Assembly: GCF_000380105.1 (NCBI RefSeq)
Contig: NZ_KB904451.1
Coordinates: forward strand, 1-61,599
Length of the DNA stretch: 61,599 bases
Reading direction: 5' to 3'
From: Streptococcus orisratti DSM 15617
GTDB taxonomy: Bacteria > Bacillota > Bacilli > Lactobacillales > Streptococcaceae
Part shown: positions 1-61,599 of the stretch, in pieces
Position numbering within the stretch: position 1 is the first letter of the stretch
Layout: each line of letters starts with the position of its first letter
Translations under genes and position numbers: made by a program
Notes under the pieces: model-generated
What the model saw: the letters and a program-made list of their open reading frames with translations, nothing else
What the model was told of the DNA's origin: nothing
The model's database searches: none

Positions 1-223
1 CATCTGGATGAGCTTCAAGATAGTTCTTTAATTTTTCTCTATCAATTTTTCTTGGTTTGGTTCCCTTAACTTGGTGATGAAGGTCGCCAGTAGTCTCCAT
101 TAATTTTAGCCATTGATAGATGGTGTTGCGTGAAATATCGAAAACAACAGATGCTTCAGTAATACTGCCGGTTTTCTCACAGTATGCGAGAACTTTTTTA
201 CGAAAATCTAATGAATATGCCAT
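1..223 (-). CDS. IS630-family transposase, 5' part (cut by window edge)
   Basis: Reading the complement from the ATG at 223 gives a protein beginning MAYSLDFRKKVLAYCEKTGS, followed by a helix-turn-helix (SRNTIYQWLKL) and a basic KGTKPRKIDREKLKNYL segment. This is the N-terminal DNA-binding part of IS630-Spn1-type transposases of streptococci. About 74 codons are visible; the DDE catalytic part would lie left of the window. The frame is intact as far as it can be seen. The element's outer end should lie in the short gap before 277. RUP repeats, thought to be mobilised by this IS family, occur three times in the window. Confidence 0.85.
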   Translation of the reverse strand, partial: MAYSLDFRKKVLAYCEKTGSITEASVVFDISRNTIYQWLKLMETTGDLHHQVKGTKPRKIDREKLKNYLEAHPD

Positions 224-276
224 AAATACATTATATCACAAAATGTACTGTTTTTGTTTCATTTTACTATAAAGAT

Positions 277-1422
277 ATGGATTTCTGTTTCAATTGGATG
301 CTAGGAATTGGTCAAATTATCGGAATGAGTGCAGGTGAACTGTTTTATATCGCCAGCGGTATTCGGGATGGTAATCCTGCCGATTGGCGGAAACGCTTCA
401 AGGAGCATGCTGATTATTTGGAAAATGAAGCAGAAGAAGTTAAAAAGAACGGTTACCGAAACTTGGTATCTCATTTGTATTTTTCGGCCTGTTATTCCAT
501 TCGTGCAGCTCTTCAGTTTACAGATCCTAATGTGCCGGAATTTATGGAAAATTTCCGAAAAATGGAAAAACTGTTTATGCTAGCTGTGGACAACAGCAAG
601 ATTCCGCTTAAGAGCATTGAGGTACCTTTTGAAGGAAAATATTTACCAGGATATGCCATTCTTTCAGATGATAAAGCACGAGATACTGTGATTGTAATAG
701 GTGGCGGAGACACTAGCCGTGAAGATCTTTTTTATATGCTGGGCTATTCTGGCTGGAAAAATGGCTACAATGTCTTAATGGTTGATTTGCCAGGACAAGG
801 AAAAAATCCAGCACAAGCTATGACTTTTACTGTAGATGTGGGATCAGCTATCTCAGCCATCTTAGACTGGTATCAAGCCCCAACTGACAATATTGCCCTT
901 GCTGGTTTTAGTGGCGGCGGTTATTTTACAGCGCAGGTAGCAGAACAAGATAAGCGCATTAAAGCTTGGATTGCTTCCACACCAATTTATGATATCGCCC
1001 AAGTCTTTCGGGTTTCATTTTCAGCTGTACTAAAAACTCCCAAAACGGTTCTTAAATGGGGGAGCAAGCTGCTAACAAGTGTGAATAAGGTTGCCGAAGT
1101 CAACTTAAACAAATATGCTTGGCAATTTGGTCAAGCTGATTTTACAAGCTCTGTCAGCGAAGTTTTGAAACAAGCTCAAACAGTAGACTATCACAAGATA
1201 AGCATTCCCAGTCTCTTTCTAGCAGGTGCAGGAGACAGTCCAGAACTTTTGCGACAGACAGATGTGATAACTGAGGATTTCCGTAGGCGTGGTGTGGCTG
1301 TTACGGTCAGAAGATTTGAATCTGCCAGCGGTGCAGATGCTCATTGCCAAGTTAATCATTTTCGTCTTATGAACTATGTCGTTTTTGAGTGGCTGAATCA
1401 TCTTTTTAAGAAAGAGGGATAA
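277..1422 (+). CDS. alpha/beta hydrolase (FrsA/dipeptidyl-peptidase-like esterase)
   Basis: The 381-residue protein has an alpha/beta-hydrolase C-terminal half. The nucleophile elbow is GFSGGG near residue 212, a likely acid lies in LAGAGDSPELL near 320, and a likely histidine lies in DAHCQVNHF near 355. The N-terminal helical part (MLGIGQIIGMSAGELFYIASG) resembles the cap of FrsA/dihydropseudooxynicotine-hydrolase-type enzymes. Substrate is unknown and no signal peptide is seen, so it is likely cytosolic. The ATG at 277 has no good ribosome-binding site. The frame stays open upstream to 226, inside the flank of the neighbouring IS, so the natural 5' end may have been lost or altered by the insertion. 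A hairpin at 1528-1551 ends the transcript. Confidence 0.75.
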   Translation: MDFCFNWMLGIGQIIGMSAGELFYIASGIRDGNPADWRKRFKEHADYLENEAEEVKKNGYRNLVSHLYFSACYSIRAALQFTDPNVPEFMENFRKMEKLFMLAVDNSKIPLKSIEVPFEGKYLPGYAILSDDKARDTVIVIGGGDTSREDLFYMLGYSGWKNGYNVLMVDLPGQGKNPAQAMTFTVDVGSAISAILDWYQAPTDNIALAGFSGGGYFTAQVAEQDKRIKAWIASTPIYDIAQVFRVSFSAVLKTPKTVLKWGSKLLTSVNKVAEVNLNKYAWQFGQADFTSSVSEVLKQAQTVDYHKISIPSLFLAGAGDSPELLRQTDVITEDFRRRGVAVTVRRFESASGADAHCQVNHFRLMNYVVFEWLNHLFKKEG

Positions 1423-1527
1423 TCTTGTAAAGAAGAAATGAGCCATTTCAGTCAGGGCCATTAAGCTATTTAAGTCTGTTCGACTATGTAGTAGTAATGA
1501 TGCCTTGTTAAAGCTGAATAAGAAAAG

Positions 1528-1551
1528 AAGAAGTCCTGCCAGGCTTCTTTT
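1528..1551 (+). terminator. terminator after the hydrolase gene
   Basis: An imperfect hairpin (AAGAAGtCCTgccAGGcTTCTTT) is followed by a short T run. It lies about 105 bases past the hydrolase stop and before the promoter of the next gene. Confidence 0.5.
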
Positions 1552-1614
1552 GATAGAAAGCCATCAAAGAGGCTGTTGGTATCAAAGAATCTGCTTCTGT
1601 CTTATGGCCTTTTT

Positions 1615-1623
1615 TGATATAAT
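1615..1623 (+). promoter_or_regulatory. extended -10 promoter of the DUF3114 gene
   Basis: TGATATAAT fits the TGn-TATAAT extended -10; the -35 is weak. Transcription would start near 1630. The ATG at 1635 would then lie too close to the 5' end, while the ATG at 1647 has a fitting GAGGGAG site, so this promoter decides the start of the next gene. Confidence 0.6.
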
Positions 1624-1646
1624 ATGGTGTTGAAATGAGGGAGCCT

Positions 1647-2657
1647 ATGTGGTCAATTTTAGAAAATTATACCTTTTCCCAAGCAGGGCTGAATAAGCGC
1701 TATCAGCAGGCTAAGCAGCTGCTTTTATGGGAAAGTGCAGGGTGGACTAGGGAAGATGTAAAGCAACTAGCTAAAAGAAATTTGCAGCTATCTGATTTTT
1801 GCATAGGCTCTCAGGTTTTTCAGTCATTATGGCAGCATGCTTACGGCAGGAAAAAAGCTCAAGAGCTGCTGATAATTGTCTTAGATATGGCTGCTATGCC
1901 GGAAGAATTATCTGGTGATTTGCAGGAAAATCCAAAATTAGTTGGTCGTTTTTCAAATGACTTGGCGCCAGACCACGCTTTCTGGCATGATTTTTCACTG
2001 CTGGTTCAAGAGGTTTTTCCAAGGGACGAACTTAGTGCTGAAACCACTTTTGCTAAACGTATTCACCAGTTTCGCTATGTCATTTCAGCCTTTCAGTCAC
2101 AATGGGTACGCCAGCATTTTTCTGAAAAAACAGACAGGCAGTCCTTGCTTTGCTATTTGAAAGGAAAAAAGATGAGACGGTTTTGGCGTAGACAGTTTGA
2201 TTTTGATATGACTGAATCGTCCCGACTGCATAATAAATTACCTAAAGTAGCAATAGAAGGTTACCAATTGCCAGTCAATATGAAAATTGTCATGGGTTTT
2301 CATACAGAGTTTATTCTAGATAGTTTTGGTCGCTTTGCTAATGAAATTGACCCCCAAGGAGTCGGCCATAATGGCATCATCAACGGTGCAAGTTTTAACT
2401 ACGCCAATGCTAATGATAAACGTCACCGTGAATTAGATATTTTACCTATTTCGGTGCATGATCCTATATTTCGAAAGAAAATTTTAGCCAACGATGGTAA
2501 TGCTTTTCAGGCGCCCAAACTTGCTAGAAGGAAAGATGCTGATTGGGCCTTGAGTTATTTTAATAAAAAAGGGTATTTCGCTAAGAATGGTCGATCGCTC
2601 AACAAAGAGGTATCGCGTCATCGTAAAGCCTTTATTAAGGATTTAAAAAAATTATAA
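1647..2657 (+). CDS. DUF3114 domain protein
   Basis: This 336-residue protein of unknown function matches my memory of the streptococcal/lactococcal DUF3114 family. The C-terminal half carries the most conserved-looking stretch (VMGFHTEFILDSFGRFANEID, then NGIINGASFNYANANDKRHRELD). It is rich in aromatic and basic residues and has no signal peptide or membrane segment. I chose the ATG at 1647 over the upstream in-frame ATG at 1635. GAGGGAG lies 3-9 bases before 1647, and the -10 at 1618-1623 leaves almost no room for translation from 1635. The gene stands alone, with 420 bases of non-coding DNA after it. No function can be assigned. Confidence 0.65.
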   Translation: MWSILENYTFSQAGLNKRYQQAKQLLLWESAGWTREDVKQLAKRNLQLSDFCIGSQVFQSLWQHAYGRKKAQELLIIVLDMAAMPEELSGDLQENPKLVGRFSNDLAPDHAFWHDFSLLVQEVFPRDELSAETTFAKRIHQFRYVISAFQSQWVRQHFSEKTDRQSLLCYLKGKKMRRFWRRQFDFDMTESSRLHNKLPKVAIEGYQLPVNMKIVMGFHTEFILDSFGRFANEIDPQGVGHNGIINGASFNYANANDKRHRELDILPISVHDPIFRKKILANDGNAFQAPKLARRKDADWALSYFNKKGYFAKNGRSLNKEVSRHRKAFIKDLKKL

Positions 2658-3078
2658 ATTCCTTTATGTGAAAGAAAGATTGTCTATTTTCATAGATTCT
2701 ATTTGTCCTTGAATATGGTTTTTTCCATATCTGTGTAGAAAGTCAAAGTGGTAAGTTATTTTCAGCAACTTTTCTTGCTAAAGGTCAATTCTATCTTGGT
2801 TTTCTAAACATCCACACTTGATAGCATTGTAAATTTTAGATGTCTTACTTGTGAATCGTGGTTAAAAGGTTGGTGGTTCATGTGAATTTTATGAGGAAAA
2901 TGTACGATATGATGTGGGAACGAGAGTTTCCCATTCAGATGTAAAAATCTATGAAAATAGTTGAAAATACATGTAGCTAAAAAAGGATTATATGCACTTT
3001 TTGAAGAATATAACGATATTGAATTATGAACATCTAAGTGTTATAATATTGGTAAAATTTTAATTTTAGGAGAATATT
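2658..3078. other. 420-bp non-coding stretch before the autolysin gene
   Basis: I find no convincing ORF here. A small stem (ATATGG TTTTTT CCATAT) lies near 2713-2730 and could end the upstream transcript weakly. The atlA promoter lies at the right end. In S. mutans a second gene (thmA) precedes atlA; nothing like it is visible here. Confidence 0.5.
3039..3047 (+). promoter_or_regulatory. extended -10 promoter of atlA
   Basis: TGTTATAAT is a full TGn-TATAAT box, 31 bases before the start codon. AGGAG at 3068-3072 is the ribosome-binding site for the TTG start. Confidence 0.7.
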
Positions 3079-6003
3079 TTGGAAAAGAAACTGAGAAAAT
3101 CATACTTACTAGCTCCTTTAGTTGTGACTGCTTTTTTGAGTTCAGGTATGGTTTTTGCAGATGATGACACGCTTTCAAACGTAGACTCATCATCAACATT
3201 AACGACGACAACGATTGAAGAAACAAGTACATCCTCATTATCAGAGAATGCTTCAGAAATAACAACGAATCCAGAAACGAGCCAATCGTCTTTGCAGGAA
3301 CAAGCAACAAGCGGAGAAGTTAGTCAAGCGTCAACTACTAAAGAGGATGAAAATACTGAAGAGTCAACAACGGCAGATGTTTCGACTTTGATTGATACCA
3401 AAGTAGATGTTGAGACTACCAAAACAGCTTCGCAGCAAGTATCATCTGGTTCACCAGTCGGAGAAGAAAATAGTAAAACAACTGTAATGTCTTCTGACGA
3501 AGGAGCGAGGCTTCTAGCCAAAGCGGCAGTAACAAAGCAAACAACACCCAAAGAACCTGTTACTGCAACGCTTGATGATAAAGGAATTAAAATTCAATAT
3601 AATGCCAAGATTGAAAAGAATGAATCAATCAAGTTTGCAGTTTGGTCAGCCAATAATGGACAAGATGATTTAGTCTGGTATAATGCTGATGCTGCTGGAG
3701 CAGCGTATGTGGAATTGTCAAAACATAAAAGTTATGGAGCATATTATATCCATACCTATGCTTTTACCCCAGCGGCTAAGGGAATCAATGCAATGACAAT
3801 CACTGTACCAGAGCCTCAAGTAACGACAAGTATTTCAAAAACTAGCGAAGGACATTTTGACATTCTAGTGAAAAATGTGCCTGCAACCATTACTAGTATT
3901 TCTGTGCCAGTCTGGTCAGATAAAAATGGACAGGATGATCTTAGATGGTATGGGGCTACCCAAACAGCTAAGGGAACGTTCAAAGTTAGTGTTGCAGTTA
4001 AAGACCACCACAATGATCGTGGCCATTACGCAGCACATATTTATGGTTACAGCACAGTGACTGGAAGCATGATAGGTCTTACAGCTACATCTGGCTTTGA
4101 CAATGTTGACACTCGACCTAATGCAACCGTCTCAATGGTTGATTATGCTGAAACTAAGACAAGCTTTAAAGTCCAAGTAACTGGTACTTCTCAAACTAAG
4201 ACTATCTCAGCAGTCAATATTGCGGTCTGGTCAGAAAAGAACGGTCAAGATGACCTTAAATGGTATAGCCCATCCGTTAGCAACAACAAGGCAACGGCAA
4301 CAGTCAATATTGCCGACCTATCTAATACGTCAGATAATTATATTGTTCATGTCTATACGACTTACTCAGATGAGACACGAGTTGGTACAGTTTTAGGAAC
4401 TTATAAAATCACAAAACCAGTTGAGAAAAATGATGTTAAGGCAGAGTTGACTAAAGATGGGATTGCTCTAAAACTAACTTCTAATACGGTTTCTGATTAT
4501 AGTAAAGTTAAATTTGCGGTCTGGTCATCGGTTAATGGTCAAGACGACCTCAGATGGTACAGTGCTAATAATGATGGTACAGCACTTGCAGCGTATGAAA
4601 ATCATAATGACTACGGTATTTACAATATTCACACCTATTCTTTTGAAAATAACCAAACGAGAGGCTTGAATGCCACAGCAATTACCATTGAAAAACCATC
4701 GGTTAAAACAACCTTTAAGCAAGTAAATAGCAGTAGTTTTAGTGTTACTATTTCTGAAATTCCTCAGTACATTACCTCGATTATTCTGCCAGTTTGGTCA
4801 GAAAAGAATGGTCAAGACGATTTGAAGTGGACTGAAGCTAAAAAGCAAACTGATGGTAGTTATGTAGCTCTTATTGATAATAAAGACCATAAGTCGGAAT
4901 TCGGAAAATATGATGTTCATGTCTATGGTAATAGCAAACTTGATAGAGGGCTAGTTGGACTTACGGCTACACCAGGATTTACACTTAATAAACCAGAAGC
5001 TGCTAAATCTGCGAAGCCTTCTGAAATGAACTCAGGCACCACAAAGTCAGTTGCTTTCAAAGAAGAAATTGTAGAAAAAACAAAGGTTGCTGTCGAGAAC
5101 TACGATAGTGAGGATGGATATGTTGATATTGTTGTCACTCAAGGAACAAAAACTCCTGAAATCAGATCTATCCGTGTAGCAGCTTGGTCAGAAGATAACC
5201 AAGCGAATCTATATTGGTATGTGAGGGATAATGTTGTTAACGGAAGAGCTACTGTCGAAGTTAGCCCACGTCATCATCAATACAAGAGTGGTGATTATAC
5301 TATTCATGCTTATGTTGATTATGAGGACAACACTGTCGAAGGATTCAACTTGGGGAAATATAATTTGAAAGCTGAAGCACCATCTTATTTTGTTGACATC
5401 AGTAGTCATAATGGTAATATTTCAGTTGATGACTTCTTATCACTAAAACGTCAAGGGATCCAAGGTGTTGTCGTTAAGCTAACAGAAGGGAATTCTTATC
5501 AAAACCCTTATGCAAGACAACAAGTTATTAATGCTCAGGCAGCGGGTATAAAGGTTTCAGTTTATCATTATTCACACTTTGTATCGGATGAAGAAGCACG
5601 TACAGAAGCGCAATATTTTGTTAATATGGCAAAAACTCTCAATCTTCCAACAACTACGCTTATGGTCAATGATATGGAAGAAAGCAAGATGCTAGGAAAC
5701 GTTAACACTACAGTTCAAGCATGGGAAAATGAGATGAAGCGTCTAGGTTATAGTAATCTGGTTCATTATACAATGGCAAATTGGCTTGATTTCAGAGGTG
5801 GTAAGGTTGATACTAGTAAATTTGGACTAGATAATTTCTGGATTGCTCATTATCCTAAAGGTTATACCTATATGACACAAGAAGAAGCAAGAACTGCGTC
5901 TTACTACGAACACTCGGCTGCTTGGCAATACACCAGTGTATCTCCTAAATTGTCGCATAGTCTAGATGAAAATATTGATTACAGTGGAAGATTTACCCTA
6001 TAG
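3079..6003 (+). CDS. atlA: secreted autolysin with six GBS Bsp-like repeats and a GH25 muramidase domain (AtlA-like)
   Basis: The 974-residue protein has a signal peptide (charged start, hydrophobic LLAPLVVTAFLSSGMVFA, cleavage near 27), then a Ser/Thr/Glu-rich region to about 160. Six Bsp-like repeats follow, centred near residues 190, 280, 385, 482, 572 and 702. The first five share the core VWS..NGQDDL.W; the sixth is divergent (AAWSEDNQANLYWY). The C-terminal domain from about 769 is GH25, with DISSHNG, the TEG glutamate and VNDMEE acids as catalytic candidates. Length and architecture match the S. mutans autolysin AtlA, an N-acetylmuramidase that acts on peptidoglycan in cell separation and biofilm. 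There is no LPXTG anchor. Initiation is at TTG, set by AGGAG at 3068. The gene is monocistronic. Confidence 0.85.
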   Translation: MEKKLRKSYLLAPLVVTAFLSSGMVFADDDTLSNVDSSSTLTTTTIEETSTSSLSENASEITTNPETSQSSLQEQATSGEVSQASTTKEDENTEESTTADVSTLIDTKVDVETTKTASQQVSSGSPVGEENSKTTVMSSDEGARLLAKAAVTKQTTPKEPVTATLDDKGIKIQYNAKIEKNESIKFAVWSANNGQDDLVWYNADAAGAAYVELSKHKSYGAYYIHTYAFTPAAKGINAMTITVPEPQVTTSISKTSEGHFDILVKNVPATITSISVPVWSDKNGQDDLRWYGATQTAKGTFKVSVAVKDHHNDRGHYAAHIYGYSTVTGSMIGLTATSGFDNVDTRPNATVSMVDYAETKTSFKVQVTGTSQTKTISAVNIAVWSEKNGQDDLKWYSPSVSNNKATATVNIADLSNTSDNYIVHVYTTYSDETRVGTVLGTYKITKPVEKNDVKAELTKDGIALKLTSNTVSDYSKVKFAVWSSVNGQDDLRWYSANNDGTALAAYENHNDYGIYNIHTYSFENNQTRGLNATAITIEKPSVKTTFKQVNSSSFSVTISEIPQYITSIILPVWSEKNGQDDLKWTEAKKQTDGSYVALIDNKDHKSEFGKYDVHVYGNSKLDRGLVGLTATPGFTLNKPEAAKSAKPSEMNSGTTKSVAFKEEIVEKTKVAVENYDSEDGYVDIVVTQGTKTPEIRSIRVAAWSEDNQANLYWYVRDNVVNGRATVEVSPRHHQYKSGDYTIHAYVDYEDNTVEGFNLGKYNLKAEAPSYFVDISSHNGNISVDDFLSLKRQGIQGVVVKLTEGNSYQNPYARQQVINAQAAGIKVSVYHYSHFVSDEEARTEAQYFVNMAKTLNLPTTTLMVNDMEESKMLGNVNTTVQAWENEMKRLGYSNLVHYTMANWLDFRGGKVDTSKFGLDNFWIAHYPKGYTYMTQEEARTASYYEHSAAWQYTSVSPKLSHSLDENIDYSGRFTL

Positions 6004-6203
6004 ATGACTCCATAATAAGAAGGGTGGAGGCTTGTAATGGCATGTTATTACCCCACAGGTTCTGCTTTCCACACTGATAAATCCAATGTATTTGTGACAT
6101 ATCTTATGGTTTGTTTTTAATCGTTAGCTCATTTTGCTGCACTTAAGTATAGCTTGCAACTCATAACCTAAAAGATTCTATTTCGAATTGAATGAACTGT
6201 TTA

Positions 6204-6305
6204 TACTCAATGAAAATCAAAAGTAGCCTAGGAAACGAAGCCGACGATAGAACTTGAGTTCATCAAGGCAAGTTGACAACGGATAATTTTGATTTTCGAA
6301 GAGTA
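6204..6305. repeat. RUP-like element, copy 1
   Basis: This 102-bp unit begins TACTCAATGAAAATCAAA and ends TTTGATTTTCGAAGAGTA, so its ends are imperfect inverted repeats. It is identical by eye to the unit at 11337-11438 and differs from that at 42983-43084 at two positions. The ends match the RUP repeats of S. pneumoniae, thought to be moved by IS630-Spn1 transposase. TA dinucleotides flank it, as expected for IS630 targets. Confidence 0.8.
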
Positions 6306-6357
6306 TTAGCATGTTGTTGCTGTGCACTTCGTAAAGTGCAGTGAGGGGTGTACGAAG

Positions 6358-6390
6358 AACGAGAGAATCCTATTGGTTCTCTCGTTTTTT
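6358..6390 (+). terminator. Rho-independent terminator between atlA and pepT
   Basis: A 10-bp perfect stem (AACGAGAGAA / TTCTCTCGTT) is followed by a T run. It lies just after the RUP copy. A smaller stem (TGCACTT/AAGTGCA) precedes it near 6323-6340. The rest of the 687-bp gap holds nothing else I recognise before the pepT promoter. Confidence 0.8.
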
Positions 6391-6607
6391 AGTGAAATTC
6401 ATTAAATTAAGACAGCAATATCTCATCCTAATTTTCAAAGTGCAAAATAGTATCAGTGATTTCTGAATATTGTTGTAATTTTTATCTATTTTCTGTTGTC
6501 ATGAAGATAGAAATTTCCTTGAAAGAACTAAAACAACAAGTCGTGACTGAGAACTTTTAAAAATTTAAACTTAAGGTGATGCCATTACACTTAGAAGTTA
6601 GTTTTTA

Positions 6608-6677
6608 TGCTATAATATTACTGATTAAAGAGATGGAAGGAAGAGGGCTTTTCTGCTGAATTTTCAAAAGCCCAAGG
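6608..6677 (+). promoter_or_regulatory. pepT promoter and structured leader
   Basis: TGCTATAAT at 6608-6616 is an extended -10. The leader holds a perfect 8-bp stem (GGGCTTTT at 6645-6652 with AAAAGCCC at 6666-6673). The only ribosome-binding candidate, AAGG at 6674-6677, directly abuts the stem and is 13 bases from the start codon. Confidence 0.6.
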
Positions 6678-6690
6678 TTATTAAGTATTT

Positions 6691-7911
6691 ATGACATATG
6701 ATAGTTTATTAGAGCGCTTTCTGACTTATGTCAAAATCAATACGCGTAGTAATCCAGAGAGTAACACAACGCCAACTACTCAAAGTCAAGTTGATTTTGC
6801 ACTCAATATATTAAAACCAGAAATGGAAAAAATAGGTCTTCAAGATGTGCATTATCTGGTCGATAATGGCTATCTTATTGGAACTTTGCCAGCAAATGAC
6901 ACTAGTCACACACGAAAAATAGGTTTCATTTCGCATATGGATACCGCAGATTTTAATGCTGAAGGTATTAATCCGCAAATTATCGAAAACTATGCTGGTG
7001 GGGAAATTAAACTCGGTCAGTCAGGCTTTTCTCTTTTGCCAGAAGAATTTCCAAATCTTAACCACTATCATGGACAAACGCTAATTACTACAGATGGGAC
7101 TACCTTGCTAGGATCAGATGACAAGTCGGGTATTGCAGAGATTATGACAGCTATGGAGTACTTGGCATCCCATCCAGAAATCAAGCACGGAGAGATTCGT
7201 GTCGGTTTTGGACCTGATGAAGAAATTGGTATTGGTGCAGATAAATTTGATGTTGCTGATTTTGATGTTGATTTTGCCTTTACTGTTGACGGTGGTCCGC
7301 TTGGAGAACTTCAATATGAAACGTTTAGTGCTGCGGCCTTAGATGTTGATTTTATTGGACGTAATGTTCACCCCGGTACTGCTAAAAATCAAATGGTTAA
7401 TGCACTGCAATTAGCTGTAGATTTTCACAATCAACTGCCTGAAGTTGACCGTCCTGAGAAGACCGATGGTTATCAAGGCTTTTATCATCTACATGGTATG
7501 AGTGGTAGTGTTGAAAAAGCTTCAAGTTCTTATATTATCCGTGATTTTGAAGATAGTTCATTTGAAAATCGCAAAGCTTTTGTCAAAAAAATTGCTGACA
7601 GAATGAATGAAGACTTGGGCAGTCAGCGTGTTGTTATCAGCCTCAAAGACCAATATTACAACATGAAAAAGGTTATTGAAAAAGACATGACACCAATCAC
7701 ATTAGCTAAACAAGTTATGGAAGATCTGGATATCAAGCCTGTTATCGAGCCTATCCGTGGTGGTACAGATGGTTCAAAAATTTCGTTCATGGGAATTCCG
7801 ACACCTAACCTTTTTGCGGGCGGTGAAAATATGCATGGCCGTTTCGAATTTGTTAGTCTTCAGACCATGGAAAAGGCTGTTGATGTCATTATTGGTATCG
7901 TAAAATCTTAA
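6691..7911 (+). CDS. pepT: peptidase T (tripeptide aminopeptidase)
   Basis: The 406-residue M20-family enzyme removes the N-terminal residue of tripeptides in the cytosol, using two zinc ions. Metal-binding motifs are visible in order: SHMDTAD (His near 82), GSDDKSG (Asp near 143), DEEIG (Glu pair near 176), TVDGG (Asp near 199) and the C-terminal ENMHGRFE histidine near 380. Length is normal for PepT. The start is the first ATG and the protein begins [20 protein letters not shown], as in orthologues. The ribosome-binding site is weak and lies beside a leader stem-loop. The gene heads the conserved streptococcal order pepT-ebsA-fer-cmk-infC. Confidence 0.95.
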
Positions 7912-7949
7912 AAAATATGCTAAAATAGAGCTAACAGGGGGTATCTTAC

Positions 7950-8441
7950 ATGATAAAATTATTTGGGAAAATGAGATATCACTGGCAACCAGAATTATCA
8001 TGGTCAATTATTTATTGGTCGATTACATTTGCACCAATTTTCGTTGCTTTATCACTTTTATTTGAACGAACTAAAATACCGAGTCAAGTTTTCATTTTGT
8101 TTGGTGTGTTTATTGTTTTATTTGGTTCAGGCTTTCATCGCTACTTTGTTATTGATGAAGATGGTAAACTTCATATTGTTTCTTTAAACTTTTTTAGAAA
8201 GTCAAAATTAGCAATTGCTCAGATTCAAAAGGTAGAAGTAACTAAATATAACATCACTTTAATTATCAAAAATCAACCTAAACGTATTTTTTACATGCGT
8301 AAATGGCCGAAAAAGTATTTTCTGGATGCTCTGGCTGTTCATCCTCAATTTAGAGGTTCTGTCGAACTAGTTGATAACTTAACAGGCTTAGACTATTTTG
8401 AATTTTATAAGGATGACAAAAAAGCTCCTATAAAATTGTAA
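7950..8441 (+). CDS. ebsA: EbsA family membrane protein
   Basis: The 163-residue protein has two membrane segments near residues 20-38 and 46-62, then a basic cytosolic domain. Size, position between pepT and the ferredoxin gene, and pattern match the streptococcal protein annotated as pore-forming/EbsA-like. Its biochemical role is not established. AGGGGG lies about 8 bases before the ATG. Its last 14 bases overlap the end of the oppositely oriented ferredoxin gene, and both ends lie within a shared terminator hairpin. Confidence 0.75.
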   Translation: MIKLFGKMRYHWQPELSWSIIYWSITFAPIFVALSLLFERTKIPSQVFILFGVFIVLFGSGFHRYFVIDEDGKLHIVSLNFFRKSKLAIAQIQKVEVTKYNITLIIKNQPKRIFYMRKWPKKYFLDALAVHPQFRGSVELVDNLTGLDYFEFYKDDKKAPIKL

Positions 8442-8449
8442 GAGCTTTT
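8420..8449. terminator. bidirectional terminator shared by ebsA and the ferredoxin gene
   Basis: AAAAGCTC at 8420-8427 pairs with GAGCTTTT at 8442-8449 around a 14-base loop that holds both stop codons. Each strand ends in a T run, so it can serve both converging genes. Confidence 0.7.
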
Positions 8450-8625
8450 GTTGGGCAATTTTTGACAGCTGAGATAATCTTAGCATCGCATTCAGGAATG
8501 TCTTTGGTCAAGCTATCATCAGTTGTAAATTTGACAATACCATCATCGTGATAGTCAAATAGATCAGAGTAGGTTTGGCAAAGACCACAAGCAATGCATT
8601 TTTCTGGAAATAGTGAGATTTTCAT
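8428..8625 (-). CDS. fer: [4Fe-4S] ferredoxin
   Basis: The 65-residue protein has CIACGLC near the N-terminus and NCP near the C-terminus, giving the four cysteines of a single-cluster ferredoxin. Another cysteine sits in PECDAK. It would carry electrons in the cytosol; the partner is not evident. Its convergent position opposite ebsA is conserved in streptococci. It has a good promoter (TTGTTA, 17-bp spacer, TACAAT) whose predicted start falls on the ATG itself. There is no ribosome-binding site, so the message is probably leaderless. Confidence 0.9.
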   Translation of the reverse strand: MKISLFPEKCIACGLCQTYSDLFDYHDDGIVKFTTDDSLTKDIPECDAKIISAVKNCPTKALTIL

Positions 8626-8631
8626 AGTAAT

Positions 8632-8660
8632 ATTGTAATATGAATAGGTTTATTTAACAA
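8632..8660 (-). promoter_or_regulatory. ferredoxin promoter (predicted leaderless)
   Basis: On the minus strand, TTGTTA (8660-8655) and TACAAT (8637-8632) are 17 bases apart. Six bases separate the -10 from the ATG at 8625. Confidence 0.7.
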
Positions 8661-8669
8661 GGGGGTATC

Positions 8670-9143
8670 ATGGCAAAAAAACCATGGGAAGCAAAAATTG
8701 TTGAGACAAATAATCAGAGATTAGAGCGAAATTCCAAGAGAACAATCTTGAGTACGCCGCTATTGACAGCGTTACTAGCTGCTTTCTTTCTTGTCGTTCT
8801 AGTAGTTCTCTTTATTGTTTTTTACACGTCGAATGGAGGTAGTAATAAAACAGAGGAGACCTCTGGATTTTATGGTGCCCAAAGCACGAGTGTATCTAGT
8901 TCTTCGGTAGAGTCATCTGCTGCTGAGAACACATCATCATCCAGTGAAACAACACAGTCAACTGAAGCATCAACAGATTCAACTGATGATGGAGCAACCA
9001 TTACAGTCTTATCAGGAGAAGGAGCAGCCTCTATTGCAGCGCGCGCGGGGATTACTGTTGAACAACTTCAATCACTCAATCCAGACCACATGACCTTGGG
9101 GTACTGGTATGCAAATCCTGGCGATGTCGTTAAAATTAAATAG
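8670..9143 (+). CDS. membrane-anchored LysM-domain protein
   Basis: This 157-residue protein has a basic cytosolic N-terminus, one membrane segment near residues 31-52 and a long Ser/Thr/Glu linker (about 60-110). It ends in a LysM-like domain of about 45 residues ([20 protein letters not shown] to the C-terminal GDVVKIK). That arrangement puts the LysM outside the cell, where it likely binds peptidoglycan. GGGGG at 8661-8665 is the ribosome-binding site. It lies 14 bases upstream of cmk and is probably co-transcribed with it, an order seen in other streptococci. No enzymatic domain is present. Confidence 0.85.
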
Positions 9144-9157
9144 AAATCAGAGGAATT

Positions 9158-9841
9158 ATGAAATCAATTAGAATTGCAATTGATGGGCCAGCCTCTAGTG
9201 GAAAAAGTACGGTAGCCAAGATTATCGCTAAAAATCTTGGCTATACTTATTTGGACACTGGGGCCATGTACCGCTCAGCAACTTATCTCGCTTTACAAAA
9301 ACATTTAACGGAAGCTGACGTTCAGGATATTTTAAAAGAACTAGCTCAAAATCCTATTTCATTCGGTCGTTCAGAAGATGGAACACAAACTGTCTTTGTG
9401 GGGAATCAGGATGTGACCTTGGCCATTCGACAGAATGATGTGACCAACAATGTGTCATGGGTGTCAGCACTTCCTGAAATTCGTCAAGAGTTAGTAAATC
9501 AACAGCGAAGAATTGCAGAAGGTGGAGCTATTATCATGGATGGCCGTGATATTGGAACCGTTGTGTTACCAGATGCTGAGCTTAAAATTTTCTTGATTGC
9601 CTCAGTTGAGGAAAGGGCAGAGCGCCGCTTTAAGGAAAACCAAGAAAAAGGTATTGAGACTGACCTTGAAATCTTGAAAGAAGAAATTGCAGCACGCGAT
9701 TATAAGGATAGTCATCGTAAAGTTTCTCCTCTGAAGGCTGCTGCTGATGCCATTATCTTTGACACTACAGGGGTTGATATTGATGGTGTTGTCAAATTTA
9801 TTCAAGAAAAAGCAGAAAAAATCATTGACATGGGGAACTAG
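9158..9841 (+). CDS. cmk: cytidylate kinase
   Basis: This 227-residue enzyme phosphorylates CMP and dCMP using ATP. The P-loop is GPASSGKST at residues 10-18. [10 protein letters not shown] and the [16 protein letters not shown] segment are typical of the long bacterial CMP kinase, and length is normal. AGAGGA at 9147-9152 precedes the ATG. The 3' end contains the promoter of the infC operon, so that operon can also be transcribed independently. Confidence 0.97.
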
Positions 9842-9853
9842 CCATGTTATACT
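9825..9853 (+). promoter_or_regulatory. infC operon promoter inside the end of cmk
   Basis: TTGACA at 9825-9830, a 17-bp spacer and TATACT at 9848-9853 with a TG extension (TGTTATACT). The -35 lies in cmk coding sequence and the cmk stop falls in the spacer. Confidence 0.85.
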
Positions 9854-9859
9854 AGAAAC

Positions 9860-10003
9860 AATGAGAAAAGCAGAAGTGAGAACTTCTCGCCTTGCGACTA
9901 AGGTTGTCTGGCCCAACATGTCAAAATTCCTCGGGGATATTATGTATGTGTGCGGGCTTGATTTATCAGGTCCGCTTTCGTTTTTCTCTAAAAAAATGAA
10001 GAG
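9860..10003 (+). promoter_or_regulatory. infC/L20 leader with attenuator
   Basis: The leader begins near 9860. It holds a 6-bp stem capped by a GAGA tetraloop (AGAAGT GAGA ACTTCT, 9872-9887). It also holds a strong 11-bp hairpin at 9952-9975 (GCGGGCTTGAT / ATCAGGTCCGC) followed by TTTCGTTTTT. That is an intrinsic terminator placed before infC, as in the L20-controlled leaders of Firmicutes, where L20 protein shuts off infC-rpmI-rplT. Confidence 0.8.
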
Positions 10004-10012
10004 GTGAAGATC

Positions 10013-10534
10013 ATAGCTAAAAAAGATCTATTCATTAACGACGAGATTCGTGTTCGCGAAGTTCGTTTAATTGGTCTTGAAGGTGAACAATTAGGCATTA
10101 AGCCACTTTCAGAGGCTCAAGCTCTTGCAGATAAGGCAAATGTCGACTTGGTTTTAATTCAACCGCAAGCTACACCGCCTGTTGCAAAAATTATGGACTA
10201 CGGAAAGTTCAAATTTGAGTATCAAAAGAAACAAAAGGAGCAACGTAAAAAGCAAAGCGTTGTTACTGTCAAAGAAGTTCGTCTGAGTCCAGTTATTGAT
10301 AAAGGTGACTTTGAGACAAAGCTTCGAAACGGCCGCAAATTCCTTGAAAAAGGAAATAAAGTCAAGGTTTCTATTCGTTTCAAGGGACGTATGATTACTC
10401 ACAAAGAAATTGGAGCAAAGGTTCTTGCTGAGTTTGCAGAAGCAACGCAAGATATTGCGATTATTGAGCAAAGAGCTAAGATGGATGGTCGCCAAATGTT
10501 TATGCAACTTGCACCAATTCCTGACAAAAAATAA
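10013..10534 (+). CDS. infC: translation initiation factor IF-3, probable AUA start
   Basis: IF-3 binds the 30S subunit and checks start-codon choice. The protein (173 residues from 10013) shows the N-domain [22 protein letters not shown] and the C-domain [15 protein letters not shown] through [12 protein letters not shown]. The frame also allows a GTG at 10004. That GTG lies inside GAGGTGA (10001-10007), which is itself an excellent Shine-Dalgarno site. The ATA at 10013 is correctly spaced from it and aligns with the first residue of Bacillus IF-3. Rare AUU/AUC/AUA starts are a known IF-3 self-control device, so I place the start at ATA. It is first in the infC-rpmI-rplT operon. Confidence 0.9.
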
Positions 10535-10572
10535 TTGTCGCGTTAATTATATTTTAAGAGGAGAATTCTAAA

Positions 10573-10773
10573 ATGCCAAAACAAAAAACACACCGCGCAT
10601 CAGCTAAACGTTTCAAACGTACAGGTTCAGGTGGATTGAAACGCTTCCGTGCTTTTACATCACACCGTTTCCACGGGAAAACTAAAAAACAACGTCGTCA
10701 TCTTCGTAAAGCCGCTATGGTGCATTCAGGAGATTTCAAACGTATTAAAGCAATGCTTACACAAATGCGTTAA
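10573..10773 (+). CDS. rpmI: 50S ribosomal protein L35
   Basis: This 66-residue, very basic protein begins [20 protein letters not shown], the standard L35 signature, and has normal length. AGAGGAG at 10558-10564 precedes the ATG. Second gene of the infC operon, controlled by the same leader. Codon use is strongly biased, as for other ribosomal protein genes. Confidence 0.98.
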
Positions 10774-10826
10774 TTGCCTAGTGTAAAACAGACTAAGAAT
10801 TTAGAGAATATTTGGAGGAAATATAA

Positions 10827-11186
10827 ATGGCTCGTGTTAAAGGTGGCGTTGTTTCACGCAAACGTCGTAAACGTGTACTTAAATTAGCTAAAGGTTACTA
10901 TGGTGCTAAACATATCTTGTTCCGTACAGCAAAAGAACAAGTAATGAATTCTTACTACTATGCATACCGTGACCGTCGTCAGAAAAAACGTGACTTCCGC
11001 AAACTTTGGATTACTCGTATTAATGCGGCAGCTCGTATCAACGGACTTTCTTACTCACAATTGATGCATGGTTTGAAATTAGCTGAAATCGAAGTTAACC
11101 GTAAAATGCTTGCTGACTTAGCGGTTAATGATGCGGCGGCTTTCACAGCTCTTGCAGATGCAGCTAAAGCTAAACTTGGTAAATAA
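10827..11186 (+). CDS. rplT: 50S ribosomal protein L20
   Basis: The 119-residue protein begins [20 protein letters not shown] and contains [37 protein letters not shown], typical of L20. L20 is an early 50S assembly protein and, in related bacteria, the repressor that acts on its own operon leader. GGAGG at 10813-10817 is the ribosome-binding site. Last gene of the operon, followed by a strong terminator. Confidence 0.98.
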
Positions 11187-11230
11187 TTAAAAAAGAGACT
11201 ATAACAAAAGATATCTTAGTCTCAGACTGA

Positions 11231-11263
11231 AGACAAACTTACCTTCGTAGGTTTGTCTTTTTT
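11231..11263 (+). terminator. terminator of the infC-rpmI-rplT operon
   Basis: A 12-bp stem (AGACAAACTTAC / GTAGGTTTGTCT) with a CTTC loop and a T run. Confidence 0.9.
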
Positions 11264-11336
11264 GTCAACTGTAGTGGATAGATGAAAAACTAACACCTAG
11301 AGAGGACGAAAATCGTTCTCGCTTTCTTTAAGTTCA

Positions 11337-11438
11337 TACTCAATGAAAATCAAAAGTAGCCTAGGAAACGAAGCCGACGATAGAACTTGAGTTCATCAAG
11401 GCAAGTTGACAACGGATAATTTTGATTTTCGAAGAGTA
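11337..11438. repeat. RUP-like element, copy 2
   Basis: Identical by eye to the 102-bp unit at 6204-6305. It abuts the 3' remnant of an ISL3-type transposase gene. Confidence 0.8.
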
Positions 11439-11444
11439 TCAAAG

Positions 11445-11714
11445 TAATCAAAATTCGTTTTTAAAGTTTTCAAAGTTCCTGAAACCAAAGGTATTTCGCT
11501 TAATGACTTTGATGAGATTGTTGGTAGCTTCTAATTTGGCGTTAGAATAAGGCAATTCTAAGGCGTTGAAAACCTTGTCCTTATCCTTTAGAAATGTTTC
11601 AAATACTGTTTTGAAGATAGGGTCAACAGTAGCTATTTCTTGTTCAATTATGTCAAAGAAATGGTCTGAGTTCTTCTCTTGGAAATGGAATAAGAGAAGT
11701 TGATAGAGTTCATA
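11445..11714 (-). pseudogene. ISL3-family transposase remnant (3' end)
   Basis: The complement encodes about 88 residues ending in LPYSNAKLEATNNLIKVIKR then NTFGFRNFENFK, the C-terminus of IS1193/IS1167-like ISL3 transposases. Upstream is a stop codon, so most of the gene is gone. Near the end, a frame change in an A run turns the expected KKRILITL into an early stop. The RUP copy begins a few bases beyond. It is a decayed fragment with no function expected. Confidence 0.8.
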
Positions 11715-11771
11715 TTAAGAAAAAGTAATAAGCGTATGATATTTGGCGAAGAATATAAGTAGATAAACAAA

Positions 11772-11813
11772 ATTAAAAGCAGCTAGAGATTAGACACTCT
11801 AGTTGCTTTTAAT
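11772..11813. terminator. terminator of ltaS (bidirectional)
   Basis: A long stem (ATTAAAAGCA.CTAGAG paired with CTCTAG.TGCTTTTAAT, one mismatch) has an 8-base loop. It ends three bases beyond the ltaS stop codon and has T-rich flanks on the minus strand. Confidence 0.85.
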
Positions 11814-11815
11814 GA

Positions 11816-14008
11816 TTAGTTGTTATTACCGCTTTCCGAAGAGCTGGATGTTGTTGAATTTTCTGTTGTTTCATGAAGCTTGGCATAGCTCGGAGCTTCA
11901 AATAGGTCGCTTGTTGTTTTATTACCATTGAGACTGTATAGGCTCGTTGAATTCTGACCTTTTTCCTTCTCAATCGCCTTTAGAGTCTTCAAAGAGTTGC
12001 TATAGGAAATGGTTGATGTATCAACAACATGCAGTCCATTATCGGTATCAAAACGGAGAAGATCTCCAGTCTGGATTTGATCGCTAACAGATAGTTGTTT
12101 AGCAACAGCTGTACGAATTTCCTTAGTTGCAGCTGTTGTGGTTTCATCTGGATTGGTGATTTCCTGACCAGTTTGGGTATAGTAGAGATGTCCTCCATAG
12201 CTAGTATATTCTGGAGTAACATAGGTTCCGGAAGTTCTAAAAGCCACTGTCTGAGTGTTCTCAGGTGAGAGCAAATCTTGGCCCAATTGAACATATTTGC
12301 TGGTGTCAACGCCTAAGATATGGAGTAGGGTTGGTAGCGCATCAACTTCTCCACCAAACGTATCGTGTATGCCACCTCCGGTATAGCCAGGGATATGAAT
12401 CATATAAGGAACGCGTTGTAACATGGCATTGTCATATTCAGTCCAAGTTTCGGAGTCTTTACCGAGTAATTTGGCTAAGCTGGTATTTCGTGAATTTGAA
12501 ATGCCGTAATGATCTCCATAAAGCACAATGATAGAGTTATCATAGAGTCCAGATGCTTTCAAGTAGTCAAAGAATGATTTCAATGAAGCATCAAGGTAAT
12601 TGGCAGTCGCAAAGTAACCATTAATGGTCTCATCATCAGTCTTTGCTAATGGGAAACCTTCTTCATCTGTCTCACCTTTTAAACTTGTATAAGGGTAGTG
12701 ATTACTAACCGTAATAAACTTAGTGTAAAAAGGCTGCTGCATATGTTCTAAATATTTGATAGAATCAGCAAACATATGTTTATCATTTAGACCGTATTGG
12801 AAGGAGTTGCTACTTGTTTGTTCTGAAAAATAGCTTGAATCAAAGAAGTAATTATAGCCCCATTGTTTGTAGGTATTATTTCGATTCCAGAAAGAGCCCA
12901 CATTTCCGTGAAAAACAGCGCTGGTATAACCAGCAGTTTGTCCTAAAATGGTAGGTGTCGCAAATTGTGTATTCTCACCACCATAGTTAACCATGAATGA
13001 ACCGCTATTAAGACCAAAAAGTGAATTTTCCATAAGGGTTTCGGCATCAGAGGTTTTACCAGCCTTGACCTGATGGAAGAAATTCGAAAAAGCGAGAGTA
13101 GAATTTGAATGGTAAAGCGAATTGATGAACGGCGTTACTTCATATTTTTTACCATCGACCTCCAACTGATAATCAATCAGAAATTGCTGGAAACTTTCCA
13201 AATGAATAACAATAACGTTCTTACCTTTGGCAATGCCGTAATAGTTAGTGTTTGGAGCGGCGTAGTGGTCAGTCACGTAAGATTTAACGTCTGTTAGTTC
13301 ATCAGCTGTTGCTTGATTTCGTTCTTTTTGAGCTTGATAGGTTTGGTTACCGCTATAAACTGTAAATGCTGGAAGTCCTAATGCTCTAACCACGTAGGTA
13401 TTTGAAAAGCCACGTGTCAAGAGTTCAGGGCGATCAACTTCTGCCAAAAATAAATTAATAGAAAATAGTAAAACAGACAGAGCAGTTATAGCAAAACTTG
13501 CTCGCTTATTAAATGGTTTTTTATCCATTTTGATAAGTCTTGGTTTTCGTGATTTTTTGATCTTCTTACTTATGAGATATATAAATAAAATAAGGTAATC
13601 AAGAATAAATAAAATATCCCAGGCACGTAGTAGGTTTAAGGCAGAATCGCCAAGTCCAGCTGATACCTTAGTACTGGCTAGCATGGCACTAACGGTGATG
13701 AAATCAGAAAATTCACGATAGTAAATGGCATTAGAAATGAGTAGCAGGTTGATAAGCGTATAAATAAGCCAAGTAACAATATAAAACGGTCGTGTTTTCT
13801 TGATGTATAAACCAAGTCCTAATAAAAGCAATCCAACTGGGATAGGATTAATAATGGATAGAAAAACTTGGTACGGATTTCCTAAATCAAGGCTAAAGTC
13901 TGCATGATAAGCCCACATAGTTTTTAGCCAATAGATTAGTAGGAGTGTTATAATGAAACCTAAACGCGTATTAAACGCATGCAAAGCGTATTCTTTTAAT
14001 TTTTTCAC
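11816..14008 (-). CDS. ltaS: lipoteichoic acid synthase family protein (LTA polymerase)
   Basis: This 730-residue membrane enzyme has about five membrane segments in residues 10-190, then an extracellular sulfatase-fold domain. Visible active-site motifs are VIVIHLESFQ (metal-binding Glu near 270), KAGKTSDAE (catalytic Thr near 320), FHGNVGSFWNR and YGDHYG near 495. These fit LtaS, which polymerises glycerol phosphate from phosphatidylglycerol on the outer face of the membrane. The C-terminus is a long low-complexity Ser/Thr/Asn tail. It is transcribed alone, divergently from the methyltransferase gene. Confidence 0.92.
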   Translation of the reverse strand: MKKLKEYALHAFNTRLGFIITLLLIYWLKTMWAYHADFSLDLGNPYQVFLSIINPIPVGLLLLGLGLYIKKTRPFYIVTWLIYTLINLLLISNAIYYREFSDFITVSAMLASTKVSAGLGDSALNLLRAWDILFILDYLILFIYLISKKIKKSRKPRLIKMDKKPFNKRASFAITALSVLLFSINLFLAEVDRPELLTRGFSNTYVVRALGLPAFTVYSGNQTYQAQKERNQATADELTDVKSYVTDHYAAPNTNYYGIAKGKNVIVIHLESFQQFLIDYQLEVDGKKYEVTPFINSLYHSNSTLAFSNFFHQVKAGKTSDAETLMENSLFGLNSGSFMVNYGGENTQFATPTILGQTAGYTSAVFHGNVGSFWNRNNTYKQWGYNYFFDSSYFSEQTSSNSFQYGLNDKHMFADSIKYLEHMQQPFYTKFITVSNHYPYTSLKGETDEEGFPLAKTDDETINGYFATANYLDASLKSFFDYLKASGLYDNSIIVLYGDHYGISNSRNTSLAKLLGKDSETWTEYDNAMLQRVPYMIHIPGYTGGGIHDTFGGEVDALPTLLHILGVDTSKYVQLGQDLLSPENTQTVAFRTSGTYVTPEYTSYGGHLYYTQTGQEITNPDETTTAATKEIRTAVAKQLSVSDQIQTGDLLRFDTDNGLHVVDTSTISYSNSLKTLKAIEKEKGQNSTSLYSLNGNKTTSDLFEAPSYAKLHETTENSTTSSSSESGNNN

Positions 14009-14111
14009 TATAGAATTTCCTTACTGTATATTTCCTAAAAGACAAAATCTCAATCTAAATTATATCATAAAATTGAATTTGTAAGAGATATAAAAGCACT
14101 TTCAAGGAAAT

Positions 14112-14141
14112 TTGGCAAATTCTAAATATTTTTGCTATAAT
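14112..14141 (+). promoter_or_regulatory. promoter of the rRNA methyltransferase/aro operon (predicted leaderless)
   Basis: TTGGCA at 14112-14117, an 18-bp spacer and TGC-TATAAT with the -10 at 14136-14141. Only seven bases separate the -10 from the ATG at 14149. Confidence 0.75.
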
Positions 14142-14148
14142 AGAGACT

Positions 14149-15312
14149 ATGAATAAACTATATGTTTCTACCTTAGCTGAAAAGAAAATTCGACGGGGTG
14201 TTCAACTTTTGGACAGTAAAGATTTTCAAAATCTAGGGGAAATAAACCAGCTGATTGCTCTCTATGGGCAATCAGGAAATTTTCTAGGAACAGCGTACCT
14301 TTCTGTTCAAAATAAAGGAATTGGTTGGCTCTTATCAAAAGATAAGATACAACTGACGAAATCTTATTTTGTTAGCTTATTTGAAGAAGCTAGGAAAAAA
14401 CGTTCGACTTATGAATCCTCTGATTTGACGACTGCTTATCGTCTTTTTAATCAAGATGGAGATAATTTTGGAGGCTTAACCATTGATTTATATAATGATT
14501 TTGCCCTCATTTCTTGGTATAATTCGTTTGTTTATGACTTACGATTGCTTATTGTAGAAGCTTTTCAGGAAGTTTTTCCAAATGTAAAAGGTGGTTACGA
14601 AAAAATTCGTTTCAAGGGTGTGGGTTATGAAAGTTCGCATCTCTTTGGTCATGAAGCGCCAACTACCTTTACGGTTCTAGAAAATGGCGTAAAGTACTCG
14701 GTCTTTATGAATGATGGATTGATGACAGGTATTTTCCTAGATCAGCACGAGGTTCGTGATTCTTTGATCAATGGGCTAGCGCTTGGTAAAACTGTTTTGA
14801 ATATGTTTTCATATACAGCAGCCTTTTCGGTTGCAGCAGCTATGGGCGGAGCCGCAGAAACGACTTCGGTAGATTTAGCGAAAAGATCTCGTGAATTATC
14901 GCAAGCACATTTTGATGCGAATGCGTTACCAACAGACAATCACCATTTTATTGTCATGGATGTCTTTGAGTACTTTAAGTATGCGAAACGAAAAGGACTT
15001 TATTTTGATGTAATCATTATTGACCCTCCAAGTTTTGCTCGAAATAAAAAGCAGACTTTTTCAGTAATCAAGGACTACCATAAACTCATTTCTCAAGCTG
15101 TAGATATTCTCAGTTTCAAAGGTATCATTATTGCTTCAACCAACGCTTCCAATGTGTCAATTGGACAGTTTAAAGCACAGCTGGAAAAAGGTTTTGGAAA
15201 TACAAAGCACAGTTATCTTGATCTAAAACAATTACCTAGTGATTTTGCGGTTAACACAGCAGATGAAAACAGTAATTATTTGAAAGTATATACAATAAAG
15301 GTAAAAAAATGA
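14149..15312 (+). CDS. class I SAM-dependent rRNA methyltransferase (RlmI-like, COG1092)
   Basis: The 387-residue protein has an N-terminal PUA-like domain. A Rossmann methyltransferase domain follows, with [20 protein letters not shown] as the SAM site near residue 220 and [13 protein letters not shown] near 290. It resembles RlmI, which makes m5C1962 in 23S rRNA, but the exact target is not certain. The ATG lies where transcription should begin and no Shine-Dalgarno site precedes it, so translation is probably leaderless. The stop overlaps the aroD start by four bases, linking it to the aromatic operon. Confidence 0.85.
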
Positions 15313-15986
15313 AGATAGTAGTACCTATTATGCCTCGTAGTTTAGAGGAGGCTCAGGCCATCGAACTTTCAAAGTTTGATGATGTTGATATTATTGAATG
15401 GCGTGCGGATTTTTTATCAAAAGAAGCTATCATGGCAGTTGCACCTGCTATTTTTGAAAAATTTGCCGGGCGGGAGGTTCTTGTTACCATTCGCACAGAC
15501 AAAGAAGGTGGCAATATTCAGTTAACAGATGACGAATATGTTCAATTGCTCAAGGATATCAATGCAATTTTTAATCCTGATTATATTGATTTTGAATATT
15601 TTTCTCACATGGATGCTTTCCAGCAAATGCTTAATTTTTCAAATCTAGTGCTTTCTTACCATAATTTTGATGAAACACCTGAAAATCTGATGGAGGCTTT
15701 TTCTGAATTGACGGCATTAGCACCACGTGTGGTCAAGATTGCCGTTATGCCAGAAAGTGAACAAGATGTCCTTGATTTGATGAATTACACCCGAGGGTTC
15801 AAGACATTAAATCCAGAACAGGAATATGCAACCATGTCAATGGGGAAATTAGGTCGGATTTCACGTTTGTCAGGTGATGTTTTTGGTTCAAGTTGGTCTT
15901 TTGCCAGTCTTGAACACGTAAGTGCTCCAGGACAGATTGCACTGGCTGATATGAAGAAAATTCGGGAGGTACTCAATGCAGATTGA
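15309..15986 (+). CDS. aroD: 3-dehydroquinate dehydratase, type I
   Basis: This 225-residue cytosolic enzyme makes 3-dehydroshikimate in the shikimate pathway. EWRAD near residue 31, SYHNFDETP (catalytic His near 118) and VVKIAVMP (Schiff-base Lys near 142) are visible, and length fits the type I class. It overlaps the preceding methyltransferase by ATGA and aroE by 11 bases, so translational coupling is likely. Confidence 0.95.
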
Positions 15987-16848
15987 TGGTCACACAAGAC
16001 TTGCAGCGGTAGTTGCAAGGCCAATAAAACATTCCATTTCTCCTTTCATTCATAATGCAGCCTTTGACTTGCTGGGAATTAATGGGGTTTATGTTGCCTG
16101 GGATATTCCAGAAGAGGATTTAGAGGAGACAGTCAAAAATGTCCGTCGCTATGATATGTGGGGAATCAACATTTCAATGCCTTACAAACAAGCGGTAATT
16201 CCTTATATGGATGAGCTGACAGATTCTGCGCAGTTAATTGGTGCTGTCAATACAGTCATCAATCGTGATGGCAAATTGATAGGTCATAATACGGATGGTA
16301 TTGGCTTTTTCAGAAGTTTAAAAACGTTTGAGAACTTTGATGTCAAAGATAAGGTCATGACGATTTTGGGAGGTGGCGGAGCAGCAACGGCACTAATTGC
16401 CCAAGCAGCACTTAATGGTGCCAAAAAAATCAATATTTTCAACCAGACTGTTTTTTTGGAGACTACTAAGGCAAAAGCTAAGGAGTTGTCGGACAGAACA
16501 GGTGTGCCAATTGCTGTTTATCCAGTTGAGGATTTATCTATCATTCAGGATAAAGTTATGGAATCTCAACTTTTTGTTAATGCTACAAGTGTAGGGATGG
16601 ATGGCCAATCAATGATTGTTTCACCAGCTATGTCTTTCCCAGAAGGATTACAAGTAGCCGACGTGATTTACCAACCTTTTGAAACACCATTTTTGAAGTT
16701 GGTTCGTTCTAAAGGACTACCTGCCATTAATGGGCTTGGTATGCTACTGTTTCAAGCAGCAGAAGCCTTTGAAGTTTGGACGGGCAAGCCAATGCCAACC
16801 GAAAAAATTTGGACAGAATTGGTGAAAAAATACGATGTAAAAGAGTAG
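15976..16848 (+). CDS. aroE: shikimate dehydrogenase
   Basis: The 290-residue NADP enzyme reduces 3-dehydroshikimate to shikimate. It shows [11 protein letters not shown], the catalytic Lys in INISMPYK near residue 70, GAVNTV, NTDG near 107, and the dinucleotide loop GGGGAAT near 135. GGAGG before the start lies inside aroD, which it overlaps by 11 bases. Confidence 0.95.
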
Positions 16849-16857
16849 AGGGCTATT

Positions 16858-17925
16858 ATGAAACTTAATGTAAATCTTCCAGACCATCCTTATGACATCA
16901 TTATTGAAAGAGCCTCTCTTGCAAATGCTGGAGACTGGCTGAAGTCACTTTGGCAACCTCAGAAAGTTGTCATCATCACAGATAATCATGTTGGTGGTTT
17001 ATATGCTGAAAAGGTGAAACTTAGTCTTCAAGGAGCAGGTTTTGATGTGCTCGTTTTTGATTTTCTTGAGGGAGAAGCTAGTAAAAATTTGACGACTGTC
17101 AATAAAGCCTATGAATTCCTCGTAAAAAATGGAATGACCCGCAGTGACGGCATTGTTGCACTGGGCGGAGGTGTTGTTGGTGATTTAGCAGGATTTGTAG
17201 CATCAACCTATATGAGAGGTATTCATTTTGTTCAAATTCCGACTAGTTTGACTGCGCAAGTGGATTCTTCCATTGGTGGAAAAACAGGTGTCAATACTCC
17301 TTTTGCCAAAAATATGGTTGGGACTTTTACTCAACCTGATGGAGTACTTATTGATCCCGACACCCTTGCTACGCTTGGAAAACGTGAATTAATTGAAGGT
17401 ATGGGTGAAGTGGTTAAGTATGGTGCTATTGATGATCTTGACCTGTGGCAAGAATTATCAGAAATGTCTGGAAATATTGATAGTATTTTAGATAATGCAG
17501 AGGACATCATTTTCCGTTCTTGCAATGTCAAACGTAAAGTAGTAGTTGAGGATGAATTGGACAATGGTGTCCGCTTGTATTTGAATTTTGGGCATACCAT
17601 AGGGCATGCTATTGAAGCAACAGCGGGTTATGGTAAAGTCATGCATGGGGAAGCAGTCGCCATTGGAATGATTCAAATATCCCGAGTCGCTGAGAAAAAA
17701 GGATTGATGCCTAAAGGAATTACTGAGCAGATTGAGAACATGTGTGCAAAGTTTGGTTTACCAACTTTCTACGAACCGTGGAAGGTTGAGGAATTATACA
17801 CAGCTTTGACACATGATAAAAAGGCGCGTGGAAATACAATAAAGACGGTAATCGTCCCTGAACTGGGAAGCGCAGCCATTAACCAAATCCCTCTCGAAGA
17901 AATGAAAGACTATTTGGAGAAGTAA
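16858..17925 (+). CDS. aroB: 3-dehydroquinate synthase
   Basis: This 355-residue NAD- and metal-dependent enzyme converts DAHP to 3-dehydroquinate. [19 protein letters not shown] (residues about 102-120), [18 protein letters not shown], and the metal ligands in [11 protein letters not shown] and [10 protein letters not shown] are visible. It starts nine bases after aroE and abuts aroC directly. Confidence 0.96.
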
Positions 17926-19092
17926 ATGAGATATTTAACCGCAGGTGAGTCACATGGGCCACGTCTAACTGCAATTATTGAAGGTGTGCCAGCAGGTTTA
18001 CCTCTAACTGCCGAAGATATAAATGAAGATTTGAAACGTCGTCAAGGCGGCTATGGTCGCGGTGGTCGTATGAAAATTGAGTCGGACAAGGTAGTGTTCA
18101 CCTCAGGTGTCCGTCATGGAAAAACAACGGGTGCACCAATTACTATGGATGTCATCAATAAAGACCATCAAAAATGGTTAGACATTATGTCGGCTGAAGA
18201 TATTGATGATCGATTAAAAACTAAACGAAAGATTACGCATCCGCGTCCAGGACATGCAGATTTGGTTGGTGGGATGAAGTATCGTTTTGATGATTTGCGT
18301 AATTCATTAGAGAGATCTTCAGCTCGCGAAACAACTATGCGCGTAGCTGTTGGTGCTGTTGCCAAACGTATTTTGTCAGAATTAGATATTGAAATCGCTA
18401 ATCATGTGGTGGTTTTTGGTGGCAAAGAGATTGATGTTCCAGATGGTTTGACAGTTTCTCAGATTAAAGAGTTATCCCGCCAATCTGAAGTTTCCATTGT
18501 TAATCGGGAACGTGAGCAAGAAATTAAGGACTATATTGATCAAATCAAGAAGGAAGGTGATACCATTGGAGGTATCGTCGAAACTGTGGTAGGTGGTGTT
18601 CCTGTTGGTCTAGGCTCGTACGTTCAGTGGGATAAAAAACTGGATGCTAAGATTGCTGGTGCGGTCGTCTCCATCAATGCCTTCAAGGGAGTTGAATTTG
18701 GACTTGGTTTTAAAGATGGCTATTTGCGCGGTTCACAAGTTATGGATGAAATCCTTTGGAATGAAGAAGAAGGTTACACCCGTCGAACAAACAATTTGGG
18801 TGGTTTTGAAGGCGGGATGACTAATGGTCAGCCTATCGTAGTTCGTGGAGTGATGAAGCCTATTCCAACTCTATACAAACCACTCATGTCGGTAGATATC
18901 GAGACACACGAGCCTTATAAGGCAACCGTTGAACGTTCAGATCCAACCGCTTTGCCTGCAGCAGGAGTGGTTATGGAAGCTGTTGTTGCTACCGTGGTTG
19001 CCAATGAAATTCTTGAGAAATTTTCATCAGATAATATGGAAGAACTTAAGGAAGCTCTTGCTCGTCATCGTGATTATGTCAAGAATTTTTAA
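17926..19092 (+). CDS. aroC: chorismate synthase
   Basis: The 388-residue FMN-dependent enzyme makes chorismate from EPSP. Signatures include AGESHGP at residue 6, [12 protein letters not shown] near 40, HPRPGHADL near 107 and [15 protein letters not shown] near 128. The start codon follows the aroB stop with no gap. Its own substrate depends on AroA and AroK, which are not encoded in this window. Confidence 0.97.
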
Positions 19093-19140
19093 AATTATCA
19101 GCTGTTTTGAGATGTCTGCACAGAGAGGATTGGAGTGAAG

Positions 19141-20247
19141 ATGGAAGAAAAAACTATCTATATTGCTGGTCTGGGCTTGATTGGTGGTTCAATTGCTCTT
19201 GGCATTAAGCGAGATCACCCAAATTATAAAATTCTAGGTTATAATCGTTCTGATAAGTCACGTGAAATTGCTTTGGAACGTGGGATTGTTGATCAGGCGA
19301 CAAATAATTTTAAGGAATTTGCCCCATTAGCAGATGTCATCATTTTAGCAGTTCCAATCAAACAGACAATTGATTTCATGAAAATCTTGGCTGACCTGGA
19401 CCTGAAGGACGATGTTATCATTACTGATGCAGGTTCTACCAAAATGAAAATTGTAGAAGCTGCGGAGAAGTATTTATCATCTAAAAAAATTCAGTTTGTT
19501 GGCTCTCATCCAATGGCTGGTTCGCACAAGACGGGAGCTATTGCGGCAGATGTTAATTTGTTTGAAAATGCCTATTATATCTTTACTCCATCTACTTTGA
19601 CAGATGATGCTACTATTTCTGAACTTGAAGCTCTTTTGTCAGGTCTCCATGCCCGTTTTATCCAGATTGATGCAGCAGAGCATGACCGTGTGACCAGTCA
19701 GATTTCGCATTTTCCCCATATCTTATCAGCCAGTCTCATGGAACAGGCAGGTGATTATGGCAACCAACACGAGATGACAAAACGGTTTGCAGCAGGTGGT
19801 TTTAGAGATATGACTCGGATTGCTGAAAGTGAGCCTGGCATGTGGACTAGTATTCTGTTAAGTAACAGAGAAGCCGTCTTAAATCGGATTTCTGATTTTA
19901 AAGAACGGTTAGACACTGTTGCTCAGCTAATTTTGGAAAACGATGAAGAGGGCATTTGGCACTATTTTGACAAGGCGCGTCAGACCCGTAAAGAAATGGA
20001 AATCCACAAACGTGGTGGTGTTGATAGTAGTTATGACCTTTTTGTAGATGTTCCAGATGAGGAAGATGTTATCTTGCGTATTTTGGAACTACTACGTGGC
20101 ACCTCATTGGTAAATATTCATATCAATGAAGAAAATCGTGAAGACATCTTTGGTATTTTACAAATTTCGTTCAAGAATGCTAAGGATTTGCAAAGGGCTG
20201 AAAGACTAATCAGCCAACACACAGATTATAAAGTTACTATTAAATAA
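19141..20247 (+). CDS. tyrA: prephenate dehydrogenase with C-terminal ACT domain
   Basis: This enzyme (368 residues from 19141) oxidises prephenate to 4-hydroxyphenylpyruvate for tyrosine. GLGLIGGSIALGIKR is the NAD-binding loop, SHPMAGSHKTG the substrate motif, and SQISHFPHILSASL follows. The last 75 residues form an ACT domain (LRGTSLVNIHINEENREDIF), probably for feedback by tyrosine. A GTG at 19135 is also in frame. I prefer the ATG because GGAG at 19132-19135 is spaced for it and overlaps the GTG. Confidence 0.92.
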   Translation: MEEKTIYIAGLGLIGGSIALGIKRDHPNYKILGYNRSDKSREIALERGIVDQATNNFKEFAPLADVIILAVPIKQTIDFMKILADLDLKDDVIITDAGSTKMKIVEAAEKYLSSKKIQFVGSHPMAGSHKTGAIAADVNLFENAYYIFTPSTLTDDATISELEALLSGLHARFIQIDAAEHDRVTSQISHFPHILSASLMEQAGDYGNQHEMTKRFAAGGFRDMTRIAESEPGMWTSILLSNREAVLNRISDFKERLDTVAQLILENDEEGIWHYFDKARQTRKEMEIHKRGGVDSSYDLFVDVPDEEDVILRILELLRGTSLVNIHINEENREDIFGILQISFKNAKDLQRAERLISQHTDYKVTIK

Positions 20248-20258
20248 GGAGTTAATCA

Positions 20259-20597
20259 ATGGCCAATATTTATGATTTAGCAAATGAATTAGAACGCGGT
20301 ATTCGTGCACTTCCGGAGTATCAGACGGTTGTGGATAACAAAGCGAAAATTGATGCGGATCCAGAGGCAAAGGCACTTTTTGAAGAATTTTCAGCTTTCC
20401 AAGAAAGTTTATACGCTAAAATGCAATCTGGTCAGATGCCTAGTGAGGAAGACCAGTTAGCCATCCAGGGTATGGGTGTTAAAGTGGAATCTAATCCAAT
20501 TTTGAAAGCCTATGTTGATGCGCAACAAGCTTTGTCAGTTTACCTAGCAGACATTGAAAAGATTGTTTTTTCACCTTTGAGAGATTTAAATGATTAA
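20259..20597 (+). CDS. YlbF/YmcA family protein (UPF0342)
   Basis: This 112-residue, largely helical protein belongs to the YlbF/YmcA (Com_YlbF, DUF964) family. Bacillus relatives affect competence, biofilm and RNA processing by RNase Y. AAGGAG lies seven bases before the ATG. It is the last gene of the aro operon here; in S. mutans and S. pyogenes-type gene orders I recall it being followed by aroA, aroK and pheA. Confidence 0.85.
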   Translation: MANIYDLANELERGIRALPEYQTVVDNKAKIDADPEAKALFEEFSAFQESLYAKMQSGQMPSEEDQLAIQGMGVKVESNPILKAYVDAQQALSVYLADIEKIVFSPLRDLND

Positions 20598-20636
20598 AAT
20601 TTTAAGCCTCTTGTCTGACAGATTATCCTAAAAAAA

Positions 20637-20693
20637 AAAACGAATGTTTGATTTGAAGTGTATTCTTCTAAATCAAGCACTCGTTTTTATTTT
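20637..20693. terminator. bidirectional terminator after the aro operon
   Basis: AAAACGAATGTTTGATTT pairs with AAATCAAGCACTCGTTTT around a 15-base loop, with a T run right and an A run left. It separates the aro operon from the opposing permease operon. Confidence 0.9.
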
Positions 20694-20696
20694 GAC

Positions 20697-21509
20697 TCAG
20701 AAAACACGATAAACGTAAGGATTGTCTGGTTTCTGAGTGTTGTTAATTTGTTTGATTTGTAGTACGGGGAGGGTTTGTTGTAAACTTTGGTTGTATTCAA
20801 GTTTGAGAGTTCCTGTAACAGTCAGCCATGTATTGTCAGAAAAGTGTTGATCGCTTCCAGTGGTTAACAAACCATAAACGCCTGAGTCGGCAATACAGTG
20901 AATGATGCCAAATCGAAATAAAAATTGATAACTAGAATTACCAGGTTCGTTGTAAACAAAGCCTGTGTATTGAATATCACGATCCATAAATTCATCGGGA
21001 TAAAGGTAAATCAGTTCCATGACTTCCATGTAGTTTTCAGTGGTAATCATCAGTTTATCACTTCCCTTATACTTTTGCAGTTCTTTTTTCATTTCACGCT
21101 CGTAAGCAGAAGAAGTGAAATAAAGGCTGGTATCAGGTTTCAAATATTGTACCCGCGTACCGTCTTCACTAACGGTACCTGAAGAACCTGCAGCAAGTGG
21201 AAAATTGTAACCTTTGGCAGATACGGTTGTTGAATCTAGGCTGACAGTTGGAACAAGAAGCCCTACTAAAACAGGGAATAATAAAATGATGGGGCTAGTT
21301 AGCTTTGCAATTTTTCCTGTTAAATGGGTGTGAAGCTTCATATTCTTCATCCAAACGATAAGTTGGACAATTGCCAAAATAAAGGATAAGACCATGGAAA
21401 TATAGGATAAGTAGGAATAATGCACGTTGATGTAACGATCTAGCTTTCCGGAAAGCTGTAAATACATAGAGAGCTCAAAGTAACCTGCTAAAATAAGAAA
21501 ACGTATCAT
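20697..21509 (-). CDS. TIGR03943 family protein (permease partner)
   Basis: This 270-residue protein has three membrane segments in its first 110 residues and a soluble C-terminal domain. It resembles the TIGR03943/YcgQ family, which is encoded next to YraQ/YcgR-type permeases. The start codon directly follows the permease stop, so the two are translated as a unit. The substrate is not known. It is the last gene of its operon and ends at the shared terminator. Confidence 0.75.
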   Translation of the reverse strand: MIRFLILAGYFELSMYLQLSGKLDRYINVHYSYLSYISMVLSFILAIVQLIVWMKNMKLHTHLTGKIAKLTSPIILLFPVLVGLLVPTVSLDSTTVSAKGYNFPLAAGSSGTVSEDGTRVQYLKPDTSLYFTSSAYEREMKKELQKYKGSDKLMITTENYMEVMELIYLYPDEFMDRDIQYTGFVYNEPGNSSYQFLFRFGIIHCIADSGVYGLLTTGSDQHFSDNTWLTVTGTLKLEYNQSLQQTLPVLQIKQINNTQKPDNPYVYRVF

Positions 21510-22412
21510 CTACATCACCCCCACAAACAGACAATATAGGACAATTATAATCGAGGAAACGGAAATAAATTGGACGATAAAGCGTGCTTTGAAAGATTTC
21601 ACCATCATCATGAGATTTTTAATATCAACCATGGGACCAATCAGCAAAAAAGCCAAAACAGGTGCTATTCCAAAACTTGATAGGAGTGAAGCACCGATGA
21701 AGGCATCAGCCTCACTACAAAGAGATAAAATAAAGGCGAGTAGCATCATGATTAAGATAGCTGTGATAGGATTGTGCCCAATTGTAGTCAAAATACGAGT
21801 AGGTAGGTAGATTTGCATGGCAGATGCTAATAAAGTTCCAAAAACGAGATAACGTCCAGTATCAAAAACTTCATCGATGGCATGAGCAAATGCAAGGAAT
21901 AGCTTTTTAGTCCATTTTTCTTTGGAATAGTCATGAAAATGTGTTGGCTGAGCATTTTCCTTGAGAATATTATCGTCAACAACGAAAGCGAGCATAATTC
22001 CTAACGTAATGGCAACTAAAATCGCTCCCAACAAACGCAACATAAGAAAACGAAGTGAATTTCCAAAAGCTGAGTAGGTCGCAAATAGCACAATAGGGTT
22101 GATAATGGGTGCGGTCGCTAAGAAAGGTATTGCGGTATAGCTGGGTACCTTTTTCTCCAAAAAGCGATTGATGATGGGAACAATGCCACATTCACAGGAT
22201 GGAAATATAAAACCAATAAGGGTTCCAAAAAGGATACGCAGAAATTTGTTTTTAGGGAGAAACTTTTGAACAAGATCTGGCGTAACATAAATTTCAATAA
22301 ATCCTGATAAAATCGCTCCTAACAGGACAAAGGGTAAAGCTTCAATGATGATTGAAATAAAAATAGCCATCCACTGCAGTACACTGTCTGGCAAATTACT
22401 GAGCATACCCAT
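21510..22412 (-). CDS. permease of the YraQ/UPF0718 (ArsP-like) family
   Basis: This 300-residue integral membrane protein has about eight membrane segments and the family motif PSCECGIVPI near residue 72, plus CSEADAFIGASLLSSFGIAP near 232. Conserved cysteines in these motifs suggest handling of a metal or metalloid, but the substrate is unknown. It is sandwiched between a 44-residue small protein (three-base gap) and the TIGR03943 partner (no gap). Confidence 0.8.
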   Translation of the reverse strand: MGMLSNLPDSVLQWMAIFISIIIEALPFVLLGAILSGFIEIYVTPDLVQKFLPKNKFLRILFGTLIGFIFPSCECGIVPIINRFLEKKVPSYTAIPFLATAPIINPIVLFATYSAFGNSLRFLMLRLLGAILVAITLGIMLAFVVDDNILKENAQPTHFHDYSKEKWTKKLFLAFAHAIDEVFDTGRYLVFGTLLASAMQIYLPTRILTTIGHNPITAILIMMLLAFILSLCSEADAFIGASLLSSFGIAPVLAFLLIGPMVDIKNLMMMVKSFKARFIVQFISVSSIIIVLYCLFVGVM

Positions 22413-22415
22413 AAG

Positions 22416-22550
22416 CTACTTAATCTCTTTCTTTTTAGGATTTTTCTTTTTGTCGTCTTCTGGGTCAGTTGCTATTTTGGGTTCTGGAACTTTTGCAAAA
22501 TTTGCAAACATGCTTTCCAAGTCATCCTGACGTTTGTGAGTGATAGCCAT
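22416..22550 (-). CDS. 44-residue small protein (SPJ_0845-like)
   Basis: The complement encodes MAITHKRQDDLESMFANFAK then an acidic/Pro stretch and a very basic tail (KKKNPKKKEIK). GAAGG precedes the ATG at a proper distance and the stop lies three bases before the permease start. I recall a streptococcal family of this type named SPJ_0845. No membrane segment is present. The basic tail and position suggest an accessory role to the permease or a translational leader, but this is inference. Confidence 0.65.
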   Translation of the reverse strand: MAITHKRQDDLESMFANFAKVPEPKIATDPEDDKKKNPKKKEIK

Positions 22551-22905
22551 AAAGATACCTTCTTTCTATAAATAATCTCTTTCTATTATACTATCAATTC
22601 CTAAAAAAAGGGAAATGAAGTCGGGAATTTTGCAAATAGCGGGGCTGAAAGGCTTTGAATTATCAAACTCAATCGCTGTTGCCTTGATTTGATGAGCGCT
22701 CGGCTCCAAAGACTATTGGTTAGAAAACTAGAAAGTAATAGAGTTCTATCTACATTTCGTTGATACAAAGAACGCTTACCTTATTTTTGACCTTCCAAAG
22801 TCTCTCCACAGGCTTTTGTATGATAGGCTGAGACAATGAGCATAGGAGTTGTAACTGTCACTAATTAGTGATAAAATCAAAACAGAAAATCAGAGGAGAA
22901 TAATT
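22551..22905. other. 355-bp divergent intergenic region
   Basis: On the minus strand a TATAAT (22591-22586) serves the small-protein/permease operon. The stretch around 22640-22740 (TATCAAACTCAATCGC, CTTGATTTGATG) resembles a decayed RUP-type repeat without clear ends. GAGGAG at 22893-22898 belongs to the next gene. No ORF is convincing. Confidence 0.45.
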
Positions 22906-23952
22906 ATGGCAATTGAACTTGGTATCACAACGTTTGGAGAAACGACAAAGCTAGAAAAGACTGGGCAAGTCATTCCACACGATCAGCGAATTCGTGAATT
23001 GGTGGAAGAAATTGAATTAGCTGATCAAGTTGGCTTAGATATTTATGCCATCGGTGAACATCATCGAGAAGACTTTGCTGTGTCGGCACCGGAAATTGTT
23101 TTAGCAGCTGGAGCGGCTCGCACCAAAAGTATCCGCTTGTCATCTGCTGTTACCATCATTTCTTCAATTGATCCAATTCGTGTCTATCAACAGTATGCGA
23201 CAATTGATGCTATTTCAAATGGTAGAGCCGAGATTATGGCAGGACGTGGTTCCTTCACTGAATCATTTCCGCTTTTTGGTTACAACTTAACAGACTACGA
23301 TGAACTTTTTAATGAGAAATTGGATATGTTATTAACCATCAAAGAAGAGACCACCCTAAAATGGAAAGGAGAGCATACTCAAACTGTCCACAACCATCCG
23401 GTTTACCCACGCGCAGTTCAGGAAGATTTTCCTATCTGGGTAGCCACGGGTGGGAACCTTGACTCAACTGTGCGAATTGCGGAACAAGGACTACCAATCG
23501 TTTATGCAACAATTGGTGGAAATCCCAAAGCATTTCGTCAGTTAGTTCGAATTTATAAGGAAATCGGCAGTCGTCACGGTCATGCACCTGAACAACTCAA
23601 GGTGGCAGCACATTCTTGGGGTTGGATTGAAGAAGATCACCAGTCGGCTATTGATCACTATTTTTATCCAACAAAACAGACAGTGGATAATATTGCTAAA
23701 GACCGTCCTCACTGGATAGAAATGACAAAAGAACAGTACCTTACCTCAGTTGGTCCAGACGGTGCTATCTTTGTTGGTGATCCAGAGCATGTAGCCGCTA
23801 AGATTATTAAGATTATTGAAGATTTGCAACTAGACCGTTTTATGCTCCATCTACCAATCGGGTCTATGCCTCATGAGGATGTTCTTAAAGCTATTAAACT
23901 TTATGGTGAAAAGGTTGCACCAATTGTTCGTAATCATTTTAAAAAGAAATAG
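22906..23952 (+). CDS. luciferase-like FMN-dependent oxidoreductase (LLM class)
   Basis: The 348-residue TIM-barrel protein shows the bacterial luciferase-like pattern: GLDIYAIGEHHREDFAVSAPE near residue 43, SSAVTIISSIDPIRVYQQ, and AEIMAGRGSFTESFPLFGY near 107. It likely binds flavin and oxidises a small substrate of unknown identity. GAGGAG lies seven bases before the ATG. It appears to be monocistronic. Only weak hairpins are seen downstream. Confidence 0.85.
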   Translation: MAIELGITTFGETTKLEKTGQVIPHDQRIRELVEEIELADQVGLDIYAIGEHHREDFAVSAPEIVLAAGAARTKSIRLSSAVTIISSIDPIRVYQQYATIDAISNGRAEIMAGRGSFTESFPLFGYNLTDYDELFNEKLDMLLTIKEETTLKWKGEHTQTVHNHPVYPRAVQEDFPIWVATGGNLDSTVRIAEQGLPIVYATIGGNPKAFRQLVRIYKEIGSRHGHAPEQLKVAAHSWGWIEEDHQSAIDHYFYPTKQTVDNIAKDRPHWIEMTKEQYLTSVGPDGAIFVGDPEHVAAKIIKIIEDLQLDRFMLHLPIGSMPHEDVLKAIKLYGEKVAPIVRNHFKKK

Positions 23953-24078
23953 GTTGTTGGTCTCAGAACACTAGTGTCAGAGGGAAATCAGATATATTTG
24001 TGTCCATGTTCTGCGAGCCCTTGCTGCCTAGATTTGTCGAGCTTTACTTCTCGCTGTCTGCATTATCTAATCTAAACA

Positions 24079-24368
24079 CCTGTATTCACAAGTGAAGTAC
24101 TTATAGATAAGAGATAGTCTTTTGAGAGAATACTGACTGTATTTTGAAAAAAAAACTAACGAGGAGTAGCTCAAAAACTAGCCTTATACTCAACCAAAAT
24201 CAAAAATAACAAACTTATAACTATCATCATGAATCATCCCCTTTTACCGTGACAAAAGATTCCATCAATCATGTAATTGTTCATTTTTGAATATATCCAA
24301 TCACTTCCAGGTAGCTATTTCTGATTTTTAATCAGTATTAGATGGAAATGCTGAACTGTGAATACAGG
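24079..24368. repeat. 290-bp unit bounded by 12-bp perfect inverted repeats
   Basis: CCTGTATTCACA at 24079-24090 is exactly mirrored by TGTGAATACAGG at 24357-24368, and TCTAA lies just outside each end. The interior has no ORF, but holds TATACTCAACCAAAATCAAA, like one end of a RUP. It fills most of the 506-bp gap between the oxidoreductase gene and pckA. A miniature mobile element is plausible; no second copy is seen in the window. Confidence 0.45.
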
Positions 24369-24402
24369 TTCTAACTTTAACTTTCAAAAAAAACTGTAGC
24401 TA

Positions 24403-24447
24403 AAAAAGCGTTTAGAAGTCATTTGAGGTGGTTTCTGAACGCTTTTT
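24403..24447. terminator. terminator of pckA
   Basis: AAAAAGCGTT and AACGCTTTTT form a 10-bp stem, extended by TAGAA/TTTCT with one bulge. On the minus strand the stem is followed by T residues, about 12 bases beyond the pckA stop. Confidence 0.85.
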
Positions 24448-24458
24448 ACATATTAGAA

Positions 24459-26102
24459 TTAGAGGAGGCTATTAAGTAATGCTTCTAGGCGCGAAATGGC
24501 TTCAACGGGGAGGGCTTCTCGTGGATGGTTGCGGTTAAATTCCAATAGAAAATTCAGACGTATTTGGATGCGTTCGCGCAGCAATTGCTTATAAGCAGTA
24601 TCAAATGGATGAACTGGGTATTGAGTAAGCGCTAAATACTTGAGTCCATCAACAGGACCAAACGGTTGGAAATCGGCTTTTCCATCAACAATCAGTTCGA
24701 TAATTTCCAAGGACACTTCCTTTGGAATAGATTTTCCCATGTAATAGCCAGTATTGATAATGTAGCAATCTACTCCAGATTTGAATAAGGAGTAAAATTT
24801 TTGATAGTCTTCAACTAAAGGATAGATTCTAAAAGGGTTAGCATAGGGTTCAATAACCAAACTTTCTCGGCTATCTTTGGTATTTTCGGCACTAGATCGT
24901 TTAGTCATTAAGGTGCAACCCATCGTTGAGGCGATGCGAGGATCGTCAATCTTGATGAGAGGTGGTAGTGAGTCGTCTTTCATAATCCAAAAGATAGCAC
25001 TGATTGCATCATCAATACGGTCGAGGCGATTTGGGGTGGAAAAGCGTGATTTTACAGTTCTACCGTTGCCATTTCGAATATCTTCGGTGACGAGTTTTTT
25101 TCGACCATCTTTGTCAAGGGTAACACCGCAATTTTGAACAGTCACAAAAAAATCTTGTTCAGGGTGACCTGTGGGATAGTCATTGGTTTTGTCAAAGTAG
25201 GATGGTTCCAAAGCAATAGAAGAGCCATCTGCTTGGGAAATGATAAAAGCATCATCATGCAAGACTTTGATATCATATTTTCCATGATGTTTGGCATGAG
25301 TTAAGGTTGATTTGCCGGAACCCGATAAACCAAAAAATGAAGCTACATAACTATTCTGATCGTGTTTTGACTTGAAGATTTTCAAACCTCCGTGGCAAGC
25401 GACATACCCATTTCTTGCCGCTGTTCCCCAAGCCAGTGTGAGTGTAGCTTTTTTTAATTCTCCAAAGTAATTAAGTCCTAAAATAATGACACAGTTGTGC
25501 TGTGTGTCGAAATAGGCTAGCCCATCGGGATAGTCTGGATGAGTCCATTTGGGGTCGAAAAAGACGAAAATATCGTTTTCTTCGTACTTCTTTGAGAGAC
25601 GAAGTCGATTTTTGAACTCTTCATCTAAAATTTGAAAGTTTAAAAGCCAAGAGTAGAGATTATTGGCTTCTTCTTCGGGAACCATAAGGTGTGCAGTTAT
25701 CATGAACTCTTCATCCAAGCCGACAACAGCTGCAGCTTTGTAGAATTGGCGACGATGGGATTGGTAGACAGCGCTCCTGACAAGAGATAGCAGCTTTTCG
25801 TCTTCCACACTATCCTGACCATAGATTCTTCTAGCTTTGGCTGTACGTCCAACGATAGCACCAGAGTTGGTTAAAAGCACTCGCGCATAGGAGGGGAGTC
25901 CTAATTCTTTAGTATGAATAACGGGCATGTCTAAAACGACTGTCCCAAAAGTAGTTGATGCTAATTGGTAAGCTTCCTCTAAAGTTTTTATAGGACGAAC
26001 CTGATTTTCATAAAATGCTGTCTCTATGATTGTTTTCAAGGGTGAGAAATAAACGGAGCCTTTCCGCATTTCTTCAGGCGTAAAGTGATATCTTGTTACC
26101 AT
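24459..26102 (-). CDS. pckA: phosphoenolpyruvate carboxykinase (ATP)
   Basis: The 547-residue enzyme interconverts oxaloacetate and PEP with ATP/ADP. The P-loop GLSGSGKSTL is near residue 262, the second kinase motif VLHDDAFII near 285, and the adenine/substrate region RSSAENTKDS is present. WGTAARNGYVACHGG resembles the substrate-site region. Length is typical. ATP-type PckA is absent from many streptococci but is present in rumen streptococci, where it may work in the CO2-fixing direction to feed aspartate and succinate. GGAGGAT precedes the ATG. A catabolite-repression-like site lies 56-69 bases upstream. Confidence 0.93.
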   Translation of the reverse strand: MVTRYHFTPEEMRKGSVYFSPLKTIIETAFYENQVRPIKTLEEAYQLASTTFGTVVLDMPVIHTKELGLPSYARVLLTNSGAIVGRTAKARRIYGQDSVEDEKLLSLVRSAVYQSHRRQFYKAAAVVGLDEEFMITAHLMVPEEEANNLYSWLLNFQILDEEFKNRLRLSKKYEENDIFVFFDPKWTHPDYPDGLAYFDTQHNCVIILGLNYFGELKKATLTLAWGTAARNGYVACHGGLKIFKSKHDQNSYVASFFGLSGSGKSTLTHAKHHGKYDIKVLHDDAFIISQADGSSIALEPSYFDKTNDYPTGHPEQDFFVTVQNCGVTLDKDGRKKLVTEDIRNGNGRTVKSRFSTPNRLDRIDDAISAIFWIMKDDSLPPLIKIDDPRIASTMGCTLMTKRSSAENTKDSRESLVIEPYANPFRIYPLVEDYQKFYSLFKSGVDCYIINTGYYMGKSIPKEVSLEIIELIVDGKADFQPFGPVDGLKYLALTQYPVHPFDTAYKQLLRERIQIRLNFLLEFNRNHPREALPVEAISRLEALLNSLL

Positions 26103-26123
26103 GATGCTATCCTCCTTATTTCA

Positions 26124-26171
26124 TGTAAAATGGTTTACAAAACATTATCAATGCTTTTGCAAACGTTTACA
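26124..26171 (-). promoter_or_regulatory. cre-like sites in the pckA leader
   Basis: TGCAAACGTTTACA at 26158-26171 matches the CcpA consensus TGWNANCGNTNWCA with one mismatch. A second palindrome, TGTAAA-ATGG-TTTACA at 26124-26139, lacks the central CG. They lie between the likely promoter (TTGTTA near 26209-26204 on the minus strand) and the start codon, which favours repression by glucose. Confidence 0.6.
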
Positions 26172-26282
26172 ATCTCATTTTATCACAATTTTAACATTTT
26201 CACTAACAAAAAATGAAATTGATTTACTTTTTCAAAAATTTGATGTGAAGAGGAAAGTTAAAATTTGAAAGCAAGAATGGGA

Positions 26283-26432
26283 TATAGGTAAAAACTATAA
26301 CTCGGTCTAAATGTATAAGAAAAAACTATACCGCAGCATAAAAAGTTAGAATAGGTAAAAGTATTGAAAATAAAGGAAAAATCAGATAAAATTTTAGACA
26401 CAAAAACAAACTAGATATAGTTTTAAACTAAT
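26283..26432 (+). promoter_or_regulatory. metE promoter with three MET-box-like palindromes
   Basis: Compared with the MtaR/MetR box TATAGTTTSAAACTATA, 26283-26299 matches 14 of 17, 26314-26330 matches 12 and 26416-26432 matches 14. The promoter is TTGAAA (26364-26369), 17 bp, TAAAAT (26387-26392). Two boxes thus lie upstream of the -35, 31 bp apart, and one lies in the early transcript. The rest of the 349-bp gap holds only the pckA promoter side. Confidence 0.7.
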
Positions 26433-26451
26433 GACGATATAGGAGGCAACT

Positions 26452-28692
26452 ATGGTTAAGATTTCAAGTTTGGGATATCCCAGATTAGGTGAACAACGCG
26501 AATGGAAAAAGCTGATTGAGGCGTATTGGGCAGGAAATATTTCTCAAGAAGATTTAGAAAAACAAGCTAAAGTACTTCGCTTGACATTTTTAAATAAGCA
26601 ATTGCAAGCGGGATTGGATTTAATTCCGGTTGGTGATTTTTCACTTTATGATCACATCTTGGACTTGTCAGTACAGTTTGGCATTATTCCTAAACGATTT
26701 GCTAAAGAGGAAGTAAATTTGGATCTGTATTTTTCTATTGCGCGTGGGAACAAGGACAATGTTGCCTCATCAATGAAAAAATGGTTCAATACAAATTATC
26801 ACTACATTGTTCCAGAATGGTCAAAAATTAAACCCAAATTGACTAATACGCGTTTACTGGATTTGTATCTTGAAGCTCGTGAGGTTGTCGGTGACAAGGC
26901 AAAACCAGTCATTACTGGACCAGTTACCTATGTTGCCCTTTCTTCAGAAGTCGAAGATTTCACAGCAGCAGTAAAAAGCCTTTTGCCTCTTTACAAACAA
27001 ATCTTTAAAGAATTGGTTGACGCAGGAGCAACTTACATTCAAGTAGATGAACCAATCTTCGTGACAGATGAGGGCGCTGATTTACTTGAAGCTGCAAAAT
27101 TTGTTTACACTTATTTTGCTAAAGAGATTCCAGAAGCAAAACTTATTTTCCAAACCTATTTTGAGGCTCTTATTGACTCGGAAAAACTGGCAAAGCTTCC
27201 TGTGGCTGCCTTTGGTTTAGACTTTGTTCATGGTTTGGATGAAAACCTAGCTGCTGTGCAAGATGGGCTCTTTGCTGGAAAAGTTATTTTTGCAGGTCTT
27301 GTCGATGGTCGTAATGTTTGGGCTGCTGATTTTAACAGGACATCAAGTCTCCTTAAAACGATTGCTGACAATGTTGCAGAAGTAGTCGTTCAGCCATCAT
27401 GTTCACTGTTGCACGTTCCGGTAACAACGAAAAATGAAACAGACTTAGATCCTGTTCTTAAAAAGGGGCTATCTTTCGCTGATGAAAAATTAGTAGAGAT
27501 TAAACTCCTAGCTGAAAAATTTGATGGTGTTGAAAATCCAGCTTATGCTGAGCACGTCGCTGATTTTGATGCCTTACAGGCGGCAGATTTCCGTAACGTT
27601 GAATTAGAAAATCTCGCTCAAGTGCCTACCCAACGTCCACACGATTATAAGATTCGTCGTCAAATTCAGCAAGAACGTCTTCATTTGCCAATTTTACCAA
27701 CAACAACAATTGGTTCTTTCCCGCAATCACCTGAAATTCGTCGGACACGTTTGGCTTGGAAACGCGGGGATATTTCAAACGAAGCCTATAAAGAATTTAT
27801 CAATTCAGAAATTGCTCGCTGGATTAAAATTCAGGAAGATTTGGATATTGACGTTTTGGTTCATGGTGAATTTGAGCGTGTGGACATGGTAGAGTTCTTT
27901 GGTCAAAAATTGGCTGGTTTTACTACTACCAAATTGGGTTGGGTTCAATCTTATGGTTCTCGTGCTGTTAAACCACCAATCATTTACGGTGATGTAAAGC
28001 ACATTCAACCACTAACAGTTGCTGAGACAGTTTATGCACAAAGTTTGACTGACCGCCCTGTTAAAGGAATGCTAACTGGGCCTATTACGATTACTAACTG
28101 GTCTTTCGAACGTACGGATATTCCGCGTAGCCAATTATTCAATCAAATCGGTCTGGCTATCAAAGATGAGATTAAATTACTAGAAGATGAGGGCATTGCT
28201 ATTATACAAGTAGATGAAGCTGCCCTTCGTGAAGGCTTGCCATTACGTAAGGCAAAGCAAAAAGCTTACTTAGATGATGCTGTTCAGGCTTTCCGTATTG
28301 CAACGTCGTCTGTCAAAGACGAAACTCAAATTCATACGCACATGTGCTATTCAAAATTTGATGAAATCATTGATTCAATTCGTGACTTGGATGCCGATGT
28401 CATTTCAATCGAAACAAGCCGTAGTCATGGTGATATTATTGAATCCTTTGAGACGGCTGTTTATCCTTTGGGAATTGGTTTGGGTGTTTATGATATTCAT
28501 TCACCTCGTGTACCTACCAAAGAAGAAGTTAAGGCCAACATTGAGCGTCCACTTCACCAGTTATCTTTGGAACAATTCTGGGTCAATCCAGACTGTGGAC
28601 TCAAAACACGTCGCGAACCTGAGACACTTGCAGCATTGGAAATCTTGGTTGCAGCTACCAAAGAGGTTCGTGCAAAATATGGAAAAGCCTAG
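26452..28692 (+). CDS. metE: cobalamin-independent methionine synthase
   Basis: This 746-residue enzyme transfers the methyl group of 5-methyl-tetrahydropteroyl-triglutamate to homocysteine. The zinc ligands sit in IHTHMCYS near residue 628 and NPDCGLKTR near 712, and [11 protein letters not shown] near 420 starts the C-terminal barrel. Length is normal. GGAGG lies seven bases before the ATG. It forms an operon with the bifunctional metF 30 bases downstream, behind MET-box-like sites. Confidence 0.97.
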
Positions 28693-28722
28693 TGTTAAGA
28701 TAGGTAAAAAGAGGGAGGGGTT

Positions 28723-30591
28723 ATGTCAAAATTATTAGACCGTTTAAAATCTGAAATTTTGGTGGCTGATGGAGCCATGGGAACCCTACTTTATGCCAAT
28801 GGACTGGATAATTGCTATGAAGCTTATAATCTAACGCATCCTGAAGAAATTCTCCGTATTCATCGTGCTTATATTGAGGCAGGTGCGGATATCATTCAGA
28901 CCAATACCTATGCAGCTAAACGTCATCGTCTAAAAGTATATGGCTATGAAGACGAGGTTAAGCGAGTTAATCAAGCTGGTGTTAAACTTGCTCGGGAAGC
29001 GGCGGGCCCAAATACTTTTGTACTAGGAACTGTAGGGGCTTCTCGTGGTCTGAAACAGTGTCCTTTAAGTTTAGAAGAAATCGTTGACCAAACCGTTGAG
29101 CAAGTGACTTATTTGACGGAGTCTGGACAGTTAGACGGTTTACTTTTTGAAACTTATTATGATTTAGACGAACTTGTAGCAGTCCTTAGAGCTGTCAGAC
29201 CATTAACAAAACTCCCCATCATTACTAATATTGCTTTACACGAAGCTGAGGTGACAGAAAGTGGGAAACCCTTAGTTGAAGTTTTTAGCCAGCTTGTAAT
29301 GCTCGGTGCAGATATTGTTGGTTTAAATTGTCATTTGGGTCCCTATCACATGATTAAGTCACTTAAGCAAGTGCCACTATTTGCTCAATCTTATTTATCT
29401 GTTTATCCAAATGCTAGTCTCTTAACTTTGGCACCAGATGAAACTTCGAAGCGATTTGGATTTAGTCCAAATGCCGATTATTTTGGTAAAAGTGCAGAGC
29501 TGTTAGTAGCGGAAGGTGCTAGAATTATCGGAGGGTGTTGCGGAACAACGCCAGATCATATTAGAGCTGTCAAACGTGCGATTAGAGGACTTAAGCCTGT
29601 GACACGAAAATTAGTGACACCTCTAGTTCCAGAAGCAGAGCTCATCGCCACCAGTAAAAAAAGCGATACCTTAGTTGATAAAGTTAAGCGTGATATTACT
29701 GTCATCGCAGAGCTTGACCCTCCAAAAACACTGGATATTTCTAAATTTACAAAAGGAATCAAAGCTTTAGATCAAGTAGGATTAGCGGCTATTACTCTAG
29801 CTGATAATTCTTTGGCAAGAACTAGGATTTGTAACGTTAGTCTAGCCTCGTTGCTCAAAAATGATATCTCCACACCATTTGTGCTCCATTTGTCTTGTCG
29901 TGATTATAATCTTATCGGACTTCAGTCAAGATTATTAGGAATGGATATTTTGGGATTTGACCATATCCTAGCAGTGACAGGAGACCCTTCAAAAATGGGG
30001 GATTTTCCGGGCGCAACTAGCGTTTATGATGTTACGAGTTTTAAATTATTGGGCTTAATCAAGCAGTTAAATAAGGGCATGGGCTACAGTGGAGCAAGCT
30101 TAAAAAAGGCTACTAATTTTACTGTTGCCGCAGCCTTTAATCCCAATGTCAAAAATCTGCTTCGATGTGGACGTCTGATAGAAAAGAAAATTGCTTCGGG
30201 AGCTGATTATTTTATTACGCAACCTATTTTTAATGGTGACACCATAGATACCTTGGCTCAGTTGACGAAAAACTATGAACAGCCATTTTTTATCGGAATT
30301 ATGCCAATTACTAGCTATAACAATGCCATCTTTTTGCATAATGAGGTTCCAGGGATTGAGTTATCAGAAGACTTTTTATCACGTTTGGAAGAGGTTAAAG
30401 ATGATAAAGCTGCTTGTGAACAGATTGGTTTAGAAGAAACTAGGCGACTTATCGATCGTGCTTTACAATATTATAATGGCATTTATCTGATTACGCCATT
30501 TTTACGCTATGATTTAACAGTTGAATTGGCTGAATATATCAAAGAAAAACGTTCAGCTATAAATGGGCAACTTAAGGCCGTAAGTCTCTAA
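28723..30591 (+). CDS. metF: bifunctional homocysteine S-methyltransferase / methylenetetrahydrofolate reductase
   Basis: Residues 1-290 form a homocysteine methyltransferase domain with zinc cysteines in GLNCHLGP near 201 and GGCCGTTP near 270. Residues 320-610 form a MetF domain (LDPPKTLDISK, ILAVTGDP near 415, FITQPIFNGD). The fusion resembles Bacillus YitJ and the S. mutans protein beside metE. The reductase half makes 5-methyl-THF for MetE; the first half may use another methyl donor such as S-methylmethionine. GGAGGGG precedes the ATG and the gene is co-transcribed with metE. Confidence 0.92.
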   Translation: MSKLLDRLKSEILVADGAMGTLLYANGLDNCYEAYNLTHPEEILRIHRAYIEAGADIIQTNTYAAKRHRLKVYGYEDEVKRVNQAGVKLAREAAGPNTFVLGTVGASRGLKQCPLSLEEIVDQTVEQVTYLTESGQLDGLLFETYYDLDELVAVLRAVRPLTKLPIITNIALHEAEVTESGKPLVEVFSQLVMLGADIVGLNCHLGPYHMIKSLKQVPLFAQSYLSVYPNASLLTLAPDETSKRFGFSPNADYFGKSAELLVAEGARIIGGCCGTTPDHIRAVKRAIRGLKPVTRKLVTPLVPEAELIATSKKSDTLVDKVKRDITVIAELDPPKTLDISKFTKGIKALDQVGLAAITLADNSLARTRICNVSLASLLKNDISTPFVLHLSCRDYNLIGLQSRLLGMDILGFDHILAVTGDPSKMGDFPGATSVYDVTSFKLLGLIKQLNKGMGYSGASLKKATNFTVAAAFNPNVKNLLRCGRLIEKKIASGADYFITQPIFNGDTIDTLAQLTKNYEQPFFIGIMPITSYNNAIFLHNEVPGIELSEDFLSRLEEVKDDKAACEQIGLEETRRLIDRALQYYNGIYLITPFLRYDLTVELAEYIKEKRSAINGQLKAVSL

Positions 30592-30618
30592 TATTAAAAA
30601 ATGAAATATAGCAAATCA

Positions 30619-30655
30619 AAAAAAGAGCTGGGAACAAAAGTTTCCATCTCTTTTG
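30619..30655 (+). terminator. terminator of metE-metF
   Basis: AAAAGAGCTGGGAAC pairs with GTTTCCATCTCTTTT (one internal mismatch) around AAAA, with an A run left and T run right. Confidence 0.7.
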
Positions 30656-30683
30656 GTGTACTGTTCTAAGACTTTCAGCATGT

Positions 30684-30777
30684 TATACCGTTCCAAAATC
30701 AAACTCAGATGTTGTTGGCTTGATTTGATGAATGTCAGCTCTATCTGCCTCGCCCAGTTTGATTTTTGGAGAGTATT
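30684..30777. repeat. decayed RUP-type repeat
   Basis: CCAAAATCAAAC (30693-30704) and GTTTGATTTTTGG (30757-30769) are inverted repeats, and the unit ends GGAGAGTATT like a RUP end. The interior differs from the three full copies. Confidence 0.45.
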
Positions 30778-30938
30778 GGTAGGGATAGAATTTTCTTCTA
30801 TATTCAGTACTATTTATTTATGAATGTACAGCAATTATGATTGTTTGTCTTATTTTCATTATTTTTTAAACTTTGTCCTCTAATATCGTCTGCAGTTAGT
30901 AGTTTTGTTATTTCTTTCAAGCATTTTTAGAGTATTTT

Positions 30939-30947
30939 TGCTATACT
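30939..30947 (+). promoter_or_regulatory. extended -10 promoter of the GH73 gene
   Basis: TGCTATACT is followed by a predicted start near 30954. That rules out the in-frame ATG at 30958 and favours the GTG at 30991. Confidence 0.65.
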
Positions 30948-30990
30948 GATAGTCAAAATGATGATGTTAATTCGAAAGAAGGTGATAGTG

Positions 30991-31623
30991 GTGGCAAAAA
31001 GGCGAAAAATCATTCACAGAAAGTCATATCGTTATCGAAACAAATCAGTTCCACAATGGATGCTAGTGACCATGCTTATTATTGCAGCTATGGGGATTTT
31101 ATTTGGATTCTTTCGTCAGGGAGGAGCAGAGACAACTCAATTAACTGCTGCAGAAAATACCGAAACAATGACAACACCTGAATTTATTTCAAGCATATCT
31201 GAGACAGCTAGACAAGTGGCTAAGGCTAATGATTTATACGCTTCAGTAATGATTGCGCAAGCTATTTTGGAGTCAAGTAATGGTCAGTCCGCTCTTAGTC
31301 AAGCACCTTATTACAATTATTTTGGCATCAAGGGTGACTACAATGGTCAGTCCGTGACTTTACCAACACTTGAAGATGATGGAACTGGGACGACTTACAC
31401 GATTGATGCCCAGTTTCGTGCTTATGGCAGTCAATTGGAATCCTTGCAAGATTACGCCAATCTTTTACAAGGAGAATTATATCTAGGTGTTCGTAGGTCT
31501 AATACAACCTCTTACCAAGAAGCGACAGCGGCTTTGACAGGAACCTACGCCACAGACACGTCTTATAATGTTAAACTAAATCACTTGATTGAAGAGTATG
31601 GGCTGACTATTTATGACAATTGA
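30991..31623 (+). CDS. membrane-anchored GH73 N-acetylglucosaminidase
   Basis: From the GTG at 30991 the protein has 210 residues: a very basic N-terminus (KRRKIIHRKSYRYRNK), one membrane segment near 27-46, and an extracellular glucosaminidase domain from about 70. The catalytic Glu is in AQAILESSNGQSALS near residue 93, and YYNYFGIKGDY is typical of GH73 (FlgJ/LytB-like) peptidoglycan hydrolases. An upstream ATG at 30958 is too close to the transcription start. AGAAGGTGAT before 30988-30991 is the real ribosome-binding site. It probably trims peptidoglycan glycan chains at the membrane. Confidence 0.85.
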   Translation: MAKRRKIIHRKSYRYRNKSVPQWMLVTMLIIAAMGILFGFFRQGGAETTQLTAAENTETMTTPEFISSISETARQVAKANDLYASVMIAQAILESSNGQSALSQAPYYNYFGIKGDYNGQSVTLPTLEDDGTGTTYTIDAQFRAYGSQLESLQDYANLLQGELYLGVRRSNTTSYQEATAALTGTYATDTSYNVKLNHLIEEYGLTIYDN

Positions 31624-31634
31624 AAGCAAAGGAT

Positions 31635-31667
31635 AAGCTAGGAAATACTTAGCTTTTTTGGTATAAT
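31635..31667 (+). promoter_or_regulatory. overlapping weak terminator and promoter before the SAP-domain gene
   Basis: AAGCTA (31635-31640) and TAGCTT (31650-31655) form a 6-bp stem with a T run, ending the GH73 transcript. TGG-TATAAT follows at once (-10 at 31662-31667), so the same 33 bases end one transcript and start the next. Confidence 0.6.
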
Positions 31668-31674
31668 GAAAAAC

Positions 31675-32196
31675 ATGAAAACATTAACAGAAATTTATAG
31701 TCAACATGCCGAGATGCCCTATATTGCACCAAAATATGAGGCAGAACTTCTAAGAAAACCAATTCCCAAACGGAATATGCTTAGAACTTCTGAAGGTCTT
31801 TTGCCAGGACACATTATTATGCTTTGGCGTATTAATTTTGGAAGTTATACCACGCAGTCAACACATCATAAGTATTTTTACACCACTTATGGGATTGATG
31901 CACAAAAAGAACTTGATTGGTTAATTGAAGAAGGCTATGTCAAGGTTGATTCAGCTTTTGATTCACTTAAGCACCTATCTGCAGGGGTTCTTAAAGATTT
32001 TTTGAAGGCTAAAGGGGTAGCTGGTTTATCAAAAATGAAGCGTTCAGACTTAGACCAGGCAGTTGCAGCAAACTATACTGAGGAAGAATTGGGGCAACTT
32101 TTTGAACTGCGAGGCTACGCCATTTTACCAAAAGGTAAAGAAGTCTTGGAAGCGCACCCAGAGATTGTCGATAAGCACCCCCAGAAGTCTTATTAG
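31675..32196 (+). CDS. SAP-domain protein, predicted leaderless
   Basis: The 173-residue protein has a streptococcal N-terminal domain of unknown role (AEMPYIAPKYEAELLRKPIP, HKYFYTTYGIDAQKELDWLI). A SAP-like helix pair follows near residues 105-135 (LSAGVLKDFLKAKGVAGLSK), suggesting DNA or RNA binding. An ATG at 31666 overlaps the -10 box and cannot be used from this promoter. The ATG at 31675 coincides with the predicted transcript 5' end and has no Shine-Dalgarno site. Function is not known. Confidence 0.7.
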   Translation: MKTLTEIYSQHAEMPYIAPKYEAELLRKPIPKRNMLRTSEGLLPGHIIMLWRINFGSYTTQSTHHKYFYTTYGIDAQKELDWLIEEGYVKVDSAFDSLKHLSAGVLKDFLKAKGVAGLSKMKRSDLDQAVAANYTEEELGQLFELRGYAILPKGKEVLEAHPEIVDKHPQKSY

Positions 32197-32220
32197 TACC
32201 TTTGAAATCTCCATTCAATA

Positions 32221-32229
32221 TGCTATAAT
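32221..32229 (+). promoter_or_regulatory. extended -10 promoter of the DUF1149-degV-dapB-cca operon
   Basis: TGCTATAAT with the start codon 31 bases further and CGAGGAG at 32247-32253 as the ribosome-binding site. Confidence 0.7.
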
Positions 32230-32259
32230 AGTGCTAACTGTAAAAACGAGGAGAAACTC

Positions 32260-32640
32260 ATGGAATTAGTACGTGAACAAGAATTTGTCAATCAATATCA
32301 CTATGATGCCCGCAATTTGGAATGGGAGAAAGAAAATGGTACTCCAAAAACAAATTTTGAAGTAACTTTCCAATTGGTCAAAAAAGATCAGGAAGCTAAG
32401 GCAACTGTCATCGTTGCAGTTTTGCAATTTATGGTGGTTAAGGATGAGTTTGTGATTAGTGGCGTCGTTTCACAAATGATTACGATTAAAAACCGTATCG
32501 TGAACGAGCCTAGCGAGTTTACACAGCCTGAGGTTGAAGGTTTGGCAGCACCGCTTTTGGACATTGTTAAGCGCATGACTTATGAAGTGACTGAGATTGC
32601 TCTTGACCAGCCGGGAATTAATTTGGAGTTTAATAGTTAA
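32260..32640 (+). CDS. DUF1149 family protein
   Basis: This 126-residue protein belongs to the DUF1149 family found beside degV and dapB in streptococci. It lacks membrane segments and signal peptide and has alternating beta-type strands ([23 protein letters not shown]), with some likeness to SecB-type folds. Role unknown. Its TAA overlaps the degV ATG by one base (TAATG), so the two are coupled. Confidence 0.8.
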
Positions 32641-33488
32641 TGAAATTAGCAGTTATTACAGATACCACAGCAGTTCTATCAGAGGATTTAAAAAAGAACA
32701 AGGACTTGTTTGTGTTAAATATTCCGATTGCCATTGATGGTGTGTCTTACATTGAAGGTGAAAATCTGACTTTGGATGATTTTTACCGTAAGATGGCAGC
32801 CTCATCAGAATTACCCAAAACGAGTCAACCTAGTTTGGCAGAACTTGATGAATTGCTGACACAACTTTCAGCAGATGGCTATACACATGTCATTGGGCTC
32901 TTTTTGTCATCTGGTATTTCAGGTTTTTGGCAAAATATCCAATTTCTGATTGATGAATACCCTAACTTGTCAGTTGCCTTTCCAGATAGCAAGATTACGT
33001 CAGCTCCACTTGGAAGTATGATTAAGCATATTTTTAAATGGTTAGCACAGGGAAATTCTTTTGCTGACATTTTACAAAAATTAGCAATTCAGATTGAGGG
33101 AACTAGTGCCTTTATCATGGTTGATGATCTCAATCATCTGGTTAAGGGTGGTCGTTTATCAAATGGTTCTGCTTTATTGGGGAATTTACTGAGTATAAAG
33201 CCTATCTTGCACTTTGACGATGAGGGTAAGATTGTGGTTTACGAGAAGGTTCGAACTGAAAAAAAAGCTATCAAACGTTTAGTAGAAGTTTTGGAAGAAT
33301 GTACTTCTGACCGAGACTATGAAGTTTATATTATTCATTCGCGTGCAGAAGATAAGGCACAACAATTTTATCAATTGCTTGAAAAATCAGGACATACTCA
33401 AAATCTTGAGATTGTAACGTTTGATGGTGTTATTGCAACTCACCTGGGTGCAGGTGCAGTGGCTTTTGGTTTCACACCAATTGTTTGA
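32640..33488 (+). CDS. degV: DegV family fatty-acid-binding protein
   Basis: The 282-residue protein begins [17 protein letters not shown] and has [13 protein letters not shown] near residue 60 and the [17 protein letters not shown] loop near 82, the DegV fold. Proteins of this family (FakB) present fatty acids to the FakA kinase. Several paralogues exist per streptococcal genome, so the exact lipid preference cannot be read. It is translated directly after DUF1149. Confidence 0.88.
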
Positions 33489-33514
33489 TAAGTAAATAAA
33501 GAAAGGAAACACCT

Positions 33515-34282
33515 ATGACAATTAAAGTTATTGTTGCAGGATTTAAAGGCCGTATGGGTTCAACAGCCTTGGATATGGTAAAAGGAGATAGCGAGTTAGA
33601 ATTAGTCGCGCTCCTTGATCCTTTCGCTGCTGAAAAAGAAGTTAATGGAGTGCCTGTCTTCACGGATAAGACTGATTTGGTTGGTTTTGATGCTGATGTC
33701 TGGGTTGATTTTACGATGCCAGCTGTGGCTTATGAAAATACCCACTTTGCTTTGGAAAATGGCTTCGCTCCAGTGGTTGGAACAACTGGCTTTACCCCTG
33801 AGCAAATCAATGACTTGATTGGCTTGTCCGTTGACAAAAAACTAGGTGGTTTGATTGCGCCAAACTTTGCTATTGGAGCCATTTTACTCATGGAATTTGC
33901 AGCTAAGGCTAGTAAGTATTTCCCAGATGTAGAAATTATTGAACTGCACCATGATAAGAAAAAGGATGCGCCATCAGGTACGGCTATTAAGACAGCTGAG
34001 TTGATTAGTCAAGTTCGCGAGTCTAAAAAACAGGGAGCGGCTGACGAGACGGAGAGTCTTGCTGGTGCACGTGGTGCTGAGTTTGATGGGATGCGTATCC
34101 ACAGTGTGCGTCTACCTGGCTTGGTTGCCCATCAAGAAGTTATTTTCGGTGCTCAGGGTGAAGGCTTGACGCTCCGCCATGATTCTTACGACCGTAGTTC
34201 ATTTATGAGTGGTGTCAATCTTGGAATAAAAGAAGTGGTCAAGCGTGATCAGCTTGTCTATGGTTTGGAAAAATTGCTATGA
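33515..34282 (+). CDS. dapB: 4-hydroxy-tetrahydrodipicolinate reductase
   Basis: This 255-residue enzyme of lysine/diaminopimelate synthesis has the NAD(P) loop [15 protein letters not shown] at residue 7, GTTGFTPEQ and the signature [16 protein letters not shown] near 147. GAAAGGAAA precedes the ATG. The stop overlaps the cca start (ATGA), an arrangement shared by many streptococci. Confidence 0.96.
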
Positions 34283-35490
34283 AATTAAACACTCTGCCTT
34301 CTGAATTTCAGAAGGCTTTGCCAGTCTTAGAGAAAATAAAAACAGCAGGTTACGAAGCTTACTTTGTTGGCGGCAGCGTTCGTGATGTCCTTTTAAAACG
34401 TCCTATTCATGACGTTGATATAGCTACTAGCTCATACCCAGAAGAGACTAAGAAAATTTTTCATCGCACGGTGGATATTGGCATTGAACATGGCACAGTT
34501 CTTGTTTTGGAAAACGGCGGCGAGTATGAAGTGACAACATTTAGGACAGAAGATGTCTATGTTGACTATCGCCGTCCGAAGACAGTGTCTTTTGTGCGTT
34601 CACTAGATGAAGACCTTAAACGTCGTGATTTTACAGTTAATGCCTTTGCTTTGGATGAAACAGGACAGGTCATTGATAAATTCGGTGGTTTGGAAGACTT
34701 GGAGAAGAAACTTCTACGAGCAGTTGGAAATCCAGCTGAGCGTTTCAATGAAGATGCCTTGAGAATCATGCGTGGTTTCCGTTTTGCTGCTAGCCTTGAC
34801 TTTACCATCGAGCCTCAAACTTTTTTAGCCATGAAAGAGCACGCCCCTTTACTTGAAAAAATTTCGGTTGAGCGGTCTTTCATCGAGTTCGATAAATTAT
34901 TAACGGCTCCGCACTGGAAAAAAGGTTTAACTGCATTTATGGATAGCAAAGCTTACGACTATCTGCCAGATTTGGCACATTCTTTGGAAAAATTGCAGAG
35001 CTTAAAAGCTACGATAGGTGACGATTATGTGTTTTCAACTTCTGAGCAGGCATGGGCGGCTCTGCTACTGGCTTTAAAAATCAAACAGCCAAAAGCTTTT
35101 CTAAAAAAATGGAAGACATCAACTCAATTTCAGCAGGATGTGGATTGGATTGTCTCAATTTTTCGCTTTCGGCTAACTGCTGATATGGATAAACCACAAC
35201 TGTATCATTATGGCAAGAATTTGGTATGTCAGGCTGAAGAACTTCGTCAGGCGCAAGGGCTATCAGTGGATTTTGAATTGATTAATAAGCTTGATGCAGA
35301 CTTAACGATACATGATAAGCGTGAAATAGTGGTTAACGGCGGTATGTTAATTAAGGAATTAGGATTCGCTCCAGGCCCTCAGATGGGAGCAGTTCTCAAG
35401 GCAGTTGAAGAAGCCATCGTGCTTGGAAGTTTGGCCAATGAACGCGAAGCTATTTTTGAGTTTATAAAGGAAAATTTGCTCAAACAATGA
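34279..35490 (+). CDS. cca: CCA tRNA nucleotidyltransferase
   Basis: The 403-residue class II enzyme adds or repairs the 3' CCA of tRNAs. [21 protein letters not shown] near residue 28 holds the metal-binding [13 protein letters not shown] and the [16 protein letters not shown] motif follow. Length is normal. It ends the operon; no T-run terminator follows, but a long multi-hairpin element does. Confidence 0.96.
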
Positions 35491-35491
35491 A

Positions 35492-35789
35492 GGGAGTGGG
35501 AAAAACATCTAGGTTCGGGCTAAAATAGTCCACTGGACTATTTTACTCCCACCCCCGCACAGCTCCAAAGGTTCGGGGAACCTTTGGAGGTTGGAAATGA
35601 AGCGAACTCTGTTCGCATCAGTCGTAGAGGTCAGATTTGGAGTGTGAAACACGAATTGCTGAGATTTGCTTCGCAAACCGCATCTCCAACCTTTAACAGT
35701 CCACTGGACTGTTAAACCCAATCAACCACTGCGACGGAATATTGACACGAACTTTGACAAGCGAGGCTGAACTTTTTGCTCAGTCTCGG
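35492..35789. repeat. multi-hairpin structured element
   Basis: Perfect palindromes lie at 35521-35545 (12-bp arms, one-base loop), 35563-35589 (12-bp arms, GGG loop), 35602-35616 (6-bp arms) and 35692-35716 (12-bp arms, one-base loop). The first and last share the core AGTCCACTGGACT. AGGTTGGA (35588-35595) pairs with TCCAACCT (35684-35691) and encloses the third hairpin plus another near 35661-35685. GGGAGT pairs with ACTCCC around the first. A further imperfect stem lies at 35762-35789. It fills the 379-bp gap between cca and the ABC-F gene. No ORF is supported. Confidence 0.7.
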
Positions 35790-35869
35790 GAAAGATAAGC
35801 CGAGTTAGCCTGGCAAGTATTTGAGTTCCTAAGAATATGTGACTATTTAATTAATAGAAGTGAGTAACT

Positions 35870-37738
35870 ATGTCTGATTTTATCGTTGAAAATTTAACAA
35901 AATCCGTTGGTGACAAGACAGTCTTTAAAGAGATTTCTTTCATTGTGCACGACCTTGACCGTATCGGAATAATCGGGGTTAATGGGACAGGGAAGACTAC
36001 CCTATTGGATGTGATTTCGGGGAAATTGGGATTTGATGGAGATGTTTCACCTTTCTCATCTAAGAGCGGTTATAAGGTAGCTTATCTGACTCAAGAACCA
36101 GATTTTGAGGATGATAAGACAATCTTGGATACTGTTTTGTCGTCTGATTTGCGAGAAATGGCTCTGATTAAAGAATATGAAAGGCTTATGTCTGATTATT
36201 CAGAAGCTAATCAAGGGCGTCTGGAGACGGTGATGGCAGAGATGGATGCTCTAGATGCTTGGACGATTGAAAGCGAAGTTAAGACTGTCCTGTCCAAGTT
36301 GGGAATTTCTGACCTGACTCAAAAAGTTGGAGAGTTGTCTGGTGGGTTACGGCGCCGCGTTCAGTTGGCTCAAGTGCTTTTAGGTGCTGCTGATTTAATT
36401 CTCTTAGATGAACCGACGAACCATTTGGATATCGAAACCATCGCTTGGTTAACCAATTTTTTGAAGAATTCCAAAAAGACAGTTATTTTTATCACCCATG
36501 ACCGCTACTTCTTGGATAATATTGCTACGCGTATCTTTGAACTGGCTGATAGCCATCTAACAGAATATCAAGGTAATTACCAAGATTATGTTCGTCTTCG
36601 TGCTGAACAAGACGAGCGCGATGCGGCTTCGCTTCATAAGAAAAAGCAACTCTACAAACAAGAGTTAGCATGGATGCGAACCCAACCTCAGGCCAGAGCT
36701 ACCAAACAGCAGGCTCGAATTAATCGCTTTAAGGATCTTAAATCTGATTTATCTAGTAGCACGAGTTCCGGTGAGCTTGAAATCAATTTTGAAACGAGTC
36801 GTATTGGTAAAAAGGTTATTCATTTTGAAGATGTGGACTTTGCCTTTTCAGATAAAGCCATTCTGTCTCAATTTAACCTATTGGTTCAAAATAAGGATCG
36901 CATTGGCATTGTAGGAGATAACGGTGTCGGCAAATCAACTTTGCTCAATCTTATCAATGGAGACTTACAACCGACAGCAGGTAAGTTGACGGTTGGCGAA
37001 ACGGTGCGCATTGGCTATTTTTCTCAACAGATAAAGGATATGGACGAGAGTAAGCGAGTAATCAACTACCTGCAGGAGGTTGCTGATGAGGTGAAAACTA
37101 CAGTTGGGACTACCAGTGTAACCGAGCTTTTGGAACAATTTCTTTTTCCTCGCTCAAGCCATGGCACTCAGATTGCCAAGTTGTCTGGTGGTGAGAAGAA
37201 GCGTCTCTACTTGCTGAAAATCCTCATTGAAAAACCAAACGTCCTCCTCTTGGATGAGCCAACCAACGATTTAGATATTGCAACCTTGACTGTCCTTGAA
37301 AACTTCTTGCAGAGTTTTGGAGGACCAGTCATTACAGTCAGTCACGACCGCTATTTCCTAGATAAGGCGGCTAATAAAATTCTGGCTTTTGAACAAGGGA
37401 CTGTCCGTGAGTTTTTTGGTAATTATACTGACTATCTGGATGAACTGGCCTTTGAGAAAGAAAGCTCTGCTATGATCCAAAAGAAAGAAATGCCAAAGGT
37501 TGAAAAGGAAAAAGATGTTCGTAAACGCATGTCTTATTTTGAAAAGCAGGAGTGGGCGGTTATTGAGGAACAGATTGCAAGCCTCGAGGCTAAGATTGAG
37601 GAAATTGAGATGTGCATGCAAGAAAATGCTAGTGATTATGGTCAACTGGCAGGCCTTCAGCAAGACCTCGATGCAGCTAATGAGGAATTACTCGAAAAGT
37701 ATGAGAGATATGAATATCTGAGTGAGTTGGAGGGATAG
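35870..37738 (+). CDS. ABC-F translation factor (YfmR/Uup-like)
   Basis: The 622-residue protein has two ABC domains without membrane segments: Walker A GVNGTGKTT near residue 36 and GDNGVGKST near 352, with signatures LSGGLRRRV and LSGGEKKRL and LLDEPTN twice. A linker with KQELAWMRTQPQARATKQQAR joins them. A C-terminal coiled coil covers about 540-622 (EKQEWAVIEEQIASLEAKIEE). This is the Uup/YfmR layout. In Bacillus YfmR helps ribosomes stalled at difficult sequences alongside EF-P. It lacks the long linker of classic antibiotic-protection ABC-F proteins, so a housekeeping role is likelier. Confidence 0.88.
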   Translation: MSDFIVENLTKSVGDKTVFKEISFIVHDLDRIGIIGVNGTGKTTLLDVISGKLGFDGDVSPFSSKSGYKVAYLTQEPDFEDDKTILDTVLSSDLREMALIKEYERLMSDYSEANQGRLETVMAEMDALDAWTIESEVKTVLSKLGISDLTQKVGELSGGLRRRVQLAQVLLGAADLILLDEPTNHLDIETIAWLTNFLKNSKKTVIFITHDRYFLDNIATRIFELADSHLTEYQGNYQDYVRLRAEQDERDAASLHKKKQLYKQELAWMRTQPQARATKQQARINRFKDLKSDLSSSTSSGELEINFETSRIGKKVIHFEDVDFAFSDKAILSQFNLLVQNKDRIGIVGDNGVGKSTLLNLINGDLQPTAGKLTVGETVRIGYFSQQIKDMDESKRVINYLQEVADEVKTTVGTTSVTELLEQFLFPRSSHGTQIAKLSGGEKKRLYLLKILIEKPNVLLLDEPTNDLDIATLTVLENFLQSFGGPVITVSHDRYFLDKAANKILAFEQGTVREFFGNYTDYLDELAFEKESSAMIQKKEMPKVEKEKDVRKRMSYFEKQEWAVIEEQIASLEAKIEEIEMCMQENASDYGQLAGLQQDLDAANEELLEKYERYEYLSELEG

Positions 37739-38081
37739 GTACCTCACATTTAAGCGGGTGTTATTTATACTGAATAAAATAGCCAGCGGCATGTCGTTAA
37801 CAAGAAAATTTTTATTCTCGTTAAACACTGTCGCTTTGCTTGTCAAAAAATGAGCCAAGGAAGGCAACACCGGTTTTCCTTAAAATGATTAATTAGACCA
37901 CGTGACACCGCTGCGGACAGAACCAAAGGTCATTTAAAACCAGTAAGCTACATCTGTATTTGATTGTTGAAGTTGGGTGTTTGTGTTATTGGGTGTACTT
38001 GTTGATAGTCATGTCACCTGACTTGATTAAGATTATCAGTGGTTTTAGGAAAACGAATAAAAGTTATGAGAAAGGAAATTT
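37739..38081. other. 343-bp non-coding gap
   Basis: It holds an imperfect stem (GTTAACAAGAAAATT / ATTCTCGTTAAAC) near 37797-37827, without a T run. No ORF or clear promoter box is visible, and no RUP copy. GAAAGGAAA at 38070-38078 serves the next gene. Confidence 0.4.
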
Positions 38082-39818
38082 ATGAATTATATTTGGTCTT
38101 ATTTAAAAAAATCACCCAAATGGTTAGCCATGGATGTATTTGGAGCCTTGCTCTTTGTTGTGGTTAATTTGGGGCTGCCAACTGCTCTAGCTCGAATGAT
38201 TGACCAAGGGGTGACAGCTAAGAACCCTCAAGCCATTTATTTTTGGGCGGGCGTTATGTTTGTCATTGTTATTTTAGGGATTGTGGGGCGTCTGACACTA
38301 GCTTATGCAGCGGGACGTCTAACAACGACTATGATTCGTGACATGCGTAACGATATGTATGATAAGTTGCAGGAGTATTCTCATCACGAGTATGAAAAAA
38401 TAGGGGTTTCTTCTCTGGTAACTCGTATGACCAGTGATGCTTTTGTATTGATGCAATTTGCAGAGCAAACTTTGCGTATGGGCTTAGTGACACCCATGAT
38501 GATGATTTCTAGTGTCATTATGATCTTGTTAACTAGCCCATCTTTGGCTTGGGTAGTAGCTGTCGCAGTGCCTTTTCTTATCTGGGTTGTCGCTTATGTT
38601 GCTATAAAGACTAAGCCATTATCGGAAAAACAACAAAAGACACTGGATAAAATCAATCAATATGTTCGTGAAAATTTGACTGGTTTGCGCGTCATTAGAG
38701 CCTTTGCACGTGAGGACTTTCAAGAACAACGTTTTGATAGTAAAAATGATGAGTATGCAGAAACCTCAAGCCGTCTTTTTAAGCTGACTGGATTAACCGA
38801 GCCTCTTTTTGTTCAAATTATTATTGCCATGATTGTTTTAATCGTCTGGTTTGCTTTGAAACCTTTGGCACAAGGTCAGATAAAAATTGGTGACTTAGTT
38901 GCTTTTATTGAATACAGTTTTCACGCGCTCTTTTCTTTCCTATTATTTGCTAATCTTTTCACTATGTATCCTCGTATGGCGGTATCGGCAAGTCGTATTC
39001 AAGAAGTCATGGACATGCCTATCTCTATCAATCCTAATGAAAATGGCGTTAAGGAATCAGATAGTAAAGGTTATTTGACTTTTGACCATGTGACTTTTGC
39101 TTATCCTGGTGAAACAGAAAGTCCAGTCCTACATGATATTTCCTTTGAGGCAAAACCTGGTGAAACCATTGCTTTTATCGGCTCTACTGGTTCAGGAAAA
39201 TCCTCATTGGTTAATTTGATTCCGCGTTTTTATGATGTGACCCTTGGGAAAATTTTAGTTGATGGGATTGATGTTAGAGACTATAATCTCAAAGCTTTAC
39301 GTCAAAAGATTGGGTTTATTCCGCAAAAAGCTTTGCTATTTACCGGAACCATTCAGGAAAATCTCAAGTATGGAAAAGAAAACGCTACGTTGGATGAACT
39401 CCGTGAGGCGGCAGATATTGCCCAAGCTAAGGAATTTATCGAAAGTCGCCAAGAACAGTTTGATACCCACTTAGCTGAAGGTGGCAGTAACCTGTCTGGT
39501 GGTCAAAAACAGCGCTTATCTATCGCTCGAGCTGTCGTCAAAAAACCAGATATTTATATTTTTGACGATTCTTTCTCAGCATTGGACTACAAAACAGATG
39601 CCTTGCTGCGTGCTCGCCTCAAGGAAGTTACGGGAGAAAGCACGGTACTTATCGTGGCGCAGCGAGTTGGTACCATTATGGATGCTGATCAGATTATCGT
39701 CCTTGATGAAGGTGAAATTGTCGGCCGTGGTACTCATGAAGAACTCATGCAAAACAATGAGATTTATCGTGAAATTGCCAATTCACAGCTCAATAACCGC
39801 AGCTTGACAGAAGAATAG
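38082..39818 (+). CDS. heterodimeric ABC exporter subunit A (degenerate ATPase site)
   Basis: This 578-residue half-transporter has six membrane segments in residues 1-310 and an ABC domain with Walker A GSTGSGKSS near 366, signature LSGGQKQR and Walker B IFDDSFSALD near 492. The usual catalytic Glu after the Walker B Asp is Asp here, as in the degenerate subunit of LmrCD/PatAB/SatAB-type heterodimers. Its partner starts nine bases downstream. Such pumps export drugs or peptides; substrate cannot be assigned. It was likely part of an older duplication that also gave the rcrPQ-like pair. Confidence 0.88.
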   Translation: MNYIWSYLKKSPKWLAMDVFGALLFVVVNLGLPTALARMIDQGVTAKNPQAIYFWAGVMFVIVILGIVGRLTLAYAAGRLTTTMIRDMRNDMYDKLQEYSHHEYEKIGVSSLVTRMTSDAFVLMQFAEQTLRMGLVTPMMMISSVIMILLTSPSLAWVVAVAVPFLIWVVAYVAIKTKPLSEKQQKTLDKINQYVRENLTGLRVIRAFAREDFQEQRFDSKNDEYAETSSRLFKLTGLTEPLFVQIIIAMIVLIVWFALKPLAQGQIKIGDLVAFIEYSFHALFSFLLFANLFTMYPRMAVSASRIQEVMDMPISINPNENGVKESDSKGYLTFDHVTFAYPGETESPVLHDISFEAKPGETIAFIGSTGSGKSSLVNLIPRFYDVTLGKILVDGIDVRDYNLKALRQKIGFIPQKALLFTGTIQENLKYGKENATLDELREAADIAQAKEFIESRQEQFDTHLAEGGSNLSGGQKQRLSIARAVVKKPDIYIFDDSFSALDYKTDALLRARLKEVTGESTVLIVAQRVGTIMDADQIIVLDEGEIVGRGTHEELMQNNEIYREIANSQLNNRSLTEE

Positions 39819-39827
39819 GAGGTTAGA

Positions 39828-41600
39828 ATGAAAGAAAATAATGTCTTTTTGCGCTTGTGGAAGTATTTGAAAAAATATAAAACCTCTCTATTTCTAGCTA
39901 TCTTCCTCAAAGTGTTAGCCAGTTTCATGAATGTCTTAGAACCCTTTATTTTGGGACTTGCAATCACTGAACTGACTGCAAATTTAGTGGACATAGCTAA
40001 GGGAGTCGAGGGTGCTCATCTTAACGTATCCTATATAGTCATAATCTTGGTAATTTATTACTTAAGAGGTCTGGTCTATCAAATTGGTTCTTATGGCTCC
40101 AATTACTTCATGACTAATGCAGTGCAAAAAGCTATCCGCGATCTTCGCCATGAATTGAGTCAAAAAATCAACCACATTCCTGTGTCTTATTTTGACAAGC
40201 ATCAGTTTGGTGATATGTTGGGACGTTTTACTAGCGATGTAGAGAGCGTTTCAAATGCTTTACAACAAAGTTTTTTACAAGTGATTAATGCTTTCTTAAC
40301 CATTATCTTGGCGGTTGCCATGGTACTTTATCTTAATGTTCCTTTAGCTTTGATTGTTGTCGCTTGTGTCCCTTTAACATATTTCTCAGCCCAGTTTATT
40401 TTGAAAAAATCTCAGCCTTATTTTAAAGCTCAGGCTGATACGCTTGGAGAAATGAACGGATTTGTTCAGGAAAAACTGACAGGTTTCAATGTCTTGAAGC
40501 TTTATGGTCGAGAAGAAAGTTCTGCTCAAGAATTTCGTCAAATTACAGAAAAATTGCGCCAAGTCGGTTTTAGGGCTAGTTTTACTTCGGGTATGATGAT
40601 GCCAACTCTGCATGCTATTTCTGACTCTGCATATTTGATTGTCGCTCTTGTGGGTGGACTGCAGGTTTTGGCGGGCAAACTGACAGTGGGTAATATGCAG
40701 GCCTTTGTTCAATACGTTTGGCAAATCAGTCAGCCTATCCAAACTTTAACTCAGTTGGCTGGTATTCTCCAGAGTGCTAAATCATCACTTGACCGAATTT
40801 TCCAAGTCTTTGATGAGGCGGATGAACTCAATCAAGCGACAGAAGTTCTTGAACAAGATCTGACTGGGCGTGTCAGCTTTGAGCATGTGGATTTTCAATA
40901 CATTGAGGATAAGCCCTTGATTCGAGACTTTAATTTGGAAGTGGAGCCAGGTGAGATGGTAGCCATTGTTGGACCGACTGGCGCTGGTAAGACAACCTTG
41001 ATTAATTTGCTCATGCGATTCTACGATGTTACGGAAGGAGTCATCAAGGTTGATGGTCACGATATCCGAAATCTGTCTCGTCAAGAATACCGGAAACAGT
41101 TTGGTATGGTTCTTCAGGATGCTTGGCTTTATGAGGGAACTATTAAGGAAAATCTGCGTTTTGGTAATTTGTCAGCTACGGACGAGGAGATTATTGAGGC
41201 GGCCAAAGCTGCTAATGTGGACCATTTCATCCGTACCTTACCAGGTGGCTACAATATGGAAATGAACCAAGAATCAAGCAATATTTCCTTAGGCCAAAAG
41301 CAGTTGTTGACCATTGCGCGTGCACTACTAGCTGATCCTAAAATTTTGATTTTGGATGAAGCTACTTCCTCAGTGGATACCCGTTTAGAATTGCTCATCC
41401 AGAAAGCTATGAAAAAACTCATGGAGGGCAGAACCAGTTTCGTTATTGCCCATCGTTTATCGACTATTCAGGAAGCAGATAAAATTTTGGTACTGAAAGA
41501 TGGCCAGGTTATTGAGCAAGGCAACCACACTAGTCTCTTGGCAGACAAAGGTTTTTATCATGATCTCTACATGAGCCAATTCAGCAAAGTCCAAGAATGA
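39828..41600 (+). CDS. heterodimeric ABC exporter subunit B
   Basis: The 590-residue partner has membrane segments in residues 15-330, Walker A GPTGAGKTT near 381, signature ISLGQKQLL and Walker B LILDEATSSVD near 510, with the consensus catalytic Glu. The signature reads SLGQ instead of SGGQ, matching asymmetric heterodimers in which only one ATP site is fully active. AGGAGG before the ATG and the nine-base spacing show an operon with subunit A. Confidence 0.88.
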   Translation: MKENNVFLRLWKYLKKYKTSLFLAIFLKVLASFMNVLEPFILGLAITELTANLVDIAKGVEGAHLNVSYIVIILVIYYLRGLVYQIGSYGSNYFMTNAVQKAIRDLRHELSQKINHIPVSYFDKHQFGDMLGRFTSDVESVSNALQQSFLQVINAFLTIILAVAMVLYLNVPLALIVVACVPLTYFSAQFILKKSQPYFKAQADTLGEMNGFVQEKLTGFNVLKLYGREESSAQEFRQITEKLRQVGFRASFTSGMMMPTLHAISDSAYLIVALVGGLQVLAGKLTVGNMQAFVQYVWQISQPIQTLTQLAGILQSAKSSLDRIFQVFDEADELNQATEVLEQDLTGRVSFEHVDFQYIEDKPLIRDFNLEVEPGEMVAIVGPTGAGKTTLINLLMRFYDVTEGVIKVDGHDIRNLSRQEYRKQFGMVLQDAWLYEGTIKENLRFGNLSATDEEIIEAAKAANVDHFIRTLPGGYNMEMNQESSNISLGQKQLLTIARALLADPKILILDEATSSVDTRLELLIQKAMKKLMEGRTSFVIAHRLSTIQEADKILVLKDGQVIEQGNHTSLLADKGFYHDLYMSQFSKVQE

Positions 41601-41742
41601 GTGTTTACAATTACCTTTAAGTATTACCATTAAGATAACAATACCTTGACGAACTTGCGTAAAAGGCATTGCTTATCAGAGTTTTTGTGTAGCGCTACTT
41701 GGAAGATTTATTAAATCTACTCTTGACTTATACAACTATCGT

Positions 41743-41807
41743 GAAAAGAGTTCTCCCCATTTTCTACCAGCAAAGGTTTATTGTGTAGAAGTGAGGGAAC
41801 TCTTTTC
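41743..41807 (+). terminator. long hairpin after the exporter pair
   Basis: GAAAAGAGTTC (41743-41753) pairs with GAACTCTTTTC (41797-41807), and inner segments CTAC/GTAG also pair. A T-rich but interrupted tail follows. The rest of the gap holds nothing else recognised. Confidence 0.55.
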
Positions 41808-41888
41808 TTGATTTCTCCTTATCAGATATCAGCAAGTGCTGTTTGCTGTCTGGTCTGATTTTATAGGGTATAAGTTTTGAGGAAGAAG

Positions 41889-41897
41889 TGCTATAAT
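41889..41897 (+). promoter_or_regulatory. extended -10 promoter of the AEC transporter gene
   Basis: TGCTATAAT lies 44 bases before the ATG; AAGGAG at 41931-41936 is the ribosome-binding site. Confidence 0.65.
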
Positions 41898-41941
41898 AGA
41901 GAAATCACCAGTTAATTTCATCTGTTAACAAAGGAGTTTGT

Positions 41942-42862
41942 ATGGCAATCGCAGCATTAGTCTTTCAAAAATTAGTGGTTTTATTTTTAATCATGGGTGT
42001 GGGAGTTTATCTGACGCACAAGGAAATTTTTACAAGAGATGTGACTTTTAAACTATCTAAATTTCTGACCACTTACGTTGCTCCCAGCCTTTTTGTCTCT
42101 TCTTTTATTCAGCAGGAGTTCTCCCTTCATCGGCTAATTCTTTTATTGGTGATGATTGGATCAGCCTTTTTTCTTTTGTTAACGCGGATATTTTTGGTTA
42201 AATTCTTGCTGGCGGATGATCGTAATATGGATAAATATGCCGCTTTGTTTGCTAATGTGGGCTTTATGGGAACACCTCTGGCTGAAGCTGTAGGTGGGGC
42301 AAATGCGGTTTTTTTCATTTCAGGATTTGTGGTGGCTAATCAAATCATGCAGTGGACTTATGGGATATTTCTAATTTCCGAAGGTAAAACAACCATAAAT
42401 TTTCGCTCTGTCTTGACCAACCCAGCTATGATAGCCACGGTCATTGGTTTATTCTTCTTCATATTGCCTTATCAACTCCCCGTTGTGGTGACTGATGCTA
42501 TTGACACCATAGCTAAACTCAATACCCCACTGTCCACCTTGGTTTTAGGGTCTTATTTTTACAAGGCAGATTTTAAGGAAATTTTTTTCTACAAACCTGC
42601 TTACTACGCTGCTTTTCTGCGTTTGATTTTGACTTCGGCTATCAGTATTGGTTTAATATGGCTTTTACCTGTACAAGAGCACGATATGAAATTGGCATTA
42701 ACCATCGCGTCTAGTTCGCCTACTGCCATGAACGCTGCTTTATTGAGTCAGGTTTATGGCGGTGATTACGAATATGGTTCGCGTCTGGTTTTGTTGACTA
42801 CAGTTTTATCTTTGATTAGTATCCCACTGATGATGAGTTTGGCTGCGATTCTATACCTCTGA
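41942..42862 (+). CDS. AEC family transporter (auxin efflux carrier-like)
   Basis: This 306-residue membrane protein has about ten hydrophobic segments in two similar halves. ANVGFMGTPLAEAVGG near residue 102 and the second-half SSSPTAMNAALLSQVYGG near 258 are characteristic of the AEC/MleP superfamily. Family members export or exchange organic acids such as malate; the substrate here is unknown. It is monocistronic, with its own promoter and strong terminator. Confidence 0.85.
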   Translation: MAIAALVFQKLVVLFLIMGVGVYLTHKEIFTRDVTFKLSKFLTTYVAPSLFVSSFIQQEFSLHRLILLLVMIGSAFFLLLTRIFLVKFLLADDRNMDKYAALFANVGFMGTPLAEAVGGANAVFFISGFVVANQIMQWTYGIFLISEGKTTINFRSVLTNPAMIATVIGLFFFILPYQLPVVVTDAIDTIAKLNTPLSTLVLGSYFYKADFKEIFFYKPAYYAAFLRLILTSAISIGLIWLLPVQEHDMKLALTIASSSPTAMNAALLSQVYGGDYEYGSRLVLLTTVLSLISIPLMMSLAAILYL

Positions 42863-42874
42863 TGAAAATGTTAT

Positions 42875-42915
42875 AAAAAATCGTTTGGAAGTTGAGTTAT
42901 TCCAAACGATTTTTT
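42875..42915 (+). terminator. terminator of the AEC transporter gene
   Basis: A perfect 16-bp stem (AAAAAATCGTTTGGAA / TTCCAAACGATTTTTT) with a 9-base loop; usable in both directions. Confidence 0.92.
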
Positions 42916-42982
42916 GTATTAAATTTTGATAATTTATATTTTTCAAAAATCAGACATTATTGGCTTGATGAAGACAGATTTA

Positions 42983-43084
42983 TACTCAATGAAAATCAAA
43001 AGTAGCCTAGGAAACGAAGCCGATGATAGAACTTGAGTTCATCAAGGTAAGTTGACAACGGATAATTTTGATTTTCGAAGAGTA
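42983..43084. repeat. RUP-like element, copy 3
   Basis: The same 102-bp unit as at 6204 and 11337, with two substitutions (GATGAT for GACGAT; GGTAAG for GGCAAG). A further stretch to about 43180 ends GTTTGATTTTGATTGAGTAT and may be part of another decayed copy. Confidence 0.8.
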
Positions 43085-43181
43085 TTAGTTGCAAATTGAT
43101 GATGTAAACTAGATTAGCTCCATTCGAATCTTTCAAAGCCTTTCACCAGACCTTGGAAACTAGTTTGATTTTGATTGAGTA

Positions 43182-43523
43182 TTATATGGCATCTCCATCT
43201 CGTTCGCCAGTTCGGATGCGGATAACTTCCTCAACAGGAAAGATGAAAATTTTACCATCGCCAACCTCACCTGTACGTACAGCCTTTATGATGATATCAG
43301 TGACTTCATCTGCTGATAAATCATGTACAATCATTTCCACCTTAACTTTTGAGAGTAGAGTAGGGATAATTTTTTGTCCACGAACGTGTTCGGCAAAGCC
43401 ACGCTGGTTACCATAGCCAAGTACTTGGCTGACAGTCATGCCTTTAGAGTAGCCTGATTTTGCCAAGGCATCTTTCAAATCTTCTAATTTATCGGGACGA
43501 ATAATGGCTTCAATTTTTTTCAT
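43182..43523 (-). CDS. glnB: nitrogen regulatory protein P-II
   Basis: The 113-residue signal protein senses nitrogen status through 2-oxoglutarate and adenylate binding and in this position probably gates the adjacent ammonium channel (GlnK role). It begins [10 protein letters not shown] and ends with the B/C-loop region [29 protein letters not shown] (GERDGD). In the T-loop the Tyr modified in enterobacteria (Tyr51) is Ile and Tyr46 is Val, so uridylylation is excluded. It starts 13 bases after the amt stop, with GAGAGGAG as ribosome-binding site. Confidence 0.93.
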
Positions 43524-43536
43524 AATAACTCCTCTC

Positions 43537-44772
43537 TTAAGAATCTAGACCCATAAATGTAGGGTAGGCAGTTTCTTCGTGCTCGCTGTCATCAAGTCCG
43601 ATAGCTTCAGCGCGATCAGTAACGCGAATTGGGGTAAAGAGACTAATAACTTTGATGATGACAAACGTTGCTACAGCAGACCAGACAATTGTGAAGATGA
43701 TAGCTACAATAGTTACGATAAGAAGATGAGGATTACCATAAATCAGACCAATATTTCCCTTGTCTAGAGCCAAATCTGGTGTAGTGAAGAGCCCAGTGAC
43801 AATACCACCGAAGATCCCTCCGATACCGTGACAACCAAAAGCATCAAGGGCATCATCATAACCAAAACGGCGTTTTAAGACAGAAATAGCAAAGTAACAA
43901 AATGGGCTAACGAATAAACCAATTAAGAGTGAGCTCCATAGGGAGACAAAACCAGTCCCAGGGGTAATGGCAACAAGACCAGCAACTAAACCAGTTGAAG
44001 CACCAACTAGAGACATCTTTCCAGTTTGGAATTTTTCAATCATCATCCAAGAAAACATAGCGGCTGCGGCTGAGATATGGGTTGTTAAGAAAGCGTGGAC
44101 AGCAAGTCCATTAGCACCCAAGCTAGAACCAGCATTAAAACCGAACCAACCAAACCAAAGTATAGCTGCACCAAGTAAAACAAAAGGCACATTATGTGGG
44201 CGATATTCTAGGCGATCGTAATCACGACGTTTACCCAAAAGTATGGCTAAAACCAAACCAGAAACCCCAGAAGTAATATGGACGACATCGCCTCCAGCAA
44301 AGTCAATAGTTCCCCATTTGGCCAAAAGTCCTTCATCCCAGACCATGTGAGCGAAAGGGAAGTAAACAACCAGCAACCAAGCTGCGATGAAAATTAATAG
44401 CGGTGTAAAACGCATCCGTCCAGCAGCTGCTCCTGTTAAAATAGCTACTGTGATGATTGGAAACATCATTTGGAAGGCGGCAAACAATGCATCTGGGATG
44501 TCTAAACCTCTGCTACTAGCTGTCTCACTAACTCCATTAAAGAAGAGGTGAGAAAAGTTTCCGATAATGTCTCCATCTCCTCCAAAAGATAAAGAATATC
44601 CTAAAACAATCCACATCACACTGGCAATGGCGATGGGAGCGATACACATCATCATATTGTTAATGACGTTTTTACGCCTACCGAGTCCTCCATAGAAGAA
44701 GGCTAAACCTGGCGTCATGAAAAAGACGAGAGCTGAACAAATCAGCATAAAAGCAATACTACCTGAATCCAT
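43537..44772 (-). CDS. amt: ammonium transporter Amt
   Basis: The 411-residue protein has eleven membrane segments and begins [30 protein letters not shown], the Amt N-terminus. Conserved pore segments include [26 protein letters not shown] and [12 protein letters not shown]. The frame extends to 44865, but AAGGAG at the right distance and the family alignment place the start at 44772. It forms an operon with glnB. The promoter -10 lies within a perfect GlnR box, so it should be repressed when glutamine is plentiful. Confidence 0.95.
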
Positions 44773-44795
44773 AAGCAAAACTCCTTTTTGTTTTA

Positions 44796-44858
44796 TGTCA
44801 TATAATATAACATTGGTTTCAGAAAATGTAAAGTACTTTTTTGAACTTTCTGAATTTT
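44796..44858 (-). promoter_or_regulatory. amt promoter with GlnR box and CodY-like site
   Basis: On the minus strand TTTACA (44832-44827), 17 bp and TATATT (44809-44804) form the promoter. The GlnR consensus TGTNA-N7-TNACA is matched exactly at 44796-44812 (TGTCA, TATAATA, TAACA) and covers the -10. AACTTTCTGAATTTT at 44844-44858 matches the CodY box at 12 of 15. Confidence 0.75.
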
Positions 44859-45034
44859 TGTTCACATTTCTGCATAGAGGATAAGACTATAAAGTTTGTG
44901 TTCTTAATGGTATTTTAATGGTGAAAGTACTTATGTAGGAAATATTCACCGCTTTATCCTGTAATTTTTATTGTAACTGACCCAGTGATAGTAGTATCTT
45001 ATTCGTTGATAAAACTACTTTTGGAGGATGTTTA

Positions 45035-45091
45035 ATGATAAAATGGTATGCTAAAAATTCCTTGCTCAGTTTAATGGTTTTGGTGCTATGA
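45035..45091 (+). CDS. possible 18-residue hydrophobic peptide
   Basis: GGAGG at 45023-45027 is ideally spaced before an ATG that opens a short frame, MIKWYAKNSLLSLMVLVL. The peptide is basic at the start and hydrophobic at the end, like a short membrane-active or signal-like peptide. A second tiny frame starts at 45088 over its stop (ATGA). It lies in the 545-bp gap between amt and gdhA. It matches no known pheromone class that I can name and could be a gene relic. Confidence 0.3.
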   Translation: MIKWYAKNSLLSLMVLVL

Positions 45092-45189
45092 TTAAAAGAG
45101 TGATTATAGATTGGAGAGTCAGAAATACTACCTAAAGTTTTAATTACAGGATTATTGAAGGTTTAAAGGATAAAAAAAGAGTAAAATCA

Positions 45190-45206
45190 TGTAATATTTT
45201 ATAACA
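45190..45206 (+). promoter_or_regulatory. GlnR box upstream of gdhA
   Basis: TGTAA-TATTTTA-TAACA fits TGTNA-N7-TNACA exactly. It lies 32-48 bases before the -35. Confidence 0.75.
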
Positions 45207-45209
45207 TGA

Positions 45210-46667
<1,458 letters not shown>

Positions 46668-46706
46668 GACGAAATATAAACTTTTGCCTCTCAATAAAAT
46701 ATTCAA

Positions 46707-46731
46707 AGAAGCCTAGAGAGGCTTCTTTTTT
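46707..46731 (+). terminator. terminator of gdhA
   Basis: AGAAGCCT-AGAG-AGGCTTCT followed by TTTTT. Confidence 0.92.
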
Positions 46732-46755
46732 GGTACAATGAAGTTGTATATTTTA

Positions 46756-46909
46756 TACTCTTTGTAAATCAAGTTTGTATGGTCTTGACTATATAATGAA
46801 GATAGCTTTATCTGCACTCGTTGATATGAACGATGTTCGCTTTATTTCTGACCTTCAATGGTTTTTCCTTAGCCTATTGAAGCTAGTCTAATTTTGAGTT
46901 GTCAGAGTA
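46756..46909. repeat. possible decayed RUP-type element
   Basis: A 154-bp stretch starts TACTCTTTGTAAATCAAG and ends GTCAGAGTA. The outer six bases (TACTCT/AGAGTA) are inverted and the start is RUP-like, but the interior is different. Confidence 0.3.
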
Positions 46910-46976
46910 TTTGTTTATCTACAGATTTATTCCTGTGCTTGTATTTTGATTGGATATTAACATAAAAAATTTACCT

Positions 46977-47372
46977 ATGAGAAAAAAATATAGTGTTGTA
47001 GCTGTCATTGAATTTATTCTTTTCTTTGTCATCTGGTCAGTGATATTTAGACTTGGAGCAGATACCCTGTTGCCATCAGGTTTTTGGAAAATTCTCTTGC
47101 TTATCGTGATTTTAGATTGTCTTGAATTCATTTATTTTCTGGTTTTATTGGCTCCAAGGATCGCTCACAAAAAACAGAGTTTTATTCTCAATGAACTCCT
47201 TTTTACAGTTGTTAGTATGCTAGTTGCTTTATCAGTTAGTGGGCTTGATAATTGGTTTCAAGATGGGAAATACGTCTGGTTTTTAGTGGTTACATTTGTT
47301 GGTCTCATTTATGGCACCGTGTTTTGGTTGGGAAATTATCTGATTTTAAGATATTTAGATGATAAATTCTAA
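46977..47372 (+). CDS. hypothetical four-TM membrane protein
   Basis: The 131-residue protein (from the ATG at 46977) has four hydrophobic segments near residues 6-25, 35-56, 70-88 and 98-120, with short basic loops. I do not recognise a family. The frame could begin earlier only at TTG codons without ribosome-binding sites; the ATG also lacks one, so the start is uncertain. It stands alone. Confidence 0.55.
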   Translation: MRKKYSVVAVIEFILFFVIWSVIFRLGADTLLPSGFWKILLLIVILDCLEFIYFLVLLAPRIAHKKQSFILNELLFTVVSMLVALSVSGLDNWFQDGKYVWFLVVTFVGLIYGTVFWLGNYLILRYLDDKF

Positions 47373-47687
47373 AAAATGTACGAAGGTTTATGTAGGTAAC
47401 GATAGGAAAAGCTGATAAAAATGCTTCGATGATGATAACTTTTTTCCAGCAAGTTGGTGGAAAAAGCAATAATCTTTTTTAGCGAAATGAAGTTGTGTAG
47501 AGATTAATGAAAGGAGCTGCCTAATTACTGGTCAATCTGATGGGAGCTTCTTGCTTGTTAAGGAAAAAAATGAGATTTTCGGGAGCTTCTTGATTTCAAA
47601 AAATCTTAAGGTGAATAAAAGAAAGAGCATGGTAGCAAGGTTTTATTTATTTTGTTATAATGTTTCTAGCGAAAACGAGGGCTTGAT
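47373..47687. other. 315-bp gap with promoter of the GNAT gene
   Basis: TGTTATAAT at 47653-47661 is an extended -10, 26 bases before the next ATG. A 12-base direct repeat, GGGAGCTTCTTG, occurs at 47542 and 47581. No ORF is supported. Confidence 0.5.
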
Positions 47688-48197
47688 ATGGTTATAGTGA
47701 GGAATGCTTTGGCTAGTGATGCCGAGGCTATTTTGGCATTTTGCCAGCAGGTTGGTTCAGAAACCGATAATTTGTCCTACGGAGGGGAAGGTTTGAGTGT
47801 TTCTGTTGCAGATGAGGGAATGTTTTTAGATGAGATTCAAAAATCTAAGACATCACATTTTTTAGTAGCCGAAGAAACTGGCGAGATAGTAGGGACGTGT
47901 AATTGTATTGCTTTTCGTAAAAAACGATTGGCACATCGTGCAGAAGTTGGTCTTGCGGTGAAAAGAGCTTACTGGAATCAAGGAATTGGGCATCAATTGT
48001 TAACGCGATTGATTGCGGTGGCGCAGCAATCAGGCTTAAAAGTCCTCTCGCTTGAGGTGCGATCTGATAATGACCGAGCGATTCATCTCTATGAAAGCCT
48101 TGGTTTTCAAAAACTTGGAACATTTAAGCATTTTATGGAAATTAATGGCCAAGTTATTGATTTTGATATTATGGAATTACTATTGGAGCAAAAATGA
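47688..48197 (+). CDS. GNAT family N-acetyltransferase
   Basis: This 169-residue protein has the GNAT fold. A VGLAVKRAYWNQGIGHQLLTR motif near residues 88-108 binds acetyl-CoA, and SLEVRSDNDRAIHLYESLGFQKLG near 125 is the typical beta-5/alpha-4 region. The acceptor is unknown. GAGGG precedes the ATG at nine bases. The stop overlaps the start of the deformylase-like gene by four bases (ATGA), so the two are coupled. A link to protein N-termini is possible but unproven. Confidence 0.88.
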   Translation: MVIVRNALASDAEAILAFCQQVGSETDNLSYGGEGLSVSVADEGMFLDEIQKSKTSHFLVAEETGEIVGTCNCIAFRKKRLAHRAEVGLAVKRAYWNQGIGHQLLTRLIAVAQQSGLKVLSLEVRSDNDRAIHLYESLGFQKLGTFKHFMEINGQVIDFDIMELLLEQK

Positions 48198-48604
48198 TTA
48201 AATCAATTGTAAAAGATACCTTCTTTCTTAGCCAGCCATCTGTTGAGGCGACTAAGGCTGATTTGTACCTAGCTGAGGATTTGCAAGACACACTTGAGGC
48301 AAACAAGGAGGCCTGTGTTGGTATGGCTGCTAATATGATTGGTGTGAAAAAGCGTGTTATTATTGTGAACATGGGACTAGTCAATCTTGTCATGTTTAAT
48401 CCTATTATAACAGCTAAATCACTGCCATTTGAAACTGAGGAGTCTTGCTTGTCTCTGACTGGTTCGAGAAAAACGCTGCGCTATCAGCAAATTGAGGTCA
48501 GTTTTTGGGATAAATATTGGCAAAAGCGTAGCTTGACTTTGACAGGATTTTCAGCACAGATTTGTCAACATGAAATAGACCATTTGGAAGGTATTATCAT
48601 TTGA
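48194..48604 (+). CDS. peptide deformylase-like protein with altered motif 1
   Basis: The 136-residue protein has the deformylase fold. Motif 3, QHEIDHLEG, is intact and motif 2 reads EESCLS, so the three metal ligands (Cys, two His) are kept. Motif 1, normally GxGLAAxQ, reads VGMAANM: the catalytic Gln is Met. It also lacks the C-terminal helix of typical enzymes. It may have a changed activity or be inactive as a deformylase. Streptococci usually carry a normal def elsewhere, so this is likely the secondary copy. Confidence 0.85.
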   Translation: MIKSIVKDTFFLSQPSVEATKADLYLAEDLQDTLEANKEACVGMAANMIGVKKRVIIVNMGLVNLVMFNPIITAKSLPFETEESCLSLTGSRKTLRYQQIEVSFWDKYWQKRSLTLTGFSAQICQHEIDHLEGIII

Positions 48605-48679
48605 ATGGAAATAATTTGCCCTATTATACTTGACTTAACGGGGCTTTGTAATAAATCTTAAAAAATTTTTGAAAAAGCC

Positions 48680-48708
48680 TTTACATCTTTTGTGAAATTT
48701 GTTACCAT
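48680..48708 (+). promoter_or_regulatory. promoter of the leader peptide/exporter operon
   Basis: TTTACA (48680-48685), 17 bp, and TGT-TACCAT (-10 at 48703-48708). Confidence 0.65.
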
Positions 48709-48741
48709 TATGCGTAGATTAAGAGAAAGGAGCAACTAAAA

Positions 48742-48807
48742 ATGAACAACAAAGAATATGGAACAGTTGTCTTTTTTGAAAAACTCCTTTCTGACCGATT
48801 GAATTAG
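48742..48807 (+). CDS. 21-residue leader peptide
   Basis: AAAGGAG at 48726-48732 precedes an ATG that opens a 21-codon frame, MNNKEYGTVVFFEKLLSDRL plus Asn, then TAG. It ends just before a strong hairpin and the intrinsic terminator ahead of the ABC exporter genes. That is the layout of a translated attenuator leader, as for bmrB before bmrCD in Bacillus. AGAAAGGAG (48724-48732) is fully complementary to CTCCTTTCT (48784-48792) inside the frame, so the peptide's own ribosome-binding site can be masked. Confidence 0.7.
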   Translation: MNNKEYGTVVFFEKLLSDRLN

Positions 48808-48808
48808 C

Positions 48809-48879
48809 TTGTTTTTTGCTGTCCAAAAAACAATATAAATGAGCCCGCGGTAGGAAGGTAGTCTTATTGCGGGCTTTTT
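48809..48879 (+). terminator. attenuator: hairpin plus intrinsic terminator before the exporter genes
   Basis: Two bases after the leader stop, TTGTTTTTTG pairs with CAAAAAACAA around CTGTC (48809-48833). Then AGCCCGCGGTA pairs with TATTGCGGGCT (48842-48852 with 48865-48875, two G-T pairs), followed by a T run to 48879. The terminator lies 34 bases before the first exporter start. Confidence 0.85.
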
Positions 48880-48912
48880 GTGTGCTTTTGAACGAATAGA
48901 AAGAGGAATTTT

Positions 48913-50640
48913 GTGTTTAAGTTAGTTTTAGAGTATGTTAGGAAGAATAAATGGGTTTACTTGCTAGTTGCGGTAACCTTGATTCTTTATGACGCGACCT
49001 TGGTAATTCCAACTCAGGTGGTGCAACGTTTGGTGGATGCTATTGGTAGTCATCATTTGACTGAAAAAGGGTTGCTTTTAACGGTAGGTTTCTTGATTTT
49101 GTCAACCTTGGTCAATTATGGTACTGCCTTTATTTGGCATTTAAAATTATTTCAGCAGTCTATCCATTTTAAATTTGATATGCAACAGCGTGCTTTTTAT
49201 AAGTTAGTTACCATGCGGACGCCATTTTATGAAAAATTTCGTTCGGGTGATATGATGACTCGTTTTTCAACGGACGTGGAAATGCTACAGGAGATGGTGG
49301 GTTATGGGCTGATGATTATACTTTATGCGGGTGGCATGATTGCATTTATCATTCCTGTCATGTTTATGATTTCTTGGCAAATTGCCCTTCTGGGTATGAT
49401 TCCTATTGTTATTATGACCTATGGGACTTACAGGGTGTCAAAACCACTGGATGAGAAGGTGGAAGAGGCGCGTGAAGCTATTTCTGAGCTTAGTAATGAA
49501 GTTTTAGAAACAGTTGAAGGCATTCGTGTCATTCGGGCCTACAGTAAAAAAGCGAATCAATCTAATCGTTTTGCGCAAAAGACGGCTGGACTGGCTACTC
49601 GTTGGAATGATATTGCTCGTTACCGTGCTCTTTATATGCCTATGTTCAGTTTCATGCTGGGGCTGAGCACAGTTTTAGTTTTAGGTTCTGGTGTTTTCTT
49701 TATGCAGAAAGGACAGGTGACATTAGGACAGGTGGTTGCCTTACAACTCTACATTGTCTCTTTAGTAGAGCCATTCTCCATGATGTCAGATTTCATCCTG
49801 GTTTACCAGACAGGTAAGACTTCCTTTGATAAAATCAATGAATTGATTGAGACAGGGGATGATATGGAAAAAGATGGGGATCTTGAACTGACAGAGTTAA
49901 GAGACATTAGCTTCAAGGATTATAGTTTTGTTTACCCGCAGGCCAGTCAGGATAGTCTCAAAGCGATTTCGCTGAACTTGAAAGCTGGTCAAACACTTGG
50001 TGTGGTCGGAAAGACTGGGTCGGGTAAGACAACTTTTGTGCGTCAGTTTTTACGTCAGTATCCTGTCGGTCATGGTATTTTTGAGGTCAATGGCAGAGCA
50101 GTGACAGATTATTCTCGTCAGTCATTGGAAGCCTTAATTGGTTATGTGCCGCAAGAGCATATTCTCTTTTCGCGAACAGTAGGTGAAAACATCGCTATGG
50201 GGAAGGTAGCCGCTAGTCAGGATGATATTCTAACTGCCATTGAGACAGCGGTATTTTCAGAGGACGTGATACGAATGAACAAGGGGATAGATACAACCAT
50301 CGGTGAACGTGGGGTATCCATCTCGGGTGGACAGAAACAGCGCATTTCAATCGCACGAGCTTTTATCCGAAAGCCGCAGTTGTTGATATTAGATGATTCA
50401 CTATCAGCGGTTGATGCGAGAACAGAGCGCAGCATTATCCAAAATATCCAAAAAGAACGTGCAGGTAAGACCAACATCATCGTCAGTCACCGCTTGTCTG
50501 CGGTTAACCACGCTGACTGGGTGATTGTTTTGGATGAGGGACGAATTGTCGAGGAAGGCACGCCTGAACAGCTCTTGGCAGCCAATGGCTGGTATTACGA
50601 GCAATATCAACGCCAACAGGCTCAAGGAGAGGAGGAGTAA
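48913..50640 (+). CDS. heterodimeric ABC multidrug exporter subunit (BmrC/YheI-like)
   Basis: This 575-residue half-transporter has six membrane segments in residues 1-300, Walker A GKTGSGKTT near 367, signature ISGGQKQR and Walker B LILDDSLSAVD near 492, with Asp in place of the catalytic Glu. It resembles BmrC/YheI. The start is GTG at 48913 with AAGAGGA before it. It is preceded by a leader peptide and attenuator and translated with the partner one base downstream. Confidence 0.87.
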   Translation: MFKLVLEYVRKNKWVYLLVAVTLILYDATLVIPTQVVQRLVDAIGSHHLTEKGLLLTVGFLILSTLVNYGTAFIWHLKLFQQSIHFKFDMQQRAFYKLVTMRTPFYEKFRSGDMMTRFSTDVEMLQEMVGYGLMIILYAGGMIAFIIPVMFMISWQIALLGMIPIVIMTYGTYRVSKPLDEKVEEAREAISELSNEVLETVEGIRVIRAYSKKANQSNRFAQKTAGLATRWNDIARYRALYMPMFSFMLGLSTVLVLGSGVFFMQKGQVTLGQVVALQLYIVSLVEPFSMMSDFILVYQTGKTSFDKINELIETGDDMEKDGDLELTELRDISFKDYSFVYPQASQDSLKAISLNLKAGQTLGVVGKTGSGKTTFVRQFLRQYPVGHGIFEVNGRAVTDYSRQSLEALIGYVPQEHILFSRTVGENIAMGKVAASQDDILTAIETAVFSEDVIRMNKGIDTTIGERGVSISGGQKQRISIARAFIRKPQLLILDDSLSAVDARTERSIIQNIQKERAGKTNIIVSHRLSAVNHADWVIVLDEGRIVEEGTPEQLLAANGWYYEQYQRQQAQGEEE

Positions 50641-50641
50641 G

Positions 50642-52384
50642 ATGGCTACGATTTTACAATTAGTGAAAGAATTAAAAGTTGTTAGGAGGCTATTTGCTGT
50701 GGGACTCTTATCCTTGTTGTTGGCAACAGCTGGCAATCAGTTAGCTCCCTTGATTTTGCAGCATATTATTGATCATGACTTGACAGGTGTTTCACATGGT
50801 TTGGTCTTGCATCAAGCTGATTTTTTGATAAAGCTTGCTATGTATATTGCTTTGCTTGCGGTAGCAGGTGTACTGCGCTACGGATCTTTTCGGATTTTGA
50901 TTGCTTGTGCTAATCAAATCGTGACAAATTTGCGTAATCGAGCCTATGATGTTATGCAATGTTTGCCGATTTCATATTTTGATGACAAGCCAGCGGGGAA
51001 GATTGCAACACGAATTGTCAACGACACGGAGACCTTGCGAAATCAATTTTATAATACACTTTTGTCACAGATTTTCATTACTTTGGTGCAAGTTATCTTT
51101 ATTTATGGAATTTTAATGACTTTGGACATCAAGGTGGGAATGGCTTTGCTCTTATTGGTACCTATTTTTTATGGTCTGCAGGTGCTTTATAAAAAAGCAA
51201 CGGACAAACCGATGAAGGATTTTTACGATGCTAGAAGCGAAGTCAATACACAGGTCAATGAAACCATGAATGGTGCAAGTATTATTCAGCTCTACCATCA
51301 GGAGGGGAGCGTTCTTGAAAATTTTGACAAAGTGGCCAGTCAGATGAGAAATGCTGATAATCGTATTGTTCTGGTGGACTCTGCGGCATCGTGGACGTTG
51401 ACTGAGTTGCTTAAATACACGGTGATTGCAGGTGTTTTGACTTTTATTGGCTATCAGTTTCTAGGTGGTAATTTGAGTGTTACCGCAGGTCGACTTTTCA
51501 TTTATATCAACTATGTGACGACCCTTTTTGATCTATTAGGAATGTTAGTGCGTCAGTTGCCAAATATTCAACGCTCACTGGCGACAGGTCGTCGTGTTAT
51601 GGAATTACTTGATGAAGAGACAGAAGCAGATAGTCAGGATGAACTTGAGGTGACTACTGGTGTGGTTGACTTTGACAATGTTAGTTTTGCCTACGATGGT
51701 CAAAACCAGGTACTCAAGAATATTTCTATTCATGCTAATAAGGGGGAGACGGTTGCCCTAGTCGGTCATACGGGTTCTGGGAAGTCTTCTATCATGAACT
51801 TACTCTATCGTTTCTATGATCCACAAGAAGGTACAATCAGTATTGATGGACAAAATATTCGTGAGTTTTCACGTGAGAGTGTGCGTGCTCAGATGGGTAT
51901 TGTTTTACAAGATCCTTATTTATTTACAGGAACTATTGCTTCCAATGTCACAATGGATAGTGACCTATTTTCTGATGAGCAAATCATCGCAGCACTGGAA
52001 AAGGTCGGGGCAGGAGAAATGCTTGCTAAATTGGAACGAGGTATTGATGAGATTGTTGTTGAGAAGGGGGCTGCCTTTTCAAGTGGTGAGCGCCAGCTTA
52101 TTGCCTTTGCTAGAACGCTTATAGCTAATCCTAAAATTCTTATCTTGGATGAGGCGACCTCTCACATTGACACGGAAACCGAGGACATTATCCAAAAGGC
52201 CATGGAAGTGGTTAAAGAAGGGCGAACAACCTTTATTATTGCTCACAGACTATCGACTATTCAAAATGCAGATCAAATTCTAGTGTTGGATGCTGGTCAA
52301 ATTGTTGAGCGGGGAACTCATGACCAATTGATGCAACTCAACGGTCGCTATGCAGAAATGCAGCGTATTCAGCAAAAAGTGTAA
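50642..52384 (+). CDS. heterodimeric ABC multidrug exporter subunit (BmrD/YheH-like)
   Basis: The 580-residue partner has membrane segments in residues 15-320, Walker A GHTGSGKSS near 376, signature FSSGERQL and Walker B LILDEATSHID near 502 with the intact catalytic Glu. The frame is open back to 50525, but GGAGGAG directly precedes the ATG at 50642, one base after the first subunit's stop, and family proteins start there. The pair probably pumps drugs; substrate not readable. Confidence 0.87.
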   Translation: MATILQLVKELKVVRRLFAVGLLSLLLATAGNQLAPLILQHIIDHDLTGVSHGLVLHQADFLIKLAMYIALLAVAGVLRYGSFRILIACANQIVTNLRNRAYDVMQCLPISYFDDKPAGKIATRIVNDTETLRNQFYNTLLSQIFITLVQVIFIYGILMTLDIKVGMALLLLVPIFYGLQVLYKKATDKPMKDFYDARSEVNTQVNETMNGASIIQLYHQEGSVLENFDKVASQMRNADNRIVLVDSAASWTLTELLKYTVIAGVLTFIGYQFLGGNLSVTAGRLFIYINYVTTLFDLLGMLVRQLPNIQRSLATGRRVMELLDEETEADSQDELEVTTGVVDFDNVSFAYDGQNQVLKNISIHANKGETVALVGHTGSGKSSIMNLLYRFYDPQEGTISIDGQNIREFSRESVRAQMGIVLQDPYLFTGTIASNVTMDSDLFSDEQIIAALEKVGAGEMLAKLERGIDEIVVEKGAAFSSGERQLIAFARTLIANPKILILDEATSHIDTETEDIIQKAMEVVKEGRTTFIIAHRLSTIQNADQILVLDAGQIVERGTHDQLMQLNGRYAEMQRIQQKV

Positions 52385-52470
52385 AGATAAATAAGAACAC
52401 CCAAACGTTGAAGTCGCCTTTTTAATATTGCTGAAACACTACATATTGTGATTGGTGTAGATAGATATAT

Positions 52471-52731
52471 AGTTCCCAAAATTTATTCTACATCAAAGCG
52501 GCTCACTCTTCGACTTTTGGAAGTGAAGGAGAGCAGCTATATTTTGCACCAGAGTATTTTTCAATTCAGGAGAAAGCTATTTTGAATTGTCGCTTTCGTC
52601 TGCGTCACTGTCCTAAAGAGGCTGATCAATTACGTACTTACCTTGAAAAACAACTGCCTGATTTGGAGCACTTAGCACCGCCAGAAATCAGTGTCATTGA
52701 CACTTTGCTAACGCCTCCAGTGATTCACTAA
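52471..52731 (+). pseudogene. 3' remnant of an unrecognised gene
   Basis: After an in-frame TAG the frame runs 86 codons to a TAA: YIKAAHSSTFGSEGEQLYFA, PEYFSIQEKAILNCRF, then an acidic Leu-rich tail ending TLLTPPVIH. It has no start codon with a ribosome-binding site and coding-like composition, so I read it as the end of a lost gene. I do not recognise the family. It ends at a terminator. Confidence 0.45.
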
Positions 52732-52759
52732 AAAAACTGACAGAATTGTTCAGTTTTTT
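52731..52759 (+). terminator. terminator before the rcr operon
   Basis: AAAAAACTGA-CAGAATTGT-TCAGTTTTTT; symmetric, so usable from either side. Confidence 0.85.
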
Positions 52760-52760
52760 T

Positions 52761-52811
52761 AGTTCTCCTGAGAACTTTTTTCTTGACAATAGTTCTCGTG
52801 AGAACTATAAT
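52761..52811 (+). promoter_or_regulatory. rcrR promoter with two identical-type palindromic operators
   Basis: TTGACA (52783-52788), 17 bp and TATAAT (52806-52811) form a consensus promoter. The 16-bp palindrome AGTTCTCSTGAGAACT occurs at 52761-52776 and 52791-52806, exactly 30 bp apart. The second fills the spacer and touches the -10. They are almost certainly the binding sites of the MarR protein encoded next. Confidence 0.88.
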
Positions 52812-52847
52812 GGTTTCTACAGTCTCAATTTGTCAGGAGGTGAGGTC

Positions 52848-53294
52848 GTGGAAAATCCAATAGCGGAGGCTAAAAATCTCTTAACTCAGTTTGAACAAGC
52901 AGCGGATACTTTTGCTAAAAAAAATGGTATTGAACATCTTGCAGGACCACAAGGTCGCGTCTTATTTTTCCTAGCGAAACAGAAAGATACCGAAATTTTT
53001 GTGAAAGACATTGAAAATTATTTACACATTTCAAAGTCTGTCGCAAGTAATCTTGTTAAACGCATGGCACGAAATGGTTTCGTCAAGACAATCCCATCTC
53101 GGACAGATAAGCGTTATAAGCAGATTGTTTTGACAGAATTGGGGTGCCAAAAAATAAAACCTCTGCAAGTCTTTCATGATGAAATGCAGTCTGTCTTGTT
53201 AAAAGACATTGATGTCGAGGAGCTTAAAACTGTTTTACGAGTCACAGAGCAGTTACGGGCAAATCTGAGAGCTTACCGAAAATCCATTGACTGA
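52848..53294 (+). CDS. rcrR: MarR family regulator (RcrR-like)
   Basis: The 148-residue winged-helix protein has ENYLHISKSVASNLVKRMARNGFV as recognition region (residues about 62-85) and RTDKRYKQIVLTELG as wing. AGGAGGTGA before the GTG at 52848 sets the start; the frame upstream to 52746 runs through the promoter and is not translated. It heads an operon with two ABC exporter genes, the same layout as S. mutans rcrRPQ, which links stress tolerance and competence. It probably represses its own operon through the two palindromes. Confidence 0.85.
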   Translation: MENPIAEAKNLLTQFEQAADTFAKKNGIEHLAGPQGRVLFFLAKQKDTEIFVKDIENYLHISKSVASNLVKRMARNGFVKTIPSRTDKRYKQIVLTELGCQKIKPLQVFHDEMQSVLLKDIDVEELKTVLRVTEQLRANLRAYRKSID

Positions 53295-53334
53295 CAAGGA
53301 CTTTCTTATTTTTACATATTACAAGGAGTAGTGC

Positions 53335-55149
53335 ATGTTAAAAATCTTAAAACGAATGAATGCTAAAGAAGTTACCATGATTATCTTGGCCATTGCATTT
53401 GTTTGCTTAAATGTTTTTCTGGATTTAAAAATTCCAGATTATATGTCTGACATTACCAAACTTTTGTCAACACAAGGAACTAAAGCCAAGGATATCTTTG
53501 CTTGGAATTTTGATGCACCGGGCATGCGCATGATTTTGCTCTCGTTGGGCAGTTTTGCTTCCTCGGTTATTGTTGGCTTTTTTGCAGCTCGTACAGCAGC
53601 AAGTTTTAGTACTCGCCTGCGTGACGATATTTTCCACAGCGTTCTGAATTTCTCAGATGCTGAGATTAAGAAATTTTCAATTCCTAGTTTATTGACTCGT
53701 ACGACCAACGATATTACACAAATTCAATTGGTCTTTACTATGGGGATTCAGGTTGTAACAAAAGGTCCGATTATGGCAATTTGGGCGATTACTAAGATAG
53801 CCAATAAGAATGGTGACTGGTTGTTAGCCTTGATTGTTGCTGTTGCGGTCATGTTCTTAATGATTCTCTTCCTATTAATAGCAGTTATGCCTAAGCAACG
53901 TCTCATTCAAAAATTGACTGACCAATTAAATAGTGTAACTCGTGAGTCTTTATCAGGTATCCGGGTAGTTCGTGCTTATAATGCTGAAGCCTACCAAGAT
54001 GATAAATTTGCCAAAGCGAATGATGATGTGACTAATCTTAATCTCTTTATCGGTCGTTCCATGGCTTTGTTGTCCCCGGTTATGACAGCAATTTCTAGTG
54101 GTTTGACTCTAGCCATTTATTGGATTGGAGCCCACCTGATTGAAGATATTGCCATTCCCAAAGATCCAACCTTGATTGCCGGAGCGATGAAGGATAAAGT
54201 TAATCTTTTTTCAGATATGGTTGTTTACTCATCGTACGCCATGCAAGTTGTCATGGGCTTTATGATGATGATTGCTGTTTTCTTCATTTTGCCACGTGCC
54301 ATTGTTTCATCAGGTCGTGTCAACGAAGTTTTGGAAACTGAGGGGTCAATACCTTATCCCGATAAAAGTCAGGCTCAACCAAGTGAAAAAGGTTCTGTTG
54401 AGTTTGATAATGTTTCCTTCCGCTACAGCAAAAATTCAGAAGCAGTCCTAGAACACGTCTCCTTTAAAGCGAAAGCTGGTCAAACGATTGCGTTCATCGG
54501 ATCAACAGGCTCTGGAAAATCAACCTTGGTTAACCTCATACCACGTTTCTACGATGCGACGGAAGGTACTATTAAGGTTGATGGTGTGGACGTTCGCCAA
54601 TACGATCACGATACACTTCATAAAATTGTTGGTTATATTCCGCAAAAAGCTGTGCTCTTTAGTGGCGATGTTACCTCTAACATGGACATGGGAATCAGTA
54701 ACAATTCCCCACTGGATGATGATAAAATCTGGGATGCTCTTGATTTAGCTCAAGGAAGAACATTCATTGAGATGAAGGAAGGTAAGTTGAAAGCGCCAGT
54801 TGCTCAAGGCGGTTCAAACTTCTCTGGTGGTCAGAAACAGCGCTTGGCCATTGCCCGTGCTTTAGCACGTAAACCTGAAATTATCATCTTTGATGATTCC
54901 TTCTCAGCACTTGATTACAAAACAGACCGAATCTTACGTTCCCGCTTGAAAGAACGTACAGCTGACATGACCAAATTGATCGTTGCTCAGCGGATTTCAA
55001 CCATTATGGATGCTGATCAAATTTTAGTTCTTGATGAGGGTAAGGTTGTTGGACAAGGAACACACCAAGAACTCCTTGCTTCCAATGCAGTCTACCAAGA
55101 AATTGCCTACTCACAACTTTCTAAGGAGGAATTAGAAAATGGAAAATAA
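53335..55149 (+). CDS. rcrP: ABC exporter subunit (RcrP-like, degenerate ATPase site)
   Basis: The 604-residue half-transporter has membrane segments in residues 13-325, Walker A GSTGSGKST near 389, signature FSGGQKQR and Walker B IIFDDSFSALDYKTD near 519, with the catalytic Glu replaced by Asp. It is very like the subunit at 38082 in its ABC domain. The last 11 bases overlap the partner gene. S. mutans RcrP is the nearest named protein I know in this setting. Confidence 0.83.
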   Translation: MLKILKRMNAKEVTMIILAIAFVCLNVFLDLKIPDYMSDITKLLSTQGTKAKDIFAWNFDAPGMRMILLSLGSFASSVIVGFFAARTAASFSTRLRDDIFHSVLNFSDAEIKKFSIPSLLTRTTNDITQIQLVFTMGIQVVTKGPIMAIWAITKIANKNGDWLLALIVAVAVMFLMILFLLIAVMPKQRLIQKLTDQLNSVTRESLSGIRVVRAYNAEAYQDDKFAKANDDVTNLNLFIGRSMALLSPVMTAISSGLTLAIYWIGAHLIEDIAIPKDPTLIAGAMKDKVNLFSDMVVYSSYAMQVVMGFMMMIAVFFILPRAIVSSGRVNEVLETEGSIPYPDKSQAQPSEKGSVEFDNVSFRYSKNSEAVLEHVSFKAKAGQTIAFIGSTGSGKSTLVNLIPRFYDATEGTIKVDGVDVRQYDHDTLHKIVGYIPQKAVLFSGDVTSNMDMGISNNSPLDDDKIWDALDLAQGRTFIEMKEGKLKAPVAQGGSNFSGGQKQRLAIARALARKPEIIIFDDSFSALDYKTDRILRSRLKERTADMTKLIVAQRISTIMDADQILVLDEGKVVGQGTHQELLASNAVYQEIAYSQLSKEELENGK

Positions 55150-56917
55150 AGAAAAAACATCTTTCTATAATCGATTGAAGCCTTACATTAAAGGGTTTCA
55201 ACTTCCTTTTATCCTTGCTGTGATCGGGGCAATTATTTCTGCCATTATCACAGTTATTGGACCAGATAAACTAAAGGAAATTACAAACTTAATAACTGAT
55301 GGCTTAAAAATGTCCTCTGACGGCACTTTTCCTGGAATAGATTTGACAGAAGTTGGAAAAGTAGCCATGAACTTAGCTATTCTTTATGCAATAGCTGCTA
55401 TTGTAGGCTATGTACAAAGTTTTACTGTTGCAACCATTATTCAGCGCTTTTCACAACGTTTGCGTCGTGCTATTCAGACTAAAATCAACAAGGTTCCACT
55501 CAACTATTTTGATAGTCATTCCCAAGGTGACACACTTTCTCGAGTGACTAATGACGTTGACCTCTTAGGTCAATCCCTCAACCAAAGTTTGGGGACTTTG
55601 GTAACCTCTACCATGCTTCTTTTGGGCTCAATCTACATGATGTTTCACTCAAATGTCACTATGGCTCTGACCGCAATAGGATCTGTTCTTTTGGGATTCG
55701 TACTGGTTGTAGTCATCATGGGTTCCTCACAGCCTTTGTTCAAACGTCAACAAAATAACCTTGCTGCGGTTAACGGCTATGTAGAAGAAATTTACTCTGG
55801 ACACAATGTAGTTACTAGTTATAATGCCTCTGAAGAAACCAGTCAAGCCTTCAAAAAACTTAATACTAACCTCTATCAATCTATGTGGAAATCTCAATTC
55901 CTGTCAGGAATTATGATGCCTTTGATGATTTTTGTTGGGAACTTTGGTTATGTTATGGTTTGTGTGGTTGGGGCCATCAAGGTTATTGACGGAGATATCA
56001 CCATGGGTGATGTTGTTGCCTTTATGACTTACGTTCGTATCTTTTCACAACCATTATCTCAGATCGCGCAAGCCTTTACCCAACTACAATCAGCTTCAGC
56101 TGCTATGAGTCGTGTCTTTGAATTTCTTGAAGAAGATGAAATGGAAGACGAAACACATAAACCACAGCAATTGACACAGGTCAAGGGTGAGGTTGCTTTT
56201 GACAATGTCTTCTTTGGTTATTCTAAAGATAAAACCATTATCCATGATTTCTCTGCTGTGGCCAAACCAGGTCAAAAAGTAGCTGTTGTAGGTCCAACAG
56301 GTGCTGGGAAAACAACCATTGTTAACTTGCTTATGAAGTTTTATGAGATTGATAAAGGAACCATTACCATTGATGGTGTGGATACACGATTGATGAAACG
56401 TGAGGAAGTGCATGATCAATTTTCAATGGTACTTCAGGACACTTGGCTCTTTGAAGGAACCATCAAAGAGAACTTGATTTATAATCAAAAGCAGATCACA
56501 GATGAGCAGGTTGTGGCAGCAGCCAAAGCTGTTGGTGTCCATCATTTCATTAAGACCTTACCGAAAGGTTATGATACCTACCTGGATGACTCTGTCACCT
56601 TATCGGTCGGTCAAAAGCAATTGTTGACCATTGCGCGTGCTCTCTTGAAAGATGCTCCGTTGCTTATCTTGGATGAAGCAACATCATCTGTAGATACGCG
56701 TACCGAAGAACTTATCCAAAAGGCTATGGACAAGTTGATGGAAGGGCGTACTAGCTTTGTCATTGCTCATCGCCTGTCAACTATCCGCAATGCGGATTTA
56801 ATCCTTGTGATGAAAGATGGTAATATCATTGAGCAAGGTAACCATGATGAACTAATGACACAAAAAGGTTTCTATGCCGATTTGTACAACAGTCAATTTA
56901 CAGAAAGTGCTGCTTAA
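55139..56917 (+). CDS. rcrQ: ABC exporter subunit (RcrQ-like)
   Basis: The 592-residue partner has membrane segments in residues 19-330, Walker A GPTGAGKTT near 384, signature LSVGQKQLL and Walker B LILDEATSSVDTRTEE near 511, with the catalytic Glu kept. AAGGAGG inside rcrP precedes the ATG. A strong terminator follows, and the relPRS genes that come next in S. mutans are not here. Confidence 0.83.
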   Translation: MENKEKTSFYNRLKPYIKGFQLPFILAVIGAIISAIITVIGPDKLKEITNLITDGLKMSSDGTFPGIDLTEVGKVAMNLAILYAIAAIVGYVQSFTVATIIQRFSQRLRRAIQTKINKVPLNYFDSHSQGDTLSRVTNDVDLLGQSLNQSLGTLVTSTMLLLGSIYMMFHSNVTMALTAIGSVLLGFVLVVVIMGSSQPLFKRQQNNLAAVNGYVEEIYSGHNVVTSYNASEETSQAFKKLNTNLYQSMWKSQFLSGIMMPLMIFVGNFGYVMVCVVGAIKVIDGDITMGDVVAFMTYVRIFSQPLSQIAQAFTQLQSASAAMSRVFEFLEEDEMEDETHKPQQLTQVKGEVAFDNVFFGYSKDKTIIHDFSAVAKPGQKVAVVGPTGAGKTTIVNLLMKFYEIDKGTITIDGVDTRLMKREEVHDQFSMVLQDTWLFEGTIKENLIYNQKQITDEQVVAAAKAVGVHHFIKTLPKGYDTYLDDSVTLSVGQKQLLTIARALLKDAPLLILDEATSSVDTRTEELIQKAMDKLMEGRTSFVIAHRLSTIRNADLILVMKDGNIIEQGNHDELMTQKGFYADLYNSQFTESAA

Positions 56918-56923
56918 AGTCAG

Positions 56924-56950
56924 TCCCCAAGGGTAACTTGGGGATTTTTT
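56924..56950 (+). terminator. terminator of the rcr operon
   Basis: TCCCCAAG-GGTAA-CTTGGGGA followed by TTTTTT. Confidence 0.93.
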
Positions 56951-56988
56951 ACCTTCGAAAACCACTAATATGAGTTATTGGTTTTAAT

Positions 56989-57052
56989 TAGTCAAAATAT
57001 TTGACTATTAACAATAGATAGTTTATACTAAAAAGGTAAAAATATTTGACTA
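56989..57052 (+). promoter_or_regulatory. promoter with MarR-type operators before the oxidoreductase gene
   Basis: TTGACT (57001-57006), 17 bp and TATACT (57024-57029). The perfect palindrome TAGTCAAAATATTTGACTA (56989-57007) covers the -35. A second, half-degenerate copy (57034-57052, right arm TTTGACTA intact) covers the transcription start. The MarR protein at 58032 is the likely binder. Confidence 0.75.
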
Positions 57053-57066
57053 ATTTAGGAGAGACT

Positions 57067-58029
57067 ATGAAAGCAGTAGTGGTGAGTCGTCCAGGTGGCG
57101 TTGATGTTTTAGAAATTAAAGATGTCGATAAACCCCAGCTTAAGGATGGTTGGAGTCTAGTAAAGGTTAAAGGATTTGGAATTAACCATTCTGAGATTTT
57201 CACGCGTCAGGGGCTATCTCCTAGCGTGTCTTTCCCACGTATTTTAGGGATTGAATTGGTGGGGGTGATTGAGGAAACAAGTGAGCCTGACTGCTTTTCA
57301 GTAGGCCAACGTGTGGTCGCTATGATGGGAGAACTTGGACGTGCCTATGATGGTGGTTATGCCGAATATGCCTTGGTACCCAACAAGTTTCTCTATCTTG
57401 TTGATACAGACTTGGAATGGGCTGATTTTGCCAGTGTGCCCGAAACCTACTATACGGCTTTTGGGTCTTTGAAAAATCTTAAACTTGAAGCAAGTGATAA
57501 GGTTTTGGTCCGAGCGGGGGCAAGCGGTGTCGGACAGGCCTTTGTAAAATTGGCTAAAGGACAATTTCCAAATTTGAATATCGTTGCTTCGGTTCGTCAC
57601 TTGTTCAAAAAAGATTCATTATTGGCTTCTGGATTTTCAGATGTTATTCTGGAAAAGGATGGTAAATTGCAGACAGCAGAAACCTTTAGTAAGATTTTAG
57701 AATTGGTTGGTCCAGCAACCATTTCGGACTCACTGGCCCATTTGCAAGAAGGTGGCATTGTCTGTTCGACAGGCCAGCTGGGAGGTAAATGGTATCTAGA
57801 GAATTTTGACCCTATTGAAAAGCTGTGGAACAATGTTTATTTAACCACCTTTGCATCTGGAAATATTACTCAAAGCAAGTTGCAGGAACTGTTTGACTTT
57901 ATCAAAACCTATGACGTTGCAGTTGGTCCAGAGAAAATTTTTAAACTTGAGGACATTCAGCAAGCTCATGCTTATTTGGAAAGTTCGCATGCCTTTGGGA
58001 AAGTTATTGTTTTGAATGAGGAGGAATAA
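57067..58029 (+). CDS. zinc-type alcohol dehydrogenase/quinone oxidoreductase family protein
   Basis: This 320-residue medium-chain reductase has MKAVVVSRPGGVDVLEIKDV at its start, ILGIELVGVIEE near residue 60 and the NAD(P) loop RAGASGVGQAFVKLAKG near 150. It lacks the zinc-ligand pattern, so it is closest to quinone oxidoreductases. TAGGAGAG precedes the ATG at 57067; the longer frame from 57046 is not supported. It shares an operon with a MarR gene two bases downstream, suggesting an inducible response to electrophiles or quinones. Confidence 0.83.
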   Translation: MKAVVVSRPGGVDVLEIKDVDKPQLKDGWSLVKVKGFGINHSEIFTRQGLSPSVSFPRILGIELVGVIEETSEPDCFSVGQRVVAMMGELGRAYDGGYAEYALVPNKFLYLVDTDLEWADFASVPETYYTAFGSLKNLKLEASDKVLVRAGASGVGQAFVKLAKGQFPNLNIVASVRHLFKKDSLLASGFSDVILEKDGKLQTAETFSKILELVGPATISDSLAHLQEGGIVCSTGQLGGKWYLENFDPIEKLWNNVYLTTFASGNITQSKLQELFDFIKTYDVAVGPEKIFKLEDIQQAHAYLESSHAFGKVIVLNEEE

Positions 58030-58031
58030 GA

Positions 58032-58475
58032 GTGGTTACAAATGCAAAAAAATACGCACGTTTGCGCGATGAACAGTTTTCCTTATTTGAAAATTATGCA
58101 AGAAAACATGGCATGAATGGTAAGAGTCTTTTGATTTTTTTGTGGATTTATCATAATCCTAACGGGATAACTCAGGAATGGATTGCTAAGCGAACTTTTT
58201 CAAGCAAGCAAGTGGTTCAGGCTGTAGTGAAAAATTATCTTGAAAAAGGTTGGCTTTACCTAGAACCTAGTCAAACAGACAAGCGTAAAAAATTGGTTCG
58301 ATTGAGTAAAGAGGGGCAAGAGAGAGTTGACCGGTTGATTAAGCCATTGGATCGTATTGAAGAGAAAACCATGGAAAGTCTTTCATTGGAACAACAAGAG
58401 TTACTTTTGGTGACTACAGAGGCTTTCTCACGGAAATTTCGGTCTTTATTGGAGGGAGCCGTGGTGAATGATTGA
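58032..58475 (+). CDS. MarR family transcriptional regulator
   Basis: The 147-residue winged-helix protein has EWIAKRTFSSKQVVQAVVKN near residues 55-75 as recognition region and QTDKRKKLVRLSKEG as wing. It starts with GTG after GAGGAATAAGA and overlaps the transporter gene that follows by eight bases. It likely controls the palindromes at 56989-57052. A MarR gene beside a choline/betaine transporter also occurs in S. pneumoniae near proWX-proV, though I cannot confirm homology. Confidence 0.85.
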   Translation: MVTNAKKYARLRDEQFSLFENYARKHGMNGKSLLIFLWIYHNPNGITQEWIAKRTFSSKQVVQAVVKNYLEKGWLYLEPSQTDKRKKLVRLSKEGQERVDRLIKPLDRIEEKTMESLSLEQQELLLVTTEAFSRKFRSLLEGAVVND

Positions 58476-60036
58476 GCAAATTTTTCAGTATTTTTCGGGA
58501 AATGGCAGAGCTTACAGTCAAGCCTTACTGGAACACCTTAGCTTGAGTGGGCAGGCACTACTAATTGCCCTTGTCATAGGATTTCCTTTGGGCTACTTTA
58601 GCTCTAATAGACCTAAAATGAAGCAAGTCGCTAGTCTTCTTACTCAGGGGTTGCGTGTTATTCCAAGCTTGGGAATTTTGTTCCTACTCATTCCCTTGAT
58701 TGGAGTTGGTAAGACTCCAGCTTTGATTGCTTTAGTCGTACTGGGCTTACCGCCAATTTTACTGAATACGATTGTCGGTTTCAATGAAGTACCGGTCGTC
58801 TTGGTAGAAACAGGTGTGGGTCTTGGAATGACCAACTGGCAGCTTTTGAAAAAGGTGACTTTTCCCTTGGCGTTGCCACACATTTTAAATGGCGTTAAAT
58901 TAGCTCTAGTTGAGATTATTGCTAGTGCTAGTCTGGCTACTTATATTGGTGCTGGGGGCTTGGGAAATTTAATTTTCACTGGTCTGGGGCTTTACCGTTA
59001 TGATTTATTGTTGATAGGGGGCGGTTCGGTAGCTCTGCTATCTTTTCTCAGTATGATTATTTTCGATGCCATGATAAACCGATTGACCAAGAGATACAGG
59101 CATCACGAGGAGAAACAAATGAAGAATAAAAAAGTGATTTTAGGGGCGCTTTTAGCCATTATTTTAGTAATTGTTGGAGCCTTTGTCTGGGCAGGTAATA
59201 GTAAAAAGGAAAGTCAAGCTAGGCAGACTGACTCAGTTATCCGCATTGGTTCCAAGGATTTTACAGAAAATCTTGTGGTTGCTGAAATTTATGCATTGGC
59301 TTTGGAAGATAAAGGATATAAGGTGGAACGTGTGGCCAATATTTCCAGTTCTTTGATCCACAATTCCCTTATCAATGATGAAATTGATCTTTATCCTGAA
59401 TATACTGGAACCGGCTTACTATCCATTCTCAAAGCAGATATGGAAACCGATCCGCAAAAGGTTTATGACAAGGTGAAAAAGGCCTATGAGGAAAAATTCC
59501 AAGTGACATGGTTAAACTATGCTCAAGCTAATGACAGTCAGGGATTGGTTATCCGTACTTCTGTTGCTGAGAAATTAGGCATTAAAACCATTTCAGATTT
59601 ACAAAAACATGCTGGTGAATTGCGGTTTGCTTCACAGGGAGAATTTGACCAACGCGAGGATGGTTTGGCTGGTTTGTCTAAAACCTATGGTGACTTTGTT
59701 TGGAAATCTTCGCAAGTCTACGACAACAGCTTGAAATATTCTATTCTGGAAAATGATCAAGCCGATGTGACACCTGCTTACACTACTGAGGGGCAACTGG
59801 TTAACACGGACAAGTTCACCTTACTGGAAGATGATAAGCAATTTTGGCCACCATATAATTTGGCACCAGTTGTCTGTGACCAAGTTTTAAAAGCTAATCC
59901 AGATTTGGCTGATATTCTTAATCAGGTTTCAGCGAAGTTAGACACAACCACGGTTACCCAACTCAATGCCAAAGTTGACGTTAATGGTCAGGATTATGAA
60001 GAAGTGGCTAAGGCATTTTATAAGGAAATAAAATAG
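58468..60036 (+). CDS. betaine/choline-type ABC transporter permease fused to substrate-binding domain
   Basis: In this 522-residue fusion, residues 1-205 are a five- or six-TM permease with LGMTNWQLLKKVTFPLALPHILNGVKLA as the ATPase contact loop. A further TM near 220-240 is followed by an OpuCC/ProX-type binding domain from about 250 (IRIGSKDFTENLVVAEI, DLYPEYTGTGL, VTPAYTTEGQLV). The binding domain is thus tethered and carries no lipobox. It imports quaternary amines such as glycine betaine, carnitine or choline; which one is not readable. It is followed by the ATPase gene 11 bases on. Confidence 0.9.
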   Translation: MIEQIFQYFSGNGRAYSQALLEHLSLSGQALLIALVIGFPLGYFSSNRPKMKQVASLLTQGLRVIPSLGILFLLIPLIGVGKTPALIALVVLGLPPILLNTIVGFNEVPVVLVETGVGLGMTNWQLLKKVTFPLALPHILNGVKLALVEIIASASLATYIGAGGLGNLIFTGLGLYRYDLLLIGGGSVALLSFLSMIIFDAMINRLTKRYRHHEEKQMKNKKVILGALLAIILVIVGAFVWAGNSKKESQARQTDSVIRIGSKDFTENLVVAEIYALALEDKGYKVERVANISSSLIHNSLINDEIDLYPEYTGTGLLSILKADMETDPQKVYDKVKKAYEEKFQVTWLNYAQANDSQGLVIRTSVAEKLGIKTISDLQKHAGELRFASQGEFDQREDGLAGLSKTYGDFVWKSSQVYDNSLKYSILENDQADVTPAYTTEGQLVNTDKFTLLEDDKQFWPPYNLAPVVCDQVLKANPDLADILNQVSAKLDTTTVTQLNAKVDVNGQDYEEVAKAFYKEIK

Positions 60037-60047
60037 AAAGAGTTGAC

Positions 60048-60815
60048 ATGACAAATATCATTGAGTTTAATAAGGTTAGCAAAGTTTACGGTCAAAAAAA
60101 GGTCGTTGATCAGCTGACTCTTAATATTGAAGCGGGAGAATTTATCACCATTTTGGGGACTTCTGGTTCTGGTAAAACCACAACGCTTAAGATGATTAAT
60201 CGTCTGATTGAACCTACTTCTGGCACGATATTTTTTGAGGGGCACGATGTTTCAACGTTAGATGCGGTAGCTTTACGCCGTAAAATTGGTTATGTTGTGC
60301 AGCAAATAGGACTTTTTCCACATATGACTGTGGAAGAAAATATTGCAACGGTTCCTAAGATCCTCGGGTGGGAAAAAGAGAAGATTGTGGCGAGAAGTCG
60401 GGATTTACTAGACCTGATGCAGTTGCCGTATGACCAATATGCCAAACGTTACCCAGAGGAACTTTCGGGCGGTCAGCAGCAGCGAGTTGGTGTTGCGCGT
60501 GCCTTAGCAGCAGATCCCGATGTCATGCTTTTTGACGAACCTTTCGGTGCTATTGACGCTATCACTCGAAGTGATTTACAAGAACAGCTCTTGGGAATTC
60601 ATCAAAAACTTAAAGATAAAACTTTTATTTTTATCACACATGATATTTACGAAGCTTTTAAGTTAGGAACACGGGTGTTGATTATGGATGAGGGAAAGAT
60701 TGCCCAGTTTGACAGCCCAGAGGCGATTTTGAAAAATCCACAAAATGACTTTGTTAAACGCCTTTTGGAAACTGCTAGGGCTCAAGAAAGTTTATGGAGG
60801 AGTGCCAGTGATTGA
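60048..60815 (+). CDS. betaine/choline-type ABC transporter ATP-binding protein
   Basis: This 255-residue ATPase has Walker A GTSGSGKTT near residue 39, signature LSGGQQQRVGVARAL near 142 and Walker B VMLFDEPFGAID near 162. It is like OpuCA/ProV but ends after the ABC core, without the CBS-domain tail that senses ionic strength in many OpuA/OpuCA proteins. The last eight bases overlap the second permease gene. Confidence 0.9.
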   Translation: MTNIIEFNKVSKVYGQKKVVDQLTLNIEAGEFITILGTSGSGKTTTLKMINRLIEPTSGTIFFEGHDVSTLDAVALRRKIGYVVQQIGLFPHMTVEENIATVPKILGWEKEKIVARSRDLLDLMQLPYDQYAKRYPEELSGGQQQRVGVARALAADPDVMLFDEPFGAIDAITRSDLQEQLLGIHQKLKDKTFIFITHDIYEAFKLGTRVLIMDEGKIAQFDSPEAILKNPQNDFVKRLLETARAQESLWRSASD

Positions 60816-61434
60816 GTATTTTCAAAAATCTTCTGACAAGTTGCTAACCGCTTTGCTTGAACATATCGAAATTAGCGGGCTCTCCCTACTCTTTGCTCTA
60901 ATTCTAGCGGCCTTGGTCACGGTTGTATTACTTTTTCGTGTAGAGTTGAGACAGGCGTCAGTATATGTCTTGTCCCTCTTCTATGCCATTCCCTCCTTTG
61001 CCCTTTTTGCCTTGCTCATTCCTTTAACTGGATTAGGGAGAACAACGGCTATTATTGTTTTAGTTATCTACGCACAATACACTTTGGTCAGAACCTTTTT
61101 AGCAGGATTCACTCAGATTGACAGTAGTATCCTAGAGGTAGCAAAAGGTATGGGGATGACTAGTTGGCAGATATTGACCAAGGTGCAATTACCTTTAGCA
61201 CAGCGCTCCATTTTCGCTGGTATTCGTCTCGCAGCAAACTCTATCATAGCTATTGCGACCATTGCGGCGACTATCAATGCGGGTGGGCTTGGAACAATTC
61301 TCTTTGATGGTCTAAGAACCATGAGCATGCCTAAGCTTCTTTGGGGAATATTGCTAACCGTTGGACTGAGCTTGCTTACCAATATTGTCATTTATCTTGT
61401 AGAAGAATTAATAAAACCAGAAAAAGTCAGCTAA
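60808..61434 (+). CDS. betaine/choline-type ABC transporter, second permease
   Basis: This 208-residue, five- or six-TM protein has LEVAKGMGMTSWQILTKVQLPLAQRSIFAGIRLA as the coupling loop near residues 112-145 and ATINAGGLGTILFDGL after it. GGAGGAG at 60797-60803 sets the GTG start at 60808; the longer frame from 60745 lies inside the ATPase gene. Two different permeases and one ATPase give an OpuC-type complex. Confidence 0.88.
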   Translation: MIEYFQKSSDKLLTALLEHIEISGLSLLFALILAALVTVVLLFRVELRQASVYVLSLFYAIPSFALFALLIPLTGLGRTTAIIVLVIYAQYTLVRTFLAGFTQIDSSILEVAKGMGMTSWQILTKVQLPLAQRSIFAGIRLAANSIIAIATIAATINAGGLGTILFDGLRTMSMPKLLWGILLTVGLSLLTNIVIYLVEELIKPEKVS

Positions 61435-61446
61435 CCTGACTTTTTT
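61421..61446 (+). terminator. terminator of the betaine/choline transporter operon
   Basis: AAAAAGTCAG-CTAAC-CTGACTTTTTT; the stop codon lies in the loop. Confidence 0.9.
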
Positions 61447-61470
61447 GATTTTATGTCAACCTTTCAGTCC

Positions 61471-61599
61471 GTTTCGCTCCGCAGGTGCGAAACAAATAAA
61501 CCACCCGCTATGCGGGTGCGCATCGCTGGTTATACCCAAAAAACTCCAAACGCGATACAATAAAGGTGTTCAAGCCTAATGTAAAGCGAAAGGAGCAAA
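61471..61599 (+). mobile_element. left end of an IS200/IS605-type element (cut by window edge)
   Basis: Two perfect hairpins stand in a row: GTTTCGC/GCGAAAC (61471-61493) and CACCCGC-TAT-GCGGGTG (61502-61518), the latter inside an outer AACCA/TGGTT pair. Subterminal hairpins of this kind are the recognition sites of single-strand IS200/IS605 transposases. A TACAAT box near 61555 follows, and the window ends with AAAGGAGCAAA, a ribosome-binding site at the right distance for a start codon just outside. The transposase itself is not visible. Confidence 0.6.

What the first reader, a model, noticed from the sequence alone, without database searches (positions are those of the whole stretch)
48680..48912. 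Leader peptide and attenuator control an ABC exporter pair
A promoter, a 21-codon frame with a good ribosome-binding site, a hairpin two bases after its stop, a strong intrinsic terminator, and then two heterodimeric exporter genes stand in this order. In Bacillus, bmrB-bmrCD works this way: ribosome stalling by antibiotics in the leader lets RNA polymerase pass the terminator. The peptide sequence is not one I know, so this may be a distinct drug-sensing leader in streptococci.
Basis: partly seen in the sequence, partly recalled or inferred. Interest (0 to 1): 0.78.

Follow-up and report, generated by a model that had tools for sequence, protein, structure and literature searches.

The report
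Ribosome-gated RNA switch for drug pump
In front of a two-gene drug pump in a Streptococcus genome lies a tiny reading frame whose ribosome-binding site is complementary to its own late codons, which are complementary in turn to a transcription terminator; this is predicted to turn the pump on when an antibiotic, likely tetracycline, holds a ribosome at the start of the tiny frame, and a leader of this design precedes every related streptococcal pump that could be examined.

Summary
Observation confirmed: promoter, 21-codon leader with a strong Shine-Dalgarno (SD), post-stop hairpin, intrinsic terminator and two exporter genes stand in this order. The attenuator reading holds: such a leader precedes all 49 examinable orthologues in the genus. 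Conserved is RNA, not peptide: in most loci nine bases, CTCCTTTCT (Leu-Leu-Ser codons), complement the leader's own SD and equal the 16S rRNA tail. They also complement the terminator. Three helices thus compete: SD:anti-SD, antiterminator, terminator. I infer that a ribosome held at the leader start masks the SD, frees the anti-SD and opens the terminator; a ribosome near the stop leaves it shut. Related pumps (Tet(46), TrexAB) export tetracycline, which holds ribosomes at start codons, so tetracycline is the predicted inducer. Outside the genus, 26 of 40 leader-plus-terminator loci before BmrC-like pumps show SD complementarity. A known kind (ribosome-mediated attenuation) in a new variant. 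Nothing was measured. In the full-length window RNA the terminator always wins, so control must be kinetic; in 20 of 48 loci, the window included, free RNA made only to the terminator's first arm no longer keeps the SD:anti-SD latch.

The parts
48680..48708 (+). promoter: -35 TTTACA, 17-nt spacer, extended -10 TACCAT
   Evidence: promoter at a like distance in 44 of 47 loci
48724..48732 (+). Shine-Dalgarno AGAAAGGAG of the leader; 5' strand of the SD:anti-SD helix (anti-antiterminator)
   Evidence: SD-to-leader duplex in 48 of 48 loci
48742..48807 (+). 21-codon leader MNNKEYGTVVFFEKLLSDRLN with TAG stop
   Evidence: 38 distinct leader peptides in 48 loci
48784..48792 (+). anti-SD CTCCTTTCT (Leu-Leu-Ser codons), same letters as the 3' tail of 16S rRNA; pairs either with the SD or, with 48793-48796, with the terminator arm
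48809..48833 (+). A/T-rich post-stop hairpin, possibly an RNA polymerase pause hairpin (inferred)
   Evidence: weak or missing in several relatives
48849..48858 (+). SD-like segment GGTAGGAAGG in the terminator's 5' arm; partner of the anti-SD in the antiterminator
48841..48880 (+). intrinsic terminator, -23.8 kcal/mol, with a U tract
48913..50640 (+). exporter subunit A (575 aa, GTG start), Tet(46)/TrexA/BmrC-like half transporter
   Evidence: 66% identical to the TrexA candidate of G091 and 55% to the Tet(46) A subunit of G038
50639..52384 (+). exporter subunit B (581 aa), best NCBIfam match Tet(46) B

Best explanation
This is a leader-frame attenuator with three mutually exclusive helices, predicted to couple transcription of a likely tetracycline exporter to a ribosome held at the leader's start codon. 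Shown by sequence and comparison: the leader's SD is complementary to its Leu-Leu-Ser codons (anti-SD), and the anti-SD is also complementary to the terminator's 5' arm. Inferred: (OFF 1) with no ribosome, SD:anti-SD closes as soon as the anti-SD is made, so the terminator forms. (OFF 2) A ribosome that translates freely reaches the stop, about 12 nt past the anti-SD, covers the anti-SD, and the terminator forms. (ON) A ribosome stalled at or just after the start codon covers the SD but ends well short of the anti-SD, so the anti-SD takes the terminator's 5' arm before the 3' arm is made, and RNA polymerase reads on into the pump genes. The peptide sequence would hardly matter, so the sensor would report arrest at initiation or in the first codons, the state that tetracycline produces.
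For: Leader in 49 of 49 examinable orthologues. SD-to-leader duplex in 48 of 48 loci tested. 27 of 28 distinct LLS peptides use CTC CTT TCT (chance 0.004 each by the codon usage of three window genes). Three loci read the bases in another frame, so RNA is kept, not peptide. Synonymous-codon null: own duplex in the best 5% in 39 of 40. Four flanking pair positions: 79 formed against 69.6 in permutations (15 of 5000 as good). The Tet(46) clade has CTTCTCCAATCTC instead, still pairing with its SD and its own terminator. Anti-SD to own terminator -13.8 against -11.3 kcal/mol when swapped, 0 of 20000 permutations as good. Three-way chain beyond 95% of shuffles in 47 of 48 loci. Folding of partial transcripts with the start masked: at least 5 expected anti-SD:arm pairs in 48 of 48. 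Geometry: anti-SD core ends 11-22 nt before the stop (25 of 38 exactly 12) and starts at nt 37-82. Pump kin: G038 passes both Tet(46) cut-offs; G091 has the size and neighbours of trexAB, whose loss lowers tetracycline MIC 16- to 32-fold (PMC12256430). Tetracycline puts nearly half of the ribosome-profiling signal at initiation codons in E. coli (PMC4909307).
Against: No expression data. At full length the window RNA has the terminator as its best state even with the SD masked (only the window was run), so the antiterminator can win only kinetically. With no ribosome and RNA made only to the 5' arm, SD:anti-SD falls below 5 expected pairs in 20 of 48 loci, the window (3.5) and all 11 Tet(46)-clade loci included, so OFF 1 is not strict. 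That masking the anti-SD gives no antiterminator (0 of 48) is so by construction and proves nothing. Anti-SD to arm is not in the best 5% of stem-preserving shuffles in 15 of 40 loci, the window included (0.055); G023 is no better than chance (0.71). With dinucleotide shuffles only 19 of 48 pass 5%. A codon-order null gives 32 of 38; two late-found leaders, G026 and G301, miss 5% narrowly (0.058, 0.054). Related sequences inflate permutation tests. That the window's pump exports tetracycline is by kinship only (55-66% identity).
Confidence: 0.68

Rival explanations
1. Peptide-specific arrest: the nascent leader peptide stalls the ribosome at one codon when a given drug (macrolide, chloramphenicol, oxazolidinone) is bound, as with Erm leaders, and the stalled ribosome shifts the same RNA helices.
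For: A frame with a strong SD ahead of a resistance-type pump; residue 2 is Asn in 32 of 38 distinct peptides.
Against: The middle of the peptide varies freely and its length runs from 19 to 34 codons; what is kept is kept at the RNA level, even in other reading frames.
Confidence: 0.13
2. Constitutive partial terminator: the terminator only sets a low basal level of the pump, and the leader frame and its complementarity have no sensing role.
For: The terminator is strong and is the best full-length state of the window RNA in all three masking states.
Against: Does not explain complementarity of the anti-SD to both SD and terminator, the near-invariant codons, or the narrow distance to the stop.
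Confidence: 0.1
3. Free-ribosome sensor: because the anti-SD copies the 3' tail of 16S rRNA, RNA and 30S subunits compete for the SD, so the switch reports how many ribosomes can initiate rather than a drug-stalled ribosome.
For: The bases CTCCTTTCT end a 17-base pattern found at 10 sites in three genomes; the one site checked in each of G000 and G038 is a 16S 3' end. In G026 the leader stands before a gene for an RsgA-type GTPase, a family that I recall to act in 30S maturation.
Against: A complement of a good SD must look like the 16S tail anyway; the narrow spacing to the stop points to elongating ribosomes as well; RsgA in one genome only.
Confidence: 0.09

Closest known systems
BmrB leader of bmrCD, Bacillus subtilis (PMC4191407: passages and section 15 read)
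   Same: Leader frame, terminator, predicted antiterminator and anti-antiterminator ahead of a heterodimeric exporter of the same family (top PDB match of the window's A subunit is YheI, which I recall to be BmrC). There, blocking leader translation lowers read-through and abolishes lincomycin induction, as the SD latch would predict.
   Different: BmrB is a 53-residue frame that contains the terminator, and its predicted structures lie in nucleotides 60-162 of the frame, the function of the anti-antiterminator being unclear to the authors; here the frame is 21 codons, ends before the terminator, and the 5' strand of the anti-antiterminator is the leader's own SD.
vmlR leader, B. subtilis (PMC9226507: abstract and passages read)
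   Same: A ribosome arrested on a uORF, in initiation, prevents an anti-antiterminator, so an antiterminator forms; uORF sequence variants still work.
   Different: Three-codon uORF whose SD lies single-stranded before the anti-antiterminator stem; target is an ABC-F protein, drugs are lincosamides and pleuromutilins.
patAB attenuator, S. pneumoniae (PMC4319486: passages read)
   Same: [quoted passage not shown] reporter work there shows that the terminator holds expression down.
   Different: No leader peptide in the text ('leader peptide' 0; 'open reading frame' 0); patA follows hexA, whereas this pump follows a deformylase-like gene. The patA sequence itself was not compared.
TrexAB (PMC12256430: abstract, Results and Discussion read) and Tet(46)
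   Same: Same exporter family; G091 and G038 carry the same leader design.
   Different: The TrexAB paper has no 'leader', 'terminator', 'promoter' or 'induc' in its main text, and 'attenuat' once, in a reference title. The original Tet(46) paper was not seen.
tet(M) of Tn916 (recalled; not read)
   Same: Short leader frame and terminators thought to make transcription tetracycline-responsive.
   Different: Protects ribosomes rather than exporting drug; not compared here by sequence.

Membership tests
Ribosome-mediated transcription attenuator | promoter, short frame with SD and intrinsic terminator ahead of the target gene, in this order | tested here: met
Ribosome-mediated transcription attenuator | antiterminator mutually exclusive with the terminator and overlapping leader codons | tested here: met
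   by prediction and comparison only; 25 of 40 loci in the best 5% and 32 of 40 in the best 10% of stem-preserving shuffles
Ribosome-mediated transcription attenuator | leader translation needed; read-through rises with a ribosome-targeting drug | not testable with these tools
   needs expression data
BmrB-type leader | target is a BmrCD/YheIH-family heterodimeric exporter | tested here: met
   best PDB match YheI, E 1.3e-131
BmrB-type leader | terminator inside the leader frame | tested here: not met
   frame ends at 48807, terminator starts at 48841
VmlR-type uORF | anti-antiterminator opened by a ribosome at initiation | tested here: inconclusive
   masking the start in silico frees the anti-SD for the terminator arm; not measured
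Tet(46) exporter (NCBIfam NF000474/NF000475) | score above the curated cut-off of 1250 bits | tested here: not met
   753.6 and 774 bits for the window's A and B; the G038 pair passes, 1320.7 and 1349.7
TrexAB | between mevalonate genes and an S5nA-type nucleotidase | tested here: not met
   window pump follows GNAT and deformylase-like genes; met by G091
Rfam family | match above gathering score | tested here: not met
   only L20_leader at 9862-9989 in the window

The most novel reading that the evidence does not exclude
A class-wide RNA switch of Bacilli, an SD latch: the leader frame carries in its last codons a copy of the ribosome's own anti-Shine-Dalgarno tail and the terminator carries a copy of the SD, so that a ribosome parked on the start codon, whatever the peptide, opens the gate to a drug exporter. 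It would be a sequence-free sensor of initiation arrest that suits tetracycline and guards the whole Tet(46)/TrexAB/BmrC exporter lineage, with sequences that have drifted apart while the complementarity was kept.
Probability: 0.42. Interest if true: 0.85.

Novelty: new variant of a known kind. Interest (0 to 1): 0.7.

Why it matters
It would explain how intrinsic tetracycline exporters of streptococci are kept off and induced without a protein regulator, and would give the anti-antiterminator, whose role the BmrB authors left unclear, a simple job: it is the leader's own ribosome-binding site. Since no special peptide would be needed, the switch should answer to any drug that holds ribosomes at start codons, a direct and testable prediction. 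The rule (SD complementary to late leader codons ahead of a terminator) can be searched for in genomes and might reveal drug-induced genes that peptide-based searches miss.

Tried and rejected
Leader as a peptide-conserved arrest sequence: rejected. Post-stop hairpin as the antiterminator: rejected, weak or missing in several relatives. PatAB orthology of the Tet(46)-like clade: considered from memory, rejected when G038 passed the Tet(46) cut-offs and showed other neighbours. Same switch at other exporters: the three-way chain was seen at 0 of 25 other exporter loci of five genomes, but only 4 of the 25 had a terminator upstream, so this control is weak; likewise 0 of 58 reverse-complement controls, 6 with a terminator. 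A looser SD-to-frame test rang at 6 of the same 25. Outside the genus the three-way chain reached 5% in 14 of 58 loci (10 of 38, 4 of 20); 22 of 62 loci had no leader-plus-terminator by my rule and 14 of the 40 that did missed 5%; the anti-SD:terminator helix is only weakly supported there (147 of 20000 permutations as good). Of its 80 loci I analysed the first 20 listed, and of the places I used 42 outside the genus; seven of these were picked for inspection, three of which had already been fetched. In one search most hits away from pump loci look like starts of longer genes (judged by eye, not counted).

Errors corrected: one search took a wrong start for G122 and a wrong anti-SD for G013 (mended); one search crashed and was redone. 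The counts stand with that one wrong pick. They, and the 7 further streptococci with a leader, are not in the 48-locus statistics.

Full report
What is there. The stretch 48680-48912 holds a promoter (TTTACA, 17 nt, TACCAT with extended TG), the Shine-Dalgarno (SD) AGAAAGGAG at 48724-48732, a 21-codon frame 48742-48807, an A/T-rich hairpin at 48809-48833, and an intrinsic terminator at 48841-48880 of -23.8 kcal/mol. The exporter genes follow at 48913 and 50639. The leader RNA folds better than all 200 shuffles (z -5.4). No Rfam family reaches its gathering score there.

The central finding. In the minimum-energy fold the leader's own SD pairs with leader codons 15-17: AGAAAGGAG is the exact complement of CTCCTTTCT at 48784-48792. 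These codons (the anti-SD), extended by GACC, are also complementary to GGTAGGAAGG at 48849-48858 in the terminator's 5' arm. So three helices compete: SD:anti-SD, antiterminator, terminator. CTCCTTTCT is also the 3' tail of 16S rRNA in these genomes (pattern at 10 sites in three genomes; one site in each of two genomes confirmed as the end of a 16S match).

Orthologues in the genus. Of 144 genomes of the genus, 50 encode an A subunit at E <= 1e-120. The genus is taken as Streptococcus from the source's name for one 82% identical protein. In G006 the gene starts at the contig end, which leaves 49. A leader with SD and anti-SD was found in all 49: 46 by script, G015 by hand, and G021 and G026 on a wider look. 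In G021 it lies 647 nt before the pump match; in G026 it stands, with its terminator, before an RsgA-type GTPase gene that is followed by the pump. The statistics below use 48 loci: the 46, G015, and G144, which was found by pattern. They leave out G021, G026 and the 7 further streptococci that also have a leader.

What is conserved. The 48 loci hold 38 distinct leader peptides of 19-34 codons. Residue 2 is Asn in 32 of 38. The motif Leu-Leu-Ser occurs in 28, written CTC CTT TCT in 27 and CTC CTT TCA in one. By the codon usage of three window genes that spelling has a chance of 0.004. In three loci the bases lie in another frame (G033, G070, G005). In the Tet(46) clade the letters change to CTTCTCCAATCTC and still pair with the SD.

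Tests of SD:anti-SD. A duplex of -9.3 to -18.6 kcal/mol exists in 48 of 48 loci. Among 32 distinct combinations the core pairs hold in 30-32. The base after GGAG pairs in 18 of 32 against 12.1 on permutation (p 0.008), and four flanking positions together give 79 against 69.6, with 15 of 5000 permutations as good. Against synonymous recoding, 39 of 40 distinct loci lie in the best 5% and 34 in the best 1%. Against shuffled codon order, 32 of 38 lie in the best 5%; of the late-found leaders G021 does, while G026 (0.058) and G301 (0.054) just miss.

Tests of the antiterminator. The anti-SD binds its own terminator at -13.8 kcal/mol against -11.3 for those of other loci; none of 20000 permutations was as good. 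Against shuffles that keep the terminator stem paired, 25 of 40 lie in the best 5% and 32 in the best 10%; the window itself is at 0.055 and G023 at 0.71. With plain dinucleotide shuffles 19 of 48 pass 5%. A joint test of the chain SD, anti-SD, terminator arm passes 5% in 47 of 48. Related sequences make such tests look better than they are.

Order of events in silico. SD:anti-SD forms as soon as the anti-SD is made (at least 5 expected pairs in 48 of 48). With the start region masked and RNA made only to the 5' arm, at least 5 anti-SD:arm pairs are expected in 48 of 48; with the anti-SD masked there are none, but that is so by construction. With no ribosome, at that same length, SD:anti-SD falls below 5 expected pairs in 20 of 48 loci, among them the window (3.5) and all 11 of the Tet(46) clade: there the antiterminator competes even in free RNA. 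At full length the terminator wins in all three masking states of the window RNA. The switch must therefore act while RNA is being made; RNA polymerase pausing near the post-stop hairpin may help, but that hairpin is not constant.

Geometry. The anti-SD core begins at nt 37-82 of the frame (median 46) and ends 11-22 nt before the stop, exactly 12 in 25 of 38 distinct peptides. A ribosome on the start codon reaches about nt +16 (30S toeprint position in PMC9226507), well short of the anti-SD; a ribosome at the stop would cover most of it. This fits a switch that tells a ribosome held at the start from one that has passed.

The pump. NCBIfam places A and B nearest Tet(46), below the cut-off (753.6 and 774 of 1250 bits). 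G038, with the same leader design, passes both cut-offs. In G091 the A gene is 1722 bp and lies between three mevalonate-pathway genes and a surface-anchored 5'-nucleotidase gene, as described for trexAB of S. dysgalactiae, whose removal lowers the tetracycline MIC 16- to 32-fold (PMC12256430, Results and Discussion read). The window's A subunit is 66% identical to that of G091 and 55% to that of G038. In E. coli tetracycline concentrates nearly half of the ribosome-profiling signal at initiation codons (PMC4909307, passages). I infer that tetracycline is the natural inducer.

Wider Bacilli. In 62 loci outside the genus (the first 20 listed, 42 places) 40 have a leader frame followed by a terminator; in 26 of these 40 the SD is complementary to the leader beyond 95% of codon shuffles. 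Own SD and leader pair at -16.8 against -12.7 kcal/mol when swapped, with 0 of 20000 permutations as good; the anti-SD:terminator helix is weaker there (147 of 20000), and the three-way chain reaches 5% in 14 of 58. One leader (L261, p 0.033) belongs to a close YheI orthologue (1044 bits); a second leader of much the same sequence (L262) misses (0.143). So the SD latch may be the older part of the design.

Compared with what is known. BmrB, vmlR and patAB attenuators share the logic of terminator, antiterminator and anti-antiterminator (PMC4191407, PMC9226507, PMC4319486). In the passages I read, none uses the leader's own SD as a strand of the anti-antiterminator: in vmlR the uORF's SD is single-stranded, and in bmrB the structures lie in nucleotides 60-162 of the frame. 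Ten literature searches listed no paper that I could tell, from title or start of abstract, to treat an attenuator at Tet(46) or TrexAB; the library is open-access only, lists were cut, and the original Tet(46) paper was not seen.

Verdict.

Noticed in passing
L179 (G026) 1279-2462: In this genome the leader and terminator stand before an RsgA-type GTPase gene, with the pump genes next, so the same switch would also govern a gene of a family tied (as I recall) to ribosome maturation.
   Followed up: partly
L175 and other Tet(46)-clade loci: In most of this clade the leader terminator is followed by a second hairpin-plus-T-tract (about -24 to -28 kcal/mol) before the pump gene, so two terminators in tandem.
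   Followed up: no
window 48194-48604: Short peptide-deformylase-like gene (NCBIfam PRK09218, 216 bits over a 162 cut-off) next to the pump operon.
   Followed up: no
window 52746-55149: MarR-type regulator followed by further ABC exporter genes directly downstream of this pump.
   Followed up: no
G015 (L064): Leader, anti-SD and terminator are present, but the A-subunit match covers only residues 127-571 in one frame, so the pump gene looks interrupted there.
   Followed up: no
window, L175 (G038), L182 (G091): The leader-pump unit sits among different neighbours in different species (deformylase-like; GNAT and YbeY; mevalonate and nucleotidase genes), so it seems to move as one unit.
   Followed up: partly
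window 9862-9989: Ribosomal protein L20 leader (Rfam RF00558, 78.3 bits).
   Followed up: no
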